Source of the DNA: Deferribacterales bacterium Deferri_01
GTDB taxonomy: Bacteria; Chrysiogenota; Deferribacteres; Deferribacterales; Geovibrionaceae
Assembly (NCBI GenBank): GCA_001603805.1
Contig: LUZY01000013.1
Coordinates: 660,723-724,722 of the forward strand
DNA length: 64,000 bases
Reading direction: 5' to 3'
Each line of letters starts with the position of its first letter. Positions within the stretch are counted from its first letter, which is position 1. The position numbers were made by a program, and so were the translations under genes. A model generated the notes under the pieces. The model saw only the letters and a list, made by a program, of their open reading frames with translations, was not told where the DNA came from and did not search any database. Of the stretch, positions 1 through 64,000 are shown one piece after another.

Positions 1-1
1 T

Positions 2-340
2 ATAATAGGCATTCCGCTTACTGTTGGGTTTGTGAGCAAGTGGTATCTGGTTCTCGGAGCCATAAGCTCCGGGCATTGGTATGCCATAGGGGTTATACTT
101 CTCAGCTCTCTGCTCACAGCTATCTATTTCGGTAAAGTAATATTCGTAATGTACTTTAAAGGCGGACACGATGACCACGGGCACGCACCTGCGGCGAAAC
201 TCAGCGAGCCTATGGGAATGGTTATCCCCATGGCGTTTGTTGCCTTTCTCTGCATATATTTCGGCATATTCGCCACTTTCCCTGTGGAGCTTGCCGCCAA
301 AGCCGCTGAGGCTGTTCTCGGAGGTGTGACATGGAAATAA
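2..340 (+). CDS. Complex I / Mrp-like antiporter subunit D, C-terminal part (5' end outside window)
   Basis: The reading frame is open from base 2, so the start lies upstream of the window. The visible 112 residues begin inside a membrane segment containing GIPLTVGFVSKW, the loop found near the end of the Proton_antipo_M domain in NuoL/M/N and MrpD proteins. Two more membrane helices follow, separated by a His-rich cytoplasmic loop (DDHGHAP). The family conducts protons or sodium through the inner membrane. The gene overlaps the next one by 10 bases, so the two are translationally coupled. A start at GTG 32 is formally possible but would cut a membrane helix. Whether this belongs to an Mrp-type exchanger or a complex I-like enzyme cannot be decided from the window. 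Confidence 0.8.
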   Translation: MIGIPLTVGFVSKWYLVLGAISSGHWYAIGVILLSSLLTAIYFGKVIFVMYFKGGHDDHGHAPAAKLSEPMGMVIPMAFVAFLCIYFGIFATFPVELAAKAAEAVLGGVTWK

Positions 341-1815
341 TATACTCTGCCGCACCTCTTTATGCTGTTTTGGTTTCCCTTGTGGCAATTATTCCCATCT
401 ACCTCTCACGCAGTAATCCTAACCTGCGTGAAAGCTGGACGATACTCGCCGCTGTGGCAAAGTTTTTCATCGTTTTAAGCATGGTTCCCACTGTGCTTGG
501 CGGAAAGGAAATATACTTTAAACTCGCAACGGCATATCCGGGAATAGACATAGCCTTTAAGGTGGACAGTCTGGGGCTTTTCTTTGCCCTCACGGCGTCT
601 TTCCTGTGGATACTCACATCTTTTTACTCCATAGGCTATGTCAGGGCGCTCAAAGAGCATGCACAGACCAGATACTTCATTTGTTTCGCCGGCTCGCTCT
701 CTGTGACAATGGGTGCGGCTTTTTCCGCAAACCTCTTTACTATGTACATCTTCTATGAAGCGCTCACGCTCTTTACATATCCGCTTATCGCACACGAAGA
801 GAACGAGGAAGCATTCAGAGGTGCAAGGATTTACCTTATCTACCTTCTGGGAACCTCAATAGCCTTCCTTCTCCCTGCGATCCTTTTCACCTACTTCACA
901 GCAGGGACAATGGATTTCAGACTCGGCGGAATATTCGGCGACACAGGCGGAATACACAGCCTCTTCTTTGCGGTTATATTCGCCTTCTACATAGCAGGAA
1001 TTGCAAAGGCGGGCATAATGCCCTTCCACTCATGGCTGCCAAATGCAATGGTCGCCCCCACCCCTGTCAGTTCGCTCCTGCACGCCGTTGCAGTGGTAAA
1101 GATGGGTGTATTCGTGGTTCTCCGTGTAATCCTTTATGTCTTCGGTGTTGACCTTCTTAAAGAGATAGGCGCCGGAGCCTTCCTCGCCGCTTTTGCATGC
1201 GTGACAATCGTTGTCTCCTCACTCATTGCAATGCGGCAGGACAATATAAAGGCAAGGCTCGCATACTCAACCATCAGCCAGCTCTCATACATAGTCGTCG
1301 GTGCGGCACTGCTTTCGCCGTCAGGCATTAAGGCAAGTATAATGCACATAACCATCCACGCCTTTTCAAAGATAAGCCTTTTCTTCTGGGCGGGTGCGGT
1401 TTATGTGGCTCTGCATAAAAAATACATCAGCCAGATAAGCGGAATAGCCAAAAAAATGCCCGTTTCTATGGCGGTATTCACCATAGGTGCATTAAGCCTT
1501 ATAGGAATCCCTCCTCTGTCCGGCTTCATAAGTAAATACTACTTCGTAACCGGAGCGGTGGAAGCGGGAATGCTGCCCGTTGCGGTGGTCTTTGCAGTGA
1601 GTTCGTTCCTGAACGCCCTGTACTTTCTGCCCATAATCTACACAGCTTACATGAAGCCTCTGGATGCAGGTATGGATGATAAAGTAACCGAGGCACCCCT
1701 TGCCATGCTGATACCCATGTGCGTAACGGCGGGTGTTGCTGTGCTTCTGTTCTTCTTCCCGCAGGTTCTCACAAACTTTACCGACATAATAGTTGCCGGT
1801 CTGTTCGCTGAATAA
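331..1815 (+). CDS. Proton-conducting membrane subunit (NuoM/NuoN/MrpD-like)
   Basis: A 494-residue polytopic inner-membrane protein with about 14 hydrophobic helices and the Proton_antipo_M domain. The hallmark stretch KAGIMPFHSWLPNAM with following PTPVSSLLHA lies about residues 230-255, giving the conserved lysine of the proton channel. FYEALTLFTY near residue 140 supplies the conserved glutamate of helix 5. It probably moves H+ (or Na+) as one of three homologous pump subunits encoded here. The ATG at 331 overlaps the upstream subunit gene. Length fits NuoM/NuoN (about 480-510). The substrate ion and the catalytic partner are not visible in this window. Confidence 0.88.
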   Translation: MEIIYSAAPLYAVLVSLVAIIPIYLSRSNPNLRESWTILAAVAKFFIVLSMVPTVLGGKEIYFKLATAYPGIDIAFKVDSLGLFFALTASFLWILTSFYSIGYVRALKEHAQTRYFICFAGSLSVTMGAAFSANLFTMYIFYEALTLFTYPLIAHEENEEAFRGARIYLIYLLGTSIAFLLPAILFTYFTAGTMDFRLGGIFGDTGGIHSLFFAVIFAFYIAGIAKAGIMPFHSWLPNAMVAPTPVSSLLHAVAVVKMGVFVVLRVILYVFGVDLLKEIGAGAFLAAFACVTIVVSSLIAMRQDNIKARLAYSTISQLSYIVVGAALLSPSGIKASIMHITIHAFSKISLFFWAGAVYVALHKKYISQISGIAKKMPVSMAVFTIGALSLIGIPPLSGFISKYYFVTGAVEAGMLPVAVVFAVSSFLNALYFLPIIYTAYMKPLDAGMDDKVTEAPLAMLIPMCVTAGVAVLLFFFPQVLTNFTDIIVAGLFAE

Positions 1816-1826
1816 GGAGGGGGATT

Positions 1827-1958
1827 ATGGCTGCGAATCATAAAGACAAAGACTTTACTGAACTGAAACACGACGCCGTACCCGGTTACAAGCCTGTATT
1901 CGGCGTTGTTCTGGCGGCGGCTGTTCTGTACCTCGCTTATATATTTTTATCTCACTAG
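1827..1958 (+). CDS. Small single-helix membrane protein (43 aa)
   Basis: A 43-residue protein preceded by a strong AAGGAGG site 8 bases before the ATG. It has a charged N-terminus (HKDKDFTELKHD), then P-G-Y-K-P and one membrane helix (VFGVVLAAAVLYLAYIF). It sits 11 bases after one antiporter subunit and 14 bases before the next small gene, so it is clearly in the operon. The pattern (acidic stretch, Pro, aromatic, single helix) recalls the N-terminal anchor of CcoP cytochrome oxidase subunits, but no heme motif is present and this may be coincidence. It may be an accessory subunit of the antiporter complex. It is too short for many gene callers. Confidence 0.72.
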   Translation: MAANHKDKDFTELKHDAVPGYKPVFGVVLAAAVLYLAYIFLSH

Positions 1959-1972
1959 GGGGCGGATTAATC

Positions 1973-2224
1973 ATGAAAGATACCGAAAAGAAATACATTT
2001 TCGATAACCCCCGGAATATAAAGATTATTCTTATAATTCTTTATGTTCTGTGCGCAGTTATCTTTTTTGCGGATATGTTCGTCCACAAGCATACTTACTT
2101 CTTCTTTGAAGAAAAAACAGGTTTTTACGCCGTTTACGGATTTATATCATACGTGGGGCTGGTGCTTTTTGCCAAATACGTAATCCGCCCGCTGATCATG
2201 AGAAAGGAGAACTACTATGAGTAG
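1973..2224 (+). CDS. Hypothetical two-helix membrane protein
   Basis: An 83-residue protein with two predicted membrane helices (about residues 16-35 and 51-70) and short charged ends. An ill-defined GGGGGCGGA site precedes the ATG. It overlaps the following antiporter subunit by 8 bases, which implies coupled translation. I do not recognise the family. Position and topology suggest a small accessory subunit of the antiporter complex, but no motif gives a function. Confidence 0.75.
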   Translation: MKDTEKKYIFDNPRNIKIILIILYVLCAVIFFADMFVHKHTYFFFEEKTGFYAVYGFISYVGLVLFAKYVIRPLIMRKENYYE

Positions 2225-4001
2225 CGGTCTTCTTATACCACCCTTTATGTTCTTCATGCTCGGCGGGATTATAGCGGGATTTCTTAAGGGAAGTCTCCGT
2301 AATGCGCTGCTTATAGCCATTCCCGTACTGAGCCTTATCAACCTCGCAATGATCCCCCACGGGGTGTATCTTGAGTATGAGTTTCTGGGACATCAGCTTG
2401 CCCTTTTCAGGGTTGATAAGCTGTCTTTAGTGTTCGGCTACGCTTTTCATATAGTATCCATAGCCGTTCTTGTTTACGGAATGCACGTAAAGAGCAATAA
2501 AGAGTTTATAATAGGTCTTATCTATGCCGGCGGCGGTCTGGGTGCTGTTTTTGCATATGATCTTATCACCCTTTATGTTTTCTGGGAGATAATGACAGTC
2601 GCCTCAACCTTCATAATCTGGCGTAAGGATTCCATGGAGGCTGTGGGAGCCGGATTCCGCTACTTCATATTCCACCTTGTAGGCGGTCTGGCGCTGCTTA
2701 TAGGCATAATTCTGTACATAACCGCAACAGGCAATGTAGCCTTTGAACATATGGGATGGACAAACCTTGCCACAGGGCTGATTATGATAGGCTTCGGCGT
2801 TAACGCCGCATGGCCCTTCGTACACACATGGCTTGTGGATTCATACCCCAAGGCAAGCTTCCTAGGCACTGTAATGCTTAGTGTTTTCACCACAAAAACA
2901 GCAATCTACACCCTCGCAAGAGGCTTTGCCGGAGAAGAAACGCTGATAGTCATCGGCGCAGTTATGACCGCTTTCCCCATATTTTACGCAGTGCTTGAGA
3001 ATGACCTCCGCAAGGTTCTCTCATACAGCCTTATCAACCAGCTCGGCTTCATGGTGGTGGGCATAGGTGTGGGCAGCCAGATGGCGATTAACGCCGCTGT
3101 GGGACAGGCATTTGTGCATATCATGTTCAAATCTCTGTTGTTCATGGGCATGGGCGCCGTCCTTCACCAGACAGGCAAAATAAAGGCCACCGAACTTGGA
3201 GGGCTTTACAAATACATGCCGTTCACCACTGTTTTTACAATAGTCGGTTCAATGACGATTTCGGCTTTCCCGCTGTTCTCCGCATTCGTAACAAAATCCA
3301 TGATCCTTTCCTCTGTTGCTACGGAAGGCTTTATGGTTGTGTGGCTTGTGCTTCTATTTGCATCCGCTGGTGTTCTTGACCACTCAGGTATCAAGATCCC
3401 CTTCTTTGCCTTCTTCGGACATGACAGCGGTCTGAAACCAAAGGAAGCTCCGCTCAATATGCTCATAGGCATGGGTTTTCTTGCTTTTCTGAACATCTTT
3501 TTAGGCATCTTCCCCGGCTATCTCTTCCAGATACTGCCCTACGAAGTGACTTATAACGCTTACACTGCTGACCACACCATATTCCAGCTTCAGCTTCTGC
3601 TGTTCTCCATTCTGGCGTTTACACTGCTCTTAAGAAGCGGTCTTTATCCGGCGGAGATACGCTCCATCAACCTTGATTTCGATTTTTTCTACAGAAAAGG
3701 CTACAAGGTGTTCGTATGGCTTGTGGATAACATCCTGATCAGATTTATGGATTTCGGCAAGGCGCTATTCTTCAGCTACATCCCTAAGACCCTCAAAATG
3801 CTCACCAGAAACCCTGTGGGACTTTTGTTGCTCATTGTACCTGACACACGCTTTAAGGGGCTTAGAGAGAAGATGGCGAAGTCTGAGGACGGCTATGTGG
3901 ACGGACTTGTGGAATATTGGTCAATAGGGCTTTCAGCCTTTGTGATATGCTTCTTCCTGCTGTTTTATCTGCTGTTCTTTCTGGTTAATAAGCTTATTTA
4001 A
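2217..4001 (+). CDS. Na+/H+ antiporter subunit D-like protein
   Basis: A 594-residue polytopic membrane protein of the Proton_antipo_M superfamily. FWEIMTVAS (about residue 125) provides the conserved helix-5 glutamate, and TTKTAIYTLARGF about residue 225 supplies the second conserved lysine region. The usual K-(S/A)-G before the PFHxWLP motif reads N-A-A-W-PFVHTWL here. That variant is, from memory, typical of a subgroup annotated as Na+/H+ antiporter subunit D. The extended C-terminus carries further helices. It is the last gene of the operon and is followed by a clear terminator. Length is above the MrpD norm (about 490) and closer to NuoL (about 610). Confidence 0.87.
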   Translation: MSSGLLIPPFMFFMLGGIIAGFLKGSLRNALLIAIPVLSLINLAMIPHGVYLEYEFLGHQLALFRVDKLSLVFGYAFHIVSIAVLVYGMHVKSNKEFIIGLIYAGGGLGAVFAYDLITLYVFWEIMTVASTFIIWRKDSMEAVGAGFRYFIFHLVGGLALLIGIILYITATGNVAFEHMGWTNLATGLIMIGFGVNAAWPFVHTWLVDSYPKASFLGTVMLSVFTTKTAIYTLARGFAGEETLIVIGAVMTAFPIFYAVLENDLRKVLSYSLINQLGFMVVGIGVGSQMAINAAVGQAFVHIMFKSLLFMGMGAVLHQTGKIKATELGGLYKYMPFTTVFTIVGSMTISAFPLFSAFVTKSMILSSVATEGFMVVWLVLLFASAGVLDHSGIKIPFFAFFGHDSGLKPKEAPLNMLIGMGFLAFLNIFLGIFPGYLFQILPYEVTYNAYTADHTIFQLQLLLFSILAFTLLLRSGLYPAEIRSINLDFDFFYRKGYKVFVWLVDNILIRFMDFGKALFFSYIPKTLKMLTRNPVGLLLLIVPDTRFKGLREKMAKSEDGYVDGLVEYWSIGLSAFVICFFLLFYLLFFLVNKLI

Positions 4002-4013
4002 TAATAGAAATTT

Positions 4014-4040
4014 AAAAGCCGCCTCCGGGCGGCTTTTTCT
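4014..4040. terminator. Intrinsic terminator between converging genes
   Basis: AGCCGCC tccg GGCGGCT forms a 7-bp GC-rich stem with a 4-base loop, followed by TTTTTCTTTT on the + strand and preceded by AAAA, so it can work in both directions. It ends the antiporter operon and the converging methyltransferase operon. Confidence 0.85.
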
Positions 4041-4041
4041 T

Positions 4042-5169
4042 TTAGAATCCGTTCATTTTAGCAAGTATATCAAGAGTTTCCTTCGCACCCTTGCGGTAAG
4101 GAAAATCATCCGGCACAGTAACGTTCTTACCTTGAATCAATACAAAGAAGTTCGTTCCAAACCCGCCTTCAGGCATAATGAGAGCCTTAACTGATGCTTT
4201 TTGAAGGTCTGTTTCCGCATTTTCTATCTCGGAAAGTATTCCTGACTGCACAAGAAACAGCCATTGGGGAGTGAGAGACACAGGTACAAGCCCCGCATCA
4301 TGTCCATAGCTTTGAAGTGAGGTGAAATCTACAAATGCAGTGATATCCTGATCACCCACTCTCTCGAAAAAGTCATTATTCTGCGAGTGTTTGTAATAAC
4401 AGGTAACGGTTCCGTCCCTGCGGTATGATGCAAAGATATTTTCCGCCGGATAGCCGTAGTCTATTGTGAAAACGATTCCCTTGTCTATCTTGGAGGAAAG
4501 AGCCTGAACCCAGCCTGTCATATCTAGGTTAAGGTCAACAATCTGCCCGTCTGTTATTTTTAAGTTTATTCTGTCCAGATATTCCTGAATTTTCGGAGTG
4601 GAGAGCTTTTCGGGGTAAAATGTCAACCCGCCTTCATGCTCAATAACGTAAAGCTCCTTTACCTCTTCTCCTATTCTGATAACCCTATGTACCGGAAATG
4701 CGTCCACAAGCTCATTTGAATAGAAAACTCCCTGAAATCCGCCGAAATCCTCAAATGCAGTCCAGTTTATTTTGCCTTCATGCTCTTTCAGAAGCTCCTT
4801 CTGGCGCTCGATAAGATATCCGCTTTTCTCTATAATTGTATATTTCAGTTCCGCATAAAAATCCGGCTTAGTATTTTTAAGATGAGTCAGAATATCATTG
4901 GCAAGCATCCCGCTTCCCGCTCCCATTTCACAGAAATGAGCAGGCAGGGAAAGCCTTGTGGCTGTATCTGCAAAGGCGTTTGCCAGTGTACGCCCGAAGG
5001 ATGCAGAAGCATTTACAGAGGTGTAGAAACTACCCTGATGACCAAACGGATTCTGTTTCTGGTAATACCCCTGACCGGGTTCATAGAGAGCCATATTCAT
5101 AAATTCGGCAAAAGTTATCATGCCCTTATCAGCTATAAGGGAGCGTATTTTGTCATTAAGAGAATTCAT
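4042..5169 (-). CDS. SAM-dependent methyltransferase, MidA/NDUFAF7 family
   Basis: A 375-residue protein of the COG1565 (DUF185) family. It opens with ITFAEFMNMALYEPGQGYY, a signature of the family, and has the SAM-binding motif EMGAGSGMLANDIL around residue 80 and the FSNELVDAFPVHR segment near residue 150. In mitochondria the homologue NDUFAF7 methylates an arginine of the complex I subunit NDUFS2. The bacterial role is not settled. Its ATG overlaps the tonB-like stop (TAATG). The nearby complex I-like antiporter genes make a link to such complexes attractive, but this is only inference from position. Confidence 0.88.
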   Translation of the reverse strand: MNSLNDKIRSLIADKGMITFAEFMNMALYEPGQGYYQKQNPFGHQGSFYTSVNASASFGRTLANAFADTATRLSLPAHFCEMGAGSGMLANDILTHLKNTKPDFYAELKYTIIEKSGYLIERQKELLKEHEGKINWTAFEDFGGFQGVFYSNELVDAFPVHRVIRIGEEVKELYVIEHEGGLTFYPEKLSTPKIQEYLDRINLKITDGQIVDLNLDMTGWVQALSSKIDKGIVFTIDYGYPAENIFASYRRDGTVTCYYKHSQNNDFFERVGDQDITAFVDFTSLQSYGHDAGLVPVSLTPQWLFLVQSGILSEIENAETDLQKASVKALIMPEGGFGTNFFVLIQGKNVTVPDDFPYRKGAKETLDILAKMNGF

Positions 5170-5882
5170 TATCTAACCTTGAAGTAGAGCGTTATTTCTG
5201 CGGAATCGTTGGTTGCGTGTGTAACAGAGTTGAATTTGAGTCTCTCCACAAATTCAACTGCCAGTCTTTCTATGTTTGAGTCGCTTCTTGTAATCAGGAC
5301 AATACCGTAGGTGCCGCCCTGCTTATCTATCTTAAAGCGAAGGTTAACTTTTGTGTTGTTGGAAAGAGAAAATGAAGGTTTAGGCGGAACATGAGTTATG
5401 CGTCTTTTCGTGTTGCTTATATTTTCAAGGACAAAAAAGCTGCTGTCAGCATATTCCTTTGCTTCCGCCGTGGATTTTTCACCCTGTCCGGCGTTCACTT
5501 CTTTATCAACAGTTTCTTTTGTTGACTGAATTTCAGAAAGCAGTCTGTTGTCCACTCTCGCTTCAGAATCCGTAGTGACACGGCTTACTTTGAGATCCGG
5601 AACTTCAACATCATATTTAGAGTCCACATCAACTGTGGGAATATCAAGATCCGGCATAGTGATTGTCGGTTCAATATTTTTAAAAGGGTTTTCGGCTGGT
5701 TTTTCCGGCACTCCGGTATTTCTCACCGGAGGTTTGGGCAGAATCTTAGGTCTGGGCGGGATAATCTCCACCTCAACCGGTTCAGATTTGTTTGTGAAAC
5801 TGACTTCAAACTTGGGCAGAAAGCCTAAAATGCTTATATGCACCAGAATTGAAATCAGCAAAAACGGAAAAAGCCGTGCCAA
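5169..5882 (-). CDS. TonB/TolA-like energy transducer
   Basis: A 237-residue protein with one N-terminal membrane helix (FPFLLISILVHISILGFL), then a proline-rich periplasmic linker (IIPPRPKILPKPPVR and following) and a C-terminal domain of TonB_C type ending in a beta strand (AEITLYFKVR). This architecture couples the ExbB/ExbD or TolQ/TolR proton channel to outer-membrane processes. It lies directly after exbD-like and exbB-like genes with a 3-base gap, confirming the three-part machine. No specific outer-membrane receptor is encoded nearby, so TonB versus TolA function is open. Confidence 0.82.
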   Translation of the reverse strand: MARLFPFLLISILVHISILGFLPKFEVSFTNKSEPVEVEIIPPRPKILPKPPVRNTGVPEKPAENPFKNIEPTITMPDLDIPTVDVDSKYDVEVPDLKVSRVTTDSEARVDNRLLSEIQSTKETVDKEVNAGQGEKSTAEAKEYADSSFFVLENISNTKRRITHVPPKPSFSLSNNTKVNLRFKIDKQGGTYGIVLITRSDSNIERLAVEFVERLKFNSVTHATNDSAEITLYFKVR

Positions 5883-5885
5883 GCC

Positions 5886-6287
5886 TTACTCCTCTTCAAC
5901 TGCGATTGCGAACTTCTCAAAACCTGTTTTTCTTGCAGCGTCCATCACAAAAACCACTTTGCCATGGGTTGCCGCCTTGTCCGCTTCTATTACAACAGTG
6001 GCTTCCGGTGTTTCGTTCTTAAGACCGTCCAACACACCGGCCACCCGATTATCAGGGTAAAGAACGCCATTGATGTGTATTCCGCCTTCACTGTTTACAG
6101 ATATACGTATATTTTTCTTAACCTCAACCGGATCTCCCTTAGCTTTGGGAAGGTCAACATCAATGGAGCTTGAAACTATAAAAGATGTTGATACCATGAA
6201 GAAAATAAGCAGAAGGAAGACCACATCTATCAGAGGTGTAATATTTACATCAAGACTCTGTTTGCGGTCATCTCTGGAGAATTTCAC
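5886..6287 (-). CDS. ExbD/TolR family biopolymer transport protein
   Basis: A 133-residue protein with an N-terminal cytoplasmic tail, one helix (DVVFLLLIFFMVSTSF, about residues 22-37) and a periplasmic domain. The conserved aspartate of the channel is present in NITPLIDVVFLLLIFFM. The ATG overlaps the exbB-like stop by 4 bases. It acts as a proton-motive-force-harvesting stator partner of the ExbB-like protein. Length matches ExbD/TolR. Confidence 0.92.
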   Translation of the reverse strand: MKFSRDDRKQSLDVNITPLIDVVFLLLIFFMVSTSFIVSSSIDVDLPKAKGDPVEVKKNIRISVNSEGGIHINGVLYPDNRVAGVLDGLKNETPEATVVIEADKAATHGKVVFVMDAARKTGFEKFAIAVEEE

Positions 6288-6907
6288 AGTGTTCCCTCTT
6301 TAAATATAAGGTTGATTATTTTACTGGTTGCCTGTTCAAGCTCAAGGCTCACCCTGTCAGATCTGTGGCGGACAATGTAGTAAAAAATCATAGTGGGAAT
6401 GGCAACGCTCAAACCTGCTGCAGTGGTGATAAGCGCTTCGGATATACCGCCCGCAAGTGCCTGTGCATCACCCACACCCTGTGAGCTGATAACGATGAAA
6501 GTTTTGATCATACCAAAAACAGTACCCAGAAGCCCGAGAAGGGGCGAAACACTTGCCACAGTCTGAAGTGTCGGGAGATATTTTTCAAGGCGTCTTGCCT
6601 CGTAGCGTCCGGATTCTTCAGTAGCTTCCATCAGTCTGGATATGGGCAGGTCAAGGTTATTGAGAATGCCGGATGCGATCTTTGCAACAGAGCTTCCGTC
6701 AGCTCCGCTGATTGTTCTTGCTGCTTCGATATCTTTTTTTCCCAGCGCCTCAAAAAGCTTATCAAGAAAAAGCTTGGGCATATATCTTTCTTTTCTGAGG
6801 GCATAAAGCCTCTCAAGGAATATTCCAAGGGAAATCATGGATAAAAGCAGAATCGGATACATCAGCACTCCGCCTTTCTCCATAATCTGCACAAATGAAT
6901 CCAACAT
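6284..6907 (-). CDS. ExbB/TolQ family proton channel protein (MotA/TolQ/ExbB)
   Basis: A 207-residue three-helix inner-membrane protein. The first helix is near residues 14-31 (VLMYPILLLSMISLGIFL). The MotA_ExbB domain follows, with TVASVSPLLGLLGTVFGMI around residues 115-133 and SEALITTAAGLSVAIP around 150-165. GGAGG lies 7 bases before the ATG. With the ExbD-like and TonB-like products it forms the proton-driven inner-membrane motor. It is the first gene of this minus-strand operon. A repeat pair separates it from the large TPR gene upstream. Confidence 0.92.
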   Translation of the reverse strand: MLDSFVQIMEKGGVLMYPILLLSMISLGIFLERLYALRKERYMPKLFLDKLFEALGKKDIEAARTISGADGSSVAKIASGILNNLDLPISRLMEATEESGRYEARRLEKYLPTLQTVASVSPLLGLLGTVFGMIKTFIVISSQGVGDAQALAGGISEALITTAAGLSVAIPTMIFYYIVRHRSDRVSLELEQATSKIINLIFKEGTL

Positions 6908-6947
6908 TAGCTGTCCTCCGGTTTCTATATTATCTATACTATCTATT

Positions 6948-7168
6948 CAAAAAACTACATCCTGTGTTTTTTGCATACACGCTCGCACCCTGCAAAGCAG
7001 GGTTTCGCTACGCACGGCGCAAACTCCATCCATGGAGTTGTGTTAATATACTATCTATTCAAAAAATTACATCCTGTGTTTTTTGCATACACGCTCGCAC
7101 CCTGCAAAGCAGGGCTTCGCTACGTACGGCGCAACTCCATCCATGGAGTTGTAGTACCATGGAGTTGT
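6948..7168. repeat. Two near-tandem copies of a three-hairpin repeat
   Basis: Two units 112 bases apart. Unit 1 (6948-7040): CAAAAAAC/GTTTTTTG around a loop with ATCCTG, linker TACACGCTCGCA, CCCTG/CAGGG, linker TTCGCTACGCACGGCGC, then AACTCCAT cc ATGGAGTT. Unit 2 (7060-7152) is nearly identical, and an extra half stem (CCATGGAGTTG) ends at 7168. Both are oriented left to right. They fill the gap between the exbB-like gene and the TPR gene. Open frames inside them are not believable genes. Confidence 0.85.
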
Positions 7169-7188
7169 AATATTTAGTGTTTTCAGCG

Positions 7189-9846
7189 TTATTTGCCGCT
7201 GAGTTTTTTCTCCAGAACCTTAGCCTCTTTGGTTTTACCAAGCTTCTTATATATATCGACAGTTTTTCTCAAACTTTGTTTAGCATATTTTGATTCGGGG
7301 AAAAGATAATAGCTCTTCATGTACATAGCAGCTGCCTGTTCGGGCTGTTTTTTCTCCTCAAGCACCCTGCCCTGATTAAAGTATGCACCGGGCATTATCG
7401 CAACATGCTTGCTTGCAAGCATATCTTTAACTACCTGCTCATTTTTAAGAAGGTCAGCACCGCCAAGAAGCGAGAGATACCTGTCCATACCTGCGTAGTA
7501 AAGTTCCGTATCTTTCTCTTTAAAATACTCAGCAGACTTCAGCACATCCGCCGGATTTTTAGAGACCTCGGCTATCTTGCTGTTGGCAAGCTCCCTGAAC
7601 CTGTCAGACTCGGTAAGTTCTTTATATATCTTAACAGCAGCGGCAGAATCTTTCGCCTCTGTGCAGTCCGCCTTGAGGAAAAGAGCATCCTCTCTCGATT
7701 CGCCCATAGCCATGAGCCTGTCCGCATCGGCTATACATTGTTCAAGCCTGCCTGTGTTCTTAAACAGCCTGCCACGAAGAAGATACCCCTCACGGGTGTA
7801 CTGCGAATCGGGGAACTCACTGAAAAACCGATTGACCATCTTTGTGGCAAGGTCAATCTCTTTGAGATCTATGGCAAGCCTTGCTGCCTGAATAAGCAGA
7901 AAATCTTTTCTCTCAAAAGTACCGAGTCCGGTAAGGGACATTTCCCCTGTTTTAAGAAACTCAGTCTTCATATTTCTCGCCGCATAACCGGAGAGAAGAC
8001 CGTAAACAGAGTCGAATATGGCGTAGTTTTTGGCTATGAGGCTGCGGTAGAGGGGCTCAGCGTCCTGATACCTCTTCATTGATGTGTAAACTTTGGCTCT
8101 GAGGAGCAGGTTTTTAGGCTCACTGTTTGTGGCGTCAAGAAGCGCCAGCACACGTTTATAATCCCCCGCAAGGAAAAGATTTTCCGTGAGGGTATCGAAA
8201 AACTTCATATCAGAAAAGTGTTTTCTGTATATCCGCACAGCCTCCTCATTCATATCAAGCTTGAGATAAGTGAGCATAAGCAGGTAATCTGTTTCTGCTT
8301 CGGGATTGGGAACTTTTTTAAGCTCTGCAAGAGCCCCTTCAAAATCTTTTTTATTATAAAGAATAGCCGCACGGAGCTTTGAAGCTTTCTCACCCTGAAT
8401 AGTACCTATAAAATCTTCAGCGGCTTCATATTTCTGCGCTCCAATGCTTATTTCAGCCTTGAGGAGTTTACAGTCGTCAGTGAAGCAGTCCTCCACAAGC
8501 ATAAGCGCATCCGCAGTTCTGCCCCTCAGATAATATATCTGTCCGAGAACATAGCGGGCTATTTTCTCTTTTTCATTATCTTCACTGGAATCTATGTATT
8601 TCAGAAGCAGAAATTCCGTTTTTGAAATATCCATACGGAAATAAGCAATGCCTCTGTAGAAATATGCGCTTTCTATCAGCTCTCTGTTGAAAATTATGCT
8701 GTCCAGACGGCGTACGGCACTCCTGTAATCCTTTCCTGCCATTGCAGAAAGCCCGTTGTAGTAGTTTACGAAGTCTTTGTTTGCGTTTTTACTGAACTTG
8801 ATCCGGTCTCCGAACGATGCATCAAGAGCAGGAAACATATTTGATACATAGAAGAAAAACACGTTCAGCCTGTTTTCATCCACCTTCAGAAGAGCAGCAA
8901 GCTCCGCTGCTTTGTTGACATTCTTATCCAATATTGCAAGCTTTGCATTCAGGACGTTTTTCGCCTCGCCTTCAGGCATAGAGCCGACAAGTTTAGCTGC
9001 TCCGGCTTTGTCACCCCTTGAGATAAGCGTATCTGCTATAAGGGGCGCAGTATTAGCAGAAGCTTTATCCGCAAGCCTGGCCACGGCATCCGGCTTACCG
9101 AGGAGATAATCCGCCACCACAGCAAAGTCATACATATACGGATGCTTTTCAAAAAGCTCTTTCCGGCTTGATGCAGCAGCCTCTATTTCGGCATACTCTT
9201 TTCTCTGCATGAGAGAGTAGAGGTATGTATAAAGGGAATATTCGGTGAATTTTGCCTGTTCTTTTCCCGCCGCTATCACTGCGGGGTAGTTTTTTGTCTG
9301 GAAATAATAGGAAAAAAGGCTGTCAGACGCTATGTCCCCTGCGGCTCCGCCGGATTTTATCACACCTTTGAGGATATCAGAACCGCCTGAGAGGTTGCCT
9401 GTTTCCATCAGGGAAAGACCGTAAAGCAGCGTGCATTCCTGCTCGTATGGAGTGCCTGCCAGTTTCAGTTTATATCTGCCGTAGGAGTCAATTACCTGAA
9501 TATACTCCTTACGGATAAAGTTTTTTACAATGTTGTTCCGGTAAGCTCTTTCACCTACAAAAACAGATGAAAGGCTTGTGCCGAAACTGCCGGAATACAT
9601 GCCGCCGGGTTCAGCGGATGTGTATTCCTTCTCCTGAGTGTTTTCCAGCTTAAAGCTTTCCTGCTGTATATAAGTATCAAAGCCAGAAGCCACATTAAAC
9701 GAAAGCGACACATCCATATAAGACGGCGCAACGCTGAACTTGGAAATATCTTCGCCTGTAAACGCAAATTCAGGGATGAGAACATCCGCAAAAGATGCTG
9801 AAGCGGCAAAAACAAATAACAGACAGGAGAAAATCAGCTTTTTCAT
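7189..9846 (-). CDS. Large secreted tetratricopeptide-repeat protein
   Basis: An 885-residue protein with a clear signal peptide (MKKLIFSCLLFVFAASASFA). Nearly all the rest is alpha-helical repeats of TPR/Sel1-like spacing, for example ESAYFYRGIAYFRM, DAEPLYRSLIAKNYA and REGYLLRGRLFKNTG, ending in a YbgF/BamD-like stretch (FNQGRVLEEKKQPEQAAAMY). It is probably a periplasmic scaffold for protein-protein contacts. It shares TAATG coupling with the small lipoprotein gene upstream and lies before the exbBD-tonB set on the same strand, so a role in envelope function is likely. No enzyme motif is visible. Confidence 0.85.
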   Translation of the reverse strand: MKKLIFSCLLFVFAASASFADVLIPEFAFTGEDISKFSVAPSYMDVSLSFNVASGFDTYIQQESFKLENTQEKEYTSAEPGGMYSGSFGTSLSSVFVGERAYRNNIVKNFIRKEYIQVIDSYGRYKLKLAGTPYEQECTLLYGLSLMETGNLSGGSDILKGVIKSGGAAGDIASDSLFSYYFQTKNYPAVIAAGKEQAKFTEYSLYTYLYSLMQRKEYAEIEAAASSRKELFEKHPYMYDFAVVADYLLGKPDAVARLADKASANTAPLIADTLISRGDKAGAAKLVGSMPEGEAKNVLNAKLAILDKNVNKAAELAALLKVDENRLNVFFFYVSNMFPALDASFGDRIKFSKNANKDFVNYYNGLSAMAGKDYRSAVRRLDSIIFNRELIESAYFYRGIAYFRMDISKTEFLLLKYIDSSEDNEKEKIARYVLGQIYYLRGRTADALMLVEDCFTDDCKLLKAEISIGAQKYEAAEDFIGTIQGEKASKLRAAILYNKKDFEGALAELKKVPNPEAETDYLLMLTYLKLDMNEEAVRIYRKHFSDMKFFDTLTENLFLAGDYKRVLALLDATNSEPKNLLLRAKVYTSMKRYQDAEPLYRSLIAKNYAIFDSVYGLLSGYAARNMKTEFLKTGEMSLTGLGTFERKDFLLIQAARLAIDLKEIDLATKMVNRFFSEFPDSQYTREGYLLRGRLFKNTGRLEQCIADADRLMAMGESREDALFLKADCTEAKDSAAAVKIYKELTESDRFRELANSKIAEVSKNPADVLKSAEYFKEKDTELYYAGMDRYLSLLGGADLLKNEQVVKDMLASKHVAIMPGAYFNQGRVLEEKKQPEQAAAMYMKSYYLFPESKYAKQSLRKTVDIYKKLGKTKEAKVLEKKLSGK

Positions 9847-9968
9847 TATTCGCTTTCGGTTTTCTGATCCGGCGATGTAGCGTCAGAGCATCCGCCCTCG
9901 CATCCCACTATACCGCTGAAAATTGAAACAGCTACGACAAGAACCATAAAAAGTCTAGTTAATTTCAC
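9846..9968 (-). CDS. Small lipoprotein (40 aa)
   Basis: A 40-residue frame starting with GTG at 9968, which has GGAGG six bases upstream. A hydrophobic segment (LFMVLVVAVSIFSGIVG) ends in the lipobox-like IVGC at Cys23. A second Cys at 27 and a short polar tail follow. The start lies inside the end of surE, and the stop forms TAATG with the start of the TPR gene, so the three genes are coupled. It resembles entericidin-type tiny lipoproteins in size only. An internal ATG (residue 8) is a less likely start. Function unknown. Confidence 0.65.
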   Translation of the reverse strand: MKLTRLFMVLVVAVSIFSGIVGCEGGCSDATSPDQKTESE

Positions 9969-10722
9969 CGCCGTCCTCCATTGATTTTAATTTATTATAA
10001 AGCCCGTGGTGCGTCATATCAAACATAAGAGGAGTAACGCTCACATATCCCTGTGAAACCACATAATCATCCGATTCCTCACGGTCGTCTCGTCTGTATT
10101 CCTCACCTGTCAGCCAAAAATACCTGTTCCCCTTGGGGTCTTCCCTTACAGCGAAACTGTCGAGAAATTTAGTATTTCCCTGAACTGCATATTTCCAGCC
10201 CTTAAGATCTTCATACTCATGGGGTGGAACATTTATATTGAGGAGTATTCCGTTATCAGTTTCCATTTTATAGAGTTTTCTGGCGAAAAACGCCCCGACT
10301 TTGGCAGCAGGCTCAAAATTGCGGCATCGTTTGGAGGCAAGGCTCACGGCTATGGATTTTATACCGAGCATGGCTCCTTCCGTAGCAGCGGAAACTGTAC
10401 CGGAGTAAATAACATTGGTGGCAACATTCGCTCCGTGGTTGATCCCGGAAACGACAAGATCAGGCTTTTCAGCCAGAATATTTGAAAGGGCTATCTTAAC
10501 ACAGTCAGCGGGAGTTCCCTTAACCGCAGTGCCGAAAAATTTGCCGTATCGGTAAAACTCCTCAGTGCGGAGAGGATCATAAATAGTAATAGCGTGCCCC
10601 ACTGCGGACTGTTCCGTCAGAGGTGCAACAACGGTGACGTCAGCAAATTCCGACAGTTTCAGATAAAGCTGATAAATACCGTCGGAGTATATGCCGTCAT
10701 CGTTGGTAAGAAGAATTTTCAT
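9955..10722 (-). CDS. surE: 5'/3'-nucleotidase SurE
   Basis: A 255-residue protein with the SurE hallmark MKILLTNDDGIYSDGI at the N-terminus (metal-binding Asp-Asp), the VVAPLTEQSAVGHAI segment, and VSGINHGANVATNVIYSGT, which carries the metal-binding Asn. It dephosphorylates nucleoside 5'- and 3'-monophosphates in the cytoplasm and is often linked to stationary-phase survival. Length fits the family. The 3' end overlaps the small lipoprotein gene. About 118 bases without a recognisable gene separate it from modD. Confidence 0.95.
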   Translation of the reverse strand: MKILLTNDDGIYSDGIYQLYLKLSEFADVTVVAPLTEQSAVGHAITIYDPLRTEEFYRYGKFFGTAVKGTPADCVKIALSNILAEKPDLVVSGINHGANVATNVIYSGTVSAATEGAMLGIKSIAVSLASKRCRNFEPAAKVGAFFARKLYKMETDNGILLNINVPPHEYEDLKGWKYAVQGNTKFLDSFAVREDPKGNRYFWLTGEEYRRDDREESDDYVVSQGYVSVTPLMFDMTHHGLYNKLKSMEDGGEIN

Positions 10723-10840
10723 AAATCACCCGTAGTCTGCGGCATATGCTCACAAACAGCACTCCGCAATTAAACCATACATGAAGCGGCGAGTTTTTTC
10801 AAGCGGGTCAATTGTTAGGAAAATTATAAATCAACAAAGT

Positions 10841-11683
10841 TCACAGTGGACGCATAACAACTTCAATGTCAGCAGGTTTGCCCCAGTAGACAGACGAAGT
10901 CACGGCGACATCTATCCCTGTAAGAGCATATTCCTCCGCATTAGAAGCATTTACACCGCCTGCGGCAGCTATAATAATATGCGGATATTCAGCTTTTATA
11001 AGTTTAATCCATTCCTTAAGAGTTTCGGGCTTAACTTTGTCAAACTGTATGTTTCCCGCCCCCGCCTTTGCGGCACGCAGAGCAGCATCAAGAGAATCAG
11101 CCTCAACAGCGGTTTTTTTCTCAGGAAGTTTGGAGCATGCTTTTTCAAGTGCGGCGTAGGCATCGCTCTCTTTTTCAAAAAAAACAGAATGGTTTTCAAA
11201 CATAAGAAAAGTTTCAGAAAGTCCGAGCCTGTGAGGAACGGCGCCGCCGGCTTCCACTGCATTCATGCAGATTGTTTTAGCTCCGGGAAGGCTCTTCCGG
11301 GTACATGCAACCACAACGGCCGGATTGCCTTTTTTCGCATTGTCCACGATCTCCCTCGTGCGGGTAGCTATGCCTGATGCGTATTCCATAATGTTCTGCG
11401 CAACCTTCCAGCCCGTATGGAGCTGTCCTGCTGTGCCTTTTGCCGTCATAAAAAGAGTTCCGGCTTTGACTTTGCTGCCGCTGTTATAAATGATCTCAGG
11501 CTCGGTTCCGGCTTTTTTAAGAACTGCAAAAGCTTCTGAAACACCGCCCAAAATACAGTCAAACCTCGCTCTGAATTCCATAATTCCGCTGACGTTGGCA
11601 ATCCCCATTGCTTCAGTTGTTATATCACCGTAGGGAACATCTTCTGATAATAGTCTTTCAATAAGCTGATCGTAAATAATCAA
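10841..11683 (-). CDS. modD: ModD, nicotinate-nucleotide-pyrophosphorylase-like protein of the molybdate locus
   Basis: A 280-residue protein with quinolinate phosphoribosyltransferase architecture: an N-terminal sandwich domain opening LLSEDVPYGDITTEAM, the NIMEYASGIATRTR segment, ACTRKSLPGAKTICMNAVEAGG and an alpha/beta barrel ending with a glycine-rich phosphate loop (IIIAAAGGVNASNAEEYA). It differs from NadC by the family-specific N-terminus and its position directly after modB. ModD proteins accompany molybdate transporters; their reaction is not firmly established. It is the last gene of the modA-modB-modD run. Confidence 0.88.
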   Translation of the reverse strand: MIIYDQLIERLLSEDVPYGDITTEAMGIANVSGIMEFRARFDCILGGVSEAFAVLKKAGTEPEIIYNSGSKVKAGTLFMTAKGTAGQLHTGWKVAQNIMEYASGIATRTREIVDNAKKGNPAVVVACTRKSLPGAKTICMNAVEAGGAVPHRLGLSETFLMFENHSVFFEKESDAYAALEKACSKLPEKKTAVEADSLDAALRAAKAGAGNIQFDKVKPETLKEWIKLIKAEYPHIIIAAAGGVNASNAEEYALTGIDVAVTSSVYWGKPADIEVVMRPL

Positions 11684-11706
11684 AACAAACCTCCTTATAA
11701 GGCAGA

Positions 11707-12381
11707 TCAGAGTGCGGAGAGCTTTTTAAGGGAAAAGAACACCGCCAGAGATATGCTCCCCAGCAGTATACAAAGAAAAGCTGCTCCGGTAAAGTCGGCA
11801 TCCATGACAGAGTTGTATATCTCAAGGGAGACTGTGTTGGTTTTGCCTATGAGGTTTCCGCCTACCATGAGCGTTATACCCACTTCACCAAGGCTTCTGC
11901 CCGCAGCAAGTATCAGTCCTGCACCGAGGCTTCTTTTTACCGACGGAATCACAACGAGAAAAAAAGTCTGAAGCTCTGTCTTGCCGAGAGTTCTTGCAGC
12001 TTCTGCAAGTTTAAGCACTTCACGCTCAATAGCAGACTGCACAGGTTTTACCACAAGAGGAAGCCCGGCTATAAATGCCGCTATCACAACGCCTTTTTCA
12101 GTAAAAATAATGTCCGGGCTCACAGCACCGCCGGTAAGAGAAGCTATTATCCCATTGCGTCCGAGGAGATAAAGCAGAATAAACCCTGTTCCCACAGGGG
12201 GGAAAACAAGGGGGAGCGTCACCAGAAAGTCGATAAATCCTGAAATTATTCCTTTGTTTTTACCAAGGTAGTAGCCGAGGACAAGCCCTGCCGCACAGTG
12301 AAGCACGAGGGCAGCAAGGCATGTTCTTGCGGTTAGCAGAATGCTGAAAACTATATTTTCATCATTCAGTATATCGATCAT
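11707..12381 (-). CDS. modB: Molybdate ABC transporter permease ModB
   Basis: A 224-residue inner-membrane permease with five or six helices. The BPD_transp_1 EAA-loop is visible as LAEAARTLGKTELQTFFLVVIPSVK (split about residues 128-152), and TLPLVFPPVGTGFILLYLLG is typical of ModB/CysT proteins. It forms the channel for molybdate (possibly tungstate) with ModA and ModC. Its ATG overlaps the modA stop by 4 bases. Length agrees with the family (about 220-230). Confidence 0.93.
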   Translation of the reverse strand: MIDILNDENIVFSILLTARTCLAALVLHCAAGLVLGYYLGKNKGIISGFIDFLVTLPLVFPPVGTGFILLYLLGRNGIIASLTGGAVSPDIIFTEKGVVIAAFIAGLPLVVKPVQSAIEREVLKLAEAARTLGKTELQTFFLVVIPSVKRSLGAGLILAAGRSLGEVGITLMVGGNLIGKTNTVSLEIYNSVMDADFTGAAFLCILLGSISLAVFFSLKKLSAL

Positions 12382-13097
12382 AAGCCGTGTTTTTTCGCTA
12401 TTTCGGCGGATTTAGAGTCTGCAAGGCAGCTTTTCAACTTAGCAACGGCAGAATCGTTTTCATTTCCTTTAAGAAATCCGGCAACTATGGGAATTTCTGT
12501 GTAGCCTTCGTTTATTTCGATATAACCGCCTATTTTGTCAGATATACCCATGGTATCGGTGAGGTTTGAGAAACCTGCATCAACTTCGCCTGTGGCTACA
12601 TATGAATTAACCTGTGGAACAGTGGCTACAACCATCAGCTTGTCTTTAACCTTGTCAGCAAGACCGCTGTTTTTAAGGTATTCTGTTCCGGCTATGCCGT
12701 AGATCGCTTTTTCTGTGTTTGGAATTGCTATGCGTTTAATCTTGTCAGAGGTTATTTCATCTACTGATTTAATATCCAGACCCTTTTTCCATGCCAGAAC
12801 AAGCTTGCCTTTTCCTATGGGCTGAAAATCAGCTATTTCGAGTTTGGCTCTTGTGAAAAAGTTTTTATCACCTATCACAACAGGGATAAGACCGCTTGCC
12901 CTAACCTGTGCGATAACTTGTCCAAGATTGCCGAAAGACATATTAACCTTGATCCCTTCCTTCTGTTCACAGTAAGCTGCCATCTCTGTAACAAGCTTTC
13001 TGTAACCTGCTCCTGCCGCCACTGTTACTTCTTCTGCTGCAAATGCGCTTGCGGACATAATAAAAATGACCGCAATTACGATAAACTTCTTCAACAT
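12378..13097 (-). CDS. modA: Molybdate ABC transporter substrate-binding protein ModA
   Basis: A 239-residue periplasmic protein with signal peptide MLKKFIVIAVIFIMSASAFA. The mature part starts EEVTVAAGAGYRKLVTEMA, and FGNLGQVIAQVRASG follows the ModA fold, with KIKRIAIPNTEKAIYG in the middle and the SYVATGEVDAGFSNL signature. It captures molybdate and hands it to ModB. AAAGGAGG precedes the start by 9 bases. A three-hairpin repeat pair lies just upstream and separates it from modC, so modA may depend on its own promoter or on read-through. Confidence 0.92.
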   Translation of the reverse strand: MLKKFIVIAVIFIMSASAFAAEEVTVAAGAGYRKLVTEMAAYCEQKEGIKVNMSFGNLGQVIAQVRASGLIPVVIGDKNFFTRAKLEIADFQPIGKGKLVLAWKKGLDIKSVDEITSDKIKRIAIPNTEKAIYGIAGTEYLKNSGLADKVKDKLMVVATVPQVNSYVATGEVDAGFSNLTDTMGISDKIGGYIEINEGYTEIPIVAGFLKGNENDSAVAKLKSCLADSKSAEIAKKHGL

Positions 13098-13123
13098 AAA
13101 ACCATACCTCCTTTATTGATAAT

Positions 13124-13345
13124 AAAAAATTTCCCATCCGTGGAAATTTTTTATACACGCTTGCACCCTGTAAAACAGGGCTTCGCTACGCACGGCGCAA
13201 CTCCTTCCATGGAGTTGTTTGCTGTAATTTAAAACATATATCCTTTTGTGACAATAACCTGCCATACGTGGAAATTTTTTATACACGCTCGCACTGTTTC
13301 AAAAACGGCTTCGCTTCACACGGCGCAACTCCATCCATGGAGTTG
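13124..13345. repeat. Two copies of the three-hairpin repeat inside the mod locus
   Basis: Unit 1 (13124-13217): AAAAAATTTCC, loop catccgt, GGAAATTTTTT; linker; CCCTG/CAGGG; linker; CAACTCC/GGAGTTG. Unit 2 (about 13261-13345) has lost the left arm of hairpin 1, has CTGTTT/AAACGG with one G-T pair as hairpin 2, and CAACTCCAT/ATGGAGTTG as hairpin 3. Linkers match the copies elsewhere. The insertion splits modC from modA. Confidence 0.85.
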
Positions 13346-13366
13346 TCTTTATAATTCCCGGGAAAT

Positions 13367-14110
13367 TTACGAGACACGCAAACGTCTGTTGGGAACAATA
13401 AACTTTTTTGAGAATTCAGCAGAGCAATAAGGGCATATTTCCTTTTCAGGTTTATGAAAAACTTCATTAACCGTACCGCAGGAAACAGCTTTTCCACCTT
13501 TAAGTACAACAACATAATCAGCAAGACGGATCATTTCATCATATGAGTGAGTCACCATAATTACAGGAATCCCGCTTGCCATGGGAAGCTTGCCGATGAA
13601 TGGGATAAGTTCATCTTTTCTTTCCGAGTCAAGGGAGCTCATCGGCTCGTCCATTAAAAAGATTTCGGGATTAGAGAGCAGAGCCCGCCCTATGGCGACC
13701 CTCTGCGCTTCCCCGCCGGAAAGGAACACAGGCTTTCGCTTAAGAAGGTGGGCTATACCAAGAAGCCTTACTGTTTCATCAAATCCCAAGGATTTTTCTT
13801 CCTTTCTGCTTGCAAACAAAAGGTTTTTCTTAACTGAAAGATATGGAAAAAGACGTTTATCCTGAAAGATATAACCGCATTTACGCTGTTCGGGAGGGAG
13901 ATTGATTTTTTCCTTTGAATCAAAAAAGACCTTGCCGTTCACAGATATATGCCCCTCATCAGGGGTCAGAAGTCCCGCTGCCATGTTTATCAGGCTAGTT
14001 TTGCCAGCGCCGGAATGACCGTAAAAAACTGTTATTCCAGTGCTGGGAATCTGGACATTTACATCTATAAGTGTTTGTCCAAGCTGTTTTCTTACATTTA
14101 TCTCCAACAT
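13367..14110 (-). CDS. modC: Molybdate ABC transporter ATP-binding protein ModC
   Basis: A 247-residue ATPase with Walker A (YGHSGAGKTSL), Q-loop (YIFQDKRLFP), signature LSGGEAQRVAIGRALL, Walker B (EIFLMDEP) and the switch histidine (MVTHS). The start is placed at ATG 14110 because GGAGG lies five bases before it; the frame extends seven codons more without a ribosome site. It lacks the C-terminal Mop/TOBE domain of the longer E. coli-type ModC (about 350 residues). The frame ends just before a repeat copy, so either a short ModC or a truncation is possible. Confidence 0.9.
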   Translation of the reverse strand: MLEINVRKQLGQTLIDVNVQIPSTGITVFYGHSGAGKTSLINMAAGLLTPDEGHISVNGKVFFDSKEKINLPPEQRKCGYIFQDKRLFPYLSVKKNLLFASRKEEKSLGFDETVRLLGIAHLLKRKPVFLSGGEAQRVAIGRALLSNPEIFLMDEPMSSLDSERKDELIPFIGKLPMASGIPVIMVTHSYDEMIRLADYVVVLKGGKAVSCGTVNEVFHKPEKEICPYCSAEFSKKFIVPNRRLRVS

Positions 14111-14126
14111 AGACGCCTCCGGATAC

Positions 14127-14163
14127 AAGTGTATTGTCCGTAATAAAACGGCTCAATACACTT
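14127..14163. promoter_or_regulatory. Long inverted repeat between modE and modC
   Basis: AAGTGTATTG (14127-14136) and CAATACACTT (14154-14163) are perfect 10-bp arms, with a second nested stem CCGT/ACGG around AATAAA. No T-run follows on either strand, so it is a poor intrinsic terminator. It lies 17 bases upstream of modC, which suggests an operator or a transcript hairpin controlling modC. Confidence 0.6.
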
Positions 14164-14184
14164 ATGAAATTCTAGTTACCGGGA

Positions 14185-14976
14185 TTAGTCGTTGACGCCT
14201 ATAATGACAGAGGAAGCCTTAAATGCGCCGGAGATTTTGCTGCCTTTCTTCAGCCCGAGCGCTGCGAGTGATTCTTTGGTGATAACACCTGTCAGCTCAC
14301 TTCCGCCTTCAAGTTTGATTGTTACGAAGGCATTAACTTCACCTGCATCAAGGTCCTCAACTGTACCCGTAAGGAAGTTTCTCACACTGAGCTTTCCTTT
14401 AACGGAAGGGTCGGAAATTATTACGGATGAAGCCTTAACCATAGAAAAAGCTTCTCCTCCGACTTTAAGTCCAAGTCTTTCAACGCTTGTTTTTGTGATT
14501 GTAGCGGCAATTTCATCACCGCCCTTGAGTGACACAATCACTTCTGCGTTTACCTGACCGAGATTAATTTCTTTGATTTTTCCGAAATACTGGTTTCTTA
14601 CGCTTGTTTTCATACTTAGCCTCCGCAAAGCTATCAGGAGTTCGTCCAAGTCGTGAATGTTCTCCTGTATCTCAGACATAATGCTGCTCAATTTATTGTT
14701 TACAAGATCATAAGAAGTTATCAGCTTCGCAGCATACGGGCTTAGTTCTGCCCCGCCGCCGCCGGCTCCGCCTGTTTTTTTGAGAACAAGCGGGCTTTCA
14801 CTGACTTCATTCATAAGCTGTATCGCATCCCAAGCTGCTTTATAGCTGAGCCCGACATGCTTTGCCGCCTGCGATATTGACCCTGTTTCATCCACTGCTT
14901 TAAGAAGTTTTATTCTGCCTGCGCTGATAAAAAAATTATCTGCCGCATCAAAACCGAGTTCGCCTTTAATCTTCAT
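14185..14976 (-). CDS. modE: Molybdate-responsive regulator ModE
   Basis: A 263-residue protein with an N-terminal winged-helix domain of the ModE/LysR type (RIKLLKAVDETGSISQAA and LSYKAAWDAIQLMNE, about residues 22-57), a Gly-rich wing (KKTGGAGGGGAELS) and two C-terminal Mop (TOBE) domains, about 125-190 and 200-260, each with the pattern NxFxGxI/V...V.xxL.GG. On binding molybdate, ModE dimers repress uptake genes. It is the first gene of the mod locus, and a likely ModE site lies in front of it, so autoregulation is expected. Confidence 0.94.
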   Translation of the reverse strand: MKIKGELGFDAADNFFISAGRIKLLKAVDETGSISQAAKHVGLSYKAAWDAIQLMNEVSESPLVLKKTGGAGGGGAELSPYAAKLITSYDLVNNKLSSIMSEIQENIHDLDELLIALRRLSMKTSVRNQYFGKIKEINLGQVNAEVIVSLKGGDEIAATITKTSVERLGLKVGGEAFSMVKASSVIISDPSVKGKLSVRNFLTGTVEDLDAGEVNAFVTIKLEGGSELTGVITKESLAALGLKKGSKISGAFKASSVIIGVND

Positions 14977-14986
14977 GAGAAGTTCC

Positions 14987-15018
14987 CGTTATATACGTCG
15001 GTACATAGCGTTATATAC
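14987..15018. promoter_or_regulatory. Probable ModE operator upstream of modE
   Basis: CGTTATATAC occurs twice as a direct repeat (14987-14996 and 15009-15018), 22 bases apart, i.e. about two helical turns. It is 11 bases before the modE start. CGnTATATA half sites are known for ModE of E. coli. The exact repeat together with its position makes an autoregulatory operator likely. Confidence 0.65.
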
Positions 15019-15085
15019 CCTAAATACCTGTGTGTCAATACTCCGTTCACTGGACAATTATTTTTTTCAGCCCTTTAAAAACATT

Positions 15086-15127
15086 ATCCGGATACCCCGC
15101 TAAAACTGTATTGCGGAATATCCGGAT
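15086..15127. terminator. Stem-loop after elbB
   Basis: ATCCGGATA and TATCCGGAT form 9-bp arms, with an inner CCGC/GCGG pair. On the minus strand it is followed by AATGTTTTT, so it may end elbB transcripts. The T-run is imperfect. Confidence 0.55.
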
Positions 15128-15182
15128 TAAATTAGTCTTTCGGTCTGTAGCAAAAAATATCAACCGTAAAACGGCTTGCCTT

Positions 15183-15845
15183 TTATATCATAGCCAAAAG
15201 TTTTTTAACTGTTTTCTCTATTCCTTCAGCTACTTCCGGTATACTCTGCCCCAGCATATAGGCTGGTGAGGAGACTATCTTATTCTTTTCATCCGCCACA
15301 AAATCCTTCGCAGAGCAGTTAACATGCGCCACGCCGAAAGTTTCAACAGCCTCTGCCGTTCCTTCGTCGTTGCCGATGGTAACAGATGTCTTTATACCCG
15401 TTCCCGCAAGGGCTTTGGCGGCCACCACGGGTGCTATGCATATAGCCCCAAGGGGCTTCTTAGCCATAACAGTTTCACGCACTATACGCAGAACTTCAGG
15501 GTTAATGCCGCAGTCAGCTCCTTTTACTGCAAAATCAGTAAGATTCTTCGCAGTTCCGAAACCGCCGGGAAAGATAAGAGCATCAAAATCGCTCACTTTT
15601 ACATCCGCAAGATTCCTGATGTCTCCTCTGCATATTCGTGCTGCTTCAGTAAGAACATTTCTTTTTTCCCCTTCAGCGACCTCACCTTTGAGATGATCAA
15701 CAACATGAAGCTGGTCAATATCGGGAGCCATGCAGATTGTCTCCGCTCCGTTTTTCTGAAGAAAATACAGAGTAAGAACAGCCTCGTGTATTTCGGCTCC
15801 GTCAAAAACTCCGCAGCCGCTTAAAACAACTCCGACTTTCGGCAT
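15183..15845 (-). CDS. elbB: ElbB-like isoprenoid biosynthesis glyoxalase
   Basis: A 220-residue class I glutamine-amidotransferase-like (DJ-1/PfpI superfamily) protein. It begins with KVGVVLSGCGVFDGAEIHEA, the ElbB signature, and holds the nucleophile cysteine in LGAICIAPVVAAKAL (about residue 137) and FPGGFGTAKNL near residue 95. E. coli ElbB has glyoxalase activity, although its physiological role is unclear. GGAGG is ten bases before the ATG. It stands alone between a terminator-like stem and a repeat cluster. Confidence 0.92.
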   Translation of the reverse strand: MPKVGVVLSGCGVFDGAEIHEAVLTLYFLQKNGAETICMAPDIDQLHVVDHLKGEVAEGEKRNVLTEAARICRGDIRNLADVKVSDFDALIFPGGFGTAKNLTDFAVKGADCGINPEVLRIVRETVMAKKPLGAICIAPVVAAKALAGTGIKTSVTIGNDEGTAEAVETFGVAHVNCSAKDFVADEKNKIVSSPAYMLGQSIPEVAEGIEKTVKKLLAMI

Positions 15846-15870
15846 TGGGCAAAAACCTCCTACTTAATAA

Positions 15871-16128
15871 CAAAAATCCGAGCGTCCTGCCGGATTTTTG
15901 TACACGCTCGCAGGCGGATAAACCGCCCTTCGCTACGCACGGCGCAGTCCCGTCCTGTGGGACTGGGAAATAACAAAAATCCGCACATTCTGCCGTTTTT
16001 TTGTGCATGCCTACAGACTGATAAACCACCCTTCGCTACGCACGGCGCAGTCCCGTCCGGTGGGACTGGGGAATAACAAAAATCCGCACACCCCGCCAGT
16101 TCTTTGCACACGCTCACGGGCGCTATTG
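15871..16128. repeat. Three tandem units (103-bp period) of the three-hairpin repeat, third one truncated
   Basis: CAAAAATCCG starts at 15871, 15974 and 16077, exactly 103 bases apart. Unit 1 folds as CAAAAATCCG/CGGATTTTTG, GGCGG ataaa CCGCC and CAGTCCC gtcctgt GGGACTG, with the usual linkers. Unit 2 has decayed hairpins 1 and 2 but an intact hairpin 3. Unit 3 breaks off about 16128, ten bases before the end of the hemG gene. Stem sequences differ from the 7-kb and 13-kb copies although pairing is kept. Confidence 0.85.
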
Positions 16129-16137
16129 TTACCTATT

Positions 16138-17514
16138 CTAACTTGCCTGTCCCTGTTTTTCAAGTGAACGGGTGATTGATTCGGTAATCTCAAGGCTTCT
16201 TCTGGTACAGTCATTAAGAGCTATGCCGCAAAGGACATTTCCGCCCACATAAATCCCGCCAATTCTGCCACATATTTCCTCAACCGACTTAACCTTTTCA
16301 GAGTGTCCGGGGTAATACTGGGGAATTGCCTTATCCCAGCGAAAGTGTTTGTGATGAACGGGTTTTGCCTTGATACCCAAAGTATCCTTAATTTCATTAA
16401 ATGCTATGTCCACAAGTTCTTCATCACTTTTCGACATGAGAGATCTGCCCTGATCCGTATCTCCGCCCATGATGACTCTCACGAGTTTTTTGTCTTTGGG
16501 TCTTCTTGACGGGAAAATTGATGAAGTAAAAAGCGCTCCGAGAATTTTCTTATTCTCAAGCTTGGGAATGAGATAGCCGAAACCGTCAAGGTCGTTTTCA
16601 ACATCTTCTTCATTGAAGCCCAGTCCGGCAACAAAAGCAGGAGAATAAGGAATACTGTCCATAATATCTGCAAGCTCTTTATCAAGTGTTTTTAAGAACT
16701 TAGCCGCTTCATAAGCTGGTGCGGCGGAAACAACAGAGTCAAAATAGTATTCCCCTTGTGATGTAACAAGTCTGAAGCCGTTTTCACCCTTATGAACTTC
16801 GTTCACTGCGCATCCTTTGATTATCTCAACGCCGGAACATTTTTCTTCAAGGTCATTAATACCCTGCATCAGCCCGCCGATATATGATGTAAGCGCTCCG
16901 CCGGGACCGGCCGGACCGCTTTTCTTTTTTGGTTTTTTCAGCATCCCTTTGAAGAGACCGCCGTATTTTGACTCAAGCTCGCAGATAACAGGAAATGCTG
17001 ATTTAAGACTCAGCTTGGCAGCATCTCCGGCAAATACGCCCGAAACCATAGGTGCAATCATGAAATCCGCCGCTTCCTGACCAAGTCTGCGTATTGCAAA
17101 CTCCTGAACAGTTTCATCCTTTTCGTCCTTCTTCTGAGGAACAAAAAGCTCACCCATCAGACGTATTTTTCCTTTCAGAGTAACAAGATCCGTTTTGAAA
17201 AAAGCCCCTGCTTTTTCCGGCACTCTGATAATCCTGCCGTAACGCATGATGAAGCGCTTGCGTGCAGCGTCATTGCTTCTTAAAAGCCTGTCGCCAAGTC
17301 CTGCATCCTGAAAAAGCTGAACAGTGTGCGGCTTGCTGTCCAGAAAGCCGTTAGGTCCTGCTTCGATGGTGAATCCGTTTTCAGTAGCTGTTCCTATACA
17401 CCCGCCAAGTCTTTCATCTTTTTCAAAGAGTGTTACAGAAACGCCTTCAACTCTTGAAAGCCAGAATGCTGCGGACAAGCCCGCAATTCCTCCACCTATA
17501 ATACCTACTTTCAT
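16138..17514 (-). CDS. hemG: Protoporphyrinogen oxidase (HemY-type FAD enzyme)
   Basis: A 458-residue flavoprotein with the dinucleotide-binding motif VGIIGGGIAGLSAAFWLS at the N-terminus, FEKDERLGGCIGT and the substrate-side AGPNGFLDSKP. The C-terminal IGGIYVGGNVLCGIALNDC binds FAD. It oxidises protoporphyrinogen IX (or coproporphyrinogen) in heme synthesis. The start is set at ATG 17514, after GGAAGG, because the longer frame would run into the upstream gene. Oxygen-type PPOX in a presumed anaerobe raises the question of the electron acceptor. Confidence 0.92.
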   Translation of the reverse strand: MKVGIIGGGIAGLSAAFWLSRVEGVSVTLFEKDERLGGCIGTATENGFTIEAGPNGFLDSKPHTVQLFQDAGLGDRLLRSNDAARKRFIMRYGRIIRVPEKAGAFFKTDLVTLKGKIRLMGELFVPQKKDEKDETVQEFAIRRLGQEAADFMIAPMVSGVFAGDAAKLSLKSAFPVICELESKYGGLFKGMLKKPKKKSGPAGPGGALTSYIGGLMQGINDLEEKCSGVEIIKGCAVNEVHKGENGFRLVTSQGEYYFDSVVSAAPAYEAAKFLKTLDKELADIMDSIPYSPAFVAGLGFNEEDVENDLDGFGYLIPKLENKKILGALFTSSIFPSRRPKDKKLVRVIMGGDTDQGRSLMSKSDEELVDIAFNEIKDTLGIKAKPVHHKHFRWDKAIPQYYPGHSEKVKSVEEICGRIGGIYVGGNVLCGIALNDCTRRSLEITESITRSLEKQGQAS

Positions 17515-17540
17515 AAATAAACCTTCCTTCTTTTGACCTG

Positions 17541-18701
17541 CTAAAAGCATTGCCCGAATACTTCGGATGCTTTGTTTACAGGTACTATTGCCTTGCTGAT
17601 ACTGCCGTATGAATCTATCAGGCGACAAATATCCTCAAGTTCTCTGCGGTCTATGCCGCTTTTATCTGCCCACGAAACCCTTTGGAGCTTCATGAGAATT
17701 CTGTTATTATCATCTACTTTGGAGACAAGCCCCGAAAGCATTCCGTTCACATATTCTTTAGTGCTGTCATAATCAAGGCTCATTTCTCTGCGTATTTGAT
17801 CGTGATAGCTCATCACAGCAAGATAGTCAAAGCCTGCTTCGAGGAGCATATCAATTGACTGGGAGTACCAGCTAATCCCTTTCATTTCATCCGCCGGGGT
17901 TTCGTAGTATATATTGGCTGCAAAACGCACTGAAGGATTACGGACAAGCACAGCCTGCCTTAACTCGCTGAAAAACTCTGCCATTTTCCTTGTTTTCCAG
18001 TTTGCCCAGGGGATATATGTCTCATTACACCCGCCGGGGACTTTAGTAAGGTTCTCACGCTCCAGACAGCCGAAGAGATCCGATGCGGTCAGCATAACAC
18101 CTGAATCCATATAATAAGCATGCAGAGCTGACAGGCTTGCCCCTTCACGGTGGCGCATGATGAAATCATCCTGAAAGAGTATGCCGTCGATATCGTATGC
18201 CGCCAAATCCTCAAAAAGACGAACAAGCTTACGCCGTACGGCGGACATAAAGATACTGGCGCCATAGCCTTCGCCTGTTCCCTGCCCGTCGGCAAAGGTT
18301 TTCTCCATAAGTAAGGGTGTTTTCAGAAACGACAGAGTGCGGGTCGCCATCCAAGCATAAAGCTTTATGCCCCGTTTATGCGCCTCTTCTGTCATTGTAC
18401 CGAGAATATCATCAATAACACAGGCTTCATCAGTTTGGAAATATACGCCAGTGCTGCATTCGCTTTTTTTAAGGAAATGATATCTGTCTATGGAGTTATG
18501 AAAAACACGGAAAAAAACCGTGTTGCCTCCCTGCTTTTTCACCTCATCAAAGAAACTGCCCGGATCATTTTCGTATGCAGGGTCAAGCACAAACACCTGA
18601 ACCCCGTTAAGAAGCGGGCGGGTCTTATCTATCAGCGTAACAGAGCCGGCGTAAAGATACGCAGGCAAAAGCAGTATGAGCAGCATTATTATATGTTTCA
18701 T
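17541..18701 (-). CDS. Putative secreted glycoside hydrolase (PgaB C-terminal-like barrel)
   Basis: A 386-residue protein with a signal peptide (MKHIIMLLILLLPAYLYA). The body reads like the GHL13/PgaB C-terminal TIM barrel: GVQVFVLDPAYENDPGSFF at the start, AHKRGIKLYAWMATR about residue 112, the acidic DIDGILFQDDFIMRH near 180 with candidate catalytic acids, and DYLAVMSYHDQ near 300. Such domains cleave de-N-acetylated poly-N-acetylglucosamine or related glycans in the periplasm. The N-terminal deacetylase domain of PgaB is absent. Its ATG overlaps the stop of the SPOR-protein gene. Confidence 0.7.
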   Translation of the reverse strand: MKHIIMLLILLLPAYLYAGSVTLIDKTRPLLNGVQVFVLDPAYENDPGSFFDEVKKQGGNTVFFRVFHNSIDRYHFLKKSECSTGVYFQTDEACVIDDILGTMTEEAHKRGIKLYAWMATRTLSFLKTPLLMEKTFADGQGTGEGYGASIFMSAVRRKLVRLFEDLAAYDIDGILFQDDFIMRHREGASLSALHAYYMDSGVMLTASDLFGCLERENLTKVPGGCNETYIPWANWKTRKMAEFFSELRQAVLVRNPSVRFAANIYYETPADEMKGISWYSQSIDMLLEAGFDYLAVMSYHDQIRREMSLDYDSTKEYVNGMLSGLVSKVDDNNRILMKLQRVSWADKSGIDRRELEDICRLIDSYGSISKAIVPVNKASEVFGQCF

Positions 18702-19429
18702 GGCCCAGACTTTACCACTATCGGGTCAAGGCGGTACTTAGCCTTAACTGCGTCCCGCTTTTTGGCAGCTTCCTCATAGGTCGCACTGGGGAGGCAGCGG
18801 AGTCTGTACCACACTCCCTTTGCTCCCAGATCTATTTTAACATAATAAATATCAGGAAAGCTTTTCTTCAGCCTGTTCATTTCCGATTTAGCAGTGGCTT
18901 CGTCCTTAAATGCAGCAAGCTGAAGAACATAAGCCCCTTTAGCAGCGGACTTTGGAGCTTCCTTCTTAACGGGTGCTGGTTTAGGCTTCGGCTTTGGTTC
19001 CGGCTTTTTCTCAACCGGTTTTGCCACAGGTTTGGGAGGTTCCGGCTTCTTTTCCACAGGCTTTGCCGCAGAAACAGGTTTAGGAGCAGCGGGTTTTTCC
19101 GGCTCTTTTTTTACAACTGGCTTAGGAGCAGGTGCGGATTCCGGCTTTTTTTCAGCCTTATCCTCCTGCGGGGCAGGTTCTTCGCCTGCGGCACGCTCAG
19201 AGACATCAACATCTCCGTTTTCCCCAAGTTTATAAGTAATTTCTCCGCCGGATGAAGGATCGGTCATTTCATCGGGATTTTCCACAGGTTTTTGAGCGAT
19301 AGTAATTTTAGACGGTTCGGACATCTTCTCTGTCACATAAACAAAGAAATACGCCGCCAGTCCGAAAAGCAGAAAGAACAGAAAAACCGACTGTATCTTC
19401 CTGCCGAAGTTGTCCCTGCTGTCCGACAA
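18698..19429 (-). CDS. SPOR-domain membrane protein
   Basis: A 243-residue bitopic protein: short cytoplasmic tail, one helix (IQSVFLFFLLFGLAAYFFVYV), a Pro/Lys/Glu-rich periplasmic linker built of repeated KPVEKKPEP-like units, and a C-terminal SPOR domain (AYVLQLAAFKDEATAKSEM to the end). SPOR domains bind denuded septal peptidoglycan, so a role at the division site is likely. I chose TTG 19429, with AAGGA six bases upstream and just after the argS stop. GTG 19450 would add seven residues. Confidence 0.85.
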   Translation of the reverse strand: MSDSRDNFGRKIQSVFLFFLLFGLAAYFFVYVTEKMSEPSKITIAQKPVENPDEMTDPSSGGEITYKLGENGDVDVSERAAGEEPAPQEDKAEKKPESAPAPKPVVKKEPEKPAAPKPVSAAKPVEKKPEPPKPVAKPVEKKPEPKPKPKPAPVKKEAPKSAAKGAYVLQLAAFKDEATAKSEMNRLKKSFPDIYYVKIDLGAKGVWYRLRCLPSATYEEAAKKRDAVKAKYRLDPIVVKSGP

Positions 19430-19430
19430 G

Positions 19431-21080
19431 TTACATCCTTTCCGGCGCACTCACCCCAAGGAGATCAAGACCAAAGCGCACCGCAGCGGCAACACCCGCA
19501 CAGAGGCTTAGTCTCGCTCCGGAGAGTTCTGGATTTTCCGGATTTATAATAACATTATTGTAATAGTAGGAGTGGAATGCAGATGCCAGCTCCTGAAGGT
19601 AATAAATTATCCTGTGCGGTTGATGGTGAAACGCCGCAGTTTCAACGATCCCTTTCATTTCGTACAGTTTTCTTATTATCTCTTTCTCTTCATCAAGTTC
19701 AAGAAGGTTAAGGTTTGCCCCCTTCTCCCACTTAAGCCCCTGTTCCTCCGCCTTGGCATACAGTCCGTAAACCCTTGCGTGGGCGTACTGAACATAATAC
19801 ACAGGGTTGTCGGAGGTACGTTTTTTGGCAAGGTCTATATCAAAATCGAACTGCGCTTCAAAGTCCCTCATAAGGTAGAAAAACCTTGCCGCATCCACGC
19901 CTATTTCATCGATAAGCCATTTCAGGGTTATAAACTCACCCGCACGGGTGGACATTGATGCCCTTTCGCCGTCTTTTATCAGGTTTACCATCTGGATAAG
20001 AGAAACATTAAACTCGAAATCCTCAACACCAAGGGAATGCACTGCGGAGGAGAGCCTTTTTACATAACCGTGGTGGTCTGCTCCCCATACATCAATACTT
20101 GTTCTTATCCCTCTTCTGTATTTATTTCGGTGATAGGCTATGTCGGAGGCAAAATAGGTATATTCACCGTTCTGACGTTTCACAACCCTGTCTTTATCAT
20201 CTCCGAATTTTGTGGATGCAAACCACACAGCACCTTCACTGTCATAGACATGACCAAGGCTGCGGAGTTCAGCAAGACATTCCTCAACCTCGCCGCTTTC
20301 ATAGAGGGATTTTTCGCTGAACCATCTCTGGAAGGAAACACGGAATTCCCTGAGGTCAGCCTCTATTCCGCTTCTTATATCCTCCAGACCGTATTCAAAA
20401 GCGATTTTCTGTGCCTCTGCCTCATCCATCGAAAGAAGCTTATCACCGTGTATTTTCTGAAGCTCTTTAGCTATATCGGTAATATAGCCCCCTTTGTAGC
20501 CGTCTTCAGGAAACTCAACATCACGCCCGCACACCTGAAGATAGCGCACGTATATACTTTTACCGAGGTTGCTCATCTGTTTTCCGGCATCGTTGACGTA
20601 GTATTCAGTGGATACATCAAACCCTGCCGCTTTGAGTATTCTCGCCAGACTGTCACCATAAGCGGCATTACGGCCATGACCAATATGCAGGGGACCTGTG
20701 GGATTGGCGCTTACAAACTCAACCATAACTTTTCTGTTTCCGCCAACCTCAGATTTAAAAGGAGCATCGGAAGCTATGCAGTCACGAAGAAGATCCGTAT
20801 AGAAAGTCTTTGATATTGAGAAGTTTATAAAACCAGGACGTACAGGCTCGCATTTTTCTATCAGCGGGTGCTTCATTTTTGCAGCAATGTCTGATGCGAT
20901 GTCAAAAGGATTCTTTCTCATAGCTTTCGAGAGCTTAAGCGCTGTATTCGCCGCAAAATCGCCGTGATCCTTATTATTCGGGACTTCTACAGTGTATTCA
21001 GGAAGTTCGGCTTCAAACCCGCCTTCTTTTAATATTTCTTCAACAGCTTTATCAATAAGGGATTTTATTACAGCCTTCAA
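19431..21080 (-). CDS. argS: Arginyl-tRNA synthetase
   Basis: A 549-residue class I synthetase. The N-terminal Add-1 domain occupies about residues 1-110. The HIGH motif is in ANPTGPLHIGHGRNAAYGDS near residue 130. The catalytic domain has WGADHHGYVKRL, and the KMSKS-like loop reads RASMSTRAGEFITL. The anticodon-binding DALR domain ends with LSLCAGVAAAVRFGLDLLGV. It attaches arginine to tRNA-Arg. The start is TTG, supported by GGAGG seven bases before it. Length fits (550-580). Confidence 0.97.
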   Translation of the reverse strand: MKAVIKSLIDKAVEEILKEGGFEAELPEYTVEVPNNKDHGDFAANTALKLSKAMRKNPFDIASDIAAKMKHPLIEKCEPVRPGFINFSISKTFYTDLLRDCIASDAPFKSEVGGNRKVMVEFVSANPTGPLHIGHGRNAAYGDSLARILKAAGFDVSTEYYVNDAGKQMSNLGKSIYVRYLQVCGRDVEFPEDGYKGGYITDIAKELQKIHGDKLLSMDEAEAQKIAFEYGLEDIRSGIEADLREFRVSFQRWFSEKSLYESGEVEECLAELRSLGHVYDSEGAVWFASTKFGDDKDRVVKRQNGEYTYFASDIAYHRNKYRRGIRTSIDVWGADHHGYVKRLSSAVHSLGVEDFEFNVSLIQMVNLIKDGERASMSTRAGEFITLKWLIDEIGVDAARFFYLMRDFEAQFDFDIDLAKKRTSDNPVYYVQYAHARVYGLYAKAEEQGLKWEKGANLNLLELDEEKEIIRKLYEMKGIVETAAFHHQPHRIIYYLQELASAFHSYYYNNVIINPENPELSGARLSLCAGVAAAVRFGLDLLGVSAPERM

Positions 21081-21305
21081 ATTACGTCCTCCGGATTTTC
21101 CTTGAAAAGCAAATAGTATCAGGTTGAAAAACCAAATTCAAGAGATGAATGGAGAACATTAAACGCAAACAGCGAAGGAGCTTGCGGACAAATTAAAGCT
21201 CTTCAATGTAATAGACAATTTTTCCTATTTCAGGTAAATTAGTTAAATATACACTCTGAATGGTGTAGAATATTATTAGACAGATTATACAAGCGGGGTT
21301 TTGCA

Positions 21306-22631
21306 GTGATAGAAGCGGAAAGCGGGCTGATTGATAAGCTCTCCATACTTTATGTCGAAGATGAGGATTCAATAAGGGAACGGCTCTCCAGATTCCTCCA
21401 GAGGCGCACGCAGACTCTTTATCAGGCTTCCAACGGGCGGGAAGGTCTTGAAATGTTCCTCGAATACAAACCCGATATTATTATAACAGATATCCGTATG
21501 CCTGTGATGGACGGGTTGAGCATGGCGGAACAAATACGTGAACACAACGCCGACATTCCTATTATTATAACAACCGGACATAATGATGAAGAATTCTTCC
21601 TGCGCTCCATTGACATCGGCATAGATAAATACATCAAAAAACCCATTAACTTTAAAGAGTTTATACAGATTCTCGCACGGACTGCGAAAACAGTTATACA
21701 GCAGAAGGAACTGGAAGCTAAAAACCAGTTTATCAAAACGATTCTGGATATTAACCCGCAGATGCTCCTTATTACTGACGGCGAAAAAATATCTTATCTC
21801 AATAAATCATTCCTGAAATTCATAAAATGCGAAAGCATAGAGCAGTTTCAGGATAAGTACGGCTCCATAGACTATTTCCTGATTGAAAAAGAAGACAGTT
21901 TTTACAGAAACAGACCCTTCAGCGAATGGGTAAAAACAGTTGTGAACGAAACTGACAAAGATCACATGCTTATCATGACAGGGGACTTGCAGCACAAAGA
22001 CCCTAACAATTCAGACAATGCATCATTCATGATAAGAGTGAACAGGGTCCCCGGACACCCCGAATGGCTGCTCAGTTTCAGCGATATCACTAAACTTGAG
22101 CAGGAAAAAGAGCTGTACATGGTTATGTCTAATCAGGATTACCTGACGGGCATTTTCAACAGAAAGAAATTTTATGATGAGCTGAACAAGGAAATTGACC
22201 GTGTACGGAGATACAACCAGAAACTCAGCGTTATCATGTTTGATGTTGACCACTTTAAAATGGTCAACGATACACACGGACATCAGGTCGGCGATGTTGT
22301 GCTTCAGGAGATATCAGGGATAGTGCAGAGAGCCATCCGCAAGACAGATGTTTTCGCCCGTTACGGAGGCGAGGAATTTACCGTGCTTATGCCCGGAACA
22401 TCCGGTCAGGGTGCAACAGATATAGCGGAAAGGCTTAGAGCGGAAATTGAAAGCACGCCGTTTCCCCATAAAAGCACAATAACATGCAGCTTCGGTGTTG
22501 CGGAAATATCCGAAACTGATAATGCAGACACCTTTGTAAACAAGGCTGACGTTGCACTGTACAAAGCCAAGGACAAAGGCAGAAACAGGGTCGAGGTTTT
22601 TGACAGCGGCGGAATCATATGTAAAAAGTAG
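21306..22631 (+). CDS. Response regulator with PAS-like region and GGDEF domain (diguanylate cyclase)
   Basis: A 441-residue protein. The receiver domain (about 10-130) has the phosphoryl-accepting Asp62 in TDIRMP and Lys112 in KKPINF. A linker with a PAS-like sensor follows (140-270; ILDINPQMLLITDGEKISYL). The GGDEF domain has an active GGEEF at 354-358. The inhibitory I-site RKTD sits five residues before it, so product inhibition by c-di-GMP is likely. The start is GTG. The gene stands alone between argS (divergent) and ftsE. No partner kinase is adjacent. Confidence 0.9.
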   Translation: MIEAESGLIDKLSILYVEDEDSIRERLSRFLQRRTQTLYQASNGREGLEMFLEYKPDIIITDIRMPVMDGLSMAEQIREHNADIPIIITTGHNDEEFFLRSIDIGIDKYIKKPINFKEFIQILARTAKTVIQQKELEAKNQFIKTILDINPQMLLITDGEKISYLNKSFLKFIKCESIEQFQDKYGSIDYFLIEKEDSFYRNRPFSEWVKTVVNETDKDHMLIMTGDLQHKDPNNSDNASFMIRVNRVPGHPEWLLSFSDITKLEQEKELYMVMSNQDYLTGIFNRKKFYDELNKEIDRVRRYNQKLSVIMFDVDHFKMVNDTHGHQVGDVVLQEISGIVQRAIRKTDVFARYGGEEFTVLMPGTSGQGATDIAERLRAEIESTPFPHKSTITCSFGVAEISETDNADTFVNKADVALYKAKDKGRNRVEVFDSGGIICKK

Positions 22632-22699
22632 TAACACCTGCTGTTTTCTGTGATTAACATTTGATATTGTTGTTTTTTACATGTACCATTCATTTCATA

Positions 22700-22724
22700 G
22701 GCGTGCGCATGCACGCCGTATTTT
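22700..22724. terminator. Stem-loop after the GGDEF regulator
   Basis: GGCGTGC gcat GCACGCC is a perfect 7-bp stem (22700-22717) followed by GTATTTTC. It lies 69 bases after the regulator stop and 23 bases before ftsE, so it probably isolates the division operon. Confidence 0.55.
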
Positions 22725-22739
22725 CTCAAGATTTTCGGT

Positions 22740-23441
22740 ATGATAAAATTATACAATGTCAACGTATCCTTTTTTGGCGAAAAGAAAGCTCTGGACGGTG
22801 TAAACCTTAAAATCGCCCCCGGCGAATTTCTCTATATTACAGGGGAAAGCGGGGCGGGAAAATCAACACTTCTCCGGCTTATTTACGCAGATCTCAACCC
22901 CACCCGCGGCATAGTGATGGTGGACGGTCAGAATGTCAGCAACATGAACCACCGCACAATCCCCTACCTTCGCCGCAGCATAGGCGTTGTGTTTCAGGAC
23001 TTTAAGCTTCTTGAGGAAAAATCAGTATTTGAAAACCTCCGTATGGCTCTGGAGATTTACTACCTCAAGCCTAAACATATGGAAGAAAAGATATACCCCC
23101 TCCTTAAAAAACTTGGGATATTTGTTAAGCGTGACACAATAGTGAAAAAACTCTCCGGCGGCGAAAAACAGAGAGTTGCTATTGCAAGAGCGCTCATAAA
23201 TGAACCGAAAGTTATTCTCGCTGATGAACCCACGGGAAATCTTGACAACGATAATGCAGACTCCATAATGCGCCTTCTCCTTGAAAACAGGGATAAGGGC
23301 TCAACTGTTATTGTCGCCACACACGACCAAAGGCTCATGGAACATTTCCCCGCAAGAATGGTAGAGTTGAAATACGGCAAGATCAAGCATGACAGCCTCA
23401 CAGGTTCAACTCAGGAAAAGGGGGAAGACGATGAAGATTAG
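22740..23441 (+). CDS. ftsE: Cell division ATP-binding protein FtsE
   Basis: A 233-residue ABC ATPase with Walker A (GESGAGKSTLLR), FQDFKLLEEKSVFENL, typical of FtsE, the signature LSGGEKQRVAIARAL and Walker B (VILADEPTGNLD). With FtsX it drives ATP-dependent activation of septal peptidoglycan hydrolases through EnvC. It overlaps ftsX by 11 bases. The operon order ftsE-ftsX-envC-ctpA supports the assignment. Confidence 0.95.
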   Translation: MIKLYNVNVSFFGEKKALDGVNLKIAPGEFLYITGESGAGKSTLLRLIYADLNPTRGIVMVDGQNVSNMNHRTIPYLRRSIGVVFQDFKLLEEKSVFENLRMALEIYYLKPKHMEEKIYPLLKKLGIFVKRDTIVKKLSGGEKQRVAIARALINEPKVILADEPTGNLDNDNADSIMRLLLENRDKGSTVIVATHDQRLMEHFPARMVELKYGKIKHDSLTGSTQEKGEDDED

Positions 23442-24324
23442 CGTTGTCCTCAAAAGCGGTCTGAGACTTTTCAGGGAAACGATGTCCCTCAACCTTGCAT
23501 CTGTCGTGACAGTTATCACTGTTTTGTTCATCTACAGCATGTTTGTGATAATAGGCAGCTCTTCCGACTCTTTTCTTAAAGAGATCACAAAGACCGATTC
23601 CATGCGGGTCTATGTGAAATCACCCACAAAAACTTCGGTGGATGATCTCATAAAACAGCTTCAGGAAATCGAAGGTGTCAGAAGTATTTCCTATTACTCG
23701 CAGGAAGATGCATTTAATTACCTGAAAGGATCCACTGCAAACATTAATTATCTGGACAAAATTCCACCGGAGCTTTTCCCCGCTTTTATCGAAGTGGCAG
23801 TTAAGGATGATTTTCAGGAGATAAGCCGCCTGCGTGAAATGGAGCGCAGAATAATGAGCCTCAGCAATGTTGATGTGGCAAGCTACGGTGAAAAATGGAT
23901 TCAGAATTTCAGCGACATACGCTCGGCTGTGAAAATTTTTCTTGTTGTCCTCACTATGCTGCTGACAATTTCAGTGGGAATAATAATATTTAATACCATA
24001 CGCTTAAGCCTTTTCCGATACAGAGAGGATATTAAGATATACAACCTTGTGGGCGCCACGAGAACATTCATAGAAATACCCTATGTTATCTGCTCATTTC
24101 TGGAGATAACGATCGCATATTTCATATCATCTGCAGTTGTTTACCTGTTTATGCTGTTTATGAATGTGAAGCTTCTTGCCCCGGTGGGCTTAAACTTTAT
24201 TGTTCTGCCGGATGTGTTCTACTATCTCAAAACATATATCTATCTTGTAGTTATAAGCACTATTGCCAGCACGATAAGCGTTACCTCCTTCCTCAGCAAG
24301 GTGAAAAGCATAAATGAATCTTAA
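23431..24324 (+). CDS. ftsX: Cell division protein FtsX
   Basis: A 297-residue membrane protein with an N-terminal cytoplasmic tail, a first helix (ASVVTVITVLFIYSMFVII), a periplasmic domain with RVYVKSPTKTSVDDLIKQL and YYSQEDAFNYL, and three C-terminal helices of the FtsX/MacB type. It relays FtsE ATPase cycles to the EnvC-like protein across the inner membrane. The start is ATG 23431 behind GGGGAAG, inside the ftsE end. The following gene starts 11 bases before its stop. Confidence 0.93.
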   Translation: MKISVVLKSGLRLFRETMSLNLASVVTVITVLFIYSMFVIIGSSSDSFLKEITKTDSMRVYVKSPTKTSVDDLIKQLQEIEGVRSISYYSQEDAFNYLKGSTANINYLDKIPPELFPAFIEVAVKDDFQEISRLREMERRIMSLSNVDVASYGEKWIQNFSDIRSAVKIFLVVLTMLLTISVGIIIFNTIRLSLFRYREDIKIYNLVGATRTFIEIPYVICSFLEITIAYFISSAVVYLFMLFMNVKLLAPVGLNFIVLPDVFYYLKTYIYLVVISTIASTISVTSFLSKVKSINES

Positions 24325-25495
24325 AGCTGCCGCCATTGCGCTGATGCTGCTGTTTGCCGCATACGCATCTGCGGATTATTATGAAGACAGGCTTAAGGAA
24401 ACCAAAGGATATTTAACCGACATAAAAAAACGGCTGGATGAAGAACGCAAACAGATAGACAAAATTGAAAGCACTAAGAAAACCGTTGCGCTCAAGGTGA
24501 ATAACCTTAATGAAACTCTTGACGTGCAAAGCAAAATGATTGATCAGCTTAACAAAGAATCCGCAGAACTCAGAAAGGATATCCAGACGCTTGACAAGGA
24601 AACCTCCCGGCTTAACAGCGAAATAGCCAAAATAAGAGACTCAATAGAAACCAGCAATATCTACCTGATTGACAACATTGAATATGTGAACATAAAGCTT
24701 CTTCTTTTCACCAAAGAATCAAGAGACACCATAAAAAATATGGAGATAGTCGAGAACATCAACACAATTCTAATGAAAAGAGCGGAAGACATTAAGACAA
24801 AATCTGAACGCCTGGAAGCGGTTAAGACTGAGAAGGAAACAAAATCCCGTGATATTGAGCATCTTCTCCGCATGAAGCAGCGACTTGTAAATGAATATAA
24901 TACAGAAAAAGTTAAACTGAATCAGCTTGTGGCTGTCATGGAACAGGACAAGGAAAGCAAGCGTGAATACATCAAAATTCTCAATAAAAAACAGCAGGAT
25001 TTTGAAAAAAAGATGGACCGTATACGCGCTCAGGTCGAGGATGCCAGAAAGAAAGAAAAAGCTGAAGAAGGTGATGCAACCCTCTTCGGCAGACTCAAAG
25101 GGAAAATGGATTGGCCTATTAAGGGCGAGATAATTGAATTTTTCGGACCCAAGAAAGTTGAAGGTTTTCAGGGTACAATTCAGAATAAAGGAATAAAAAT
25201 CAGCCCCTCCGGTCACGGAGACGTGCGGGCAGTATTTGAAGGAACGGTAAAGTATGTGGATAACATAAGAGGGTTCGGAAATCTGGTCATAGTCGGACAC
25301 CCCGGCGCCTATTTCACCCTTTACGCAAACATGAGCAGAGTTAATGTTCAGACAGGAAACAGCGTAGCAGCAGGACAGGCAATAGGCTCCGTTGCTGTTG
25401 ACCTCCAGCCGGAAACGCCCTATCTTTACTTTGAAATACGTAAACATAACGAAGCCCTTAACCCCTCTGAGTGGCTTAAACCCGTTAGGAGATAA
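24314..25495 (+). CDS. EnvC-like murein hydrolase activator (degenerate LytM/M23 domain)
   Basis: A 393-residue secreted protein with a short signal peptide (AAAIALMLLFAAYASA), a long coiled coil (about 25-255) and a C-terminal LytM domain (about 270-390). The zinc ligands of active M23 peptidases are missing: the HxGxD position reads NKGIKIS, YAH reads YANMS, and LHFE reads LYFEIR. This is the mark of EnvC, which does not cut peptidoglycan itself but activates amidases under FtsEX control. Its place right after ftsX fits exactly. The target amidase is not in this window. Confidence 0.9.
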   Translation: MNLKAAAIALMLLFAAYASADYYEDRLKETKGYLTDIKKRLDEERKQIDKIESTKKTVALKVNNLNETLDVQSKMIDQLNKESAELRKDIQTLDKETSRLNSEIAKIRDSIETSNIYLIDNIEYVNIKLLLFTKESRDTIKNMEIVENINTILMKRAEDIKTKSERLEAVKTEKETKSRDIEHLLRMKQRLVNEYNTEKVKLNQLVAVMEQDKESKREYIKILNKKQQDFEKKMDRIRAQVEDARKKEKAEEGDATLFGRLKGKMDWPIKGEIIEFFGPKKVEGFQGTIQNKGIKISPSGHGDVRAVFEGTVKYVDNIRGFGNLVIVGHPGAYFTLYANMSRVNVQTGNSVAAGQAIGSVAVDLQPETPYLYFEIRKHNEALNPSEWLKPVRR

Positions 25496-25500
25496 ATAAA

Positions 25501-26739
25501 ATGAATTTAAAAAAGAAACTTCTTCCATTCCTCGCAGCGTCAGCGCTTCTTGCTTTTCTTGCTGCTTCAGGAGTATTCATCAAGGATACCGGCACAGCCT
25601 CCGCAAAATCCAGCAGATATGAAAATCTGGATTCGTTCACCGAGGTTATGTATCTGATAGAAAGAAACTATGTTGAACCGGTTGAAAACAAGACCCTTGT
25701 GGAAGGAGCCATAAAAGGCATGCTTCAGGGACTTGACCCTCACTCCACTTTTTTCACTGAAAAAGAGTACAAAGACTTTCAGGTGGAAACCAAAGGTGAA
25801 TTTGGCGGACTGGGCATTACAATCGGCATGAGAGACAACATTCTTACAGTTATAGCCCCCATTGAGGATACCCCCGCATTCAGAGCAGGTCTTAAAGCCG
25901 GTGACAGAATAATCAAGATAGAAGACAATGCCACTACCGGTCTTTCCCTTGAGGATGCGGTAAACAAGCTCAGAGGCAAGCCGGGAACAGACGTGATGAT
26001 CACCATTCACAGGGATAATGTTCCCAAACCCTTTGACGTTACCCTCACAAGGGCGATAATCAAAGTTAAGGCTGTCAAATATGATATGATCGGCAAAGAT
26101 GTCGCCTACATCAGAGTCACACAGTTTAAAGAAGACGTATCAGGCGAAATCAAATCAGCCATAGAGCATATGAGAAAAAATAAATTCAAAGGCATAATAA
26201 TAGACCTCCGCAACAACCCCGGCGGACTGCTGACAGAGGCAATAAATGTTTCAAGCATTTTCCTCCCCTCCGGCAAAGAGGTTGTCTACACCAAGGACAG
26301 AACAGGAAAAGACCAGCATTTTAAATCCTCTGCCTTCACGCTTAGAGAGGAAAAGACTCCCCTTGTTCTTCTTGTAAACGAAGGTTCGGCATCGGCTTCT
26401 GAAATCCTTGCGGGAGCAATACAGGACTATAAAAGGGGCGTTCTTGTGGGTAAAAAAACCTACGGAAAGGCATCTGTTCAGTCGATAATACCTCTCAGAG
26501 ACGGTTCAGCAATCAAGCTTACCACTGCGAAGTATTACACCCCCAACGGCAGAATGATTCATGATAAAGGGATTGAGCCTGACCTTGCGGTTGAAGAAAT
26601 ATCCGACAATGTTACTCTCACCCAGGAAGAGATCGATAAACTCGCAGCTGACATCAGCAAACCCATAATCGATCTTCAGAGAGATGAACAGCTGAAAGCA
26701 GCCGTGGAAAAACTGAGGGAAATGATCAAAAATGGCTGA
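25501..26739 (+). CDS. Carboxyl-terminal processing protease (S41 family)
   Basis: A 412-residue periplasmic serine protease with a signal peptide (LLPFLAASALLAFLAASG). A PDZ domain spans about 100-180 (FGGLGITIGM, AGLKAGDRIIKI). The S41 catalytic part has the DLRNNPGGLL motif, and the Ser-Lys dyad is in NEGSASASEILAGA and GKKTYGKASVQ. It degrades or trims periplasmic proteins, often regulating peptidoglycan hydrolases. It follows the EnvC-like gene by 5 bases and overlaps the next gene by 8, a common arrangement (envC-ctpA-yibQ). Confidence 0.95.
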   Translation: MNLKKKLLPFLAASALLAFLAASGVFIKDTGTASAKSSRYENLDSFTEVMYLIERNYVEPVENKTLVEGAIKGMLQGLDPHSTFFTEKEYKDFQVETKGEFGGLGITIGMRDNILTVIAPIEDTPAFRAGLKAGDRIIKIEDNATTGLSLEDAVNKLRGKPGTDVMITIHRDNVPKPFDVTLTRAIIKVKAVKYDMIGKDVAYIRVTQFKEDVSGEIKSAIEHMRKNKFKGIIIDLRNNPGGLLTEAINVSSIFLPSGKEVVYTKDRTGKDQHFKSSAFTLREEKTPLVLLVNEGSASASEILAGAIQDYKRGVLVGKKTYGKASVQSIIPLRDGSAIKLTTAKYYTPNGRMIHDKGIEPDLAVEEISDNVTLTQEEIDKLAADISKPIIDLQRDEQLKAAVEKLREMIKNG

Positions 26740-27964
26740 AAGAAAAAAACCGGCACGGACGCCGAGAAAACGTAAACCATCAACAGGGGCGGCTAAAAAA
26801 GCCGCCTCTTCAAGACAGCTATATATTCTTGGCGGTGTTCTCGCAGCTCTTTTAGTGCTTCTTCTGGGAGTTTATCTGGGCATGAAAGCCGCCGAAAAAA
26901 ACGAAACAGCAGAGAAAAAAGAGATCAAGACACCCCTCACCTCTGTTCAGGAAGAGGTTGTAACCAAGGACAATAAATCCGCCACAATTGATGAGGCTGA
27001 CAAGGCTCTCAAACTTGTTATGTTCAATCTCGGCATAGGCAGTGACTCCATAAAATCACGCAAAATGGATGACGGAAGCATACCTGTTGCCACTTACACC
27101 TTAAGCCTTCCGAAAGACAGACAAAAGGAACTCACGGCAGAGCTGCAGCCTATGCTTGAAGAGATGGGCTTCAAAACCACTTTAGCCGACAACTTAAGTG
27201 CATCAAATGAAAATGGCAATATTATCATAGAATTCCTAATCGAAAAGGTTGAAAAACCCAAAGATATGGATAAGCCCGTTATACTTCCTCCGAATGCGCC
27301 GAAGCTTGCTCTTCTTATAGATGACTGCGGCTACAGCGTTCCTCTGGCAAAGAGGCTCGCCGCCATAAAATATCCTGTTACTTTTGCTATACTGCCCTAT
27401 CTCCCACATGATGCAGAAACGGCAGAAATAGCCCGCAAAGCAGGAAAAACCGTGTTTCTCCACTTTCCTATGGAGCCTCTCTCGTATCCAAGTACTGACC
27501 CAGGCAAGGGTGCTGTACTCCTCAACATGCCTCCAAGCATCATAGAAGCACAGGCTGACAACAATGTTAAACAGCTCGGCAGGATTGACGGCTTTAACAA
27601 CCACATGGGATCAGCATTCACCGAAAACACCAAAAAAATGGAGCAGGTGCTTGGGTTCATGAAAAAACATACTGACACGTATGTTGACAGTTACACCTCC
27701 GGTAAGTCAGTCGCTTATGACGTATGTCTGAAAGAGGGAATGAAATGCGGTCAGAACAGAAAATTTATTGACAACGAAAACAACGAAACATATATCAGAA
27801 AAAAAATCATGGAAGGCGTTGCTCTTGCAAAAAAGAACGGCAGCGTCATCATGATCGGGCACCTGCGGGATGAAACAATAAGCACGCTTGAAAAACATCT
27901 CGGTGATATTGAAAAAGCAGGGGTTCGCATAGTTTCCATCAAGGAACTTGCGCATAAAAAATAA
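26732..27964 (+). CDS. Divergent polysaccharide deacetylase family protein (YibQ-like)
   Basis: A 410-residue protein with a basic N-terminus (KKPARTPRKRKPSTG), one membrane helix (LYILGGVLAALLVLLLGVYL) and a periplasmic C-terminal domain of the divergent polysaccharide deacetylase family (COG2861): LALLIDDCGYSVPLAKRLAA at about residue 190, VTFAILPYLPH, FLHFPMEP and FNNHMGSAFT. The metal site of classic NodB enzymes is only partly recognisable. A role in envelope glycan remodelling is inferred from its operon with ftsEX and ctpA. Enzyme activity is unproven for the family. Confidence 0.85.
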   Translation: MAERKKPARTPRKRKPSTGAAKKAASSRQLYILGGVLAALLVLLLGVYLGMKAAEKNETAEKKEIKTPLTSVQEEVVTKDNKSATIDEADKALKLVMFNLGIGSDSIKSRKMDDGSIPVATYTLSLPKDRQKELTAELQPMLEEMGFKTTLADNLSASNENGNIIIEFLIEKVEKPKDMDKPVILPPNAPKLALLIDDCGYSVPLAKRLAAIKYPVTFAILPYLPHDAETAEIARKAGKTVFLHFPMEPLSYPSTDPGKGAVLLNMPPSIIEAQADNNVKQLGRIDGFNNHMGSAFTENTKKMEQVLGFMKKHTDTYVDSYTSGKSVAYDVCLKEGMKCGQNRKFIDNENNETYIRKKIMEGVALAKKNGSVIMIGHLRDETISTLEKHLGDIEKAGVRIVSIKELAHKK

Positions 27965-27982
27965 CAGTTTAAGGATAGCTTT

Positions 27983-28966
27983 TTGCTTTTTTTAGGAATA
28001 GAGACTTCATGCGATGAAACCTCAATGGCGGTGTACGACACCGCCCAAGGGGTGCTTTCCACCCACACAGCCTCTCAGGCGGATATTCATAACCTCTTTG
28101 GCGGTGTAGTTCCGGAGGTTGCATCCAGAAACCATATACTGAAGCTTGAGCCACTTTACAAAAAATGTCTCATTGATGCCTCTGTGGCTCCGTCAGATCT
28201 TGATGTTATAGGTGTTACAAATGCTCCGGGGCTGATAGGTGCTTTGTTTGTCGGGGTCGGCTTTGCCAAGGGGCTAGGCTACGGGCTGAAAATACCTGTT
28301 ATGCCTGTGAACCACCTCTCCGCCCATATTTTAGCAGCGGAACTTGAGCATAAAGAACTTAAACCGCCCTACCTTGCCCTTATAATCAGCGGAGGTCATA
28401 CGCACATTTATGATGTGGATGCGGCGCTGAACTTCAGGCTTGTGGCAAAAACAGTGGACGATGCTGCGGGTGAAAGCTTTGACAAAGTTGCCAAAATGCT
28501 CGATCTGGGATACCCCGGAGGTCCGGCAATTGAAAAGCTTGCAAAATCAGGCAGCGGAGACGCCGTGCCACTCCCCATCGCAATGAAAAAGGAAGATAAC
28601 TTCAGCTTCTCCGGTCTGAAAACCGCAGTTCTGAATAACCTTAATAAAGGAATATACTCAAAAGAAGACCTCGCAGCCTCTTTCCAGAAAACAGCGGCAG
28701 ACACACTTGTGCTTAAAACCTTGCGGATAGCCCGCAGGCTGAAAAGACAGCAAGTGGTGGTAGCCGGCGGTGTGGCATGCAACGGATACATAAGGGAAAC
28801 CTTCAGAAACTCCTGTAAAAGAGGGGAAAACGTGTACTTCCCTTCTTTCCGTCTCTGCACTGACAACGGCGATATGATAGCCTATGCCGCAAGCAGATTT
28901 TACAACAAACGCAGGTTTTTCTCACTGGAAGGAACAGCTTATGACACCCAACCCGAAATCGGATAA
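27983..28966 (+). CDS. tsaD: tRNA threonylcarbamoyladenosine transferase TsaD
   Basis: A 327-residue ASKHA-fold protein with LGIETSCDETSMAVYD at the N-terminus, the metal-binding VPEVASRNHILKL and NHLSAHILAAELE, and GGVACNGYIRETF near the end. With TsaB, TsaC/Sua5 and TsaE it makes t6A at position 37 of ANN-decoding tRNAs. A Sua5-family gene is also present in this window (61321). The start is TTG after AAGGA. It overlaps dusB by 26 bases. Confidence 0.96.
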   Translation: MLFLGIETSCDETSMAVYDTAQGVLSTHTASQADIHNLFGGVVPEVASRNHILKLEPLYKKCLIDASVAPSDLDVIGVTNAPGLIGALFVGVGFAKGLGYGLKIPVMPVNHLSAHILAAELEHKELKPPYLALIISGGHTHIYDVDAALNFRLVAKTVDDAAGESFDKVAKMLDLGYPGGPAIEKLAKSGSGDAVPLPIAMKKEDNFSFSGLKTAVLNNLNKGIYSKEDLAASFQKTAADTLVLKTLRIARRLKRQQVVVAGGVACNGYIRETFRNSCKRGENVYFPSFRLCTDNGDMIAYAASRFYNKRRFFSLEGTAYDTQPEIG

Positions 28967-29927
28967 CATAATCACAGAAACACTCAAAAAAAACATTCTG
29001 GTCTCTGCGCCTATGGCGGGTGTCAGCACCCCTGCATTTCGTCTGGCTGTCCGTGATTACTTTGACGGACTGCTCTTTACAGAAATGGTGTCCGTGGAAG
29101 GACTCATCCGCTCCGGCAGAAAAACAATGCAGTATCTGGAAATCACAGATAAAGACACACCCGTGGCATTGCAGGTGTTCGGTTCAAAGCCTGAATCAAT
29201 ACATGATGCCATAAAAGTCTGCGATGAAGAGTCTAACGCAGATATTTATGACATAAACATGGGCTGCCCTGTAAAAAAAGTGCTGAAAAGCGGCAGCGGT
29301 GCGGCTCTTCTTAAAGATTCTGACAAAATCAGAGACATAATCCGGGCGGCAAGGAAAGCCACTTCAAAACCGCTTACGGTTAAAATTCGCCTCGGCTGGG
29401 ACAGAGAAAGTATTAACTACCCAGAAGTTATCAAAATAGTCGCAGCTGAAGGTGCAGACGCAATAAGTGTACACGGGCGCACAAAAACTGAGATGTTTTC
29501 AGGTGATGTTGACTATGCCATGATAGCCGATGCTGTAAGACTAAGTCCCATACCCGTTATCGGAAACGGCAACGTAGTTGATATTGAAACCTTCACAAAA
29601 ATGAAGGAAACAGGCGTAGCAGGTATTATGATTGGCAGAGGCATGATGAAGGCGCCGTGGATTTTTAAAGCACTTTCGGAAGGAAAAGATCCCGACGGGT
29701 ATCTTACTCCGGTAGAGATACATAAACTCATTTATAAACTAATGACATATGAAACAATGTTCAGGGAAGAGAAATTCTGTATTGACTCAGTTAAAAAATA
29801 TGCAGTATGGTTCACAAAAGGCTTAAGTGAATCTACGGCGTTCAGAACTGAGATATACACTGTCAAGTCTATGGATGACACTAAAGAAGTCATTGATAGA
29901 TATTTTGAAAAAATCACAGCAATCTAA
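28941..29927 (+). CDS. dusB: tRNA-dihydrouridine synthase (DusB-like)
   Basis: A 328-residue flavin enzyme with an FMN-binding TIM barrel: VSAPMAGVSTPAFRLAVRD near residue 20, FTEMVSVEGLIR, DINMGCPVKKVLKSGSGAAL with the catalytic cysteine about residue 110, and VHGRTKTEMFSG. It reduces uridine to dihydrouridine in tRNA. I chose ATG 28941 because Dus proteins start shortly before the barrel and the ATG follows a GGAA site; the frame continues upstream only inside tsaD. It ends the operon before the ferrosome-like cluster. Confidence 0.92.
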   Translation: MTPNPKSDNIITETLKKNILVSAPMAGVSTPAFRLAVRDYFDGLLFTEMVSVEGLIRSGRKTMQYLEITDKDTPVALQVFGSKPESIHDAIKVCDEESNADIYDINMGCPVKKVLKSGSGAALLKDSDKIRDIIRAARKATSKPLTVKIRLGWDRESINYPEVIKIVAAEGADAISVHGRTKTEMFSGDVDYAMIADAVRLSPIPVIGNGNVVDIETFTKMKETGVAGIMIGRGMMKAPWIFKALSEGKDPDGYLTPVEIHKLIYKLMTYETMFREEKFCIDSVKKYAVWFTKGLSESTAFRTEIYTVKSMDDTKEVIDRYFEKITAI

Positions 29928-29988
29928 AAGTTCTAAACGTCCGTAACACACCTTTTCAATTTTATCTGACATTTTTTAACATTTTGGC

Positions 29989-30061
29989 TTGATCACATTC
30001 TCAAAAGGGGTATATGATTAGACAGAAACTAACTTTGTTAACAGTACTCTTAATAAAGTTA
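29989..30061 (+). promoter_or_regulatory. Probable promoter and inverted repeat before the ferrosome-like operon
   Basis: TTGATC (29989-29994) and TATGAT (30013-30018) are spaced 18 bases apart, a fair sigma-70-type promoter. Between it and the first gene lies TAACTTT (30030-30036) with its inverted copy AAAGTTA (30055-30061), next to the AGGTGG ribosome site. I could not find a convincing Fur box. The inverted repeat could be an operator or a leader hairpin. Confidence 0.45.
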
Positions 30062-30073
30062 TAGGTGGCTAAA

Positions 30074-32284
30074 TTGATAACAGTTAAGCACTCACTTAAA
30101 GGGCGAATCCGCCTGAAATATAAAGAGATGATCGGCTCGCCCTCTCTTGCGGAATCAGTGGAGAAGTCCCTCCTCAAGCTCGAAGGGGTAAGCGCTGCCA
30201 GATGCAGTCACATCGGCGGAAACATAGTCATAAACTATGACTGCACTGCCATTCTCCCCTCAGACCTCATCAAAGCAATCACAGAGGCTAAGCCCCTGCC
30301 CCGTGCTACCTTTAATACTCCGGCATGTAAGAGAGAGGGCTGCGTCTGCGTAAGAAATGAGCGCCCCAAAGCCAACACGACTGCAACCGAATTCGGCATA
30401 CTCTCCGCTGTTCTCGGCAGTGTGTTCATACGCACAAAAATATTCCGGCTGGCGGTCAGTCAGTTGCTCTTCAGCCCCTTGGGGCTAATTGCAGCAGCAT
30501 TTTCAGTACCATTAATTGCAAAAGCGGTCAGTGACTTCGGAAAAACAGGCAAAATATCCTTAAACAGCTTCCTCGGTGCGGGAGTAGCATCCGCCGCCAT
30601 AGCGGGCGAAGCCCTCACAGCTCTTGAGATACTTTGGGTAAACACAGGCAGCGACCTGCTGAACGGATACGTCACAGAGAAATCCCGCAAGGCAATTAAG
30701 AATATTCTGGACGTAACATCCAAAACAGCCTTTGTGTACAGAGACGGACAGGAGATCGAAGTCCCTGTGGAGCAGATACACGCAGGCGATACAGTGGTGA
30801 TACACACCGGCGAAAAGATCTCTGTGGATGGTCTCATAACCTGCGGTGAAGCAGCGATAAACGAAGCCTCAATAAACGGGCGCAGTGAACTTGTCCACAG
30901 ATTTGAGGGCGAACAGGTATTCGCCGGAACCTACGTGCAGAACGGGCTCATATATGTTAAGGCAAGTCACGTCGGTGATTCAACCTATCTGGCAAGAATA
31001 CTCTGCCTTGTCGAGGACTCCCTCGGCAATAAAGCACCCATTGAACTTGAGGCAGACAGACTGGCAAGGAAGCTTGTAAACACGGGCTTCTGGATGACCC
31101 TCGGCACGTTTGTAATAACCCGCAGCTTTTACAGAGCCTTTTCTGTCCTCCTTGTTATGGCATGCCCCTGCGCAACAGTTCTTGCCGCATCGTCCGCAGT
31201 AAGTGCCGCCATATCCAACGCCGCCTCAAAGGGCATCCTTATCAAAGGCGGAAGATACCTTGAGGAAGCAGGCTCACAGGAATCCTTCTGCTTTGACAAA
31301 ACAGGCACAATCACTACTGATGAGCCGAAGGTTATCTCCATTGTCCCCATCAAAGGAAAAACAGAATACGATGTAATATACTCAGCATACACCGCAGAAC
31401 TTCACAACAGGCACCCTGTTGCCGTTGCCATACGTGACAAAGCAAGAGAGATGTGCAGCGCTGAAACCACCCACGCAGTGTGCGAAACCATTCTTGGAAT
31501 GGGTGTCCGTGCCGAGTCTATGGGGCGTGAGATATTTATCGGCAACGCAAAGCTGATGAATAAATACGGAATAAACATATCCAAGCTCGAAAAGCCCTCA
31601 AAGGAAGCCGAACAGCAGGGATTAAGCGTCATATATGTGGCTGAAGACGGAAAAGTAATCGGCATTCTCACTGTGGAAAACAAACAGAAAGAGAATGTTG
31701 AAGCGGTCATAAACGGTCTGCGTGAAGAAGGGGTGAAGGAGTTCATTCTTGTCACAGGAGATGAAAAATACTCCGCACAGGCAATGGCGGACAGGCTCGG
31801 CTTTAATAAGTGCCACTACTCCGTTCTGCCGGAACAGAAGGCGGACATAGTTGCCGACATTCAGCAGTATCATAAAGTAACCATGATCGGTGACGGCATA
31901 AACGATGTACTTGCATTAGCAAAAGCTGACCTCGGCATAGCCATGGGCGCCGCAGGTTCTGATGTTGCGGTGGAGGCAGCGGATATAGCCCTTGTTGACG
32001 ATGACCTTGAAAAAATACTGTACTTAAGAAAACTCAGCAGAAAAACAAAGGAAGTTATACACCAGAACTTTATGCTCGCCACAGGCTCAAACATAGCCGG
32101 TGCGCTGCTCGGTGCTGCGGGACTGTTGCCCCCTGTTATGGCAGGGCTGCTGCACATAGCCCACACTGCGGGCGTTCTCGGCAATTCTTCCAGACTTTTG
32201 AAATATGAAATGCAGCCACTTTCCGTAATAGATTCGGAAGCGGCGGAACTCTCGGAGGATGGGGAAAAATGCTCGAAGATTTAA
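30074..32284 (+). CDS. P1B-type ATPase with N-terminal HMA2-like domain and altered actuator loop
   Basis: A 736-residue P-type ATPase. An N-terminal HMA2-like domain (about 1-70) has GRIRLK instead of CxxC; a Cys cluster CKREGCVCV lies near residue 90. Membrane helices follow, then CPCAT in the ion-channel helix (about 364-368), phosphorylation site DKTGT (D408), the HP motif NRHP of the nucleotide domain, TGD and GDGIND. The actuator loop, normally TGES, reads NGRS, losing the glutamate needed for dephosphorylation. I prefer TTG 30074 (AGGTGG five bases upstream) to GTG 30065. It opens the ferrosome-like operon. Transported ion unknown; iron is inferred from context. Confidence 0.9.
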   Translation: MITVKHSLKGRIRLKYKEMIGSPSLAESVEKSLLKLEGVSAARCSHIGGNIVINYDCTAILPSDLIKAITEAKPLPRATFNTPACKREGCVCVRNERPKANTTATEFGILSAVLGSVFIRTKIFRLAVSQLLFSPLGLIAAAFSVPLIAKAVSDFGKTGKISLNSFLGAGVASAAIAGEALTALEILWVNTGSDLLNGYVTEKSRKAIKNILDVTSKTAFVYRDGQEIEVPVEQIHAGDTVVIHTGEKISVDGLITCGEAAINEASINGRSELVHRFEGEQVFAGTYVQNGLIYVKASHVGDSTYLARILCLVEDSLGNKAPIELEADRLARKLVNTGFWMTLGTFVITRSFYRAFSVLLVMACPCATVLAASSAVSAAISNAASKGILIKGGRYLEEAGSQESFCFDKTGTITTDEPKVISIVPIKGKTEYDVIYSAYTAELHNRHPVAVAIRDKAREMCSAETTHAVCETILGMGVRAESMGREIFIGNAKLMNKYGINISKLEKPSKEAEQQGLSVIYVAEDGKVIGILTVENKQKENVEAVINGLREEGVKEFILVTGDEKYSAQAMADRLGFNKCHYSVLPEQKADIVADIQQYHKVTMIGDGINDVLALAKADLGIAMGAAGSDVAVEAADIALVDDDLEKILYLRKLSRKTKEVIHQNFMLATGSNIAGALLGAAGLLPPVMAGLLHIAHTAGVLGNSSRLLKYEMQPLSVIDSEAAELSEDGEKCSKI

Positions 32285-32574
32285 TTGCGGCAAAGAAATA
32301 TGTCACAGTGGCGCACCATGTGGAAGGCAGAATAAGGCTTAAGGTTGACCCTTCCGTGGTGAAGGATCCTGTGAGTAAGAAACTGGAGCATATAAGCAGC
32401 AGCCTCCCCGGAGTGCTTGACACACGGGTAAACATAATGGCTCGTTCAGTAGTTATACGCTATGACCCTAATATAATAGACCCCAAAACATTTGAAAAAC
32501 TGATAACAACTAAAGATACTGAAGTTTGCAGGGAGATTCTTAAAAGATACGAAGACACTTATCTGCAATCATAA
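32269..32574 (+). CDS. Stand-alone HMA2-like domain protein
   Basis: A 101-residue soluble protein with one heavy-metal-associated-2-like fold: YVTVAHHVEGRIRLKVDPSV, then ISSSLPGVLDTRVNIMARSVVIRYD. It has the GRIRLK motif shared with both ATPases of this operon and no CxxC, so classic thiol metal transfer is unlikely. It overlaps the first ATPase gene by 16 bases. Ferrosome clusters are known to include proteins with heavy-metal-associated domains, and this protein may have the corresponding role. That equivalence is inference. Confidence 0.85.
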   Translation: MLEDLIAAKKYVTVAHHVEGRIRLKVDPSVVKDPVSKKLEHISSSLPGVLDTRVNIMARSVVIRYDPNIIDPKTFEKLITTKDTEVCREILKRYEDTYLQS

Positions 32575-32585
32575 GGAGGCAGTAC

Positions 32586-33272
32586 ATGGGAAAAAAAGCC
32601 GCAGATGCGGAAAATCCCGTAAAAGAAGAAAGCTGCACCGATTCACCGCAGGAAGATTCTGCATCGGGAAAAGAAAAAAGAAAAGAAAACACTCCTCAGA
32701 ATGCCTTCAGAGCATCGGAGAAACCGGAAGGCGGCGAAATGCCCGCCGGAGATCAATTTGAACCACCCTACGGATACGCACCAAACGGAGAAGAGTTTAT
32801 GGGACAGCCCGACTTCGGGTTCCAGCAGCCCCCGTACGGCTACATGCCGCCCCCACCTCCGCCATACGGCTATATGCCTATGCCGCCTCAGCCTCCGTAC
32901 GGGTATATGCCACAGCAGATGCCTTATGGGTATATGCCTCCGCCATACGGATACATGCCGCAGCAGCCGCCTTACGGCTATATGCCCCAGATGCCCCATG
33001 AGCCGCACCACCAGCATCATGAGGAGCAGCATCACCCTGAAGACCCGTTCGGAATGATTTTCGGCAAATTCGGGGACATGATCAAGGAAAATCCGCATCT
33101 TTCAGCCATGGGCAAGTTTGCGGATGCGTCAGGGAGCGATTTTGTAAAAGGAATGCTTATAGGAGCAGGCGTTGCCATGCTTTTTTCAAACGATTCCATT
33201 AAAGACTCACTGATGAGTATTTTCTCTAAAACACTCGGCGGCATGGCAGACGATGCCGAAGACGCCGAATAA
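32586..33272 (+). CDS. PYGYMP-repeat protein with His-rich patch and C-terminal helix
   Basis: A 228-residue low-complexity protein. A charged N-terminus (1-58) is followed by one PYGYAP and six PYGYMP repeats (about 61-134), then a His-rich patch (HEPHHQHHEEQHHPED, about 138-153), then a conserved-looking tail with SDFVKGMLIGAGVAMLFSN (about 174-192), a glycine-containing hydrophobic helix, and an acidic end. The tail matches the 103-residue protein downstream (FVKG/YVKG, GAGxA, N, K). A metal-binding, membrane-anchored scaffold or matrix protein is a reasonable guess. AAGGAGG precedes the ATG. No known enzyme domain. Confidence 0.88.
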   Translation: MGKKAADAENPVKEESCTDSPQEDSASGKEKRKENTPQNAFRASEKPEGGEMPAGDQFEPPYGYAPNGEEFMGQPDFGFQQPPYGYMPPPPPPYGYMPMPPQPPYGYMPQQMPYGYMPPPYGYMPQQPPYGYMPQMPHEPHHQHHEEQHHPEDPFGMIFGKFGDMIKENPHLSAMGKFADASGSDFVKGMLIGAGVAMLFSNDSIKDSLMSIFSKTLGGMADDAEDAE

Positions 33273-33282
33273 GGAGGATATT

Positions 33283-33612
33283 ATGCACCATCTTACAAAA
33301 GCTGTAACCGGAGCATCAGTTGTCGGAGCGGCAGCAGGTGCGGTAGTGGGCGGAGCAGTATCCGCAGCTAAACAGGCAAAGGATGTTAAAGAAGGCAAGA
33401 TAACCAAAGAAGAAGCCGCTAAAAAAACAGCAAAAGACGCAGCGGGAGCAGGAGCAGCAACAGCAGTGGGCGTTGCAGCGGCAAGTCTTCTCCGCCTCGG
33501 CGGCGTATTCGGAATACTTACTGTTTTCGCTGTGGCGGCGGGCACAAAGTACCTGCTTGATTCATCAGTCGAAAAAGCATGTAAAGCAAAAGAACCTGTA
33601 AAATCAGAATAA
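33283..33612 (+). CDS. MamC/Mms13-like small membrane protein
   Basis: A 109-residue protein with two Gly/Ala-rich membrane segments (about 8-28 and 54-88) joined by a charged loop (29-50). The stretch from SAAKQAKDVKEGKITKEEAA onward aligns without gaps to my memory of magnetosome protein MamC: AK, KE, IT, E-AA, T, K, then GAG-ATA and a later KY. In MamC this loop touches the magnetite crystal through Glu66 and Asp70. Here the Glu is kept and the Asp position is Lys. I chose ATG 33283 because AAGGAGG lies five bases before it. Database confirmation is needed. Confidence 0.82.
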   Translation: MHHLTKAVTGASVVGAAAGAVVGGAVSAAKQAKDVKEGKITKEEAAKKTAKDAAGAGAATAVGVAAASLLRLGGVFGILTVFAVAAGTKYLLDSSVEKACKAKEPVKSE

Positions 33613-33635
33613 TATAAAGAAAAAAGGAGACGAAC

Positions 33636-33947
33636 ATGAGCGATCAGAAACAGAATCCCCAGAACCCTCAGGCACAGCAGTACGGATATTACCCCTACCC
33701 TTATCCCCAGCAGCAGTATGCTGACCATTCAGTCTACCCCCACCTTAAACAGTGGTTTAACTTCCGTGAGCCTAGCTATGTTAAGGGTTTTGCTGTGGGC
33801 GCAGGGCTTGCGATCCTTCTCACTAACCCTGCTGTCAAGAAAGCCATAGTAAAAGGCGTTGTCAAGGTTTGGGGCGGTCTTCAGTCCGGCGTTGAAGAAC
33901 TTAAAGAACAGATAAGAGATGTTCAGGCGGAAGTAGAAGGAGAATAA
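33636..33947 (+). CDS. Small membrane-anchored protein with Tyr/Pro/Gln-rich N-terminus
   Basis: A 103-residue protein. Residues 1-35 are rich in Gln, Pro and Tyr (QQYGYYPYPYPQQQY). A hydrophobic glycine-containing helix follows (YVKGFAVGAGLAILLTN, 48-64), then an amphipathic charged helix (EELKEQIRDVQAEVEGE). The central part is a paralogue of the C-terminal tail of the PYGYMP protein in the same operon. AAAGGAGA precedes the ATG. The helix pattern also recalls YtxH-type anchors. Probably a structural membrane protein of the proposed organelle; no enzymatic motif. Confidence 0.83.
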   Translation: MSDQKQNPQNPQAQQYGYYPYPYPQQQYADHSVYPHLKQWFNFREPSYVKGFAVGAGLAILLTNPAVKKAIVKGVVKVWGGLQSGVEELKEQIRDVQAEVEGE

Positions 33948-33948
33948 A

Positions 33949-34179
33949 GTGAGCGGCGAAAGCAAGGCGGCGGTAAAAAAGAAGAAAAAGAATCCGTCTT
34001 CCGTAATGCGTAAACGTAAGCTTGTTAAAAATGCCCTGATATTCACGATGGCAGCAACTGTTGTGACAGGGTTCGGCAAAGGCAAAGCCGCCAAACAGCT
34101 CCATGTAGCTTCAGGCGTTGCTCTTGTCGGCTTAAGCATTTACCACAACTACCTTTATCCCGAAAATATGAAAAGTTAG
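33949..34179 (+). CDS. Small basic two-helix membrane protein
   Basis: A 76-residue protein starting with GTG one base after the previous stop, with GGAG six bases upstream. The N-terminus is strongly basic (AAVKKKKKNPSSVMRKRKLVK). Two helices follow: NALIFTMAATVVTGFG and QLHVASGVALVGLSIYHNYL. The second helix holds two histidines 15 residues apart. That layout recalls fragments of DUF4405/b561-type heme proteins, but a full four-helix heme site is not present, so heme binding would require a dimer or a partner. Function unknown. Confidence 0.75.
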   Translation: MSGESKAAVKKKKKNPSSVMRKRKLVKNALIFTMAATVVTGFGKGKAAKQLHVASGVALVGLSIYHNYLYPENMKS

Positions 34180-34202
34180 AAGGTGCTGTCATTTTAGGCT
34201 CA

Positions 34203-36302
34203 ATGTTTTTCACCGGACTGGAAAAAGTCGGAATAGTGCATGACATGCCGGGGCGTATCCGCCTCAAGGCTCCCGTTCTGGGCAATCCTGCTCTGGATGC
34301 CACACTTGTGGAATCAGGTCTGGAACAGATTAAGGGCGTGAAATCCGTCCGTGTAAACCAGAAGGCACAAACGGCAGTAGTGAACTTTGACAAAAAAACA
34401 GATGTACGGGGCGATGTTCTGGATGTTCTTTCAGCGTTCAGCCATACGGTTTTCAACGCTGAGGAAGAGCTTCAGAACTCCCCCGATTTAATCAATGTTT
34501 ACTGGGCAGGAACAATGTGGATTCTTAAATTGTTTCTGCCGCAGGGGCTAAGGCTTCCGCTAACATATCTCGGCGCTGCACCCATTATGATGGAGGGCAT
34601 AGAAACACTGTTCACCAGAGGGCTTAAGGTCGAGGTGCTGGATGCGGCAGTTATAGCAATGCTCCTTGCCAGAAAAGATTATTTCACGGCGGGTTCAATC
34701 ACATTTCTGCTTAACCTCGGACATTACCTTGAGGAATCTGCGGAATACAGATCTGACAAGATGCTGAAAAGCCTCATTAAACCGGAAGTTGAATACATTT
34801 GGGTAGTGAGAGGGCAGTCGGAAGAAAAAACAGCAGTGGGCGATCTCCAGATCGGGGATATGGTGCGTGCCGGTTCAGGGGAGATGATTCCTGTGGACGG
34901 AAAAGTCGCATCAGGAGAAGGACTTGTAAATCAGGCATCCGTAACCGGTGAAAGCCTGCCCGTTCACATCAAACCCGGAGACTATGTATATTCCGGCACA
35001 GTGATGGCTGAAGGCAAAATTATCATCGAAGCAGAGAAAGTGGGTTCTGAAACCACAACAGCAAGGATAGCAAAATTTATAAGCAACTCCCTTAAAAACC
35101 AGTCCAGAACAGAAGTCAAAGCATTTGCTGCGGCAGATAAAATGGTTCCCGTGACATTCGCCGCCGGACTTGCAACACTTCTGCTCACGAGGGATTTCAG
35201 GCGAGCATCGTCTGTCCTTTCCGTGGATTACTCATGCGCATTGCAGCTTGTAACTCCCACCGCTATCAAAGCAAGCATGTTCAATGCAGCCACTGAAGGA
35301 ATATTCATCAAAGGCGCACAGGCACTTGAGAACCTCTCTGAAGTGGATACAATAATTTTTGACAAAACAGGAACGCTCACAAAAGGGACACTCTCCGTAA
35401 CGGAGGTTCAGCCCTATAACGGATATACGGAAAATGAAATAGTGCGAATCGCCGCATCCGCAGAGGAGTATTACTCCCACCCAATAGCCTCAGCTGTTGT
35501 GAAGGAAGCGGCAAACAGAAACCTTGACCTTGAGCATACAGGCGAGGTGGACTTCATAATAGCTCACGGTGTTTCTGCATATGTGGGCGGAAAAAACGTT
35601 CTGGTGGGAAGCCATCACTTCGTTGCTGAAGACGAAAAAGTCGTATGTTGTTTTTCCGATGAAGATGCACGGAAAATGCGCACCAAGGGGCAGACAATAC
35701 TTTATGTCGCCATAGAAGGCATGCTCTGCGGTCTGATTGCCCTTAAAGATACCTTGCGCGATGAATCTGCACGGGTTATAAAAGAGTTAAAGAAGAACGG
35801 CATCAAAAAAACAGTGATGATCACAGGCGATCACCGTGACTCCGCACTCCATGTTGCGGAACTCCTTGGAATAGACGACGTTTATTACGAAATGAAGCCC
35901 GAAGATAAGGCGGGAATAGTTAAAAAACTTAAACAGCAGGGATGCATAATAGCATTCGCCGGAGACGGCGTGAATGATGCACCCGCACTCCTCACGGCTG
36001 ACGTGGGGATAAGCCTTCCGCAGGGTGCGGATCTGGCTAAGGAAACCGCAGCAGTTATACTCCTGCGGGAAGACCTCATGGGAATAGTGAAAGCACGTGT
36101 GCTTGCCGTTAAAACCATGAAGGTTATCAAACAGATGTTCCGGTTTAACATAGGCGTGAACACAGCTACAGTCGCTCTCTCACTCATGGGCAGAATAAGC
36201 CCGCTGACAAGCGCCCTGCTCCATAACGGAACCACGCTTTCGACACTGATTTACGCCCTGAGTCTTTCCTCTTACGGCGTAAAACATAAAAAGGAGAAGT
36301 AG
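34203..36302 (+). CDS. P1B-type ATPase, FezB-like candidate, channel motif YSC in place of CPC
   Basis: A 699-residue P-type ATPase with an N-terminal HMA2-like domain (IVHDMPGRIRLKAPVLG, about 1-70) and an intact actuator loop TGES (248-251). The channel helix reads SVDYSCALQLVTPTA, where other P1B pumps have CPC (Cys345 remains). The site is DKTGT with Asp387; HP is at 426-427 and GDGVND at 587-592. The last helices contain FRFNIGVNTATVALSLMG. FezB of ferrosomes is a P1B-6 ATPase, and this protein is the best candidate in the cluster. Its likely job is loading iron into a membrane compartment. Subclass and ion are inference. Confidence 0.9.
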   Translation: MFFTGLEKVGIVHDMPGRIRLKAPVLGNPALDATLVESGLEQIKGVKSVRVNQKAQTAVVNFDKKTDVRGDVLDVLSAFSHTVFNAEEELQNSPDLINVYWAGTMWILKLFLPQGLRLPLTYLGAAPIMMEGIETLFTRGLKVEVLDAAVIAMLLARKDYFTAGSITFLLNLGHYLEESAEYRSDKMLKSLIKPEVEYIWVVRGQSEEKTAVGDLQIGDMVRAGSGEMIPVDGKVASGEGLVNQASVTGESLPVHIKPGDYVYSGTVMAEGKIIIEAEKVGSETTTARIAKFISNSLKNQSRTEVKAFAAADKMVPVTFAAGLATLLLTRDFRRASSVLSVDYSCALQLVTPTAIKASMFNAATEGIFIKGAQALENLSEVDTIIFDKTGTLTKGTLSVTEVQPYNGYTENEIVRIAASAEEYYSHPIASAVVKEAANRNLDLEHTGEVDFIIAHGVSAYVGGKNVLVGSHHFVAEDEKVVCCFSDEDARKMRTKGQTILYVAIEGMLCGLIALKDTLRDESARVIKELKKNGIKKTVMITGDHRDSALHVAELLGIDDVYYEMKPEDKAGIVKKLKQQGCIIAFAGDGVNDAPALLTADVGISLPQGADLAKETAAVILLREDLMGIVKARVLAVKTMKVIKQMFRFNIGVNTATVALSLMGRISPLTSALLHNGTTLSTLIYALSLSSYGVKHKKEK

Positions 36303-37016
36303 ATGCTTAACCTTAAAAACGCCGAAAGCGGTTACTGCTACAGGATCAAGAACACTCCGCAGGGGGAATCGGCGCAAAAGCTCGCCGCACTTGGTCTCTA
36401 CAAAGGCAGTGCCGTAACCAAGCTTGATCTGGATGATGTTAAATACTCCACCGTTAAGGTTGATACTAAAAACGGCGTAAGAGTGATAAGCGGTCAGCTC
36501 GCCAAGCATATCACTGTCCGTGCGGGGAGTGGTTCTCCAAAACCTTTTTATGATGCTGCTCCTTCAGCCACAGTAATCACCTACAGCCTCGGCAAATGTG
36601 AAAAAAACGCTAAACGCCTCGCCATGCTGGGAATAAAACCCAGAATGAAGCTTAAAATAATCAAAAGCCTGCCCCCTATGGAGTATGTGGTTAATGTTAA
36701 CCATAAAAACAGAGTACGAATCTCCGAAGCTGTCGCCGCTATGATAATAGGCGACACTGTGAACAGGAAAAACTTTCAGTTCACCTTCTCACCAAAAGGA
36801 GTTGAGTTTAAAGTCTCTGGAATTGCAGCGGGGAAAAAAATTGCCACTTTCCTTAACAATGCTGACATAAACATCGGCTCTGTCTTGTCAATGGAAGGAA
36901 TAGAAAGCGGAAAACGTGTTGATCTTGACGCCGAGCAGGAAATAGTCCTCCATACTTTTGAAGGCGTTGTAATTACAATGTCGGAGAAAACCGCCTCACT
37001 GATCGAGGTGGAATAA
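36303..37016 (+). CDS. FeoA-like protein with three SH3-type repeats
   Basis: A 237-residue soluble protein whose ATG follows the ATPase stop directly. Three FeoA-like beta-barrel repeats can be traced: about 1-72 (GESAQKLAALGLYKGSAV), 82-150 (CEKNAKRLAMLGIKPRMKL) and 155-235 (AGKKIATFLNNADINIGSVL). The first two carry the L-x-x-L/M-G-(I/L) signature of FeoA; the third is divergent. FeoA domains assist iron transporters or act as C-terminal domains of iron regulators. As the last gene of the operon it supports an iron function. A DNA-binding domain is absent. Confidence 0.82.
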   Translation: MLNLKNAESGYCYRIKNTPQGESAQKLAALGLYKGSAVTKLDLDDVKYSTVKVDTKNGVRVISGQLAKHITVRAGSGSPKPFYDAAPSATVITYSLGKCEKNAKRLAMLGIKPRMKLKIIKSLPPMEYVVNVNHKNRVRISEAVAAMIIGDTVNRKNFQFTFSPKGVEFKVSGIAAGKKIATFLNNADINIGSVLSMEGIESGKRVDLDAEQEIVLHTFEGVVITMSEKTASLIEVE

Positions 37017-37021
37017 GAAAA

Positions 37022-37045
37022 CCCTTCGCCTTAAAGGGCGAAGGG
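37022..37045. terminator. Bidirectional terminator after the ferrosome-like operon
   Basis: CCCTTCGCC and GGCGAAGGG form a 9-bp stem with a 6-base loop. On the minus strand TTTTCTTATT follows, fitting termination of the yoeB transcript; on the plus strand a weaker AT-rich tail follows. It closes both converging operons. Confidence 0.75.
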
Positions 37046-37058
37046 AGATGATTTTAAT

Positions 37059-37310
37059 TTAATAGTGATATTTGCACTGTAATATAACAATATGACTATT
37101 ATCAATCTGATACACAAGTCTGTGTTCATGATCTATACGCCTTGACCATTTACCGGCAAGACTGAAATTAAGAGCTTCCGGTTTACCTATTCCCTCAAAT
37201 GGACTTCTGTGTATATCTTTTATCAGCTCATTAATCCTTCTCAGGATCTTTCTGTCGTTCTTCTGCCAGTAGAGATATTCATCCCATGCTGTCTCAGTCC
37301 AGACTATCAT
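37059..37310 (-). CDS. yoeB: Txe/YoeB family mRNA-interferase toxin
   Basis: An 83-residue RelE-superfamily toxin. It shows the YoeB pattern: WTETAWDEYLYWQKNDRK at the start, KPEALNFSLAGKWSRRIDHEHRLVYQI with the catalytic Glu/Arg region, and the C-terminal CKYHY with the catalytic histidine-tyrosine pair. YoeB cleaves mRNA at the ribosome. The start lies 17 bases inside the antitoxin gene, as is usual for yefM-yoeB. All key residues appear intact. Confidence 0.95.
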   Translation of the reverse strand: MIVWTETAWDEYLYWQKNDRKILRRINELIKDIHRSPFEGIGKPEALNFSLAGKWSRRIDHEHRLVYQIDNSHIVILQCKYHY

Positions 37311-37560
37311 CTTCTATCAGCTCTTTAACAAAGCTTTTGCCTTTTTCATATTCATCAATGCTTTTAGCCAGCTTTGCCGCATTTTCAGGGCTTTTCAGCA
37401 GATAAACTGTCTCCTGAAGAGAGTTGTAGCTTTCCAGAGACATCATAACAACAGGCTTGGCATTTTTTCTTGTAATGATAACAGGTTCATGGGTATCGCA
37501 CACATATTCCATTGTGCTTGCCATATTTTGACGAACCTGAGAATAGCTTTTAGCATCCAT
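37294..37560 (-). CDS. yefM: YefM/Phd family antitoxin
   Basis: An 88-residue antitoxin of the PhdYeFM fold: SYSQVRQNMASTMEYVCDTH, then EPVIITRKNAKPVVMMSLESY, typical of YefM, and an acidic C-terminus (YEKGKSFVKELIEDDSLD) that would wrap the toxin. GGAGG precedes ATG 37560 by six bases; the frame extends seven codons more without support. It neutralises YoeB and represses its own promoter, and an inverted repeat lies directly upstream. Confidence 0.95.
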   Translation of the reverse strand: MDAKSYSQVRQNMASTMEYVCDTHEPVIITRKNAKPVVMMSLESYNSLQETVYLLKSPENAAKLAKSIDEYEKGKSFVKELIEDDSLD

Positions 37561-37581
37561 ATCATGCCTCCTGCTATACAA

Positions 37582-37599
37582 TGTACAACTATTTGTACA
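37582..37599. promoter_or_regulatory. Operator-like palindrome of yefM-yoeB
   Basis: TGTACAA ctat TTGTACA is a perfect 7-bp inverted repeat 21 bases before the yefM start. The core TGTACA equals the binding core known for YefM of E. coli. On the minus strand TTGTCA lies just before it, so the operator overlaps the promoter. Confidence 0.75.
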
Positions 37600-37619
37600 A
37601 TTGACAACGAAAAAAATCC

Positions 37620-39746
37620 TTATCTGCTTTTCATTGTGAGCGAAACCCTGCCCCTGTCCTTATCCACAGAGAGAACACGGACACTAACGTTATCACCCAC
37701 GGAAACAACATCCGACGGATGCTTGATAAATTTATCCGCAAGATGCGAAATATGCACCAGACCGTCATTTTTCAGTCCGAGGTCAACAAATGCGCCAAAA
37801 TCCACAACATTAGTGACCTTGCCCTGAAGCATCATTCCTTCTTTTATGTCATCAAGATTTACCACGCCCTTTTTGAATATTACCGGGTCAAGGCTGTCTC
37901 TTATATCACGGTCAGGCTTTTCAAGACTGTCCAGAATATCTTTCATTGTAAATTCGCCAAGCCCTGTTTCTTCAGCTATTTTCCTGATATTTTTATTTTT
38001 CAGCGCAAGCTTGATAAGCTCCGTATTCTTCAGCGAAACATTCAGTTTCTCTAAAAGCGAATAAGTTCCCTCATAGCTTTCAGGGTGGATAAACATGGCG
38101 TCCATTGGTTCCTCACCGTCATAAACCTTGAGGAAACCCGCACACTGAAGGAAAGTCTGCTGACCTATGCCGTCAACCTCCATAAGCTGTTTGCGGCTCA
38201 TGAAGCGCCCTATTTTCTCACGCAGAGCAACAATTTTTTCAGCCGTACTTTTGGTAAGCCCCGCCACATACTGAAGAAGTGAAGGGCTGGCAGTGTTCAG
38301 GTCAACCCCCACACTGTTCACCACATCCTCAACCACATTTTCAAGGCTTTCATTAAGTTTCTTCGGGTTTACATCATGCTGATACATCCCCACGCCGATC
38401 GAGCGGGGCTCTATCTTAACAAGCTCGCTCAAAGGGTCGATAACCCTTCTGGCGATGGAGATTGCTCCTCTGATTGTTACATCAAGTTCGGGAAACTCCC
38501 TTGCTGCGACCTCGCCTGCTGAATAAACAGACGCTCCCGCCTCACTGACTATGGTGTATGTTATTTTAAGCTCTTTATCTTTTATCAGCTCCGCAACGAA
38601 CTCTTCCGTCTCACGGCTTGCCGTTCCGTTACCGATAGCCACCGCTGTAATGCCGCATTTTTTCATGGATTCAAGAAACATCCTTCTGCTTCCTTCTATA
38701 TCCTCCTGCGGTTTGGTGGGGTGCATAACGCCCCAGTCAAGAAGTCTGCCTGTTTCATCAACAACGGCAAACTTGCAGCCTGTTCTGTATGCGGGGTCAA
38801 TCCCCATTATAACCTTGCCTTTCACTTTAGGGGTAAGAAGCAGGCTTTTCAGGTTCTTTGCAAAAACATCTATGGCCTTCAGCTCCGCCTCTTCTCTCAA
38901 AGTTGAGCGGAGATCAAGCTCTGCGGATACACTGATTGTCTTTTTCAGGGCAGTGTGAGAACATTTAAGAGTAATATCATTAAGTTTCATCCCTTTCTGA
39001 GCGGAAAGACCCGTCACCGCAGCCAGACAGCGTTCCTCATCCGGAGTCAGCTTAACTTTGAGTACCTTTTCCCTCTCGCCTCTGAAAATGGCAAGAACCC
39101 TGTGGGGCGGCAGAGTGGTTATCTTTTCCTCATATTCATAATAGTCTTCGTATGATGTTCTGTCTGTGACCTCTTTTCTCTTTTCGCAGGTCACAAGAGT
39201 TGTTGTTGCATAAAGTTCTCGGATTCTGGTTCTGATTTCGGGGTCTCTGCCTATGTCCTCGGTTATTATATCCGCCGCCATCTCAAGCGCCTGCGGAACA
39301 TCCGCAACTGTCTCATTGAGATATTTTGCCGCTTCAGCCTCAAGTCCGCTCAAGTCCTCCCTGCCTCTTATATAATCCGCAAGGGGGAGAAGTCCCGCTT
39401 CTCTGGCTATATCGCCTTTGGTTTTGCGTTTTGATTTGTAAGGAGCGTAAAGATCTTCCACATCCTTAAGGGTTTCAGCGGCACGAATGGCTTTTTCAAG
39501 CTCCGGCGTGAGCTTTTCACGCTCTCTGATAGCCTCTATAACCTCTTCCTTGCGCTTTTCCAGATTCACTATGTATTCGTATCTCTCAATAACCGCTCTT
39601 ATATCCTCAGCTTCCATACCGCCTGTCATCTCTTTTCTGTAACGGGCGATGAAAGGAACTGTATTTCCTTCGAGGTGAAGCTCAATGAGGTTTTTTACAT
39701 TTGAGGTTCTGAGCGAAAATTCACTTGCAACTTTTTCGATGAACAT
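37620..39746 (-). CDS. tex: Tex-like S1 RNA-binding protein
   Basis: A 708-residue protein of the Tex/YhgF family. N-terminal helical Tex region (NTVPFIARYRKEMTGGMEAE near residue 30), a YqgF/RNase H-like domain (VIMGIDPAYRTGCKFAVVDE near 315), helix-hairpin-helix motifs (VGVDLNTASPSLLQYVAGL) and a C-terminal S1 domain (GKVTNVVDFGAFVDLGLKND). Tex binds nucleic acid and affects transcription or RNA metabolism; its precise role is unsettled. Length is close to the usual 720-780. It is transcribed toward yefM. Confidence 0.94.
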   Translation of the reverse strand: MFIEKVASEFSLRTSNVKNLIELHLEGNTVPFIARYRKEMTGGMEAEDIRAVIERYEYIVNLEKRKEEVIEAIREREKLTPELEKAIRAAETLKDVEDLYAPYKSKRKTKGDIAREAGLLPLADYIRGREDLSGLEAEAAKYLNETVADVPQALEMAADIITEDIGRDPEIRTRIRELYATTTLVTCEKRKEVTDRTSYEDYYEYEEKITTLPPHRVLAIFRGEREKVLKVKLTPDEERCLAAVTGLSAQKGMKLNDITLKCSHTALKKTISVSAELDLRSTLREEAELKAIDVFAKNLKSLLLTPKVKGKVIMGIDPAYRTGCKFAVVDETGRLLDWGVMHPTKPQEDIEGSRRMFLESMKKCGITAVAIGNGTASRETEEFVAELIKDKELKITYTIVSEAGASVYSAGEVAAREFPELDVTIRGAISIARRVIDPLSELVKIEPRSIGVGMYQHDVNPKKLNESLENVVEDVVNSVGVDLNTASPSLLQYVAGLTKSTAEKIVALREKIGRFMSRKQLMEVDGIGQQTFLQCAGFLKVYDGEEPMDAMFIHPESYEGTYSLLEKLNVSLKNTELIKLALKNKNIRKIAEETGLGEFTMKDILDSLEKPDRDIRDSLDPVIFKKGVVNLDDIKEGMMLQGKVTNVVDFGAFVDLGLKNDGLVHISHLADKFIKHPSDVVSVGDNVSVRVLSVDKDRGRVSLTMKSR

Positions 39747-39770
39747 ATCCCAACCTTTTAATAAATTTTT

Positions 39771-40673
39771 TTATACCCACAGCAGCAGGTAATACCATGC
39801 CGCAGCAGTGAGAAAAGAAAGAGGTATTCCCACCCCTACCATAAGTGCTGTCAAGGGTCTGTCCAGACCGTTTTCCGCCGCTATTATGCTGGAAGTAACC
39901 ATGGGAGCCATGGCAGCTTCAAACACAGTAACCTGGATAGCCTGCCCTCTTGCTCCGAAGACAAAAACATACAGCAGGAATATGACAAGGGGAGCGATAA
40001 TAAGTTTATACAAAAGACCGATCCCCAACCTGCCGTAAGCAGTCTTTATATCTCCCAGATGAAGCTGGAAACCCACTGAAGCAAGGGCAAGGGGAGTAAC
40101 TGTGGCGCCCAGCGCACGCAGGAAGTCTATCATCCATGAGGGAAAAACAACAGGCTTAAGAATAAGAGCGATCACCATAGCCTGAAAAGGCGGGAACATG
40201 ACCACTTTTTTCACTATATCCCAAGAGCTTACCTTACCGGATGCGTATTTTGCGGCAACCATAATGCCCAGAGTGGAAAGAACAAAAAATGAGCCCTGAT
40301 CGCATAAAACACCGATACCGATCATATCCTCGCCGTAAAAGGCGTTTATCATAGGAAAACCCACGAATGATGTATTTCCAAGACCTCCGGAGAGCATGAG
40401 GCAGCCGATGGTCTTGTCATTCAGCTTAAAAATTTTGCCAACAACAAGGAAAAAACCCGCACCGACACAGAAGACTATTATCCCCATAAGAGCCGGAAAA
40501 ATAAGATCCATGCTGAACTCAAGCTCATGGATATAAAGCAGTGTCACAGCAGGAAATGTTATGTTTATTATGAATTGATTAAGAACATTTGCAGTTTCCG
40601 ATGGGAAACGTCCGGAGCGCTTCATCACGATTCCCATGACGAAGCTGTAAAGCATTACAAGCATATTTGCCAT
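39771..40673 (-). CDS. AEC family transporter (auxin efflux carrier superfamily)
   Basis: A 300-residue protein with about ten hydrophobic helices in two halves. LSGGLGNTSFVGFPMINAFYG near residue 95 is typical of the Mem_trans (PF03547) family, whose bacterial members often carry malate or other carboxylates. The second half contains LRALGATVTPLALASVGFQL. It lies 11 bases after xthA on the same strand. Substrate cannot be deduced. Confidence 0.88.
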   Translation of the reverse strand: MANMLVMLYSFVMGIVMKRSGRFPSETANVLNQFIINITFPAVTLLYIHELEFSMDLIFPALMGIIVFCVGAGFFLVVGKIFKLNDKTIGCLMLSGGLGNTSFVGFPMINAFYGEDMIGIGVLCDQGSFFVLSTLGIMVAAKYASGKVSSWDIVKKVVMFPPFQAMVIALILKPVVFPSWMIDFLRALGATVTPLALASVGFQLHLGDIKTAYGRLGIGLLYKLIIAPLVIFLLYVFVFGARGQAIQVTVFEAAMAPMVTSSIIAAENGLDRPLTALMVGVGIPLSFLTAAAWYYLLLWV

Positions 40674-40684
40674 ATCAAGCTCTT

Positions 40685-41491
40685 CTAAAGACTGAATTCT
40701 GCCCAGACGGGACAGTGGTCAGATGGGGATTCCATTCCCCTTGTATTGTAGTCTATTCCAGCGCCGGAAGTGAATTCCGCCAAAACCGGGCTGGCAAGAA
40801 CAGCGTCAATACGCAGTCCTCGCTTGGGATCACGCTCAAAGCCTTTGCTTCTGTAGTCAAACCATGAAAAAAGCTCTGATGAATCGGGATGAACCAGACG
40901 GTATGTATCCTTCATGCCTACGGAGTAAAACATGCTCATCCACTCCCTCTCCTCCGGCAGAAAGCAGCACTTGCCTTCCTTGAGCCATCTTTTCACACTG
41001 TCCGCCCCGATACCTACATCAAGGTCGGTGTAGGCGACATTGAAATCACCCACAAGGGCATACATGTCAGTTTCCTTAAAATTTGTTTTTATATATTCCG
41101 CCACTCCGGCATAAAACTCACGCTTCATTGTGAATTTTCTTTCCGTATCTCTGCTTTCTCCCTGTGGGAAATAACAGTTAATAATGCTGAGTGCCCCTTT
41201 TGGGGTGTCATATCTGCACATAATAAAACGTTTCTGCTCGCCTTCAGCGGGAATGCCTTTTACAACACTTACAGGTTTCTGTTTTGAAAGAACAGCCACG
41301 CCGTAATGGGTTTTCTGTCCGTAATATTCGCTATGAAAGCCCATCTCCGCAAACTCTCCCGCCGGAAAAAACTCATCCTCCGTTTTGGTTTCCTGAAGCG
41401 CAATAATGTCCGCTCCGTTTTCTTCCGCAAATGAGGCTATATGCGCCGTTCTTTTCCTTACACTGTTTACGTTGAATGAGACAATTTTCAT
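40685..41491 (-). CDS. xthA: Exodeoxyribonuclease III
   Basis: A 268-residue endonuclease/exonuclease/phosphatase-fold enzyme. It starts MKIVSFNVNSVRKR, has LQETKTEDEFFP with the metal-binding Glu, INCYFPQGE, GDFNVAYTDLDVG and the C-terminal SDHCPVWAEF with catalytic His. It cuts at abasic sites and removes 3' ends in base-excision repair. I chose ATG 41491, which follows AAGGAA by six bases, over GTG 41497. Confidence 0.93.
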   Translation of the reverse strand: MKIVSFNVNSVRKRTAHIASFAEENGADIIALQETKTEDEFFPAGEFAEMGFHSEYYGQKTHYGVAVLSKQKPVSVVKGIPAEGEQKRFIMCRYDTPKGALSIINCYFPQGESRDTERKFTMKREFYAGVAEYIKTNFKETDMYALVGDFNVAYTDLDVGIGADSVKRWLKEGKCCFLPEEREWMSMFYSVGMKDTYRLVHPDSSELFSWFDYRSKGFERDPKRGLRIDAVLASPVLAEFTSGAGIDYNTRGMESPSDHCPVWAEFSL

Positions 41492-41594
41492 AATCACTTC
41501 CTTAATTTCAGGTTTCCAGTTTACTAAATTTTGTCCATTATAATCAAGAGAGGTTTGGCTTTGCGCCGTAATAAAAATCAGTTATGAGGATAAT

Positions 41595-42122
41595 ATGAAA
41601 ATTCTTTATTTTCCGGGTCTTGCTCATGTGGCGGAAAGAGCGGTGAACACAAAAAACAGCCAGAAGTACATACATCTTTCACGTTTGTATGATGTTGAAA
41701 TATACCCTTACAACAGAACACCGGATGCTTCAGACGCCAAAGGATATGATGCTCTGGCGGGTTCTTCCTTCGGCGGTTATTTTGCCCTGAATCTCGCAGC
41801 ACGCCTTGGTATCACAGGCATAGGAATAAATCCGTCTTTTTATCTGGATCAGCGCATTCACTCAATCATGGAAAAAGAAACAGGAATTGACCATATCGAT
41901 GCTGAAAAGCTGATCAGCCTGAAATCAACGGAATTATTGACTGCAAATTCATCAAAGCTGCACATATTCATGAATATGGATGACGATGTCATAGAACCGG
42001 AAGGAATCAGAGAAGCATGTGCCGGACATGGAATTAACTTCTATCCGTTCGCAGAAGGCGGACATGAGGCGCAGAATTTTGAAAAAGACATGCTGCCTGA
42101 AATAATAAAAATATTAAAATAA
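41595..42122 (+). CDS. YqiA/YcfP-like alpha/beta-fold esterase
   Basis: A 175-residue protein with a small alpha/beta hydrolase fold. It begins KILYFPGLAHVAE, has the nucleophile elbow GSSFGGYFALNLA near residue 56 and a C-terminal histidine in EGGHEAQNF. This fits UPF0227 (YcfP/YqiA), whose E. coli member YqiA has esterase activity. The gene is isolated on the plus strand between xthA (divergent) and a converging gene. Confidence 0.82.
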   Translation: MKILYFPGLAHVAERAVNTKNSQKYIHLSRLYDVEIYPYNRTPDASDAKGYDALAGSSFGGYFALNLAARLGITGIGINPSFYLDQRIHSIMEKETGIDHIDAEKLISLKSTELLTANSSKLHIFMNMDDDVIEPEGIREACAGHGINFYPFAEGGHEAQNFEKDMLPEIIKILK

Positions 42123-42146
42123 GCCGGACGGAGCTTTCCGTCCGGC
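42123..42146. terminator. Stem-loop between converging genes
   Basis: GCCGGACGGA gctt TCCGTCCGGC is a perfect 10-bp stem with a 4-base loop directly after the esterase stop and 7 bases before the end of the converging gene. T-runs are short on both sides, but the stem is very stable. Confidence 0.7.
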
Positions 42147-42153
42147 ACTTGCG

Positions 42154-43758
42154 TCAGAATTTTACAACTTTCGGTGTGTTTTTGGCAAACTGAGGCATTG
42201 TCATGCCTATTGTTGCATTTATGTAGGTGGGGTCAGTCACTGTGTAGCGTTTACCCTCAAATGTCACATAATCGCCCTTAACGTTATTCTTAAATGCCAC
42301 TGCAGCAGCTATGTGCCCCGGATAGTCGAGAAATACCACATCAAGTTTGAGCATTTGTTTCACAAGATATGTGAAAAGTATGCTTCTGTCCTCGCAGTCG
42401 GAATAAGGGTAGTAGATCGTCTCCATGGCGAAAAGGAACTTTTCTCTGCCGAACTGCTGATCATCTGTGGCGTATTTGAAGGCTGTCTGCACAAATTTCA
42501 GAAGAATGTTAACAGCTTCCTCATCACTTTTACCTTTTATAATAGGAGCAAGCTGTGCGATGAGCGGTTTTCCTGCCCACTCAGGAAGTCCTGCCTCGCC
42601 GTAGAGGTTGACATCGGTCTGCGGGTGATATTTCAGATATATTATGTCATTCATATTATACGGAACTTTTATTTTGAAAGTCTGACCGCCGTAAGTGAAG
42701 CTCAAATCTCTCTCTGAAACTTTTCTGCCCAGTTCAGGATAATCCTTCATGCGGAAATCCATGTAGCGTTCCGCTTCGGGGTAGCTTTTCTCATAGGTGT
42801 AGACGCTGCCGAGGTTGTTTATGAAGCCGTCAGCGGAAACTGCGTAATATCTTTTGTCCTTAAGGGTAAAATATGAAACTCCATAAAGCTTGGTATCGGC
42901 TGGAACAAGCAGGTAGACATTGTTTTTGTCATACGCAGCCCTCGTTTCATATCCGGCTTTGCTTAATACAAACCATGTGAGAAGAACCTTTCCGTTTCTG
43001 TCGGCGGCAATTTTCCCCGCAGTTTCACTGACAAGAAGTATAAAGCCCCAGTCGGTCATTTTAAGTTCTTTTTTATATTTAAGCAGGTTATTCATAAGTG
43101 GTTCATAATCGGCAAGCGCTGCTTTTTCCCAAAATTCACCAAGCTTTTTACTGTTTAATGGTGCCTCTGCACCGAGGGTAAGTTTTGTATCATATCCAAC
43201 CTTAACTGCACTGCCGAAAAACACAAATTCAAGAGGTCTGCCCTTAATTGACGGAGGCGTAACAATAATAGGTTCAGGAACAGGTACGGGAGCAGGCTGG
43301 GGAATAACAGCAATTTCCGGCTCAGGTTTAATGACAGGAGCAGGAGACGGCTCAGGTGCAGGTTCGGGTTTAACAACGGGTCTAGGTGTAGGTTTGGGTT
43401 TAACAGGCGCTTTAGGCTCCTCAGGGGCAACAGGTGCGGGTGCGGGTTTAACAGGAAGAGGAGGAACCAATGGTTCAGGAACTGGCTTGACAATAGGTAG
43501 AGGAGCCGGTTCTTCATGGGGCGGTGCAACAGGCATTTTGATGGGTTTAGGCTCATCAATCTGCTTGATCGGTTCTTCCGTTTCCACCCTGATCCACATC
43601 TCTTTCAGAAACGCAGTGAACTCCTTGTCTCTTTCATCTTTAAACTGCTGAAATTCATCCATCTGCGATTTCATATATTCTTCAAATGTCTCAGCATATA
43701 TCACTGAAAACGTAGCGAAAACCGCCAGAATTATTAATGCTGTCCTGCCGAAATGCAT
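42154..43758 (-). CDS. Secreted transglutaminase-like protein with proline-rich linker
   Basis: A 534-residue protein with a signal peptide (ALIILAVFATFSVIYA), a short coiled part (KSQMDEFQQFKDERDKEF), a Pro/Lys/Val-rich linker (about 65-175; repeated KPxPxPV units) and a large C-terminal domain. The latter shows a transglutaminase-like triad: Cys in YSDCEDRS, His in YPGHIAAAV and Asp in VTDPTY. Such domains act as cysteine proteases or as folding domains in the periplasm. The linker could span the peptidoglycan. No neighbour suggests a substrate. Confidence 0.75.
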   Translation of the reverse strand: MHFGRTALIILAVFATFSVIYAETFEEYMKSQMDEFQQFKDERDKEFTAFLKEMWIRVETEEPIKQIDEPKPIKMPVAPPHEEPAPLPIVKPVPEPLVPPLPVKPAPAPVAPEEPKAPVKPKPTPRPVVKPEPAPEPSPAPVIKPEPEIAVIPQPAPVPVPEPIIVTPPSIKGRPLEFVFFGSAVKVGYDTKLTLGAEAPLNSKKLGEFWEKAALADYEPLMNNLLKYKKELKMTDWGFILLVSETAGKIAADRNGKVLLTWFVLSKAGYETRAAYDKNNVYLLVPADTKLYGVSYFTLKDKRYYAVSADGFINNLGSVYTYEKSYPEAERYMDFRMKDYPELGRKVSERDLSFTYGGQTFKIKVPYNMNDIIYLKYHPQTDVNLYGEAGLPEWAGKPLIAQLAPIIKGKSDEEAVNILLKFVQTAFKYATDDQQFGREKFLFAMETIYYPYSDCEDRSILFTYLVKQMLKLDVVFLDYPGHIAAAVAFKNNVKGDYVTFEGKRYTVTDPTYINATIGMTMPQFAKNTPKVVKF

Positions 43759-43855
43759 AGTTTCCTCCTAATGCGTCAAGAAACCTGAATACAAAGATAT
43801 TATACAGCTAAAATAGTGTGCGGGTTATATAAAAGTACAGGTAAAAGGAACAAAA

Positions 43856-43881
43856 ATGCCCTCCTTAATACCGGAGGGCAT
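43856..43881 (-). terminator. Intrinsic terminator of greA
   Basis: ATGCCCTCC and GGAGGGCAT form a 9-bp stem with an 8-base loop. On the minus strand TTTTTGTT follows, as expected for a terminator 11 bases after the greA stop. Confidence 0.85.
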
Positions 43882-43892
43882 TTGTTAAAGGT

Positions 43893-44366
43893 TTATTTGA
43901 AAGATATTTCTATAATTTCGTATTCGATTTCGCCGCCGGGTGCCTGAACAATGGTCTCATCACCGACCTTTTTGTTCACAAGGGCTCTTGCCAGAGGTGA
44001 AAGAATGGAAATTGTGCCGCTGCTTATATCGGCCTCATCCGGACCTACTATTTTGTAGGTTTTTCTTTCTTCAGTATCGATATTTTCCACGGTAACAGTC
44101 GCCCCGAAGATTACTTTTTCGGAAGAAAGCGAGGAGATATCTATAACGTCGAATCTGCCGATCTTTCCTTCAAGCTCGGCTATTCTCGCTTCTATCATTC
44201 CCTGCCTTTCTTTTGCGGCGTCATATTCGGCGTTTTCGCTCAGATCTCCGTGGCTTCTCGCCTCGGCAATGGCTTCCACCGCCTCTTTTCTTTCAGTCGT
44301 CTTGAGTCTCTCCAGTTCTTTCTTGACCTTTTGAAACCCTTCTTTTGTTATCGGAATTCTTTCCAT
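43893..44366 (-). CDS. greA: Transcription elongation factor GreA
   Basis: A 157-residue protein: N-terminal coiled coil with ITKEGFQKVKKELERLKTTE and the tip GDLSENAEYDAAKERQG, which carries the acidic residues that stimulate RNA cleavage by stalled polymerase; C-terminal FKBP-like domain (VFGATVTVENID-like, ISILSPLARALVNKKVGD). The start ATG 44366 follows GGAGG by six bases. It lies 74 bases inside the xseA coding region, an unusually long overlap. Confidence 0.95.
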   Translation of the reverse strand: MERIPITKEGFQKVKKELERLKTTERKEAVEAIAEARSHGDLSENAEYDAAKERQGMIEARIAELEGKIGRFDVIDISSLSSEKVIFGATVTVENIDTEERKTYKIVGPDEADISSGTISILSPLARALVNKKVGDETIVQAPGGEIEYEIIEISFK

Positions 44367-45708
44367 TGCCATCCTCCGAAAGTTTCCTGCCGGTGACGAA
44401 GGTGTTAATATAGCCGTCATTGAATCTAATTTCAAGTTCATCTTCGAGATGGACGTCTTTTGCCTTCCTGACCAACCTGTTGTTTATACTTACCAGTGCG
44501 TAGCCTCTTTCCAGAGCCTTTTCAGGGCTTACCCCGCCGAGCCTCGCACTGAGAAGCTCAAGTTTCTGTTTATTTTCCTTCAGAGCATCCAGAGCCAATG
44601 TTTTAAGCACTCTGTAGGCGCTGTCTGTTCTGCTTTTCATTTTTTCTATGCGTATTCCGGGGTGATGTTTCCTGACTATATTACCGCATATATCAAGCCT
44701 TCGGGAAGCGCTGAATAATTTTTCACGCATTTTCGAGGCAATTTTTTGTTCTCTTGTTCCAAGCATATTTTTGAGTGAAGCTATCTTAGCCGCAGGGGAT
44801 GATGCACCGAGTCTGCGCCCCAGAAAATCCATCCTCTGATTCAGACGGTTGAGCCTGTTTTCCATGAATGCGGATATTCTGTCCTGATAAACGGCGAGTT
44901 CTTTTTCTCTGACAGCATAGCCCTCAGAAAGTTTAACCGCAGCCGCCGTAGGTGTCGCCACCCTTAAATCCGCCGTGAAATCGCATATTGAGAAATCCCT
45001 CTCATGCCCCACTGCGGAAATACAGGGAACAGCAGTTGCAGCAACGGCTCTTGCCACCTGTTCCTCACTGAAAACGGCCAGATCCTCAAGCGAACCGCCG
45101 CCTCTCATGAGGACAACGGCATCATAAATACCGGTGAGGCTTCCCGCCGTGTTCAGGGCTTTTATAATAGGCAGTGCCGCCTCTTTCCCCTGAACAGGAA
45201 CAGGCCAGATGTCTATAACAAATCTGCCGCCGGTTTTTTTAGCGGTGGTTATAAAGTCCGTTACAGCCGCTCCGGTAGGGGATGTTATCAATGCTATACG
45301 TTCGGGAAGTTCAGGCACAGGCTTCTTGCGGGACTCATCAAAAAGCCCCTCCGCCTCAAGTCTGCGTTTTGTTTCCTCAAACTTCTGCCAGAACAGCCCC
45401 ACAGAATCATACTCTATCTTACGGGCAATTATCTGGTAGGCGCCGTCGGTTTCATAAAGCTTGAGTTCCCCTGTAACCTCAACGGAATCCCCGTTTTTGG
45501 GCGTGTATGAACGTGCGGATGAGGAGGCGCTTTTAAACATCGCCACCCTTATCTTCGCCTTATCGTCTTTCAGTGAGAAGTAGATGTGTCCTCTGGGTGA
45601 AACGGAATAACCGGTTATCTCCCCGCTGACGGTGACTGTCTCTCTGAAAGTGCCCTCAAGCAGGTTTTTAATTGCTGCGGTTATCTCCGTTACTGTGAAC
45701 CGTTTCAT
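44293..45708 (-). CDS. xseA: Exodeoxyribonuclease VII large subunit
   Basis: A 471-residue protein: N-terminal OB fold (VSGEITGYSVSPRGHIYFSL), the catalytic core with IALITSPTGAAVTDFI, VLMRGGGSLEDLAVFSEE and SAVGHERDFSICDFTADLRV, and a long coiled-coil region before LERGYALVSINN. With XseB it degrades single-stranded DNA. The C-terminal tail (SEDGNGKNSDNKRRVSKGQ) extends over the start of greA in another frame and may be a late extension. xseB is not seen next to it. Confidence 0.93.
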   Translation of the reverse strand: MKRFTVTEITAAIKNLLEGTFRETVTVSGEITGYSVSPRGHIYFSLKDDKAKIRVAMFKSASSSARSYTPKNGDSVEVTGELKLYETDGAYQIIARKIEYDSVGLFWQKFEETKRRLEAEGLFDESRKKPVPELPERIALITSPTGAAVTDFITTAKKTGGRFVIDIWPVPVQGKEAALPIIKALNTAGSLTGIYDAVVLMRGGGSLEDLAVFSEEQVARAVAATAVPCISAVGHERDFSICDFTADLRVATPTAAAVKLSEGYAVREKELAVYQDRISAFMENRLNRLNQRMDFLGRRLGASSPAAKIASLKNMLGTREQKIASKMREKLFSASRRLDICGNIVRKHHPGIRIEKMKSRTDSAYRVLKTLALDALKENKQKLELLSARLGGVSPEKALERGYALVSINNRLVRKAKDVHLEDELEIRFNDGYINTFVTGRKLSEDGNGKNSDNKRRVSKGQERTGETQDD

Positions 45709-45970
45709 TGCCTATTATATATATGTCCTCATCCGGTGAACGCATATTAAGCTCCTTCCTGATGAGAAGCTCAAGATATTCCTTATCTTTTTTTATAGCT
45801 TCAAGCTCTTTCTGAAGGCTTTTGATTTTGGCATCCATTTCCATGAGCTGCGACTCATAAGCATTTTTCAGCCCCACCAGTTCCCTGTATTTCAGCACAC
45901 CGTTGTGACCGAAAAACAGGTAAAGAACCAGTCCGGCTATAAGCGCAAAGTAAACTAAGCCTGCTTTCAT
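45668..45970 (-). CDS. FtsB/DivIC-like septum formation protein
   Basis: A 100-residue bitopic protein: short N-terminus, one helix (LVYFALIAGLVLYLFFG, about 5-21), then a coiled coil (YESQLMEMDAKIKSLQKELEAIKKDKEYLELLIRKEL, split about 39-74) and the R-x-P-x-E-x-I/Y motif seen as MRSPDEDIYII. This is the DivIC/FtsB pattern; such proteins bridge divisome parts with FtsL and FtsQ. It overlaps xseA by 41 bases and the upstream gene by 4. Confidence 0.87.
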   Translation of the reverse strand: MKAGLVYFALIAGLVLYLFFGHNGVLKYRELVGLKNAYESQLMEMDAKIKSLQKELEAIKKDKEYLELLIRKELNMRSPDEDIYIIGNETVHSNGDNRSN

Positions 45971-46875
45971 GATTTTTTCGCCTTCTGCTCCACAATTCTA
46001 GCCGCCGTCTGTCTCAGAGTGGCGGGCACTTCCTTGGATCTTGCTATATATTCCACATCCTGCGCCATAAGCCTGCCCACAAGCCCCATTGTTATATCAA
46101 GCGGAGTCTTAGGGTTTTTAGCCATAGCACTGATGATAGTATAGCTTTTCATCCATTCCTTGTTCAAGGCAACTTCACGGAAAATATGCTCCGAAGTGCT
46201 TTTATTCTTCACAAGGAATTCGACTTCATCCTCCGTCATACGGGGATTACGCATCACAGCACCGGAAATCTGCTTGTTCGGGCTGCGTACAAGAAGTCCG
46301 CGAGCCTGCTTGTTACCCTTGGAAGCAAGTTTTATCTTCTGGGCTATGCTCATTTTCTGAATCTGCCCGTAAAGGTTGTCCTCAAGCTCTTTTTTCACCT
46401 CAAAATCAGGCTGAAAACCTGAAATTCCGGTGACTCTTGTCGCTGCCTGATCGCTTAGAAACGGATTTCTGAGCATAAGCACTGCAAGAGAAGGTTCATC
46501 TATAAGGATATCCGAATCAGCAAGGTGTTCCAGAATATCTTCCTCAGCGGACTGGGCAAAAGCAGTGAAAATTTCTGTTTTAATTCCTTTATGAGCCGCA
46601 ACAGCGTTAAAAAAAGCCGGAGAGTTTTTCATCATACGGCAAAGAAACGTAAAAAGCTCCCCGCTCAGGGAAGGATCACTGCACAAAATACCGTATAGAT
46701 CTGTCCGCTCTTTAAGCCAGTCATACATAGGTTTGGCAAGCGCACGCCGTTTCTCCAGAACGCATTTAACCCACAAAGGTTCATCCCCTGCGGGTACACG
46801 GTTTTCTGTAAAGAAACTTAATGCGGTGTCATCATCCGTTTCAAGGCTGATAAACAAAGAGGTGGAAAGCTCCAT
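45967..46875 (-). CDS. Hypothetical helical-repeat protein
   Basis: A 302-residue soluble, mostly alpha-helical protein. Repeating units such as ARGLLVRSPNKQISGAVMRN and PRMTEDEVEFLVKNKSTSEH suggest a HEAT-like or leucine-rich-variant solenoid in the C-terminal half. Similar conserved proteins occur, from memory, in Deltaproteobacteria with no assigned function. It is coupled to ftsB (4-base overlap) and lies 25 bases after the DUF4416 gene. Interaction scaffold is the most that can be said. Confidence 0.75.
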   Translation of the reverse strand: MELSTSLFISLETDDDTALSFFTENRVPAGDEPLWVKCVLEKRRALAKPMYDWLKERTDLYGILCSDPSLSGELFTFLCRMMKNSPAFFNAVAAHKGIKTEIFTAFAQSAEEDILEHLADSDILIDEPSLAVLMLRNPFLSDQAATRVTGISGFQPDFEVKKELEDNLYGQIQKMSIAQKIKLASKGNKQARGLLVRSPNKQISGAVMRNPRMTEDEVEFLVKNKSTSEHIFREVALNKEWMKSYTIISAMAKNPKTPLDITMGLVGRLMAQDVEYIARSKEVPATLRQTAARIVEQKAKKS

Positions 46876-46900
46876 ACCCTGTCCTTATAACTATGCCTGT

Positions 46901-47443
46901 TTATTCAGATGAACCTGTATGCGTTTCTGCAATCAGGTGATTCCGCATTTTTTCAAACAGTTCCAATGCCTGTGGAAACGTATAGTCCTGAAATGTCCAC
47001 GGCAGAGGCATGTAGGCGTTTTTTCTTCTCTGCAGCTGAAGATCGGCGTATATCCGACCGCCAATATATATTCTGTGAGTAAAGTTCTTTGTGCTTGCCG
47101 CCACGACTTTTTCAAGAGCGACATAACCAGGGTCTACATTTATAAACCTTCTTCCGTTCTTCATAAGGCTGTTTTCAAGCTCCACAGCCTTAATCTTGAA
47201 CTCCGCCAGTCTTTCCGGCGAATCTATAAGCTCATACCCCGCAAAATATTTAGACTGAGGTCTGTCCATTTCCGGAGTGTAGTAATCCGTATGGCTGAAA
47301 TCAAACTCCTGAGACTTAAATAACGGTTTCCCGAAAATACTGACGATGGCGGTATCGGGTTCAGGAAAATGCTCCCTGTTATACAGAACCGCATTAAAAT
47401 AAATAACCTTTAAAGGTTCTCTGAAACCGCCGCCGAAAACCAT
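46901..47443 (-). CDS. DUF4416 family protein
   Basis: A 180-residue protein matching the pattern of DUF4416: SKYFAGYELIDSPERLAEFK, then RRFINVDPGYVALEKVVAASTKNF, then HRIYIGGRIYADLQLQ and YMPLPWTFQDY. The family is widespread in anaerobes and has no established function. The gene starts within the stop of hfq (1-base overlap). Confidence 0.82.
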   Translation of the reverse strand: MVFGGGFREPLKVIYFNAVLYNREHFPEPDTAIVSIFGKPLFKSQEFDFSHTDYYTPEMDRPQSKYFAGYELIDSPERLAEFKIKAVELENSLMKNGRRFINVDPGYVALEKVVAASTKNFTHRIYIGGRIYADLQLQRRKNAYMPLPWTFQDYTFPQALELFEKMRNHLIAETHTGSSE

Positions 47444-47667
47444 CAGGCCATTTCTATTTCGTCAATTTCCTCGGAGGGTTCGATAGTGGAAACAGCGTGT
47501 TTGTAGATCATTTTCTGTGATTCATCCTTAAGAATGATCACAAAGTTGTCAAACCCTTTTATCAGTCCTTCTATCTTCACTCCGTTAACCAAATAAATTG
47601 TCACAGCGATGCGTCTTTTCCTGATATGGTTAAGAAAAACATCCTGAATATTTACTTTTTTACTCAT
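47443..47667 (-). CDS. hfq: RNA chaperone Hfq
   Basis: A 74-residue Sm-like protein: [20 protein letters not shown], the Sm1 region [19 protein letters not shown] and the Sm2 motif YKHAVSTI. Hfq hexamers pair small RNAs with mRNAs. The miaA-hfq order is common in bacteria and is found here, with a 66-base gap. The C-terminus is short, as in many non-enterobacterial Hfq proteins. Confidence 0.97.
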
Positions 47668-47733
47668 AATACCCCCGGAAGTAATAATAACGTTAATTCA
47701 CAAGTATAAGTCAGGGTTAATTTTTTTTCAAGC

Positions 47734-48642
47734 CTAATAATCACGCAGACAGGCCGACAGCCTGTCGATGTTCGTAGGGTCAGAGGCACGAAGCTCAGTC
47801 AGCCCTTCCATATGCTTAAACCATGTTACCTGACGTTTGGCAAAATTGCGGGTCTTCTGCTGAATGGTTGCCAGAACAGAAGCAAATTCCGCCTCTTTTC
47901 TCACTAAAGCAGCCGTCTCACGATAGCCTATAGCTTTGAAAGACTGCATGTTTTCATTATATCCGCAGGCGAGCAGGTCTTCCACCTCGTCAGCCCATCC
48001 TGCTTCAAACATCTTTACCACACGCTCATTTATGCGGGCATACATGCGTTCACGTTCATCGGCAATAAGAAAAACAGAGTATTTGTGCCTGGGATGTACA
48101 TGAAAAACCTTCTGTGCTTCACGGACATTCATTCTGCATAGCGAGTTTATCTCAAGCCCTCTGATTATACGTGTTTTGTCAGACGGAGGAATGGATGCGG
48201 CGAACTCAGAGTCAATCTGCCTAAGCCTCTCATGCAGAAGCTCAAAGCCGTGCGCCTGCCCTTCTTCCTCCAAAGCAGCACGCAGAGCATCATCTCTTTC
48301 AGGGGCGCAGAAGATGCCTTTAATCAGTGTTTCTGCATAAAGCCCTGTTCCGCCTGCGATTACTGGCAATTTACCCCGTGATATAATATCGTCTGCAATA
48401 TTTTCCGCATGCTCAAAAAAATCCCCTGCGGAATAGGTTTTATCAGGGTCAAGAATATCTATAAGATGGTGCGGAACAGCCGCCAGCTCTTCCTTTGAGG
48501 GCTTTGCCGTGCCGATGTCCATGCCTCTGTAAACCTGATACGCATCGGCGCTGATTATCTCTGCGTTAAAGCGGCTGGCAAGCTCAATAGCCAGAGCGGT
48601 TTTACCCGTTCCGGTGGCTCCTGTGATTATGGGAATTATCAT
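47734..48642 (-). CDS. miaA: tRNA dimethylallyltransferase MiaA
   Basis: A 302-residue enzyme with Walker A GATGTGKTALAIELA, the DIGTAKPSKEELAAVPHHLID motif and GGTGLYAETLIKG. It adds a dimethylallyl group to A37 of UNN-decoding tRNAs. The start overlaps the mutL stop by 4 bases, giving a mutL-miaA-hfq order well known from other bacteria. All main motifs are present and length is normal. Confidence 0.96.
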   Translation of the reverse strand: MIIPIITGATGTGKTALAIELASRFNAEIISADAYQVYRGMDIGTAKPSKEELAAVPHHLIDILDPDKTYSAGDFFEHAENIADDIISRGKLPVIAGGTGLYAETLIKGIFCAPERDDALRAALEEEGQAHGFELLHERLRQIDSEFAASIPPSDKTRIIRGLEINSLCRMNVREAQKVFHVHPRHKYSVFLIADERERMYARINERVVKMFEAGWADEVEDLLACGYNENMQSFKAIGYRETAALVRKEAEFASVLATIQQKTRNFAKRQVTWFKHMEGLTELRASDPTNIDRLSACLRDY

Positions 48643-50378
48643 CTGTTGAATTTCCTGAACAGAGTTTCCTTATCAAGAGAATATGTTATAGGTCGCCCAT
48701 GCGGGCAGGTGTGCGGATTGGAGGTTTTAAGGAGATCCGCCATTATTTTGTCCATTTCAGGAAAGGTAAGCTTATCCCCTGCCTTCACCGCACATTTGCA
48801 TGACATAGTAAGGATTCGGGAATCCTCCTGCCTGCCTTTGGAGCATTCAGCCATTTCAGCAAGCATTTCCCTTATCTCTTTTTCTATATTGCGCTTAAGA
48901 ATATCCGCAGGAACCTTTACTATTTTCAGGCTGTCTGTGCCGAAAGTCTCAAGCCCGAAACCGAAGGCAGCAAGATCATCGGCATTTTCCTCTGCCGCTT
49001 TTATCTCATCTGCATCCGCTTCCATAACCATGGGCTCAAACAGCACAATGGACGGAATATTCACATTTTTTTCATTAAGAAATTTTTCATAAAGCACACG
49101 TTCGTGGGCAACATGCTGATCCACAAAGAAGACACTTCCGTTCATTTCGCATATTATCAGTGCGTCGAAAGCCTGACCTATTATCCGGTACGGGCGCTCC
49201 TCATAAATCGGCTGTTTGCCTGTTTGTTCTCTGTATGTATTTGAGCAGGATGGCTTTTCCTGAACAGTTTCCATCATGGATGATATATCAAGCGCAGGTT
49301 TCGCCTCCGCCACGAAATACTGCTTCGCCTCACCTGTTTCGCCGCTGAACCAGTCGGGCATCACGTTTACTGCGGATTCTTCTTCATCTTCCGCCGGATT
49401 ATTCCGCTGGCTGTCGAGAGTTTCACGGACGCAGTCATGAACCATGCTGAAAATATCCCTTGAATTCAGCATTTTAACAACTGCCTTAGCGGGATGAACA
49501 TTCACATCAACATCTTCAGGGCGAACTTTTATTTCAACTGCGCATGCTGGGTATCTGTTATCGGGAATCAGCCTGTGGTAAGCCTGCACAACTGCCTGAA
49601 CAACCGCCGGGTCTTTCACCACACGCCCGTTCACGGCAACTATCATAGCGTCTCTTCTATATCGCTGAACCGTGGGAAGGCTTGCAGCCATCCTCACAGA
49701 AACACCGCTGTATTCTTTCTCCCCATACACAAGCTCATCCACTCCGAGGGCAGATTTTGCTTTCTGCAGAAAGCTTTCATCCCGTCCTGCGGAGTAAGCC
49801 TCCTTTGCACTGCTTTTTACCTTAACGGAGACACCATCGGCAAAAACAGCAAACTGCTTAACAAACTTGATTATTTCTCTTTCGAGTCCCTGCGGACTGC
49901 CGAAAAACTTCAGACGTGCGGGAACATTGCGGAACAGTTCTTTGACAGTTACGCATGTGCCCTGAACAAAAGGAGCCGGGCGAAGGGGCTCGATAACTCC
50001 GAATTTTACACGGAGTTCGTTACCTTCGCCGTTTCTGGCACTTGTTATGGAAAAATCGCTCACGGATGATATGGCGGCGAGAGCTTCGCCTCTGAAACCA
50101 TAGGAATGTATGCTGTATATATCGTCAATGTCTCTGATTTTGCTGGTGGCAAATCTTTCGACAGCGGCAGGCAAATCACTTTTAAGGATGCCTTTGCCGT
50201 TGTCGGTTATCTTTATGAGCGCAAGCCCGCCTTCTTCTATCTCGACGCTTATGCTGTCCGCACCTGCATCGAGGGAGTTTTCCATCAGCTCCTTGACGGC
50301 ATTGAGCGGCTTTTCCACCACCTCGCCCGCCGCAACTTTATTAGAAACGCTTTCGGGAAGGCGGATGATCTCGTTCAT
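48639..50378 (-). CDS. mutL: DNA mismatch repair protein MutL
   Basis: A 579-residue GHKL ATPase: IRLPESVSNKVAAGEVVEKP, NSLDAGADSISVEI, ITDNGKGI and HSYGFRGEALAAIS in the N-terminal domain. The C-terminal domain has DQHVAHERVLYE (the DQHA(X)2E(X)4E endonuclease motif with one Ala to Val change), ACK-type CKCAVKAGDKL and CPHGRP, so it is probably the nicking type of MutL. ATG 50378 follows GGAG by five bases. Two bases separate it from the accA stop. Confidence 0.95.
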   Translation of the reverse strand: MNEIIRLPESVSNKVAAGEVVEKPLNAVKELMENSLDAGADSISVEIEEGGLALIKITDNGKGILKSDLPAAVERFATSKIRDIDDIYSIHSYGFRGEALAAISSVSDFSITSARNGEGNELRVKFGVIEPLRPAPFVQGTCVTVKELFRNVPARLKFFGSPQGLEREIIKFVKQFAVFADGVSVKVKSSAKEAYSAGRDESFLQKAKSALGVDELVYGEKEYSGVSVRMAASLPTVQRYRRDAMIVAVNGRVVKDPAVVQAVVQAYHRLIPDNRYPACAVEIKVRPEDVDVNVHPAKAVVKMLNSRDIFSMVHDCVRETLDSQRNNPAEDEEESAVNVMPDWFSGETGEAKQYFVAEAKPALDISSMMETVQEKPSCSNTYREQTGKQPIYEERPYRIIGQAFDALIICEMNGSVFFVDQHVAHERVLYEKFLNEKNVNIPSIVLFEPMVMEADADEIKAAEENADDLAAFGFGLETFGTDSLKIVKVPADILKRNIEKEIREMLAEMAECSKGRQEDSRILTMSCKCAVKAGDKLTFPEMDKIMADLLKTSNPHTCPHGRPITYSLDKETLFRKFNR

Positions 50379-50380
50379 GA

Positions 50381-51334
50381 TCACTCCGCAAAAACACCCA
50401 TGTTGCGGAATTTATCGTATCTCTGCTCAAATATCTGCTTGGGTGCGAGCGACTTTATTTCTTTAAGGTGGCGTGCAATGGCAGTTTTGAGATTGTGAGC
50501 GATCTGGTGATGATTTCTGTGGGCTCCGCCAAGGGGTTCATTGACAATTTCATCAATTACTTCAAGCTCTTTAAGATCCTGTGCCGTAAGTTTCAGGGCT
50601 TCAGCAGCACGTCCGGCGTATGATGCGTCTTTCCAGAGAATAGAAGCGCAGCCTTCGGGGCTGATAACTGAGTATGTTGAATGTTCAAGCATAAGCACAC
50701 GGTTTCCCATAGCTATGGCAAGGGCTCCGCCTGAGCCGCCTTCCCCTGTAATAACGGTGATCATGGGCACAGTAAGTTCCGCCATCATCATAAGACTTTT
50801 GGCTATTGCTTCCGCCTGTCCTCTTTCTTCGGCTTCTATACCCGGATAAGCGCCGGGGGTGTCAACAAATGTGATTATCGGTCTGTTGAATCTTTCTGCG
50901 AGGTCAAACATCCTCTGCGCCTTTCGGTAGCCTTCGGGGCTTGCCATACCAAAATTTCTGCGGATATTCTCCTTGGTATTACGCCCTTTCTGGTGCCCGA
51001 TGACCATAACAGGGGAATCATTGAAATTGGCAATTCCGCATACCAGAGCCTGATCATCTCTGAAAAGCCTGTCACCATGCAGTTCAAGAAAGTCTGTGAA
51101 CATCAGTTTGATGAAATCAAGAGTATAAGGGCGTTCAGGATGGCGTGCTACCATAAGCTTTTGCGATGGTGTAAGACGCTGGTATATATTCGCTTTTACT
51201 CTTTCGAGCCTTTTTTGGAGAGAGTCAACCTCTCTCTGCATATCAGAATCTGAAAGAGAAGACATGTTCTTTATTTCTGCAATTTTATTTTCTATCTCTA
51301 TAATCGGGGCTTCAAAATCCAAGGGCGCTGCCAT
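50381..51334 (-). CDS. accA: Acetyl-CoA carboxylase carboxyltransferase subunit alpha
   Basis: A 317-residue protein. N-terminal helical part (PIIEIENKIAEIKNMSSLSD), then RPYTLDFIKLMFTDFLELHG, GHQKGRNTKENIRRNFGMA, PIITFVDTPGAYPGIEAEER and the oxyanion-hole stretch GEGGSGGALAIAMG. With AccD it makes malonyl-CoA. The start is ATG 51334 behind GGAAGG; the frame continues 28 codons upstream without support. accD is not in the window. Confidence 0.95.
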   Translation of the reverse strand: MAAPLDFEAPIIEIENKIAEIKNMSSLSDSDMQREVDSLQKRLERVKANIYQRLTPSQKLMVARHPERPYTLDFIKLMFTDFLELHGDRLFRDDQALVCGIANFNDSPVMVIGHQKGRNTKENIRRNFGMASPEGYRKAQRMFDLAERFNRPIITFVDTPGAYPGIEAEERGQAEAIAKSLMMMAELTVPMITVITGEGGSGGALAIAMGNRVLMLEHSTYSVISPEGCASILWKDASYAGRAAEALKLTAQDLKELEVIDEIVNEPLGGAHRNHHQIAHNLKTAIARHLKEIKSLAPKQIFEQRYDKFRNMGVFAE

Positions 51335-51559
51335 TACTACACCTTCCTTAATATATTGCGGACAGTGTGATGTCCTTAGAGTCTCTTTGTGTATTTCTTT
51401 ACTCCGCTGAACTCTCATAAGTCCATAACAATTCAGCGCAAAAAAGACAATTTATGTACAAATCAGTTTTACCTATTACAAGTATCGACTGATTATATAA
51501 GCGTTAAATCTGACAACTGCAAGACAATTATTAAATGAAACGCCGACCCCTTAACCGGA

Positions 51560-51598
51560 AAGTCCTGCGGAAGAGCTTTCCCCCGCAGGACTTTTTTT
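51560..51598. terminator. Intrinsic terminator upstream of accA / after the thioredoxin-fold gene
   Basis: AGTCCTGCGG and CCGCAGGACT form a 10-bp stem around an 11-base loop, followed on the plus strand by TTTTTTT and on the minus strand by TTTCC. It lies 12 bases after the stop of the minus-strand DsbA-like gene and should end its transcript. Confidence 0.75.
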
Positions 51599-51610
51599 AT
51601 CCTGATAGTT

Positions 51611-52459
51611 TTATTTAAAAGAGTCTATGGCGAGGTCAAACATAGGGGGTTTAAATCCGCCTATCAGCTTGCCGTTAAAATAAAGAGCCGGTGTTCCGCT
51701 TATGCCCATAGCCTGAGCTGCCTGCATCTGCTCCGCAATCTTTGCCGCTGTCGCTTCATCGTTCACAAGCGCTTTAAATGCTGCCGCATCAGCGGTTTTA
51801 GCTGCAAAATAGTCTATGATTTCTTCATCTGACTTAGCGTCAAAATCGGGAGCAGTGGAGTAAAGCTCGTCATAGAAGTTCGCATTCTGAGCTGCACCTG
51901 CTTCAAACACTTTTGCGTAAAGCTGCGCCTTGGGGTGGAAAGCGAGGGGGAAGTGCATAAAATATATTGCAACATCTTTTCCTGCGAGTTTTTCTTTCAG
52001 GTACTCATGGGCTCTTCTGCAATAGGGGCACTGAAAGTCGCTTACTTCTACTATGTAGTTTTTAGCGTCTTTATTGCCGTATGCCAGCGTAAGCTTGCTG
52101 AGGTCAATATCAGCGGGAGGAGTGTTCTTGAATACAAGCTTATCCTTAATTCCTGCACCTGTGGCAACTTCAGTAATATCAGGAATGATATATGTGCCGT
52201 CAGTAAAAACGTACTGTTCCTGGCTTCTTTCTGCGTCTTTGAAGGTGAGCTTCACAAACTTAAGGGCTTCAACCCCTTCGACAGGTTCAATAACTTCGAC
52301 TTCATAAGTGACATCATTCATGTTCTTGGAAGCGAAAAACTTGCCGAGATTTTCCTTCATAACGGCGGAGACATCCGCTTCAGGTTTTGCTGTTTCCTTC
52401 TGTGCGCCGCATGCAGCAACGGAAATAAGCAGTAATACGGCGAGAATGCTCTTTTTCAT
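51611..52459 (-). CDS. DsbA/DsbG-like thiol-disulfide lipoprotein
   Basis: A 282-residue protein with a lipoprotein signal (LLLISVAACGA; Cys17). An N-terminal domain (about 25-125) may be for dimerisation. A thioredoxin-fold domain follows with the active site QCPYCRR near residue 145 and the cis-proline GTPALYFNGK near 256. It probably oxidises or isomerises disulfides in envelope proteins. The CPYC motif occurs in DsbG/DsbC-like and BdbD-like proteins; which role is uncertain. AAGGAG precedes the ATG by nine bases. Confidence 0.87.
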   Translation of the reverse strand: MKKSILAVLLLISVAACGAQKETAKPEADVSAVMKENLGKFFASKNMNDVTYEVEVIEPVEGVEALKFVKLTFKDAERSQEQYVFTDGTYIIPDITEVATGAGIKDKLVFKNTPPADIDLSKLTLAYGNKDAKNYIVEVSDFQCPYCRRAHEYLKEKLAGKDVAIYFMHFPLAFHPKAQLYAKVFEAGAAQNANFYDELYSTAPDFDAKSDEEIIDYFAAKTADAAAFKALVNDEATAAKIAEQMQAAQAMGISGTPALYFNGKLIGGFKPPMFDLAIDSFK

Positions 52460-52552
52460 AGACTAAAACTCCTTTTATAAATAGTCAGCACATTAAGGCT
52501 AACTTAAAGACATAGAAGATTATCATAGGTTCCGGAAAAAGTCTAATTTACA

Positions 52553-53102
52553 GTTTAAATTGCCTAAGGCAATTTAAACACGTTCAAAAAACGTACATCC
52601 TGTAGTTTTTTTCACTCGCAGTCTGCGGAGCAAAGCTCCTCGCTGCTCTCACTCCGTGGGCACATCCATGTGCCTTAATTATAGAGTAAATCTGAACATC
52701 CTGTCAGATTTACTCACACGCTCGCGCCGAACTTCGTTCGGCTTCGCTTCGCACGGCGCAGTTCCATCCATGGAACTGTGGAGATTTAATCGATGGCAAT
52801 TTAAACACGTTCAAAAAACGTACATCCTGTAGTTTTTTTTCACTCGCAGTTTGCGGAGCAAAGCTCCTTGCTGCTCTCACTCCGTGGGCACATCCATGTG
52901 CCTTAATTATAGAGTAAATCTGAACATTCTGTCAGATTTACTCACACGCTCGCGCCGAACTTCGTTCGGCTTCGCTTCACACGGCAGCAGGTTCTGTCCT
53001 CACTATGAAAAAAAACTACATCCTGTGTTTTTTTCATACACGCTCGCGCCGTGATAAACACGGCTTCGCTTCGCACGGCGGCAGTTCCATCCATGGAACT
53101 GC
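52553..53102. repeat. Large cluster of three-hairpin repeats with a 227-bp tandem duplication
   Basis: This 650-base gene-free gap begins with a perfect 12-bp hairpin GTTTAAATTGCC taa GGCAATTTAAAC (52553-52579). From 52568 to about 52986 a 227-base unit occurs twice. Each copy joins a variant repeat (hairpins GGAG/GCTCC and GGCACAT/ATGTGCC) and a standard one (GAGTAAATCTGA/TCAGATTTACTC, GCCGAAC/GTTCGGC; CAGTTCCAT/ATGGAACTG in the first copy). A further standard unit follows (about 53004-53102) with GCCGTG/CACGGC. No credible coding frame is present. Confidence 0.85.
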
Positions 53103-53109
53103 TGCGTTT

Positions 53110-54195
53110 TCAAAGTGTTTCGATTATTTGGGCTATCTCCGCTGCTGATTTTTCCCAGCCGAAACGTCTGATATTTTCATATCCTTTATTTATCAAATCA
53201 GTTCGTACATCAGATGAACTGCGGACATCCATGACCTTCTCTGCAATATCAGAAGGGTCAAGCGGGTCGCAGTAGATAACGCTTTCGGCACAGACTTCCC
53301 GCAAGCTTGCAGCAGGGGATGAAACAACCGGACAGCCGCTCGACTGAGCCTCCAAAGGCGGGATACCAAAACCTTCATATAATGAGGGGAAAACAAAGAC
53401 AGAAGCAGCGGCGTAAATGGACGGAATATCTTTATCATCAACATAACCGGTAAAAAACACCCTGTTTTTTAAGCTTTCAGAGTTATTCACCATCTCCGCC
53501 ACGGCGGAATCCCCCGTGATGAAACCGTCTCTCTTTCCGACAATAACCAGATTCACTCCTTCCATAATTTCAAGAGCTTTCAGGAGAGTTATCAGGTTTT
53601 TATTAGGCTTTACGTTTCCCACAAAAAGAATGAAGTCTTCCGGTAGGGAATATTTATTTATAACATCAGGATTTTTTGCCCCGCTGAACAGAGCCTGATC
53701 AACAGCGTTGTACACAACCTTAATCTTAGCCGGATCCGCCGGACAGTATTTCAATATCTCGCCTTTGGAAAACTCCGAAACGGTTAGAACCACATCAGAC
53801 ACAGCAACGGCACGGCGCATTACAAACTTTGCATAAAGTCTCTGCAACGGGGAAAAAATGCCGCTTTCAGCCGCCAGATGATAAGCATCATGAACTGTTA
53901 CAAGTCTTTTTTCCGCCGCAATAGGCAGAACAGGCACATTATAATGGGGTGACCAGAACACATCGCATTCAGGAACCTTGCGGAAAAGCTCGACCTGCTC
54001 CTTAATTGTATATATTTTTGACGAAGCCTCGATAATCCGGACCTTTTCCGCCCATGGGAACTCAAATATTTCGTCTTTTTTGCCCAGAAGTGTTATGTCA
54101 AAGCGGTCAGTAAGGTGAGGAATTATGTTTTTGATATATGTTCCGATGCCCGATGCCCGGCACATACGGAAATCAACCGTTAGAGCTGTTTTCAT
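53110..54195 (-). CDS. Glycosyltransferase family 4-type protein
   Basis: A 361-residue GT-B fold enzyme. It starts KTALTVDFRMCRASGIGTYI with the glycine-rich N-terminal loop. NKYSLPEDFILFVGNVKPNKN near residue 185 and the C-terminal donor-site pattern LYEGFGIPPLEAQSSGCPVV (E-x7-E) identify the family. It probably adds a sugar to a surface polysaccharide. The start is set at ATG 54195, where homologues usually begin; six more codons are open upstream, and neither start has a strong ribosome site. Donor and acceptor unknown. Confidence 0.85.
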   Translation of the reverse strand: MKTALTVDFRMCRASGIGTYIKNIIPHLTDRFDITLLGKKDEIFEFPWAEKVRIIEASSKIYTIKEQVELFRKVPECDVFWSPHYNVPVLPIAAEKRLVTVHDAYHLAAESGIFSPLQRLYAKFVMRRAVAVSDVVLTVSEFSKGEILKYCPADPAKIKVVYNAVDQALFSGAKNPDVINKYSLPEDFILFVGNVKPNKNLITLLKALEIMEGVNLVIVGKRDGFITGDSAVAEMVNNSESLKNRVFFTGYVDDKDIPSIYAAASVFVFPSLYEGFGIPPLEAQSSGCPVVSSPAASLREVCAESVIYCDPLDPSDIAEKVMDVRSSSDVRTDLINKGYENIRRFGWEKSAAEIAQIIETL

Positions 54196-54324
54196 AGGAT
54201 ATAAAAACTCCATAATATTTACAGGAGAGCATTATTGCACATTTTCTCTGTTCTTAATACCCGTTTGTGTTTTATTTATCATAATAAAACAATGGGCTAC
54301 GAGCCTTAAAACACCATCCCTCTC

Positions 54325-54353
54325 TTGATTATTGCTCTTTTTAGTGATATGTA
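54325..54353 (+). promoter_or_regulatory. Possible sigma-70-type promoter of ileS
   Basis: TTGATT (54325-54330) and TATGTA (54348-54353) are spaced by 17 bases, 39 bases before the ileS ATG, which has AAGGAG. No T-box leader features are visible, so regulation appears simple. Confidence 0.4.
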
Positions 54354-54392
54354 TTTTTTCCCTCAAAAAATCTCATAAGGAGTGCCGCCGCG

Positions 54393-57194
54393 ATGGATTA
54401 TAAAAGCACGCTAAATCTTCCGGAAACGGGTTTTCCAATGAAAGCCAACCTTTCCGTGCGAGAACCGGAACGTATAAAAAAATGGGACGAAGAGAACGCA
54501 TATGCAAAAATTCTCAAAAAAAGAGAAAACTGCGAAAAATATGTTCTTCATGATGGTCCTCCATACGCCAACGGTCACATCCATACCGGACATGCTCTTA
54601 ATAAAATTCTTAAAGATTTTATCGTTAAATTAAAATCATTTGAAGGCTACAAAGCTCCCTACGTACCCGGATGGGACTGCCACGGTTTGCCCATTGAGCA
54701 TCAGGTGGACAAAAAGCTCGGCAGCAAAAAACATGAACTCTCCAAATCGCAGATAAGAAAGCTCTGCCGTGAGTACGCTGCGGAATTTATCGACATACAA
54801 AGAGAAGGATTCAAACGCTTAGGCGGTTTTGGCGACTGGGATCATCCTTATATCACAATGGATCATGTTTATGAGGCAAAAACCCTTGAAGAGCTTTATA
54901 AATTCTTCAACAACGGCGGCGTTTACAAAGGCTCAAAACCTGTTTACTGGTGTACGAGCTGTGTTACAGCTCTCGCTGAAGCGGAAGTTGAGTATGATAA
55001 CCACACATCACACTCAATATATGTAAAGTTCCCCGTTCGTGATGCAGATAAGGGTAAACTCGGGCTTGGTGCTAATGATAAGGTTTCATCTGTAATATGG
55101 ACAACAACTCCTTGGACTCTCCCTGCTAACCTTGCCGTGTGCGTTCACCCTGATTTTGTATATGTACTTGTAAAAGTTACAGAGTCAGAAAACAAAAACC
55201 TCAGCAATGAATATATAGTTGTTGCGGAAGAACTTCTGGAAAAACTCCTAGGCGAGTTCAAGATAACTGCATATGAAAAAGTGAAAACCTTCAAAGGCTC
55301 TGACCTTGAAGGGCTGAAGAATAAACACCCCTTCTATGAAAGGGATTCAGCGATAATACTGGGCGACCACGTAACTTTAGAGGCAGGTACGGGACTGGTA
55401 CACACAGCCCCCGGACACGGTCAGGAAGACTACGTTGTGGGCATCAAGTATGGTCTTGAAGTTCTCAACCCTGTTGATGACTACGGTGTGTTCAAGAAAG
55501 ACACTGAAATATTCGCCGGAGAACATATAAACAAGGCTAACCCAAAAATAGTTGAGCTTCTTGACGAAACAGGAGTTCTTCTTTCCTACGGAAAAATTGA
55601 CCACTCCTACCCTCACTGCTGGAGATGCAAGCACCCTGTAATATTCCGTGCCACTCCCCAGTGGTTTATATCAATGGAAACAAATGACCTCCGCAAAAAG
55701 GCTCTGGATGAAATAAAAAGAGTTCAGTGGATTCCCGCATGGGGTCAGAACAGAATAAACGCCATGATAGAACACAGACCGGACTGGTGCATCAGCCGTC
55801 AGAGAACATGGGGCGTACCCATAGCTGTTTTCACTTGTCAGGACTGCGATGAGGTTTATATACCAAAAGATGTGCAGGAAAAAGTCCTCGCCGCTTTCCG
55901 TGAACACGGTGCGGACGCATGGTTCGACATGGAGACGGAAGAGTTCATCGGTAAGGACGCTAAATGCCCCAAATGCGGCGGCAGCAGGCTGAAAAAAGAA
56001 ACCGACATCCTTGATGTATGGTTTGACTCCGGTGTTTCACACGCCGCAGTATGCGAAGAGAGAGAAGAACTCGGCTGGCCGGTCAACATGTATCTGGAAG
56101 GAAGCGACCAGCACAGGGGATGGTTCCACAGCACTCTTCTTGAATCCGTAGGAACAAGAGGCAGAGCGCCCTATGACGAGATCCTCACACACGGCTTTGT
56201 TGTGGACGGCAAAGGACGTAAGATGTCCAAATCCGAAGGCAACACAATAACACCGGACTCAATAATAGATAAATACGGCGCAGAAGTTCTTCGTCTCTGG
56301 GTTGCGGCGGAAGACTACACGGAAGACATCAGAATCTCAAACGATATAATAAACCGCCTTGTTGAGTCTTACAGAAAAGTCCGCAACACTGCAAGGTATC
56401 TCCTCGGCGTAATATCAGACTTCAACCCCGATACGGATACAATTGAATATGATAAGCTTCTGGATCTGGACAAATACGCCCTTATCCGCTGGCAGGCTGT
56501 AAAAGCACGCATATTCAGCGCTTACGACAAATACCAGTTCCATGTGTTTTACCACACATTCCTGAACTACTGCATAAACGACTTAAGCTCCTTCTATCTT
56601 GATATAATCAAGGACAGGGTTTACGCATACAAAAAGGATTCGCACCAGCGCAGATCCGCACAGACTGTCCTCTTCACCATCACAAAAGAGATGAGCATAG
56701 TTATGGCACCGATTCTCTCATTCACAGCGGATGAGATATGGGAGTTCATACCTGAATGGAGCGGAAAAAGCGGTCTCGTGTTTGAGGAGCTTTTCCCCAA
56801 AGCACTGCCCATAAAAGATGCTGCTCTTGAAGCTAAGTGGAACAGAATCATTGAAATAAGAAAAGAAGTTAACAAAGCCCTTGAGCTGGCGAGAGCCGAA
56901 AAGGTTATAGGGCATTCCCTCGGCGCAAAGGTCATCGTCGGACTTAACGAAGCCGACAGAGCGATCATGACCGCTGATGAGGGAATAGAGAAAATCTTCA
57001 TAGTATCCGAGCTTATCCTTACGGACATAAACACCCTTGAAGGTGCTTATGTTTCAGAGGACAAAACGGTCAAGGTTGCCGCAACCGCATCCGAAAACCA
57101 GAAATGCGAAAGATGCTGGTGTCAGGTTCCCACAGTGGGCTCAAACCCTGAACACCCCACAATATGCGCAAGATGTGCCGAGGCTATAAGCTGA
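54393..57194 (+). CDS. ileS: Isoleucyl-tRNA synthetase
   Basis: A 933-residue class I synthetase. HIGH motif in DGPPYANGHIHTGHALNKIL (about residue 55-75), editing domain (TTPWTLPANLAVCV), WFDSGVSHAAV, KMSKS in GRKMSKSEGN (about 607-616), anticodon-binding region, and a C-terminal zinc finger (CERCWC ... CARC). It charges tRNA-Ile and edits valine. It is the first gene of ileS-lspA-purH; lspA starts two bases after its stop, as in many bacteria. Confidence 0.98.
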   Translation: MDYKSTLNLPETGFPMKANLSVREPERIKKWDEENAYAKILKKRENCEKYVLHDGPPYANGHIHTGHALNKILKDFIVKLKSFEGYKAPYVPGWDCHGLPIEHQVDKKLGSKKHELSKSQIRKLCREYAAEFIDIQREGFKRLGGFGDWDHPYITMDHVYEAKTLEELYKFFNNGGVYKGSKPVYWCTSCVTALAEAEVEYDNHTSHSIYVKFPVRDADKGKLGLGANDKVSSVIWTTTPWTLPANLAVCVHPDFVYVLVKVTESENKNLSNEYIVVAEELLEKLLGEFKITAYEKVKTFKGSDLEGLKNKHPFYERDSAIILGDHVTLEAGTGLVHTAPGHGQEDYVVGIKYGLEVLNPVDDYGVFKKDTEIFAGEHINKANPKIVELLDETGVLLSYGKIDHSYPHCWRCKHPVIFRATPQWFISMETNDLRKKALDEIKRVQWIPAWGQNRINAMIEHRPDWCISRQRTWGVPIAVFTCQDCDEVYIPKDVQEKVLAAFREHGADAWFDMETEEFIGKDAKCPKCGGSRLKKETDILDVWFDSGVSHAAVCEEREELGWPVNMYLEGSDQHRGWFHSTLLESVGTRGRAPYDEILTHGFVVDGKGRKMSKSEGNTITPDSIIDKYGAEVLRLWVAAEDYTEDIRISNDIINRLVESYRKVRNTARYLLGVISDFNPDTDTIEYDKLLDLDKYALIRWQAVKARIFSAYDKYQFHVFYHTFLNYCINDLSSFYLDIIKDRVYAYKKDSHQRRSAQTVLFTITKEMSIVMAPILSFTADEIWEFIPEWSGKSGLVFEELFPKALPIKDAALEAKWNRIIEIRKEVNKALELARAEKVIGHSLGAKVIVGLNEADRAIMTADEGIEKIFIVSELILTDINTLEGAYVSEDKTVKVAATASENQKCERCWCQVPTVGSNPEHPTICARCAEAIS

Positions 57195-57195
57195 T

Positions 57196-57672
57196 ATGAA
57201 AAAAACGCTTATCTCACTTTTCGCCGTACTGCTCATTGTGGATCAGACTACGAAGATTTTTGTTAAGAATACATTCATGCTCCATGAAACCAGAGAGGTT
57301 ATACCCGGATTTTTCAACCTCACGTACATACTGAATCCGGGTGCGGCTTTCGGTTTTCTGGCAAGAATGAATGAGAGCTACCGTCAGCTTTTCTTTGTTC
57401 TGGTTACTCTTGCGGCTATAATCGCCGTGGCGTACCTGCTTTACAGAGAAGTAAATATGAAGCTGCGTGCGTTCTCATACACTCTTATTATTGCCGGAGC
57501 GGTAGGCAATTTTATAGATAGGGTTTACATCGGAAAAGTGGTGGATTTTCTGGATTTTTATGTATCAGGTTATCACTGGCCGGCGTTCAACGTTGCGGAC
57601 AGTGCTATATCCGTAGGGGTCTGCTTGCTTATGCTTGACCTTTTTCTTCATAAAAGGAGTGAAAAGAAATGA
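57196..57672 (+). CDS. lspA: Lipoprotein signal peptidase (signal peptidase II)
   Basis: A 158-residue protein with four membrane helices. The catalytic aspartates lie in [18 protein letters not shown] and [22 protein letters not shown] is the family's other signature. It removes signal peptides from diacylglyceryl-modified prolipoproteins. Coupled to ileS before it and overlapping purH by 4 bases. Confidence 0.97.
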
Positions 57673-59222
57673 TAGTAAAACCTGAAAGAGCGCTGATCAG
57701 CGTTTCCAAGAAAGAAGGCGTAGCCGAATTTGCAAAAGAGCTTGCCGCAAGAGGAGTGGAAATTATATCCACCGGCGGAACGGCGAAACTTCTGAAAGAA
57801 AACGGTATTAAAATCACTGAAATCGGCGAATTCACCGGATTCCCCGAAATGCTTGACGGCAGAGTCAAAACTCTCCACCCCAAGGTTCACGGTGGTATTC
57901 TCAATGTCCGTGATGATGAGGCGCATCAGAAAACAATGAAGGAACACGGGCTTAAGAATATCGATATAGTTGCCGTAAACCTTTATCCGTTTGAAGAAAC
58001 TGTCTGTAAAGAAGGCGTGAGTCTTGACGAAATAATCGAAAACATCGACATAGGCGGTCCCTCAATGGTGAGAAGCGCCGCTAAAAACCATAAATTCGTT
58101 ACAATCATAGTTGACGGAGCCGACTACAAGCGTGTCATAACAGAAATGGACGCAGCAGGCGGCACAACACTTGAAACAAGGCGTGACCTCGCCAGAAAAG
58201 CATACGGACATACGGCTCTGTATGACAGTATCATCGCAGGTTTCTTCAACAACCTTCTCGGTGTTAAGTTCCCCGATGAATATACTCTCCCCGCACGCAA
58301 AAAACAGGGCATGCGCTACGGAGAAAACCCGCATCAGGATTCAGCCTTCTATGTTCAGCCTCTGATCAAAGAACCGGGCGTTTCCACAGGTGTTCAGCTC
58401 CACGGAAAGGAACTTTCCTTCAACAACATAGTTGACATCAACGCCGCTGCTGAAATTATTAAGGATTTCACAGGCGAACCCACAATAACAATCATAAAAC
58501 ACACAAACCCATGCGGTACAGCCACAGGTGCAACTCTTCTTGAAGCTTATGAGCGTGCCCTTGAGTGTGACCCTGTGAGCGCATTCGGCGGTATTGTGGG
58601 CGCAAACAGAGAGGTTGATAAAGCCACTGCAACGAAGCTTGCAGAGCTTTTCCTTGAGGTTATAGTTGCTCCATCCTTCAGCAAAGAAGCAAAGGAAATA
58701 CTTGAGCAGAAAAAGAACCTTCGTCTCATAGAGGTAGGAGATCTTTCCGGCGCAAGGGACAATGAACTTGATGTTAAAAAAGTTACAGGCGGCGTTCTGC
58801 TTCAGGACAGAGACCTCCACTCTTTTGCTAACATAGCCGAGCTTCCCTCACCCACTAAGCGCAAACCCACAGAAGGCGAGCTCAAAGCTATGGCCTTCGC
58901 ATGGAAAGTAGCTAAACACGTTAAATCAAACGCAATCATATACGCAAACGAATTCCAGTCCATAGGCGTGGGCGCAGGGCAGATGAGCCGTGTGGACTCC
59001 GCCAGAATAGCCGCTTTTAAAGCACAGAAACCTCTTCAGGGCTGTGTAATGGCAAGTGATGCCTTCTTCCCCTTCCGTGACAGCGTTGATCAGGCTGCGG
59101 AACAGGGCATCACCGCCATAATATCCCCCGGCGGTTCAATCAGAGATGAAGAAGTGATCAAAGCTGCTGATGAACACGGCATAGCCATGATCTTCACCGG
59201 CGTACGCCACTTCAAACACTAA
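57669..59222 (+). CDS. purH: Bifunctional AICAR formyltransferase / IMP cyclohydrolase PurH
   Basis: A 517-residue two-domain enzyme. The MGS-fold IMP cyclohydrolase part (1-about 195) has [28 protein letters not shown] and [13 protein letters not shown]. The formyltransferase part has [26 protein letters not shown] and the final [10 protein letters not shown]. It performs the last two steps of purine synthesis. The start overlaps lspA. The pathway partners purD and purE follow after a repeat cluster. Confidence 0.97.
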
Positions 59223-59237
59223 ATTTCAAAAGATAAG

Positions 59238-59515
59238 TTCGCAGGACAAGGACTTACCCGCCTCCTGCGAACTATCATAAAATAATACGCAAACTACTCC
59301 ACGGATGGAGTTGCGCCGTGCGAAGCGAAGGGTGGTTTTACCATCCGCAAGCGTGTGAGCAGCAGGACAGGACGTACCTACCTGCGAACTATCATAAGTA
59401 ATACGTAAACTACTCCATGGATGGAGTTGCGCTGTGCGAAGCGAAGGGCGGTTCAACCGCCCGCGAGCGTGTGAGCAGCAGGACAGGACGTACCTGTCTG
59501 CGAACTATCATAAGT
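59238..59515. repeat. Three-hairpin repeats on the minus strand between purH and purD
   Basis: This 307-base gap holds GTTCGCAGG/CCTGCGAAC (59238-59272), then two full units read on the minus strand. Their middle hairpins are GGGTGG tttta CCATCC and GGGCGG ttcaa CCGCCC: the second keeps full pairing with changed bases. Outer hairpins are CTCC/GGAG types, and a near-palindrome GCAGGACAGGACGTACCTG is the distal stem. Linkers (GCGCCGTGCGAAGCGAA and GCGTGTGAGCAG) are reverse complements of those in other clusters. Confidence 0.85.
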
Positions 59516-59529
59516 AAGGAAAAAAATTA

Positions 59530-60816
59530 ATGAAAATACTTGTTGTAGGCAGCGGGGGCAGAGAACATGCTCTCGCATGGAAACTGGCTCAGAATCCGAA
59601 GGTTGAGGGAATCTTCGTTGCTCCCGGAAACGGCGGCACGGCACTTGAGAATAAAGTAACCAACATCCGCATAAAAGCCACCGAACTGAAAGATCTTGCG
59701 GACTTCGCAAAACATAATGATGTTGCGCTCACTGTTGTCGGCCCTGAAGACCCTCTTGCTGCAGGTATAGTGGATTATTTTCAGGAAAAAGGCTTACGGG
59801 TATTCGGACCCTGCAAAGCTGCGGCGCAGATAGAAGCGAGCAAGGCTTTTGCAAAAGAAATGATGGTCGCAGCAGGAATACCCACCGCTTTTTATAAAGA
59901 GTTTACAGATTTTGAATCAGCAAACGCCTATGTGCATGAAAAAGGCGCACCCATTGTCATAAAAGCGGACGGACTCGCCGCAGGCAAAGGGGTAACCGTT
60001 GCCCTGACTGTTAAAGAGGCTGAAAACGCTCTGAAAGAGATCTTTATCGATAATATCTTCGGTGAAGCCGGCAGCAGAGTGGTGGTGGAAGAATTCCTCA
60101 ACGGAGAGGAAGCCTCATACCTTGCCTTCTCCGACGGTGAAACTGTTCTCCCTATGGTTTCCAGTCAGGATCATAAAGCTGTTTATGACGGCGACAAGGG
60201 TCCCAACACCGGCGGAATGGGCGCTTACTCCCCTGCCCCTGTGGTGACGGATGATATATTTGACTTCGCAACCCTGAAGATAGCATACCCGCTCATAAAC
60301 GAGTTTAAAAAACGCGGCATCAAATATGTCGGTATAATATACGCCGGACTGATGATCACTGCTGACGGAGTTAAGGTTCTCGAGTTCAACGCACGTTTCG
60401 GTGATCCTGAAACCCAGCCTGTTCTTACACGTCTTAATTCTGACCTGCTTGAAATCTTTGAAGCCTGCATAGACGGCAGACTGAAAGATATAAAAGCTGA
60501 GTGGAGCAAAGAACCCGCTGTGTGTGTTGTCATGGCTTCCGGCGGTTATCCGAAGGAGTTTGAAAAAGGCTACGAAATCAACGGTATTGCAGATGCTGAC
60601 AAGGTGGAAGGCGTTAAGGTTTTCCATGCAGGCACCGCAACTGTTGACACCACAACGGTAAACACAGGAGGACGTGTCCTCGGTGTGACAGCAAGGGGCA
60701 GAAACCTTGAAGAAACCATAGAAAAAGCGTACGAAGCTGTTAATAAAATATACTGGACAAACGCCCACTTCCGTAAAGACATCGGAGCTAAGGCACTGAG
60801 GAGGCTTAAGAAATGA
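59530..60816 (+). CDS. purD: Phosphoribosylamine-glycine ligase
   Basis: A 428-residue ATP-grasp enzyme. KILVVGSGGREHALAWKLA at the N-terminus, FGPCKAAAQIEASKAFAKEM, KADGLAAGKGVTVA, DHKAVYDGDKGPNTGGMGAY and EFNARFGDPETQ are all present. It joins glycine to phosphoribosylamine in purine synthesis. The ATG overlaps nothing upstream; purE begins in its stop (ATGA). Confidence 0.97.
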   Translation: MKILVVGSGGREHALAWKLAQNPKVEGIFVAPGNGGTALENKVTNIRIKATELKDLADFAKHNDVALTVVGPEDPLAAGIVDYFQEKGLRVFGPCKAAAQIEASKAFAKEMMVAAGIPTAFYKEFTDFESANAYVHEKGAPIVIKADGLAAGKGVTVALTVKEAENALKEIFIDNIFGEAGSRVVVEEFLNGEEASYLAFSDGETVLPMVSSQDHKAVYDGDKGPNTGGMGAYSPAPVVTDDIFDFATLKIAYPLINEFKKRGIKYVGIIYAGLMITADGVKVLEFNARFGDPETQPVLTRLNSDLLEIFEACIDGRLKDIKAEWSKEPAVCVVMASGGYPKEFEKGYEINGIADADKVEGVKVFHAGTATVDTTTVNTGGRVLGVTARGRNLEETIEKAYEAVNKIYWTNAHFRKDIGAKALRRLKK

Positions 60817-61319
60817 GTAAAGTCGGTATAATAATGGGAAGCAAATCCGACCTTGGAATCGCAGAAACAGCAATCAAGGTTCTGAAAGATTTCAGTATAC
60901 CATGTGAAGTTATAGTTTCCAGCGCTCACAGAACCCCTGAACGCACAGGCGAATGGGCAAGAGGCGCAGAAAATAACGGTTTTTCCGTAATCATAGCCCT
61001 TGCCGGAGCTGCCGCACACCTTGCGGGTGTTGTTGCCAGCGAAACTAACCTTCCTGTTGTGGCTGTACCTGTATCAGCAACCACACTCGGCGGTCTGGAT
61101 GCCCTTCTCTCCATGGTGCAGATGCCCGGCGGCATACCTGTTGCGACTATGGCTATAGGAAATGCAGGAGCTAAAAATGCGGCTCTTTTCGCATGTCAGA
61201 TAATCGCAAGATCCGACGCTGAACTCGGCAAAAAGCTGAAAGATTACCGCGAGAAGATGAAGCAGGACGTTTACAAGGCTAATGAAGAAGTACAGGCGAT
61301 GTTAAACGGCGCACACTAA
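60813..61319 (+). CDS. purE: 5-(carboxyamino)imidazole ribonucleotide mutase
   Basis: A 168-residue class I PurE. GIIMGSKSDLGIAETA, SSAHRTPERTG (catalytic His) and AGAAAHLAGVVASETNLPVV with GGLDALLSMVQMPGGIPVAT identify it. It converts N5-CAIR to CAIR. It shares a 4-base overlap with purD. purK is not seen here. Confidence 0.97.
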   Translation: MSKVGIIMGSKSDLGIAETAIKVLKDFSIPCEVIVSSAHRTPERTGEWARGAENNGFSVIIALAGAAAHLAGVVASETNLPVVAVPVSATTLGGLDALLSMVQMPGGIPVATMAIGNAGAKNAALFACQIIARSDAELGKKLKDYREKMKQDVYKANEEVQAMLNGAH

Positions 61320-61320
61320 A

Positions 61321-61932
61321 ATGCTTATAATGAAGGCGGATCTTCCCGCATTCAGAAAAATATTCAATGCGGCGGGCTCAAAAAATGAGCCCGTCATTTT
61401 CCCTACAGACACCATATACGGCATAGGCGCATCCATCAGCGACACAGCCGCCAATGAAAAAATCTACGAAATAAAAGGCAGAGAGCTCAACAAGCCCTTT
61501 CCAGTCCTCGTCGGCTCCGCAGAACAGGTTACGGAAATTGCAGAACCCTCACAGGGCGCACTTAACCTAATACAGAACTGCCCTTTCCCCTGCACGGTCA
61601 TTCTTAAAGCTAAAAAGCATATTAATCCGCTCATGACACTGAACGGAAACGTGGCAATACGCCTTCCGAAAACTGAACCTCTGGCGGGTTTTCTTAAGGA
61701 ATACGGAGCAGTTACCGCAACAAGTGCAAACCTTTCAGGCATGCCCTATGAAAGCGGGATAGAGAATATGGTCAAAACTTTTTGCACGAAGGTAAATTTC
61801 TATTTATACCAAAACAATACAAATATCTCACCTTCTGCCATTGTGGATTTTACCTTAACTTTACCGCAAATTATACGTAAATCAGATCTAATCAGCCTTG
61901 ACATTATAATGTCATATGCTAATTTATGCTGA
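61321..61932 (+). CDS. Sua5/YciO/YrdC/YwlC family protein
   Basis: A 203-residue protein of the YrdC fold: NEPVIFPTDTIYGIGASISD, KGRELNKPFPVLVGS and TLNGNVAIRLPKTEPLAGFL, then GAVTATSANLSGMPY, the typical end of the nucleotide/carbonate site. It most likely makes threonylcarbamoyl-AMP for t6A, the substrate of TsaD, which is also encoded in this window. It starts one base after purE with no clear ribosome site of its own; ATG 61330 is an alternative. Confidence 0.87.
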   Translation: MLIMKADLPAFRKIFNAAGSKNEPVIFPTDTIYGIGASISDTAANEKIYEIKGRELNKPFPVLVGSAEQVTEIAEPSQGALNLIQNCPFPCTVILKAKKHINPLMTLNGNVAIRLPKTEPLAGFLKEYGAVTATSANLSGMPYESGIENMVKTFCTKVNFYLYQNNTNISPSAIVDFTLTLPQIIRKSDLISLDIIMSYANLC

Positions 61933-61955
61933 TAGATTTCATGAAGGAGAAGATT

Positions 61956-62306
61956 ATGAAAAAACTCATAGTTGCAATGGCAGTAATCTGTTTCGCAGTT
62001 GCTGCTGCAATCGCGGCAGGTCCCGCAAAAATCGATCTTAAAACATGGGTCGCAGGCGAACCTTCCAAACCCGCAGTTCAGTTCCCCCACGATGTACACC
62101 AGGCTAAAAACGCATGTACTGACTGTCACGTTACTGAAGAAGGCGGCGCTCTTAAAAACCTTAAAGCAGGCGGCGAAGTAAGCTTTAAAGGTGCAATCGG
62201 CGTTAAAAAGACTAAGAATGACGCTCATGACCTTTTCTGCTGGGAATGCCATGTTACTAAAAAAGTTCCTCAGGGCAAATCTTGTAACAAATGCCACGCA
62301 AAGTAA
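61956..62306 (+). CDS. Secreted triheme cytochrome c (c7/c3-like)
   Basis: A 116-residue protein with a signal peptide (LIVAMAVICFAVAAAIAAG). It has three CxxCH heme motifs: CTDCH, CWECH and CNKCH. Three extra histidines (FPHDVH and NDAH) could give each heme a second His ligand, the pattern of triheme c7 proteins. It would carry electrons in the periplasm during anaerobic respiration such as metal or sulfur reduction. AAGGAG precedes ATG 61956. A strong terminator follows. Confidence 0.92.
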   Translation: MKKLIVAMAVICFAVAAAIAAGPAKIDLKTWVAGEPSKPAVQFPHDVHQAKNACTDCHVTEEGGALKNLKAGGEVSFKGAIGVKKTKNDAHDLFCWECHVTKKVPQGKSCNKCHAK

Positions 62307-62332
62307 CAGCGACATAACTAAAAAAACAACAG

Positions 62333-62364
62333 CCCCGCCCGGCAATGCCGTTCGGGGTTTTTTT
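62333..62364 (+). terminator. Intrinsic terminator after the triheme cytochrome
   Basis: CCCCG and CGGGG flank an inner CGGC/GCCG hairpin, followed by TTTTTTT at 62358-62364. It stops the purD-purE-sua5-cytochrome transcript. Confidence 0.85.
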
Positions 62365-62384
62365 ATTTTAACCAAAAAACCTAA

Positions 62385-63683
62385 TTAAACTGTTACTCCG
62401 CTTCCGACAACCATATTCCTTCCCATGTTCTTTGACTGGTAAAGCCTTTCATCAGCCAGATTCACAAGCTTATCGCTGCACTTTGTTTCGGATATGCAGG
62501 CAACACCAAAGCTGCTTGTTATGCGGGTATTTATCCCTTGAAAAACAGTTCCTTCTATGGTTTTTCTGAGCTTTTCAGCCAGAGTGTAAGCTCCTTTGCA
62601 TTCGGTTTCAGGAAGAAGTATGATAAACTCCTCTCCTCCGTAGCGTGCAACAGTGTCTGAGTCTCTGGTGAGTGAGCAGGCGATCGAGGCTATCTCTCTT
62701 ATCACTTCATCACCAAGAATATGCCCGAACCTGTCATTTATTCGTTTAAAATGGTCTATATCAAATATTATCAATGAGTAAGGCTCTTTTGTCCTGCGAG
62801 ACCTGCTGTCTTCCTTGCTAAGAGTTTCATAAAAATAGCGTCTGTTGTATATGCCCGTCAGCCCGTCTGTAATCGCCTGAAGCTGAAGGAGTTTATTGGT
62901 TTTCTCCATATCATCCAGCAGTATTTTGTTGAGAAGATGAGCCCTTAAACGCAGGTAAAATTCCTCAACATCAAACGGTTTATGAAAAAAATCATTCACG
63001 CCTGTATAGAAAAGGCTGTTGCGTACTTCACGGTCATCAGAGACTGTCATTGCGATGATGGGAATATTCTTAAAGTTGTAATCTTTTTTCAGAAAGTTTA
63101 CGAACTCTCCGCTGGTTTGACCTGAACCGAAAAAATAGTCGATAAGGACAACATCAGGAACATAGCTGCCGCTCTTCAGAAGATCCATTGCGCTTTCTAT
63201 GTTTTCCATGCAGATAGGGGTAACGCCGGATTTCTTCAAAAGACCGCTGATAAAATTACGCTGAAGCTTGCTGTCCTCAACAATCAGAGCCTTCATTCCG
63301 CTAAAGCAGCAGGTGCTGACAAAATCTTTAACATTTTGCAGAAACACGCCAAGCCCTTCTCTTACAGAATTTTTTATAAAGTACCCGAAAGCTCCGTTCT
63401 GAAAGCACTGAATACGCACTGAATCATCAATTAAAGAGGTTATAATAATTACTACTGTCTGTTCAAACTTTTGCTGGTACTTCATTTCTCTGCACAGTTC
63501 CAACCCTTTTCCATCGGGCAGAACCATGTCAAGGGTCACCACGTCATAATAGTTTTCAGTCAGTTTTTTTCTTGCCTCGTTCAGATCTGCCGCTTCATCA
63601 ACTTTATAACTGAATTTTTCCAGTTCGCTCCTGATGCTTTTACGTATCAGTCGGCTGTCATCAACAACTAATGCTTTTTCCAT
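62385..63683 (-). CDS. PleD-like response regulator (REC-REC-GGDEF)
   Basis: A 432-residue protein. First receiver (1-about 120): KALVVDDSRLIRKS and phosphorylation Asp52 in TLDMVLPDG. Second receiver (about 130-250): KALIVEDSKLQRNF, Asp in VLIDYFFGSG and Lys in FFHKPFD. The GGDEF domain is active-type, with GGEEF at 349-353 and the I-site RDSD five residues before. It probably makes c-di-GMP under control of phosphorylation, like PleD. Its partner kinase is not adjacent. Confidence 0.92.
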   Translation of the reverse strand: MEKALVVDDSRLIRKSIRSELEKFSYKVDEAADLNEARKKLTENYYDVVTLDMVLPDGKGLELCREMKYQQKFEQTVVIIITSLIDDSVRIQCFQNGAFGYFIKNSVREGLGVFLQNVKDFVSTCCFSGMKALIVEDSKLQRNFISGLLKKSGVTPICMENIESAMDLLKSGSYVPDVVLIDYFFGSGQTSGEFVNFLKKDYNFKNIPIIAMTVSDDREVRNSLFYTGVNDFFHKPFDVEEFYLRLRAHLLNKILLDDMEKTNKLLQLQAITDGLTGIYNRRYFYETLSKEDSRSRRTKEPYSLIIFDIDHFKRINDRFGHILGDEVIREIASIACSLTRDSDTVARYGGEEFIILLPETECKGAYTLAEKLRKTIEGTVFQGINTRITSSFGVACISETKCSDKLVNLADERLYQSKNMGRNMVVGSGVTV

Positions 63684-63720
63684 ACCATACCTGTCTGAAT
63701 TTTAATAAAGAAATAATCAT

Positions 63721-63763
63721 AAGACAATTATTGTCGGATCAAATAATAGCATTTGATTGTCTT
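63721..63763. promoter_or_regulatory. Inverted repeat upstream of the REC-REC-GGDEF gene
   Basis: AAGACAAT (63721-63728) and ATTGTCTT (63756-63763) are perfect arms, with an inner CAAAT/ATTTG pair and a palindrome GACAATTATTGTC at one side. It lies 38 bases before the regulator gene. It may be an operator; no known factor is recognised. Confidence 0.4.
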
Positions 63764-63858
63764 CTTTCCCAGTGAAAAAAACGTGGAATTAGTGAACTTG
63801 GAACTCAATAGCACTTAAATGTTTCGGAATGAAGAGATAAAAAAATACAAAAAAATAA

Positions 63859-64000
63859 TTATTTTGCTTTAGGATGTGTCTGATCGTAGATACGCAAAAG
63901 GTCGCTGAGATTCAGGTGGGTGTACTTCTGCGTTGTTGAAAGGGATTCATGCCCCAGAAGCTCCTGAATAGTCCGCAGATCGGCACCGCCTTCCAATAGG
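63859..64000 (-). CDS. Xer-type tyrosine recombinase, C-terminal end (cut by window edge)
   Basis: The last 47 bases-in-frame codons are visible (46 residues and stop TAA at 63859-63861). The translation [20 protein letters not shown] followed by [10 protein letters not shown] is the C-terminal catalytic block of XerC/XerD: the GH motif and the nucleophile tyrosine in KYTHL. Xer proteins resolve chromosome dimers at dif, but integrases share the motif, so XerC, XerD or an integrase cannot be told apart. The start lies beyond base 64000. Confidence 0.87.

Follow-up and report, generated by a model that had tools for sequence, protein, structure and literature searches.

The window, by which we mean the whole 64,000-nucleotide stretch analysed here, comes from a 2.85 Mb genome of the Deferribacteraceae in 14 contigs, probably of the genus Geovibrio, and carries eight genes on the + strand (F1 to F8, 30065–37016), each an open reading frame and none separated from the next by more than 23 bases. 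The first-pass annotation had described eight tightly spaced, co-directional genes encoding two P1B ATPases, an HMA2 protein, a PYGYMP/His-rich protein, a MamC-like protein, two small membrane proteins and a FeoA-repeat protein; our check of the reading frames bore out this layout, and the gene identities were upheld as well. The operon is closed by a hairpin resembling an intrinsic terminator (37022–37045, +) directly 3′ of F8. At its other end, a weak sigma-70-like promoter candidate (TTGATC-18-TATGAT, 29989–30018, +) is put forward on its consensus match only, at nine of 12 positions, and the stretch that contains it is conserved in two further genomes of the genus. No Fur box could be recognized in the window, in the two congeneric genomes or in Denitrovibrio; Fur-box-like sites with one to three mismatches (shuffle P ≤ 0.014) do lie upstream of the operon in five Seleniivibrio-group genomes. 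Sister clusters occur in Denitrovibrio acetiphilus, in Seleniivibrio woodruffii and in related MAGs.

The seventh gene, F7 (34203–36302, +), encodes a P1B-6-type ATPase with an N-terminal GRIRLK motif, DYSCA in M4 where copper and zinc pumps have CPC, and LLHNGTT in M6. These features follow a pattern (N-terminal RxR, [YF]SCA in M4 and HN in M6) that was kept across the FezB sequences inspected, apart from a few M4 variants such as SCV or FACA. In both of our trees, all SCA-type pumps formed one clade (support 100) that includes F7, the FezB of Desulfurispirillum and the FezB of a reference chromosome which we take to be that of Desulfovibrio magneticus RS-1, and this clade stood apart from the copper- and zinc-type pumps of the same genome as F7. 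Inside the common clade, F7 belongs to a different branch from RS-1 FezB, and it is closer to the FezB of Desulfobacterota than to that of other families in its own phylum. By motif and phylogeny, then, F7 is to be regarded as a true FezB. Desulfovibrio magneticus RS-1 is a proven maker of ferrosomes, small membrane-bounded iron stores, and carries a fezABC cluster (Grant et al., 2022, as cited in PMC11334425).

Other parts of such a cluster can be traced around F7. F6 (33949–34179, +) encodes a FezC-type (DUF4405-like) cytochrome domain, which is 43% identical to Desulfurispirillum FezC (E = 1.2e-13) and 37% identical to the C-terminal half of RS-1 FezC, both invariant histidines being kept in the two comparisons. 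The FezC of Desulfurispirillum indicum counts among the known ferrosome proteins; it was purified and shown to bind haem b (PMC11334425). Judged by this homology, F6 is FezC. The fezABC genes of RS-1 encode, in order, a small membrane protein, FezB, and a fusion of an HMA2 domain with a DUF4405-like cytochrome. F2 (32269–32574, +), an HMA2 protein with its own GRIRLK motif, corresponds to the N-terminal half of that fusion, while F5 (33636–33947, +), a small membrane protein with a Y/P/Q-rich N-terminus, stands at the FezA position and is its probable counterpart, with RS-1 FezA scoring marginally against the profile of the F5 family (E = 0.01). F5 is paralogous to the C-terminal membrane anchor of F3 (32586–33272, +), a low-complexity, P/Q/Y/G-rich protein containing six PYGYMP units, one PYGYAP unit and a His-rich stretch; relatives of F3 retain the P/Q/Y/G-rich character, though not always the repeat unit. 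F2, F3 and F5 resemble further fez parts. Since F7 falls in the clade of RS-1 FezB, F6 is a FezC and other genes look fez-like, we read the cluster as a fez operon, as the first-pass annotation had claimed, and its membership among the fez clusters is well supported by sequence comparison.

The first gene of the operon, F1 (30065–32284, + from a GTG start), encodes a second P1B ATPase. Since AGGTGG lies immediately upstream of an alternative TTG start at 30074, that codon has at least as good a claim. F1 has an N-terminal HMA2 domain with the same GRIRLK motif as F7, and carries CPCATVLAAS in M4 and LLHIAHT in M6. In a sample of CPC pumps skewed towards fez neighbourhoods, the fez-linked CPC pumps of Deferribacteraceae, Desulfobacterota and Campylobacterota clustered in a single clade (support 99 to 100) that excludes FezB, the other pumps of the window's genome and the CtpC-type pumps of Rhodococcus; one long, odd CPC sequence (L072_19075) fell outside this clade in the first tree and was omitted from the second. 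The association with FezB also extends well beyond the window: among 247 Desulfovibrionaceae genomes F1 was found in 46, including all 43 that have a window-type FezB, and 42 of the 48 F1 matches lie within 10 kb of that gene, the other six being on contigs where no window-type FezB was detected. We therefore assign F1, as far as phylogeny and gene linkage can place it, to a separate fez-linked clade of P1B ATPases that is neither FezB nor a Cu/Zn exporter.

General TIGR and NCBIfam models label both F1 and F7 as heavy-metal or cadmium family ATPases, a label that we rejected on their motifs and trees. Taken at face value, it would make the locus an ordinary Cu/Zn/Cd resistance operon with two exporters. 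Whether the two pumps group with Cu or Zn exporters was a question raised in the first-pass annotation, and in our trees each fell in a clade of its own (support 99–100), outside the clades of the CopA/ZntA-type pumps encoded in the same genome. F7, moreover, has SCA rather than CPC in M4, the partner proteins are FezC, a MamC relative and a FeoA-like protein, and there is no metalloregulator gene among the eight. We consider a resistance operon very unlikely.

A different possibility is suggested by mycobacteria, where the pump CtpC is P1B6-like owing to HN in M6, yet has CPC in M4 (PMC9374683). CtpC is accompanied by small PacL membrane scaffolds, and relatives of these with a DUF6110 domain occur alongside P1B6 ATPases (PMC9374683; PMC13043812). 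On this precedent of a pump with small membrane scaffolds, the operon might encode a flat, effluxosome-like platform in the cytoplasmic membrane that exports surplus Fe(II) or Zn(II), with no internal organelle. Consistent with this idea, RS-1 FezA weakly matches DUF6110, and one of the nearest full-length relatives that F1 has beyond the fez clusters is a Rhodococcus pump whose gene adjoins one for a DUF1490 protein. However, F7 groups with the FezB of a proven ferrosome maker, F1 stands apart from the CtpC-type pumps of Rhodococcus and has HIxHT in M6 without the HN of CtpC, and F3 to F6 gave no DUF1490 match. Homologues of FezC and MamC would also make little sense on such a platform, which we judge an unlikely product of this operon.

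Magnetic bacteria use MamC (Mms13) to shape magnet crystals, and a relative of this protein is encoded by F4 (33283–33612, +). The F4 reading frame is open from 33253, and 33283 is the probable start because orthologues begin with MHHL at that point. F4 matched the MamC model NF038051 of NCBIfam with E = 3.9e-13 and 49.5 bits, which is below the curated 100-bit cut-off, whereas true MamC proteins score 124–147 bits. The Deferribacteraceae proteins of the F4 family aligned with MamC of Magnetospirillaceae along the entire hairpin (39% identity in 82 columns; hhalign 98.95%, score 93.8). The MamC-like proteins of Desulfobacterota scored 90.9 against magnetosomal MamC and those of Campylobacterota 44.7, which is significant, while controls (F5, FezC and reversed sequences) reached about 33 or less. 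The proteobacterial fez proteins gave no significant match when compared directly with magnetosomal MamC (10.8%), and join it only via the Desulfobacterota and Campylobacterota groups. In an unrooted tree of 94 columns, magnetosomal MamC and the proteins of Desulfobacterota and Deferribacteraceae made up one group (100/99); the same short tree places magnetosomal MamC, weakly, next to Desulfovibrio fez copies (88/78). A PDB search with F4 found no match, so the case for homology is made by NCBIfam, hhalign and the tree, and a single-sequence AlphaFold model of three helices was set aside for its low confidence (pLDDT 67). On this evidence F4 is a clear homologue of the magnetosome protein MamC, which carries the earlier MamC-like call further than reading of the sequence could offer.

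The MamC relatives are also inherited together with the rest of the operon. Among 51 genomes of the phylum, NF038051 found a match in each of the nine with F7 (identity of at least 64%) and in no other, always within the operon. In the Desulfovibrionaceae, 42 of 43 genomes with a window-type FezB have MamC, against two of the 204 others (Fisher P = 7e-44, relatedness uncorrected), and 51 of 55 MamC matches across the 247 genomes lie no more than 10 kb from the window-type FezB.

Could F4 then shape magnetite, so that the product would be a crystalline, magnetosome-like iron mineral? To our knowledge, no magnetic Geovibrio has been described. In our alignment the loop of F4 does have a Glu equivalent to Glu66 of MamC, but a Lys takes the place of Asp70 (residue roles after PMC6584501). 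In a search that covered MamC among the magnetosome genes, its family turned up in this phylum within these operons only, a further point against a magnetosome, and we regard this reading as extremely improbable. That a fez operon contains a MamC relative is a hint of components common to both iron organelles.

This link to MamC is the most surprising result of our analysis. We see an even chance that magnetosomal MamC arose within an older and much broader family of membrane proteins from ferrosome clusters, having been taken over from a fez operon extended in this way. Ferrosomes and magnetosomes would then have a homologous mineral-side protein, and the same operons would define an undescribed P1B subgroup (CPCATxLxAS in M4, HIxH[TS] in M6) working beside FezB. 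If so, the homology would tie two iron organelles, so far described separately, to a common protein family, and the origin of MamC would gain a testable answer. Among publications that name both ferrosome and MamC, a set that lies apart from Grant et al. (2022) and Pi et al. (2023), the homology is apparently unreported in the text available.

The last gene, F8 (36303–37016, +), encodes a cytosolic protein resembling three FeoA domains. The first two repeats are FeoA-like by sequence; the third has a similar predicted secondary structure. The model of F8 is confident (pLDDT 90.6), and a fold search with it returned only weak FeoA matches, the best FeoA-annotated one at E = 0.033 and most above 0.1. 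For this reason we base repeats 1 and 2 on sequence and repeat 3 on the periodicity of the predicted fold.

Mapping of the cluster across the phylum, as the first-pass annotation had proposed, found this extended variant in nine of 51 genomes, all of them Deferribacteraceae. Every one of the nine keeps the eight-gene order, so the arrangement is not due to chance. Outside the phylum, Desulfovibrionaceae and further Desulfobacterota have this order too; of the 247 sampled Desulfovibrionaceae, the 43 genomes noted above combine the window-type FezB with the second pump, and all but one of these add MamC. Within the Deferribacteraceae the cluster is patchy, and together with the closeness of F7 to the FezB of Desulfobacterota this suggests horizontal transfer. 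The first-pass annotation overstated its case in taking the doubled ATPase and the repeat protein as marks of this lineage, as many Desulfobacterota share the layout, while the proven ferrosome maker RS-1 has only the three-gene fezABC. We know of no organelle reported in any member of the Deferribacteraceae. The annotation's further statement that the lineage has no described case holds in part: our literature search, whose scope did not extend to Grant et al. (2022) and Pi et al. (2023), found no ferrosome report for Deferribacteraceae, Deferribacter or Geovibrio, but the GTDB phylum does include Desulfurispirillum indicum, whose FezC has been purified (PMC11334425).

Taken as a whole, the locus is quite probably an extended fez (ferrosome) cluster whose genes have the roles proposed below, and formation of an organelle is the best inference from its sequence. 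Homology, motifs, conserved gene order and tight co-inheritance are what we observe; from these we infer organelle formation, the direction of pumping, the identity of the metal and the parts played by F1, F3, F4, F5 and F8, drawing for F1, F3, F4 and F8 on homologues studied in other settings. FezB (F7) would load a vesicle of inner-membrane origin with ferrous iron taken from the cytosol, and FezC (F6) with the HMA2 protein F2 would move electrons across the vesicle membrane and so set the redox state of the iron. F5 and F3 may be membrane-anchored scaffolds that bring the pumps together through their low-complexity N-terminal regions, with metal possibly held in the His/Tyr-rich stretch of F3. 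The MamC-like F4 could turn its acidic loop towards the lumen, there binding or nucleating the iron mineral, while the triple-FeoA protein F8 might be soluble and serve the pumps as an adaptor or gate, either delivering Fe(II) to them or regulating them. F1 would work in this membrane as an additional pump, with iron or a companion divalent metal as its substrate, and its clade raises the question of what besides iron a ferrosome would pump. Should the operon work in this way, ferrosomes extend to the Deferribacteraceae, anaerobes with iron-respiring members, and the cultured carriers Denitrovibrio acetiphilus and Seleniivibrio make the idea testable.

How does this operon compare with known systems? 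Its likeness to the CtpC/PacL1 platform lies in a P1B6-like pump with an RxR-type N-terminal domain together with small membrane scaffold proteins. In contrast, F1 and F7 both lie outside the CtpC-type branch, the operon has no DUF1490 partner, and the FezC, MamC and FeoA parts of the operon are undescribed for effluxosomes. With MamC itself, F4 shares homology along the whole hairpin and the Glu66 equivalent; it differs in its score against the model (49.5 bits against the cut-off of 100), in the Lys at Asp70 and in its location in a fez operon.

Closer parallels are found among the fez loci. The fezABC genes of RS-1 correspond in turn to F5 (the probable FezA counterpart), F7 and F2 plus F6, the single FezC protein of RS-1 being split here into its HMA2 part (F2) and its cytochrome part (F6), and RS-1 FezB, with GRxRLR, SCA in M4 and HN in M6, resembles F7 and likewise has a small membrane protein encoded upstream. 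The RS-1 locus consists of these three genes, without F1, F3, F4 or F8, which are thus dispensable for ferrosomes as such, and it is these four additions that make the window operon an extended variant, common to Desulfobacterota. Rhodopseudomonas palustris has a six-gene fez operon (RPA2333–2338; PMC12016538). In our 80-locus survey, to which that operon does not belong, proteobacterial and campylobacterial fez loci often show the order HMA, MamC-like, F5-like and FezB; their MamC-like proteins are remote, and they mostly have no second ATPase, F3 or triple-FeoA protein. The nearest match is with the extended clusters of Desulfobacterota (Desulfovibrionaceae, Desulfonema and Desulfobulbaceae), which contain the same gene set, arranged for the most part as in the window: CPC pump, HMA2, F3, MamC, F5, FezC, FezB and triple FeoA. 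Their pumps are mostly 41–50% identical to those of the window. Variations on this theme include some Desulfovibrionaceae loci (L207–L209) in which MamC is placed in front, and some extended Desulfobacterota clusters that have a third ATPase, with DFACA in M4, and a second MamC.

Fur-box-like sites were looked for upstream of the operon in the genus of the window, where none was found, whereas in the Seleniivibrio group (fez loci L039-L043) such sites lie ~80-130 bases 5' of the orthologue of F1, the second P1B ATPase (for example TGATAATAATTTTCA, with one mismatch). Directly downstream of the fez operon, the - strand carries a YoeB toxin/Phd-YefM antitoxin pair (37059-37581; PF06769, E = 7.7e-39, and PF02604, E = 4.7e-24).

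The Desulfonema magnum homologue of the low-complexity protein F3 (locus L068, 5213-6751) contains a separate tandem repeat of its own (unit ~GQMPPGPQGPMPGVHTGPVYPP), which indicates rapid evolution of the repeat region and retention of the membrane anchor.

Some Desulfovibrio fez clusters (L206, 10645-14399; L076; L081) include a third FezB-like ATPase, whose M4 motif is DFACAVKF. Facing this ATPase gene in convergent orientation, the same clusters have a mini-operon for a second MamC-like protein, one that resembles F5, and a pair of HMA2 proteins.

In another family of the same phylum (L050-L054), the cluster consists of a small protein, FezB and HMA2, and is adjoined by a divergently transcribed P-type ATPase gene whose product looks to be copper-type, judging from its CPC motif and N-terminal CxxC. 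This cluster is minimal and resembles the fez genes of Desulfovibrio magneticus RS-1.
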